7,433 nt of DNA from Bacteroidales bacterium (GTDB lineage Bacteria > Bacteroidota > Bacteroidia > Bacteroidales > P3), in contig JAFWOP010000071.1 in NCBI GenBank assembly GCA_017545365.1, forward strand, positions 1 to 7,433, written 5' to 3'. The translations under genes and the position numbers were made by a program. Positions 1 to 7,433 of the stretch are shown in pieces (the first letter of the stretch is position 1; each line of letters begins with the position of its first letter). The notes under the pieces are model-generated. The model was not told where the DNA came from and made no database searches. It worked only from the letters and a program-made list of their open reading frames with translations.

Positions 1-13
1 GTTGACGTCTTAA

Positions 14-592
14 CTATAAGTCCCGCGTGTAGAGAGCCCTGTATTCGGCAGGGGTGAGTCCCAGGGCATCGACCAGTTTGCGCTGCATGGTGCGCACGTG
101 CTTGAAGCCTGAATCCTCGGCAATGGAAGCGATGTTGTAGTTCGGCTTTTCACGAAGCAGGCGCATAGCCGACAGCAAACGGAAATTGTCGATATAAGCC
201 TCGGGGGTGCGGTACATCGACTTGTTGCGGAAAAGCTTGTCGAGGCGCTCCTTGCTGACGCCTACCAACTTGGCAAGGGCCGCAGCGTCGAAATCTGGGT
301 CGAGATGAAGGCGCTCTCCCTCCACTTTCGTCTCGACGATGGCCATCAGCTGCCCGTCGTCGCGGAGGTCGGCATTCTGTATTCGTTCTAAATTCATGTC
401 GATGAGCTCGCGTGCCACCTCGACACGCTGGCGGAACTGCATGTAGTCCTCGATACGGTCTGTGAGGTCGAGATTGCGATGCATCAGGCGCACGAATTGC
501 TCCCGCGTATAGTCGAGCTGCTTCCTAAGCTCGGCATTCTCAGCTCGCAACTGCTCGTTTTCCGCCTGCAACTGTTTCTGGTTGTCTGCCAT
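14..592 (-). CDS. AraC-type DNA-binding regulator with N-terminal leucine zipper
   Basis: A 192-residue predicted cytoplasmic transcription factor. Residues about 85-188 form an AraC/XylS-type double helix-turn-helix: the first HTH is around 102-124 (ALAKLVGVSKERLDKLF) and the second around 152-175 (IASIAEDSGFKHVRTMQRK), followed by the typical family ending LGLTPAEYRALY. In place of the usual cupin or periplasmic sensor, residues 3-60 are a charged coiled coil with leucines at 8, 15 and 22 and repeated AEN units, like a leucine zipper; this should mediate dimerisation or partner binding. It is the last gene of the operon, starting 2 bases after the STAS gene stop. A good Shine-Dalgarno AGGAGGG (605-599) lies 6 bases before the ATG, inside the end of the STAS gene, which supports this start and suggests translational coupling. 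Its DNA-binding domain resembles that of the TPR regulator at the other end of the window (shared PDF and SKER stretches). The family is confident; the target genes and signal are unknown. Confidence 0.9.
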   Translation of the reverse strand: MADNQKQLQAENEQLRAENAELRKQLDYTREQFVRLMHRNLDLTDRIEDYMQFRQRVEVARELIDMNLERIQNADLRDDGQLMAIVETKVEGERLHLDPDFDAAALAKLVGVSKERLDKLFRNKSMYRTPEAYIDNFRLLSAMRLLREKPNYNIASIAEDSGFKHVRTMQRKLVDALGLTPAEYRALYTRDL

Positions 593-594
593 GA

Positions 595-900
595 TCAGCC
601 CTCCTGTTCAAAAAGCACAAAAAATCCGCCGACCTCAAACACATCGTTCAACTTTTCGCTGACATGGGTCATGATACACCGCCGTCCGATGTCGTGCTGG
701 TGCTTGTAGATACCTATAAAGAGGCGAAGCCCGCTCGACGAGATATACTCCAGTCCGCTACAGTCGATCTCTACGTCGTGGTCAGTCTGCTGGGTCAGCG
801 GAGCCAAGGCCTTCTTTGCTTCGATGCAGGCGGTATTGTCGAGCTCGCCAATGAGCAATGCTACCAGCCGGTCGTTCTTTTCTGTTATTTTTATCTCCAT
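595..900 (-). CDS. STAS-domain anti-sigma factor antagonist (SpoIIAA/RsbV-like)
   Basis: A 101-residue single-domain protein of the usual length for SpoIIAA/RsbV antagonists. The core motif is DCSGLEYISSSGLRLF (residues 46-61). By alignment with B. subtilis SpoIIAA, the phosphorylated serine corresponds to Ser55, the middle serine of SSSG. The N-terminal strand with LIGELDN (16-22) and the C-terminal VFEVGGF (88-94) also match the family. In such systems the unphosphorylated antagonist binds the ATPase and releases its captive partner, and phosphorylation by the ATPase inactivates it. Its neighbour 3 bases upstream is exactly such an ATPase, so the two form a partner-switching pair. No PP2C/SpoIIE phosphatase, needed to reactivate the antagonist, lies in the window. 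The family assignment is strong; the identity of the final partner is not shown. Confidence 0.93.
   Translation of the reverse strand: MEIKITEKNDRLVALLIGELDNTACIEAKKALAPLTQQTDHDVEIDCSGLEYISSSGLRLFIGIYKHQHDIGRRCIMTHVSEKLNDVFEVGGFFVLFEQEG
599..605 (-). promoter_or_regulatory. Strong Shine-Dalgarno of the AraC-type gene
   Basis: AGGAGGG on the minus strand, six bases before the ATG at 592, lying within the last codons of the STAS gene. It stands out because the other genes in the window lack a clear Shine-Dalgarno sequence. It suggests efficient, coupled translation of the last operon gene. Confidence 0.7.
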
Positions 901-903
901 ACC

Positions 904-1323
904 TTAATGTATTTTTATGTTACTATGGTTTCCTAATGCTTTCCAGACGGTCAGGATGTTCTTTCCGTCCTCTCGGCGATAGGCCACGCCGTCACTCATC
1001 TTGCGGATGTAGAGGATGCCAAGACCACCGATGGCGCGCGTCGCTATGGGCTGAGTCAGGTCGGGCTCGGGATGCCGGGTAGGGTCGAAGGGGATGCCGT
1101 CGTCGGTGAAAGATACATAGAGTCTGCCGTCCTCCTGCCAGGCGCGGAGCTCCATCATGGTAGCTCCGCTGTAGTTCACAATATTTGCCACAGCCTCTTC
1201 GATGACCAGGTGCAGGTTCTGCGTCTGACGCTCACTGAATCCTGCGTCATCGGCTATGGAGAGGGCAAACGCTCTGGCGCGCCTCACCTCGTCCATATCC
1301 ACTTTTAGTTCAAGCCTCGTCAT
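904..1323 (-). CDS. RsbW/SpoIIAB-like anti-sigma ATPase (serine kinase)
   Basis: A 139-residue GHKL/HATPase_c protein, the usual size of SpoIIAB/RsbW serine kinases. The N box is EEAVANIVN (residues 42-50, with Glu43 and Asn47 in the E-x3-N arrangement), the G1 box is DDGIPFDP (74-81), and the G2 box is GGLG (99-102) followed by ILYIRKMSD. These are the ATP-binding elements. It should phosphorylate the STAS protein encoded immediately downstream and sequester a partner when the STAS protein is phosphorylated. The frame is open up to 1617, but the extension reads into the end of the hydrolase gene and gives low-complexity Arg/His-rich sequence; the ATG at 1323 begins the conserved domain and lies about 20 nt after the predicted transcription start. 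Bacteroidota are not known for SigB/SigF orthologues, so the partner may be something other than a sigma factor, possibly the AraC-type protein of the same operon (inference). Confidence 0.92.
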   Translation of the reverse strand: MTRLELKVDMDEVRRARAFALSIADDAGFSERQTQNLHLVIEEAVANIVNYSGATMMELRAWQEDGRLYVSFTDDGIPFDPTRHPEPDLTQPIATRAIGGLGILYIRKMSDGVAYRREDGKNILTVWKALGNHSNIKIH

Positions 1324-1350
1324 CGTCGTACAAAATGCTGATTCTGACTG

Positions 1351-1382
1351 CAAAGGTAGTTTTTTTTTTTGAATCATACAAA
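1351..1382 (-). promoter_or_regulatory. Bacteroidota-type promoter of the partner-switching operon
   Basis: On the minus strand, TTTG (1382-1379), a 20-base spacer, then TACCTTTG (1358-1351). This is a full match to the Bacteroides sigma consensus TTTG-N19-21-TAnnTTTG. Transcription should start near 1345, about 20 nt before the ATPase ATG. The spacer contains 11 consecutive A residues (1370-1360). The promoter starts only 16 bases after the hydrolase stop codon and I see no terminator between them, so read-through from the hydrolase gene could add to expression. Confidence 0.8.
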
Positions 1383-1397
1383 TAAATGGAAATAAAT

Positions 1398-2825
1398 TTA
1401 CCAGTTCCCGATCCTTACATTCGACATCCATTTGATACAGGTCATCAGATGGCCGTCGGTTCCTGCCATGGAGATGTCGAGCGTGGCCATGTCGGGGAAG
1501 GCTGCCATCACTGCCTCCGAGTTGGCAAAGCCCACGTAGGTATCGTTCTTGCCGTGATAGAGGTGGATGGGGTGAACGGGCTTCCAGCCTTTGGTCAGGT
1601 CGTTCTTGTCGAGACACTCGAAGAGGGCCTTGCTCATAGCCGACTCTGGATTGATCACTTCGGGATTCAGGATATCCGTCAGCCAGATCTGCTCGCCGTC
1701 CTTGATGCCTGCCTCGCCCTTGTGGGGGAAGATCTTGAATATCTCTTTGTTGATGGGACCGGAGGCGTACTCCTTGCTGCTGATCATGTAGTCCACCACG
1801 CTTTTATGCTTCAGATAGGCCTCACTGTAGAAGTCCTCTTCCTTCCACTTCCCCAGGATCTCTGGATAGGCGGCAAACATAGCCTTCAGCGTGAGCGGGA
1901 GCACAATGGGATAGTCGAGCTTCTTCTGCTTGAAATACTCCTGGAAGGTCACCACGGGGCTGTAGGGGCCACAGGCACAATAGCTGTACTCGAAGCGCCA
2001 GCGCTGGGCGAAGTCGAGATGGGTGTCGAGCCACTTGTGGATGGCCAGTGCGTTGGCACCGCCCTGCGAGCATCCTGTCACATAGAGCCTCCAGTCTGGA
2101 TCCATGGACACCTTGCTCATGTCGGCAAACACCTTGTAGCCGGCCTTCAGCGCATCGATGCTGTTGCTGGTGCAGAGGTCGTGGTTGATATAGGGGTGTA
2201 CGCGGTCCTTGCTGGCGCCATAGCCCAGATAGTCGGGCATGATGAGCAGCCTGTCGCCCTGCAGCAGGGCGTTCTCCAGCGAGGCGTTCCTGGTGGGAGT
2301 CTCGTAGTCGCCGGCAATCGTGGAGTGGGGGCAGAGCGCCATGTACTTAGGACTGATCTCTCTGCCCATGATGTCCATGCCCCAGCAGACGCGTGCCGAC
2401 AGGGTGACGGGCTTGCCCTGCTCGTCGATGCTCTCGTAGTTGAAGTCGATGTAACGGTAGCCCCAGGTGGCCTTGGGTGTGGCCGTGCGGGTCATGGCAC
2501 CGCGCTGCTGCTGTTCTGCCTCGCTGCGCAACTGATTGACGTAGGCTTCCACGTCGGGATCGCACTCCGAGCCATTCACGAAATTCCTCAATACCTCTTC
2601 CAGCCCGGCTTCCTGGTCGTTCGTCACCTGATACTTCACGTTGGCTACATCCACTGCCAGTTCTTCGCAGTTGGCAGCACTTCTGGTCAGAGCCTGTTCG
2701 GTCTCAACGCCTGAATTGTTTTCCGTGAGGAGGTCATCATCCTGCGAGCAAGATGCGAAACTGAAAGTAACTGCGGTAAGCATGCTCATGAGCATTGTCT
2801 TTACCAAAAATGAATTCTTTTTCAT
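1398..2825 (-). CDS. Predicted surface lipoprotein, alpha/beta-hydrolase (lipase/esterase-like)
   Basis: A 475-residue protein with a lipoprotein signal peptide (charged MKKNSF, hydrophobic core, lipobox FASC, lipidated Cys26). SQDDD directly after Cys26 resembles the Bacteroidota signal for export to the outer surface. The catalytic domain spans about 120-475: PDYLGYGAS (197-205) is typical of secreted lipases, the nucleophile elbow is GCSQGG (Ser253), the likely acid is Asp428 in HGKND, and the likely base is His459 in DGHL. Together these form a plausible Ser-Asp-His triad for hydrolysing an ester of unknown nature (lipid, acylated glycan or similar). Residues about 30-118 form a polar N-terminal region I cannot assign. 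The ATG at 2825 is chosen because it gives the complete signal peptide, nearly identical to that of the MACPF protein. There is no Shine-Dalgarno; the leader is AT-rich. Promoter and leader are shared with the MACPF gene except for a 91-bp insertion, so co-regulation is likely. A peptidase activity is not excluded. Confidence 0.88.
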   Translation of the reverse strand: MKKNSFLVKTMLMSMLTAVTFSFASCSQDDDLLTENNSGVETEQALTRSAANCEELAVDVANVKYQVTNDQEAGLEEVLRNFVNGSECDPDVEAYVNQLRSEAEQQQRGAMTRTATPKATWGYRYIDFNYESIDEQGKPVTLSARVCWGMDIMGREISPKYMALCPHSTIAGDYETPTRNASLENALLQGDRLLIMPDYLGYGASKDRVHPYINHDLCTSNSIDALKAGYKVFADMSKVSMDPDWRLYVTGCSQGGANALAIHKWLDTHLDFAQRWRFEYSYCACGPYSPVVTFQEYFKQKKLDYPIVLPLTLKAMFAAYPEILGKWKEEDFYSEAYLKHKSVVDYMISSKEYASGPINKEIFKIFPHKGEAGIKDGEQIWLTDILNPEVINPESAMSKALFECLDKNDLTKGWKPVHPIHLYHGKNDTYVGFANSEAVMAAFPDMATLDISMAGTDGHLMTCIKWMSNVRIGNW

Positions 2826-2876
2826 TGTTCTTTTTATTTTTTATTGTTTATACTTATTTTCTGTTTGACGATGCAA
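2748..2876 (-). repeat. Duplicated leader plus signal-peptide segment, hydrolase copy
   Basis: This 129-bp stretch aligns without gaps to 5311-5439. The coding part (2748-2825, codons 1-26) differs at one base in 78, a Met/Val change at residue 11; synonymous positions are identical. The untranslated leader (2826-2876) matches at about 43 of 51 positions. Homology stops essentially at the lipobox Cys codon, apart from a short QDDD stretch. Such identity between otherwise unrelated proteins indicates recent duplication or gene conversion. Confidence 0.92.
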
Positions 2877-2967
2877 GTGAAGTGCAAGGCGAACGCAGAG
2901 GCGAACTTGTTCGAGCTTTGCTGAGCCGCAGCCTTCACTCGCCGTTGCAACTTGTTTGCGACGGCAA
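2877..2967 (-). repeat. 91-bp insertion in the hydrolase 5' UTR, possible structured element
   Basis: Present in the hydrolase copy of the duplicated cassette and exactly absent from the MACPF copy; the flanks on both sides align without gaps. It is bordered by GCAA on each side (2873-2876 and 2964-2967), so its ends are uncertain by 4 bases. It contains a 7-bp inverted repeat (AGTGAAG 2876-2882 with CTTCACT 2933-2939) enclosing two small hairpins: CGAAC/GTTCG (2902-2906 and 2909-2913) and GCTG/CAGC (2920-2923 and 2929-2932). AGGCGAAC occurs twice at a 12-base interval (2887 and 2899). There is no coding potential. It may be a small non-autonomous interspersed repeat or a regulatory RNA element; the sequence alone does not decide. 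Confidence 0.75.
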
Positions 2968-2995
2968 AGGTACGGCGATTTTGGCCCCGTTCCAA
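2965..2995 (-). promoter_or_regulatory. Bacteroidota-type promoter of the hydrolase gene
   Basis: On the minus strand, TTG (2995-2993), a 20-base spacer, then TACCTTTG (2972-2965). Transcription should begin near 2958, giving a leader of about 130 nt that includes nearly all of the 91-bp insertion. The -7 box is identical in the MACPF copy; the -33 region is not conserved between the two copies. Confidence 0.7.
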
Positions 2996-3016
2996 CGAAA
3001 AAGATGTTTTCCGGCG

Positions 3017-3083
3017 GAGAAGCCTATGGCGCATATACGAAATTTGCGACAGAAACGGCAAACCTTGCCATAACTGTCGCAAA
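3017..3083 (-). repeat. 67-bp upstream repeat, copy next to the hydrolase promoter
   Basis: Identical at all 67 positions to 5489-5555; with two or three mismatches the similarity runs on towards the promoter. It lies upstream of the hydrolase promoter and just downstream of the MACPF stop codon. Homology ends abruptly at 3083. Noncoding sequence this conserved suggests a bound site or very recent duplication. Confidence 0.93.
3043..3083. promoter_or_regulatory. 41-bp nested inverted repeat, candidate operator (copy 1)
   Basis: Outer arms TTTGCGACAG (3043-3052) and CTGTCGCAAA (3074-3083) are perfect 10-bp complements. Inner arms GGCAA and TTGCC flank a 3-base loop, with 4-base unpaired stretches between the inner and outer arms. 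Outer-arm centres are 31 bp apart, about three helical turns. It lies about 48 bp upstream of the hydrolase -33 box, a position suited to an activator. It begins 25 nt after the MACPF stop and could also form a 3' hairpin in that mRNA, but no U-run follows, so a terminator is less likely. Confidence 0.65.
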
Positions 3084-3108
3084 ATCCCTTTTGAAGATTG
3101 TCTGTTGA

Positions 3109-5388
3109 TTAGTCAGCCAGCACGTAGCGCACTGCCATACGGTCGATGCCGAGATAGCTCTTGTGGATGTTGATGGCACCGCTGGACTTGATATCTACGT
3201 AGCCGTAGGAGTCGTTCTTGCCCTCAATCTGTATCAGGTACTGCATCTGCTGGCCGCTGCCCTCCACTGAGCCGTTGCGCATGTAGCCGTCCCACTTCAG
3301 GTCGAAGCCTGTCTCCTTGGCGCGTCCGTAGTTCTGCAGCAGCAGTATGGGGAATGAGTTGGTGCCGCTGGCGCTGATGCCCTGCTTGAGCAGCTCGAAG
3401 TCGCGGTCGGATGCGATCTCCCATCCCTGGATGCCGCTGCGGGCGATGCTCTTGTTGGAGTAGTAGCGTGAGCACCTTGAGAGTCCGTCTTCCACTTCGC
3501 CCTGATAGTCCTCACGGGTCCAGATGCGGTTGAAGATCTTCACCAGCGGATAGTCCTTCTGGGTGCTGATGCCGCCTGCGCATGTCATTCCCTCCATGTA
3601 GGCATCCTGGAGCTTGGCCCTGCGTACCTCCTGTCCCTGAGCCAGCTTGGTGCTGACGGAAGTGCCTTGCAGGTAGATCTTGGTGGGCGTGCCGTAGTCG
3701 AGCTGCACGTATGGGGTGATCTTGGGCTCGGCACTGTCCTTACGCCAGTTGACGCGGCTGGGCTTGTGCTCCTCATCGCCGAGGAATACGCCCTGGTTGA
3801 GTGCCAGCTTGCCGTTGACGACGGGGTAGATGACGGTGACGCGCTCGTCCTTGTTCAGCTGTGGGATGTACTCGTTGCATGCGATGCCCACTCGCTCGCC
3901 AGAGAGCATGATGTTCTTCACCAGTGTCTTGCTGTAGGCATCAAATGAGGGAACCTCGATCTCCGTCACGGTGCCGGTCTGGGCGGGGGCATAGTCTGCG
4001 CTCATCGTGCCGGGGCCCTGGCCCTCCATGTAGTTGCGGATCTCCTGCTTGCGGGCCTCGGTGCTTGCCAGTTCGTAGATGGGGATGAGGTCGCCTTCTT
4101 CGAAGCCTACCATGACCATTGCCGTATCCTGGATGGATGTCTTCCACTGGTCGAGGGTTGACGGAGTCACCTCGTAGGTCATCTTGTCCACGCTCTCCTG
4201 CGTGCCGCCCACCACGTTGAGCTTATGCCGGCAATAGCCCATGTCTTTCTTATAGCTCTTCTTGAACTGATCGCTGCATTTCAGCAGGTCTTTCTCGCCG
4301 ATGGCGATGCGGGCATAGAGGTCCAGGTCGTAGGTGTCGCTGACGCTGTCGGTCTTGATGTCGAGGGTGGAGCGTATGCGGCCGCCGATGCGTGCTCCCT
4401 TGACCATATGGGTGCCGAAGTCGCGGATGAGGTTCTTCACGCCCTCCTTGCCTTTATACTCCTCCATCTCGCCGTTGATGGCCATGGCGGCATCCTCGTT
4501 GATGTACTTTCTCAGCAGGCCTATGCCCGGCTCAATCTGCATACGGCGCACGCCATAGTTCAGATAGCTGATGGCATAGTCGTGGCACTCTGTCTGATTG
4601 TTGTCCATGCCGAAGGCGGCTCCTACCTCGAAGGTGAATGGCAATGTCAGCTTCTTGGCGTCCTTTTGTTTCGGGGTGTCGCTCGACACTTGTTCCTTGG
4701 TGTCGCTCGACTCTTGTTTCGGGATGTAGCTCAACATGTGTCCCAGGCTGTCGCACATCGCGTTGACCAGACCGTCGCGACTGTTGGCTGTATAGTGCTC
4801 GTAGGTGATCTCAGCGTTGAGGTTGCTCTGTGTGAATTTTTCCTGATCGAGCAGCTTGTTGACATCCAGGATCTTGGATGTGATGGCGTTGTGGTTGTTG
4901 TAGCCCTTCAGCGTGCTGTAGCCGTAGCCGATGCTATACACGCGGTTGGAGGTGGGCACCAGGCTGATGGCGCGGGTCACGCTCTCACTGCAGCCCTTCT
5001 GCACGATCTCCAGCACCTGGCGTTGCTCGCGTCCCTGCCCGTCGGTCGTGATGATGGTCATGTGGCCCTGCTTGCGCTCGTCGTAGCGGTTGTCCTGCAC
5101 GTAGATCTTGATTACCTTCGGACCGATGCCCTCTTCCTCGCTCAGGGTGAAGAAGTAGCGGTCTTGCTCGATGCGCCACTTGCCGTTGGCCTTCACCGTG
5201 AAGGGCATGGTGTAGGCGTGGCCTTCCACCAGGATGTCGCCGTCGCCGATGGTCTGGCTGGCGTTAGTGTTCTCTACCATAGCATCTGTATCCATGAAGT
5301 CGTCGTCCTGGCAAGATGCGAAACTGAAAGTAACTGCGGTAAGCATGCTCATGAGCACTGTCTTTACCAAAAATGAATTCTTTTTCAT
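3109..5388 (-). CDS. MACPF-domain lipoprotein with BACON-like and FISUMP-like domains
   Basis: A 759-residue predicted surface lipoprotein. Signal peptide 1-25 with lipobox FASC and lipidated Cys26 is followed by QDDD, like a Bacteroidota surface-export signal. Residues about 48-132 resemble a BACON domain (FTVKANGKWRI, then a strand pattern ending VLEIVQKG). Residues about 150-440 are the MACPF pore-forming domain, shown by the signature DFGTHMVKGARIGG (323-336). Residues about 615-755 resemble the FISUMP domain (IWTREDY, GIQGWEIASDRDFELL). Known Bacteroidales MACPF proteins include the BSAP antimicrobial toxins, which kill related strains by membrane damage, so an antibacterial role is plausible here but unproven. 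No immunity gene is obvious. A hydrophilic segment (220-243) consists of three 8-residue repeats. The ATG at 5388 is chosen for the complete signal peptide. It shares promoter, leader and signal peptide with the hydrolase gene downstream. Low-homology stretches between domains (about 440-615) are unassigned. Confidence 0.92.
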   Translation of the reverse strand: MKKNSFLVKTVLMSMLTAVTFSFASCQDDDFMDTDAMVENTNASQTIGDGDILVEGHAYTMPFTVKANGKWRIEQDRYFFTLSEEEGIGPKVIKIYVQDNRYDERKQGHMTIITTDGQGREQRQVLEIVQKGCSESVTRAISLVPTSNRVYSIGYGYSTLKGYNNHNAITSKILDVNKLLDQEKFTQSNLNAEITYEHYTANSRDGLVNAMCDSLGHMLSYIPKQESSDTKEQVSSDTPKQKDAKKLTLPFTFEVGAAFGMDNNQTECHDYAISYLNYGVRRMQIEPGIGLLRKYINEDAAMAINGEMEEYKGKEGVKNLIRDFGTHMVKGARIGGRIRSTLDIKTDSVSDTYDLDLYARIAIGEKDLLKCSDQFKKSYKKDMGYCRHKLNVVGGTQESVDKMTYEVTPSTLDQWKTSIQDTAMVMVGFEEGDLIPIYELASTEARKQEIRNYMEGQGPGTMSADYAPAQTGTVTEIEVPSFDAYSKTLVKNIMLSGERVGIACNEYIPQLNKDERVTVIYPVVNGKLALNQGVFLGDEEHKPSRVNWRKDSAEPKITPYVQLDYGTPTKIYLQGTSVSTKLAQGQEVRRAKLQDAYMEGMTCAGGISTQKDYPLVKIFNRIWTREDYQGEVEDGLSRCSRYYSNKSIARSGIQGWEIASDRDFELLKQGISASGTNSFPILLLQNYGRAKETGFDLKWDGYMRNGSVEGSGQQMQYLIQIEGKNDSYGYVDIKSSGAINIHKSYLGIDRMAVRYVLAD
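4660..4731 (-). repeat. Three 24-bp in-frame repeats inside the MACPF gene
   Basis: Three imperfect 24-bp units encode SYIPKQES, SDTKEQVS and SDTPKQKD (residues 220-243), a hydrophilic Ser/Asp/Lys/Gln-rich stretch within the MACPF domain. The DNA units share GTCGCTCGAC and CTTGTT. The copy number can change without breaking the frame. Confidence 0.75.
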
Positions 5389-5439
5389 TGTTCTTTTATA
5401 TTTTTATTGTTTATACTTTATTTCTGAATCACGATGCAA
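5311..5439 (-). repeat. Duplicated leader plus signal-peptide segment, MACPF copy
   Basis: The counterpart of 2748-2876. It covers codons 1-26 up to and including the Cys codon (5313-5311) and the 51-base leader. In this copy the leader is joined directly to the promoter with no insertion, so the whole cassette from Cys codon to inverted repeat (5311-5555) is 245 bp against 336 bp for the hydrolase copy. Confidence 0.92.
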
Positions 5440-5470
5440 AGGTACGGTGATTTACGGCACAAAAAGCAAA
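5437..5470 (-). promoter_or_regulatory. Bacteroidota-type promoter of the MACPF gene
   Basis: On the minus strand, TTTG (5470-5467) at the end of a 9-base T run, a 22-base spacer (slightly longer than the usual 19-21), then TACCTTTG (5444-5437). Transcription should start near 5430, leaving an AT-rich leader of about 40 nt without a Shine-Dalgarno sequence. The -7 box is strong; the -33 assignment is less certain. Confidence 0.68.
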
Positions 5471-5488
5471 AAAAAATGATTTCCGGCA

Positions 5489-5555
5489 GAGAAGCCTATG
5501 GCGCATATACGAAATTTGCGACAGAAACGGCAAACCTTGCCATAACTGTCGCAAA
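5489..5555 (-). repeat. 67-bp upstream repeat, copy next to the MACPF promoter
   Basis: Identical to 3017-3083. Here it lies in the divergent intergenic region between the MACPF gene and the TPR/AraC regulator, where no gene ends, so its conservation cannot be explained by a role as a terminator. Homology ends abruptly at 5555. Confidence 0.93.
5515..5555. promoter_or_regulatory. 41-bp nested inverted repeat, candidate operator (copy 2)
   Basis: Same structure as copy 1: arms TTTGCGACAG (5515-5524) and CTGTCGCAAA (5546-5555), inner GGCAA/TTGCC. It is about 45 bp upstream of the MACPF -33 box and about 78 bp upstream of the -7 box of the divergent regulator gene, so one bound protein could influence both directions. 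Confidence 0.65.
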
Positions 5556-5632
5556 GGGCAGAGGAACCGTGGGAATGATGGCGTTTTTTTACATTTTTAT
5601 CTCAACTGGCTTATAATCTCGGAAATTTTATC

Positions 5633-5640
5633 TATCTTTG
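5633..5640 (+). promoter_or_regulatory. Probable -7 box of the TPR/AraC regulator gene
   Basis: TATCTTTG matches TAnnTTTG exactly and lies 26 bases before the ATG, giving a predicted leader of about 20 nt. I see no good TTTG at the -33 position (the sequence there is ACTGGCTTAT), so the promoter may be weak or depend on an activator. Confidence 0.6.
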
Positions 5641-5666
5641 CAGACGGTTTTGAACAGAACAAGGAT

Positions 5667-7433
5667 ATGAGACATCATATATATATAATGGTCGTCGTTG
5701 CCATCGTGCTGGTGTTGGCGGGCTGCAAGGGGGGAGGCGCCGATAACAAGCGTGCGGCGCAGGCTGTAGAAAGGCTACGGGTAGGCGAGTCGAGTGACTC
5801 GGCAATTTCGCACTACACGGCGGCGTATGCCATGACGTTTGTGGACACAGAGCCTGAGCGTGCCCTACAGCTCATCGACTCAGCCCGGTTGGCGGGCAAT
5901 CTGTCGGATGTCCGTGCCGATATTCAGCGGGCCAGAGTCTATGGACGGTCGCATGCGGAAATCAGAACCGACTCTGCCATCCTGATTGGCGAGCGCCTCA
6001 TGCGCCACGACTCTGTCATGGCCGACTACGACCTTCAGATAGACGTGCTCGAGATCCTGCTCGATGCTTACCGGCTGGAGAGGGACTATGAGCAGGCCCT
6101 GCACTGGGCCACCCGGCTGAGCGACGTCTATCGTGAGCACGACATGCGCCACCTGCAGTCATACAGCAATGCCGAGATCGGCGCCCTGATGGTTCGCATC
6201 GGGCAGCAGCAGGAGGGACTGGCCCGCATCGACAGCGCGGTACAGCAGCTGGCAGGGCACCGGCACTACACAGAGATGAACCTCGCCCTGCTTGCATTGA
6301 AGCGCAAGGCGGACGTCGCCGCAGAGACAGGGCGCTACCAGGCGACGACAGATGCCGCACAGCAGATGCTCGCCATGCTGGACGACTTCGAGCAGCACCC
6401 TGCCGACTACTATGACCAGGGCAACAGCTACAGCGGCATCACCGTCGAGGAACGTCCGCGCTACATCGACTTCTACCGTAGCCGGGCATACTCATTCCTC
6501 GCCTTGGCAGCGGCATCACAACATCAGCCGCAGCAGGCCATCCACTATCTCGACCTCTACGGACAGACGGATGCGAGCCAGACCCTTCATGGGCGCTATG
6601 TGACGACACCGACACTCTGTCGACTGGGACGCTACGACCGTATGCTGGCCATCTATGACGAGGTGGAGCAATCGATGGCCGACGACACGCTGAACGCCAA
6701 CTACGCCGACATCCTGCGCGGCAGGGCCGAAGTGGCCCAGTCGCAAGGGCACCCCGTAGCCGCCAACGGCTACTGGCGGCGCTATGCCGACCTGAGCCAG
6801 CAACTGAGCGACTCGCTCCTCAGGGGCAAGGCCCACCTCTTTGCCGCCCGCTACCACGCCCAGGAACAGCAACGCGAGATAGAGCAGCAGCGAGCCGGCA
6901 AGCGCATCGCCGATACCATCAGCATTGCCACTGGCAGCCTCGCCCTGCTGATTCTTGCCTTTGCCCTGTATGCCTTCCGCCAGTGGCGTATCACTCAGCA
7001 ACGCAATCGCATCCTTGCCCAGCAGATTACCGAGGCGGTGGAGTATAAGGAGAAATACCGTAAATTGAGCGTTTCAGCCGAACCGTCAGTTCACTCGGCT
7101 AAACCTGAGTTAGCCATCTCCGATTTCACCGAACTCTCCGACGAGCAACTCTTCCTCTGCCTACGCGACCTGATAGAGAACGAGCAACTCTTCCTCCAAC
7201 CCGACTTCGGCCGGCAGTCGTTGATTGACCGCACCGGTCTCTCGAAGGAGCGCATCGGTGCCGCCTTCGCGCAGGGCAGTGACAGTGTTTCACTGCCGGC
7301 ATACGTCCGCGAACTGCGCCTCGACTATGCCATCCGCTTGCTGAACGACCAGCCCGACCTCACTGTCGAGCAGGTCAGTCAGGCCAGCGGCTTCACCAGT
7401 GCCGACACCTTCACCCGCAACTTCCGCGCCAAG
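5667..7433 (+). CDS. TPR-type sensor/AraC-family regulator with membrane anchor (3' end missing)
   Basis: The frame is open from the ATG at 5667 to the last base (589 codons, no stop). Residues 1-20 form a hydrophobic N-terminus ending in a consensus lipobox LAGC (Cys20), followed by KGGG. Residues about 45-400 are alpha-helical with TPR-like repeats (for example DYEQALHWATRLSDVY, 140-155), expected in the periplasm. A transmembrane segment spans about 418-437 (ISIATGSLALLILAFALYAF) and is followed by the basic, cytoplasmic RQWRITQQRNR. Residues about 495-589 are an AraC-type domain with first HTH SLIDRTGLSKERIGAAF and second HTH TVEQVSQASGFTSADTFTRNF; probably only some 10-20 residues are missing. 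This is a common Bacteroidota one-component architecture, with periplasmic TPR sensing and cytoplasmic DNA binding. The ATG at 5667 is preferred over the one at 5688 because it supplies an n-region before the hydrophobic core. It is divergent from the MACPF gene, which makes that gene and its cassette plausible targets. Confidence 0.92.
   Translation, partial: MRHHIYIMVVVAIVLVLAGCKGGGADNKRAAQAVERLRVGESSDSAISHYTAAYAMTFVDTEPERALQLIDSARLAGNLSDVRADIQRARVYGRSHAEIRTDSAILIGERLMRHDSVMADYDLQIDVLEILLDAYRLERDYEQALHWATRLSDVYREHDMRHLQSYSNAEIGALMVRIGQQQEGLARIDSAVQQLAGHRHYTEMNLALLALKRKADVAAETGRYQATTDAAQQMLAMLDDFEQHPADYYDQGNSYSGITVEERPRYIDFYRSRAYSFLALAAASQHQPQQAIHYLDLYGQTDASQTLHGRYVTTPTLCRLGRYDRMLAIYDEVEQSMADDTLNANYADILRGRAEVAQSQGHPVAANGYWRRYADLSQQLSDSLLRGKAHLFAARYHAQEQQREIEQQRAGKRIADTISIATGSLALLILAFALYAFRQWRITQQRNRILAQQITEAVEYKEKYRKLSVSAEPSVHSAKPELAISDFTELSDEQLFLCLRDLIENEQLFLQPDFGRQSLIDRTGLSKERIGAAFAQGSDSVSLPAYVRELRLDYAIRLLNDQPDLTVEQVSQASGFTSADTFTRNFRAK

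Follow-up and report, generated by a model that had tools for sequence, protein, structure and literature searches.

A shared promoter and export module appears to precede unrelated surface proteins in Prevotella, where one command could run a changing set of them

In the activators RhaS and AraC, a half-site is made up of two boxes separated by roughly one turn of the helix, and the site lies upstream of the promoter. The -7 box of Bacteroidetes promoters has the consensus TAnnTTTG. In the Gram-positive system of the YSIRK surface antigens, a distinct class of signal peptide goes with an adjacent, dedicated AraC-type regulator, and the phase-variable Vsp/Vsa lipoproteins of mycoplasmas have shared 5' ends and are expressed selectively with a recombinase. 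Bacteroidales secreted antimicrobial proteins (BSAPs) are described as surface lipoproteins with an export signal in PMC12853789, where C11 proteases are discussed as possible cleavers. Activation of BSAP-3 with the protease DpnB is mentioned in PMC9308784, and the consensus of the B. fragilis lipoprotein export signal is given as SDDDD in PMC5080379.

The window, i.e., the whole stretch of DNA that was analysed (7,433 nt), encodes two lipoproteins on the minus strand that share their 5' ends. The first (1398..2825) is a protein of 475 aa of the alpha/beta-hydrolase (esterase-like) type, which was matched by phmmer to esterase 3h2i (E 2.1e-09) and had no Pfam match at 0.001. The second (3109..5388) is a protein of 759 aa with a MACPF domain (Pfam PF01823, 6.4e-10) and no PDB sequence match. 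The mature parts of the two proteins gave no match to each other in blastp at 1e-5. The nearest genome was that of Prevotella sp. RGIG5155 (G001), in which an array of such genes lies on contig C27. From its sequence, the repeated stretch is best read as a regulated surface-display cassette that heads several lipoproteins in one array (probability roughly 0.7). The cassette would comprise an operator (a 41-bp dyad and a weak third box), a Bacteroidetes-type promoter, a leader, a lipoprotein signal peptide, and an acidic export signal.

The DNA that encodes the hydrolase signal peptide up to its lipobox Cys, MKKNSFLVKTMLMSMLTAVTFSFASC (2748-2825, minus strand), was aligned with that of the MACPF protein, MKKNSFLVKTVLMSMLTAVTFSFASC (5311-5388, minus strand). 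The original prediction had given 77/78 identical positions for this pair and 67/67 for a block farther upstream, and both values were confirmed on recounting. The upstream block is the longest identical run, extends from the dyad edge through GGCTTCTC, and contains the 41-bp imperfect dyad (3043-3083 and 5515-5555). Both blocks were also recovered by a repeat search, one at 90% over 140 nt and the other at 97% over 86 nt. The predicted cassette length of 245 bp applied to the MACPF copy but not to the hydrolase copy, which measured 336 nt because, in the alignment, the 5' UTR of its leader holds approximately 91 extra nt. The extra leader DNA (2854..2947, minus strand, located by the blastn gap and the alignment) was missing from the leader of the C27 hydrolase, whereas the leader of the C27 phosphatase contained it. 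Exchange between hydrolase and phosphatase leaders was at first taken to be proved by this; the idea was given up, since the C27 hydrolase could equally well have lost the DNA by deletion. Homology between the window copies ran from the dyad to 15-18 nt past the lipobox Cys codon and did not stop at that codon, as had been predicted. The acidic residues after the Cys fall inside the homologous stretch. SQDDD in the hydrolase (2733..2747, minus strand) and QDDDF in the MACPF protein (5296..5310, minus strand) resemble the lipoprotein export signal, and CQDDD of the latter is a candidate for it. Chance is excluded as the source of the repeat by its length, its identity, and its recurrence in other genomes.

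On C27, the module headed lipoproteins with different mature parts (a weak Exo_endo_phos match, Y_phosphatase3, MACPF, hydrolase, and Peptidase_C11), and the MACPF signal-peptide DNA of the window was 100% identical to that of the C27 hydrolase. Nearly every gene of the array has its own cassette, which suggests co-expression. The outcome named beforehand as a check, more than a pair of copies preceding lipoproteins unrelated to one another, was found in G001, G226, and G185, and recurrence before different lipoproteins in the G001 array disposed of a local duplication limited to two copies. A broader form of that explanation holds that a lipoprotein 5' end was copied by local tandem duplication and homogenised by gene conversion, so that regulation is ordinary and upstream similarity reflects ancestry. 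The close signal-peptide copies in G001, all located on C27 and its redundant counterpart C28, and the C27 hydrolase and MACPF leaders, which are 95.8% identical, speak for it. It is nevertheless unlikely, given that the mature parts of the array are mostly unrelated to one another, that the dyad and its 70-nt distance from the promoter box are kept where the intervening DNA is unrelated, and that the same operator plan is seen in three-box sites in 67/299 genomes.

In pairs of genes that are not orthologous, homology again had its edges at the dyad and a little beyond the Cys, and similarity between the window and C27 stopped exactly at the outer edge of the MACPF dyad (5515..5555). The hydrolase of G226 was 56% identical to that of the window in its signal-peptide DNA and 85% identical in its mature protein, which by sequence is one clear replacement of a signal peptide between species. 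Pfam searches of 6 ORFs of the window and 12 of C27 (all but its small ORFs and its last one) detected no recombinase among the array genes, and hence no site-specific recombinase with the array as in an integron; only pieces of a DDE transposase were seen, at the left end of C27. The proposal that the module is mobile thus lacks support, and homologous recombination or gene conversion would be enough. The remainder of that proposal, a co-regulated recombining module, was largely upheld by the recurring edges and the fixed 70-nt distance. Its extension to copies across the genome was borne out only in part. A count of window-type operator-promoters in G001 gave 11, and all 10 of the places listed were on the array contig C27 or on C28; the form dispersed in other genomes of the genus is a diverged three-box operator.

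The predicted operator dyads of the hydrolase gene (3043..3083, minus strand) and the MACPF gene (5515..5555, minus strand) each lie 70 nt from a -7 box, TACCTTTG, at 2965..2972 and 5437..5444, respectively (both minus strand). A box of the form TA[AC]CTT[TC]G was located no more than 140 nt from the dyad in 28 of 40 aligned dyads (strict TAnnTTTG in 27, TTCG in one), and by sequence these are Bacteroidetes-type -7 boxes upstream of the gene. No box was scored for 12/40, among which L085 was misoriented and does have one; L080:7444 was probably misoriented too. The alignment omitted 8 of 27 contig stretches from other named bacteria that had no window core and were taken as chance, Prevotella stretches with another core (L007, L011, L017, and L020), redundant C28 copies, and repeats of fetched contigs (L001, L004, L006, L018, and L023). 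Five stretches of viral contigs matched the dyad pattern, none with the window core, and these were also taken as chance; a plasmid search with the hydrolase cassette gave no match. The dyad is probably an operator, because the distance to the promoter box was exactly 70 nt in 28/28 copies having the box, including four (L002, L016:4779, and L021 twice) in which the inner spacer (nt 26-70) matched that of the window at only 11-14/45 positions. This fixed distance argues for a regulon. A combined operator-promoter score applied to 60 loci gave 53 matches, compared with 0 in reversed sequences; 36 of the 53 were in the window and loci chosen by the dyad and 17 in 40 loci chosen by the regulator only, and 2 were duplicates from overlapping loci. 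Some dyads had no evident gene behind them (e.g., two in L083 and that in L086).

Two other functions were considered for the dyad. That it acts as an RNA hairpin, such as the terminator of the upstream gene, would fit its long pairing arms and its frequent position soon after a stop codon; however, a terminator scan of 2700-5700 gave nothing at the dyads, the dyad is upstream of the promoter box, and an A.C mismatch occupies one stem position in 10/40 dyads, all of which make this reading highly improbable. The same mismatches count against a dispersed palindromic repeat or recombination site (REP-like or integron-type), as do the -7 box at a fixed 70 nt, the three boxes kept in the wider family while the hairpin interior varies, and the lack of an integrase in the 12 C27 and 6 window ORFs scanned. 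We regard that reading as improbable, although homology starts abruptly at the dyad edge, the similarity between window and C27 breaks there, 6/9 C27 dyads start 11-28 nt past the stop codon of the preceding gene, DDE transposase pieces lie directly upstream of one dyad, and an identical 22 nt abut both this dyad and one in L087.

Taken as an operator, the dyad of the window looks like a variant of a wider three-box element, TGCGACA-N24-TGTCGCA-N12-TGTCGCA-N52-TAnnTTTG. The window-type composite gave 54 matches in 25/398 genomes of the genus, including a redundant G001 contig and three opposite-strand readings, and 5 in the control. The three-box composite gave 257 matches in 67/299 genus genomes and 0 in the reversed control. 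No ORF of at least 80 aa started within 450 nt of 14/66 operator matches. The operator preceded 24/30 lipoproteins with signal peptides of the LVKxxLMSxLTA class and 5/45 other lipoproteins, a count that is biased in that 18/58 loci were the window or chosen by the dyad and the motif was written after examples had been seen; in the 40 loci chosen by the regulator, 5/9 signal peptides of this class followed an operator. The coupling of regulation to the special signal peptide is not strict, because genes for proteins other than lipoproteins, PepSY-like ones among them, are also preceded by the wider operator.

At the left end of the window, on the minus strand, are genes for an AraC-type regulator of 192 aa (14..592; Pfam HTH_18, 3e-15), a STAS protein of the anti-sigma-antagonist type (595..900; Pfam STAS, 1.6e-12; NCBIfam ant_ant_sig, 7.5e-16, above cut-off), and an RsbW-type HATPase_c_2 switch kinase (904..1323; Pfam HATPase_c_2, 3e-22). 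The AlphaFold model of the regulator (mean pLDDT 84.3) has an N-terminal helix (residues 2-74) followed by the C-terminal two-HTH domain of AraC/XylS proteins, which resembled those of AraC, AdpA, and MarA in fold, with the DNA-binding domain of E. coli AraC as best match (2k9s, E 8.8e-04). In 40 paralogous loci, a STAS gene was beside the regulator in 36 and a HATPase/sensor gene in 33, and both were near and on the same strand in 33. A response-regulator-SpoIIE gene is located farther along C27, and each of three paralogous sensors that were scanned had a Cache/PDC-type sensor followed by fused SpoIIE and HATPase_c_2 domains. Across the window, C27, and the paralogous loci, the genes for the phosphatase (SpoIIE), the antagonist (STAS), and the kinase (HATPase_c_2) were thus grouped together; among adjacent genes, the one next to STAS/HATPase was of the AraC type and no sigma factor was found as output.

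The protein encoded at 14-592 is the likely activator of the dyad-headed genes. The operator was present in 56/88 genomes with this AraC family and 11/211 without it (a Fisher test of these counts ignores kinship), and regulator neighbourhoods contained 11 operators in 10/40 cases compared with 0.55 expected from the same genomes, an enrichment of about 20-fold near paralogues of 14-592. No operator was found in 30/40 neighbourhoods by the strict pattern or 26/40 by the looser score. No AraC relative was found at 1e-15 in 11/67 three-box genomes, nor any in G188, G216, and G244, which have window-type dyads; several of these genomes are draft MAGs. The operator could instead be bound by another regulator, such as the HTH_18 protein encoded divergently at 5667-7433, whose gene adjoins the MACPF dyad. 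The enrichment near the 14-592 family, and the presence of dyads in G001, a draft genome with only a 27% identical relative of the 5667-7433 protein, make this rather unlikely.

With the 14-592 protein as activator, the following working is proposed. A SpoIIE-type phosphatase would dephosphorylate the STAS protein, which would then bind the RsbW-like HATPase, so that the AraC-type protein is released or activated. A dimer of the latter, joined through the long N-terminal helix, would bind the TGCGACA/TGTCGCA boxes, which are inverted and form half-sites of two boxes with an 11-bp offset. From this position, 70-110 bp ahead of the -7 box, it would activate RNA polymerase. All lipoproteins headed by a cassette (pore-forming protein, C11 protease, and hydrolase) would then be on the surface together. 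Homologous recombination between cassettes could place one 5' module before various mature parts and rearrange arrays at the dyad. The generalisation that, throughout Prevotella, partner switching drives AraC-type activators and not sigma factors, and that in the array branch operator, promoter, signal peptide, and export signal are fused as a portable module into which recombination plugs effectors, is tentative and is given slightly less than even odds.

If true, this would make a hidden regulon legible in a genus that is common in the gut and rumen: candidate surface and secreted effectors, of which several have no Pfam match, could be listed by scanning for the promoter box together with the three operator boxes. 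Partner switching would here have an output other than a sigma factor, and bacteria would offer a clear example of regulation and export that move between genes as one unit, by which cells gain surface weapons already wired to a command circuit. Among the matches listed from titles and abstract starts of open-licence papers on partner switching, AraC, Prevotella, and TGTCGCA, nothing concerned the present system, and novelty is claimed against those papers only.

Like RsbU-RsbV-RsbW and SpoIIE-SpoIIAA-SpoIIAB, the system groups genes for a SpoIIE phosphatase, a STAS protein, and HATPase_c_2; it differs in that the third gene is an AraC-type regulator in place of a sigma factor and in the SpoIIE-HATPase_c_2 fusion behind a Cache/PDC-type sensor (in the three paralogous sensors scanned). 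The 14-592 protein shares the two-HTH DNA-binding domain of the AraC/XylS activators (RhaR, RhaS, and AraC), and its putative half-site of two boxes upstream of the promoter is like RhaS and AraC sites. In contrast to that family, it has a single 73-residue helix in place of another recognised domain, its proposed site combines an inverted repeat and a third box and precedes the -7 box by 70-110 bp, and it is encoded with partner-switch genes. In sequence, the MACPF protein resembles BSAPs by its MACPF domain, its lipobox, and the acidic residues that follow the Cys as a putative export signal, and a C11 protease gene in the same array extends the parallel. As in the YSIRK/TIGR04094 system, a special signal peptide class is accompanied by a dedicated AraC-type regulator, but TIGR04094 was matched here weakly, far below cut-off, and the YSIRK system is Gram-positive. 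As in Vsp/Vsa, a conserved promoter and signal peptide are joined to different mature parts; unlike the selective expression of those lipoproteins, nearly every gene of the array here has a cassette of its own.

The MACPF lipoprotein gene (3109-5388, minus strand) and the hydrolase lipoprotein gene (1398-2825, minus strand) were confirmed to have near-identical 5' ends, with 77 of 78 nt of signal-peptide DNA in common and a longest identical upstream run of 67 nt, and their mature parts had no match to each other. The shared cassette, originally predicted to measure 245 bp, has that length at the MACPF gene, whereas at the hydrolase gene it spans 336 nt, with about 91 extra leader nt. A 41-bp imperfect dyad, TTTGCGACAG-N21-CTGTCGCAAA, lies inside the upstream block and is probably an operator. 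In a KQESSDTKEQVSSDTPKQ-like stretch of the MACPF gene (4663-4754), an imperfect repeat occurs three times in frame, spaced by 24 nt.

When the dyad arms were searched for as exact patterns in the genome_contigs collection, 27 stretches matched, 18 of them titled Prevotella or Prevotellaceae; one more (L010) carried the same C11, AraC-type, STAS, and HATPase genes. The nearest genome was that of Prevotella sp. RGIG5155 (G001), from sheep abomasum. Its contig C27, whose left end is duplicated redundantly in C28, matched window positions 1-2853 at 98.8% and 2948-5555 at 92.9%, and this similarity stopped precisely where the MACPF dyad has its outer edge. Dyads were located on C27 at 767, 3047, 5965, 6620, 7225, 9925, 12450, 15448, and 25062, in an array of genes on a single strand throughout. 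These encode two lipoproteins, one matching Exo_endo_phos weakly (just below cut-off) and one of 852 aa that has no Pfam match, then a Y_phosphatase3 protein, a BspA-type LRR protein (which has the module's signal peptide but lacks its own dyad), and MACPF followed by hydrolase. Orthologues of the window HATPase, STAS, and AraC-type genes are followed by Peptidase_C11, a SpoIIE-domain response regulator, a protein that matches propellers weakly, a kinase of propeller-HATPase_c type, and a TonB plug protein.

The module has edges on both sides. In C27 pairs with unrelated mature parts, homology starts at the dyad edge and stops 8-18 nt beyond the Cys codon; the usual end thus falls within or just past acidic residues resembling the export signal, for which PMC5080379 reports the B. 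fragilis consensus SDDDD. The module therefore takes in the putative export signal along with operator, promoter, leader, and signal peptide. Homology of the C27 LRR gene starts at -43 rather than at the dyad edge, the C27 C11 gene is more diverged (68% identity, reaching 34 nt beyond Cys), and in one pair from genome G226 (G226_711 and G226_EEP) homology extends 54-57 nt beyond Cys.

A promoter box, TA[AC]CTT[TC]G, was present within 140 nt of 28 of 40 dyads (18 sources), at exactly 70 nt in all 28 and in the strict form TAnnTTTG in 27; L080:18118 has an additional TAnnTTTG at 39. The inner spacer agreed with that of the window at 11-14 of 45 positions in four copies, near chance similarity. 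Among the 12 dyads scored without a box, L085 had been scored in the wrong orientation and does carry one, and L082:7771 has a one-letter variant; others resemble remnants or elements of another type. Across 398 genus genomes, the full window-type composite gave 54 matches, in 25 genomes (a total that counts the redundancy of C28 as well as three matches in which the same dyad was read on the opposite strand), versus 5 for the reversed pattern. Locus L083 has identical copies of the 41-bp dyad at 7122 and 8079, 957 bp from each other and oppositely oriented, neither with a box at the fixed distance. In two species, the same 22 nt (ATAATTCACTTTTTTTAGTTCT) adjoin the dyad (L048:640-767 and L087 upstream of 7181), and in L048 a two-piece DDE transposase lies directly upstream.

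Divergent matches revealed a third box. The composite TGCGACA-N24-TGTCGCA-N12-TGTCGCA-N52-TAnnTTTG, searched with up to 3 mismatches, gave 257 matches in 67 of 299 genus genomes and none when reversed; it occurred in 10 of 301 genomes of a family sample that overlaps the genus, and so seems concentrated in this genus. In the window-type dyad, box 2 sits one base out of register and box 3 is weak, scoring 3 or 4 of 7 in the majority of array copies and up to 6 in other copies; box 1 lies about 109 nt from the -7 box in both types. Since the broader operator also precedes PepSY-like and other genes, its gene set is wider than lipoproteins; 14 of 66 operator matches had no ORF of at least 80 aa starting within 450 nt. 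In L153, L159, L160, and L173 a three-box operator follows an AraC-type gene and precedes a 143-145-aa protein, apparently a recurring target; the one scanned, from L159, was PepSY_like. Four three-box operators with related third-box contexts (TCGCAACAACTC) lie within 3.2 kb at G089:C111:15136-18336, perhaps a second kind of array. L048:5965-6290, L016:7002, and L087:7141 share a non-coding stretch that opens with a variant dyad; roughly 100 bp further on, each of the three has another three-box operator.

Signal peptides of the form LVKxxLMSxLTA followed an operator in 24 of 30 cases, versus 5 of 45 other lipoproteins and 12 of 456 other ORFs, in 58 loci of which 18 were the window or dyad-chosen, with a motif written after examples had been seen; in the 40 regulator-chosen loci the count was 5 of 9. 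A search of six genomes with the window signal-peptide DNA gave 19 matches, all on dyad-bearing contigs except a weak one near a paralogous regulator.

Parts appear to have been exchanged between copies. The G226 hydrolase is 85% identical to that of the window in its mature protein yet carries another signal peptide (MKTKFLSVMMFSAMIATTSC; 56% DNA identity). G185_860 and G226_711 share 96% of signal-peptide DNA with only distantly related mature parts (26%), and between the relatives c27_852 and G188_822, whose mature parts are 65% identical, the signal-peptide DNA does not differ. The window MACPF copy has the same signal peptide as the C27 hydrolase, whereas its spacer nt 26-70 agree at 40/45 with L082_6544 (a G185 copy) versus 30/45 with the C27 MACPF copy. 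Such copies look like mosaics and fit homologous recombination; the scanned genes included no dedicated enzyme.

The candidate regulator, encoded at 14-592 (192 aa), consists of a single long helix spanning 2-74 and a two-HTH domain of AraC type. The half-site TTGCGRCAG-TTAT-GGCAA, two boxes 11 bp apart, would fit reading by a two-HTH monomer. Relatives (E <= 1e-15) were found in 88 of 299 genomes, and operators in 56 of these 88 versus 11 of the 211 others (Fisher 1e-26, kinship not corrected). Forty regulator-chosen neighbourhoods (515 kb) held 11 strict operators in 10 loci, where the operator density of those genomes predicts 0.55 (Poisson 2e-11). No regulator relative was seen in three genomes that have window-type dyads, perhaps owing to draft status. 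STAS adjoins the regulator in 36 of 40 neighbourhoods, and HATPase_c_2 or a SpoIIE-HATPase sensor in 33. All three sensors scanned matched SpoIIE, HATPase_c_2, and a Cache/PDC-type domain, and two matched HAMP, one below cut-off. The operator precedes the sensor operon itself in L154, L161, and L140, which suggests feedback; in L157, L158, and L177 it precedes a lipoprotein gene upstream of that operon, and in L158 the two are separated by a C11 gene. Such an operon in L087 adjoins the gene for a MACPF lipoprotein whose signal peptide belongs to the LVKxxLMSxLTA class. A divergent gene (5667-7433, plus strand), cut by the window end, encodes a C-terminal HTH_18 domain and an N-terminal part that we read as TPR-like, a reading not taken from a Pfam match; its best G001 relative is 27% identical.

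The likeliest role, judged from sequence, would be that of a coordinated set of putative surface tools for antagonism or foraging. As the lipoprotein export signal is linked to vesicle packing in PMC6222051, the set may also be shed. The MACPF protein resembles the BSAP toxins described in PMC12853789 in having a MACPF domain and an acidic stretch. That paper discusses C11 proteases as able to cleave BSAP-type toxins, and PMC9308784 mentions BSAP-3 activation with a protease; a C11 protease gene lies in the same array as MACPF.
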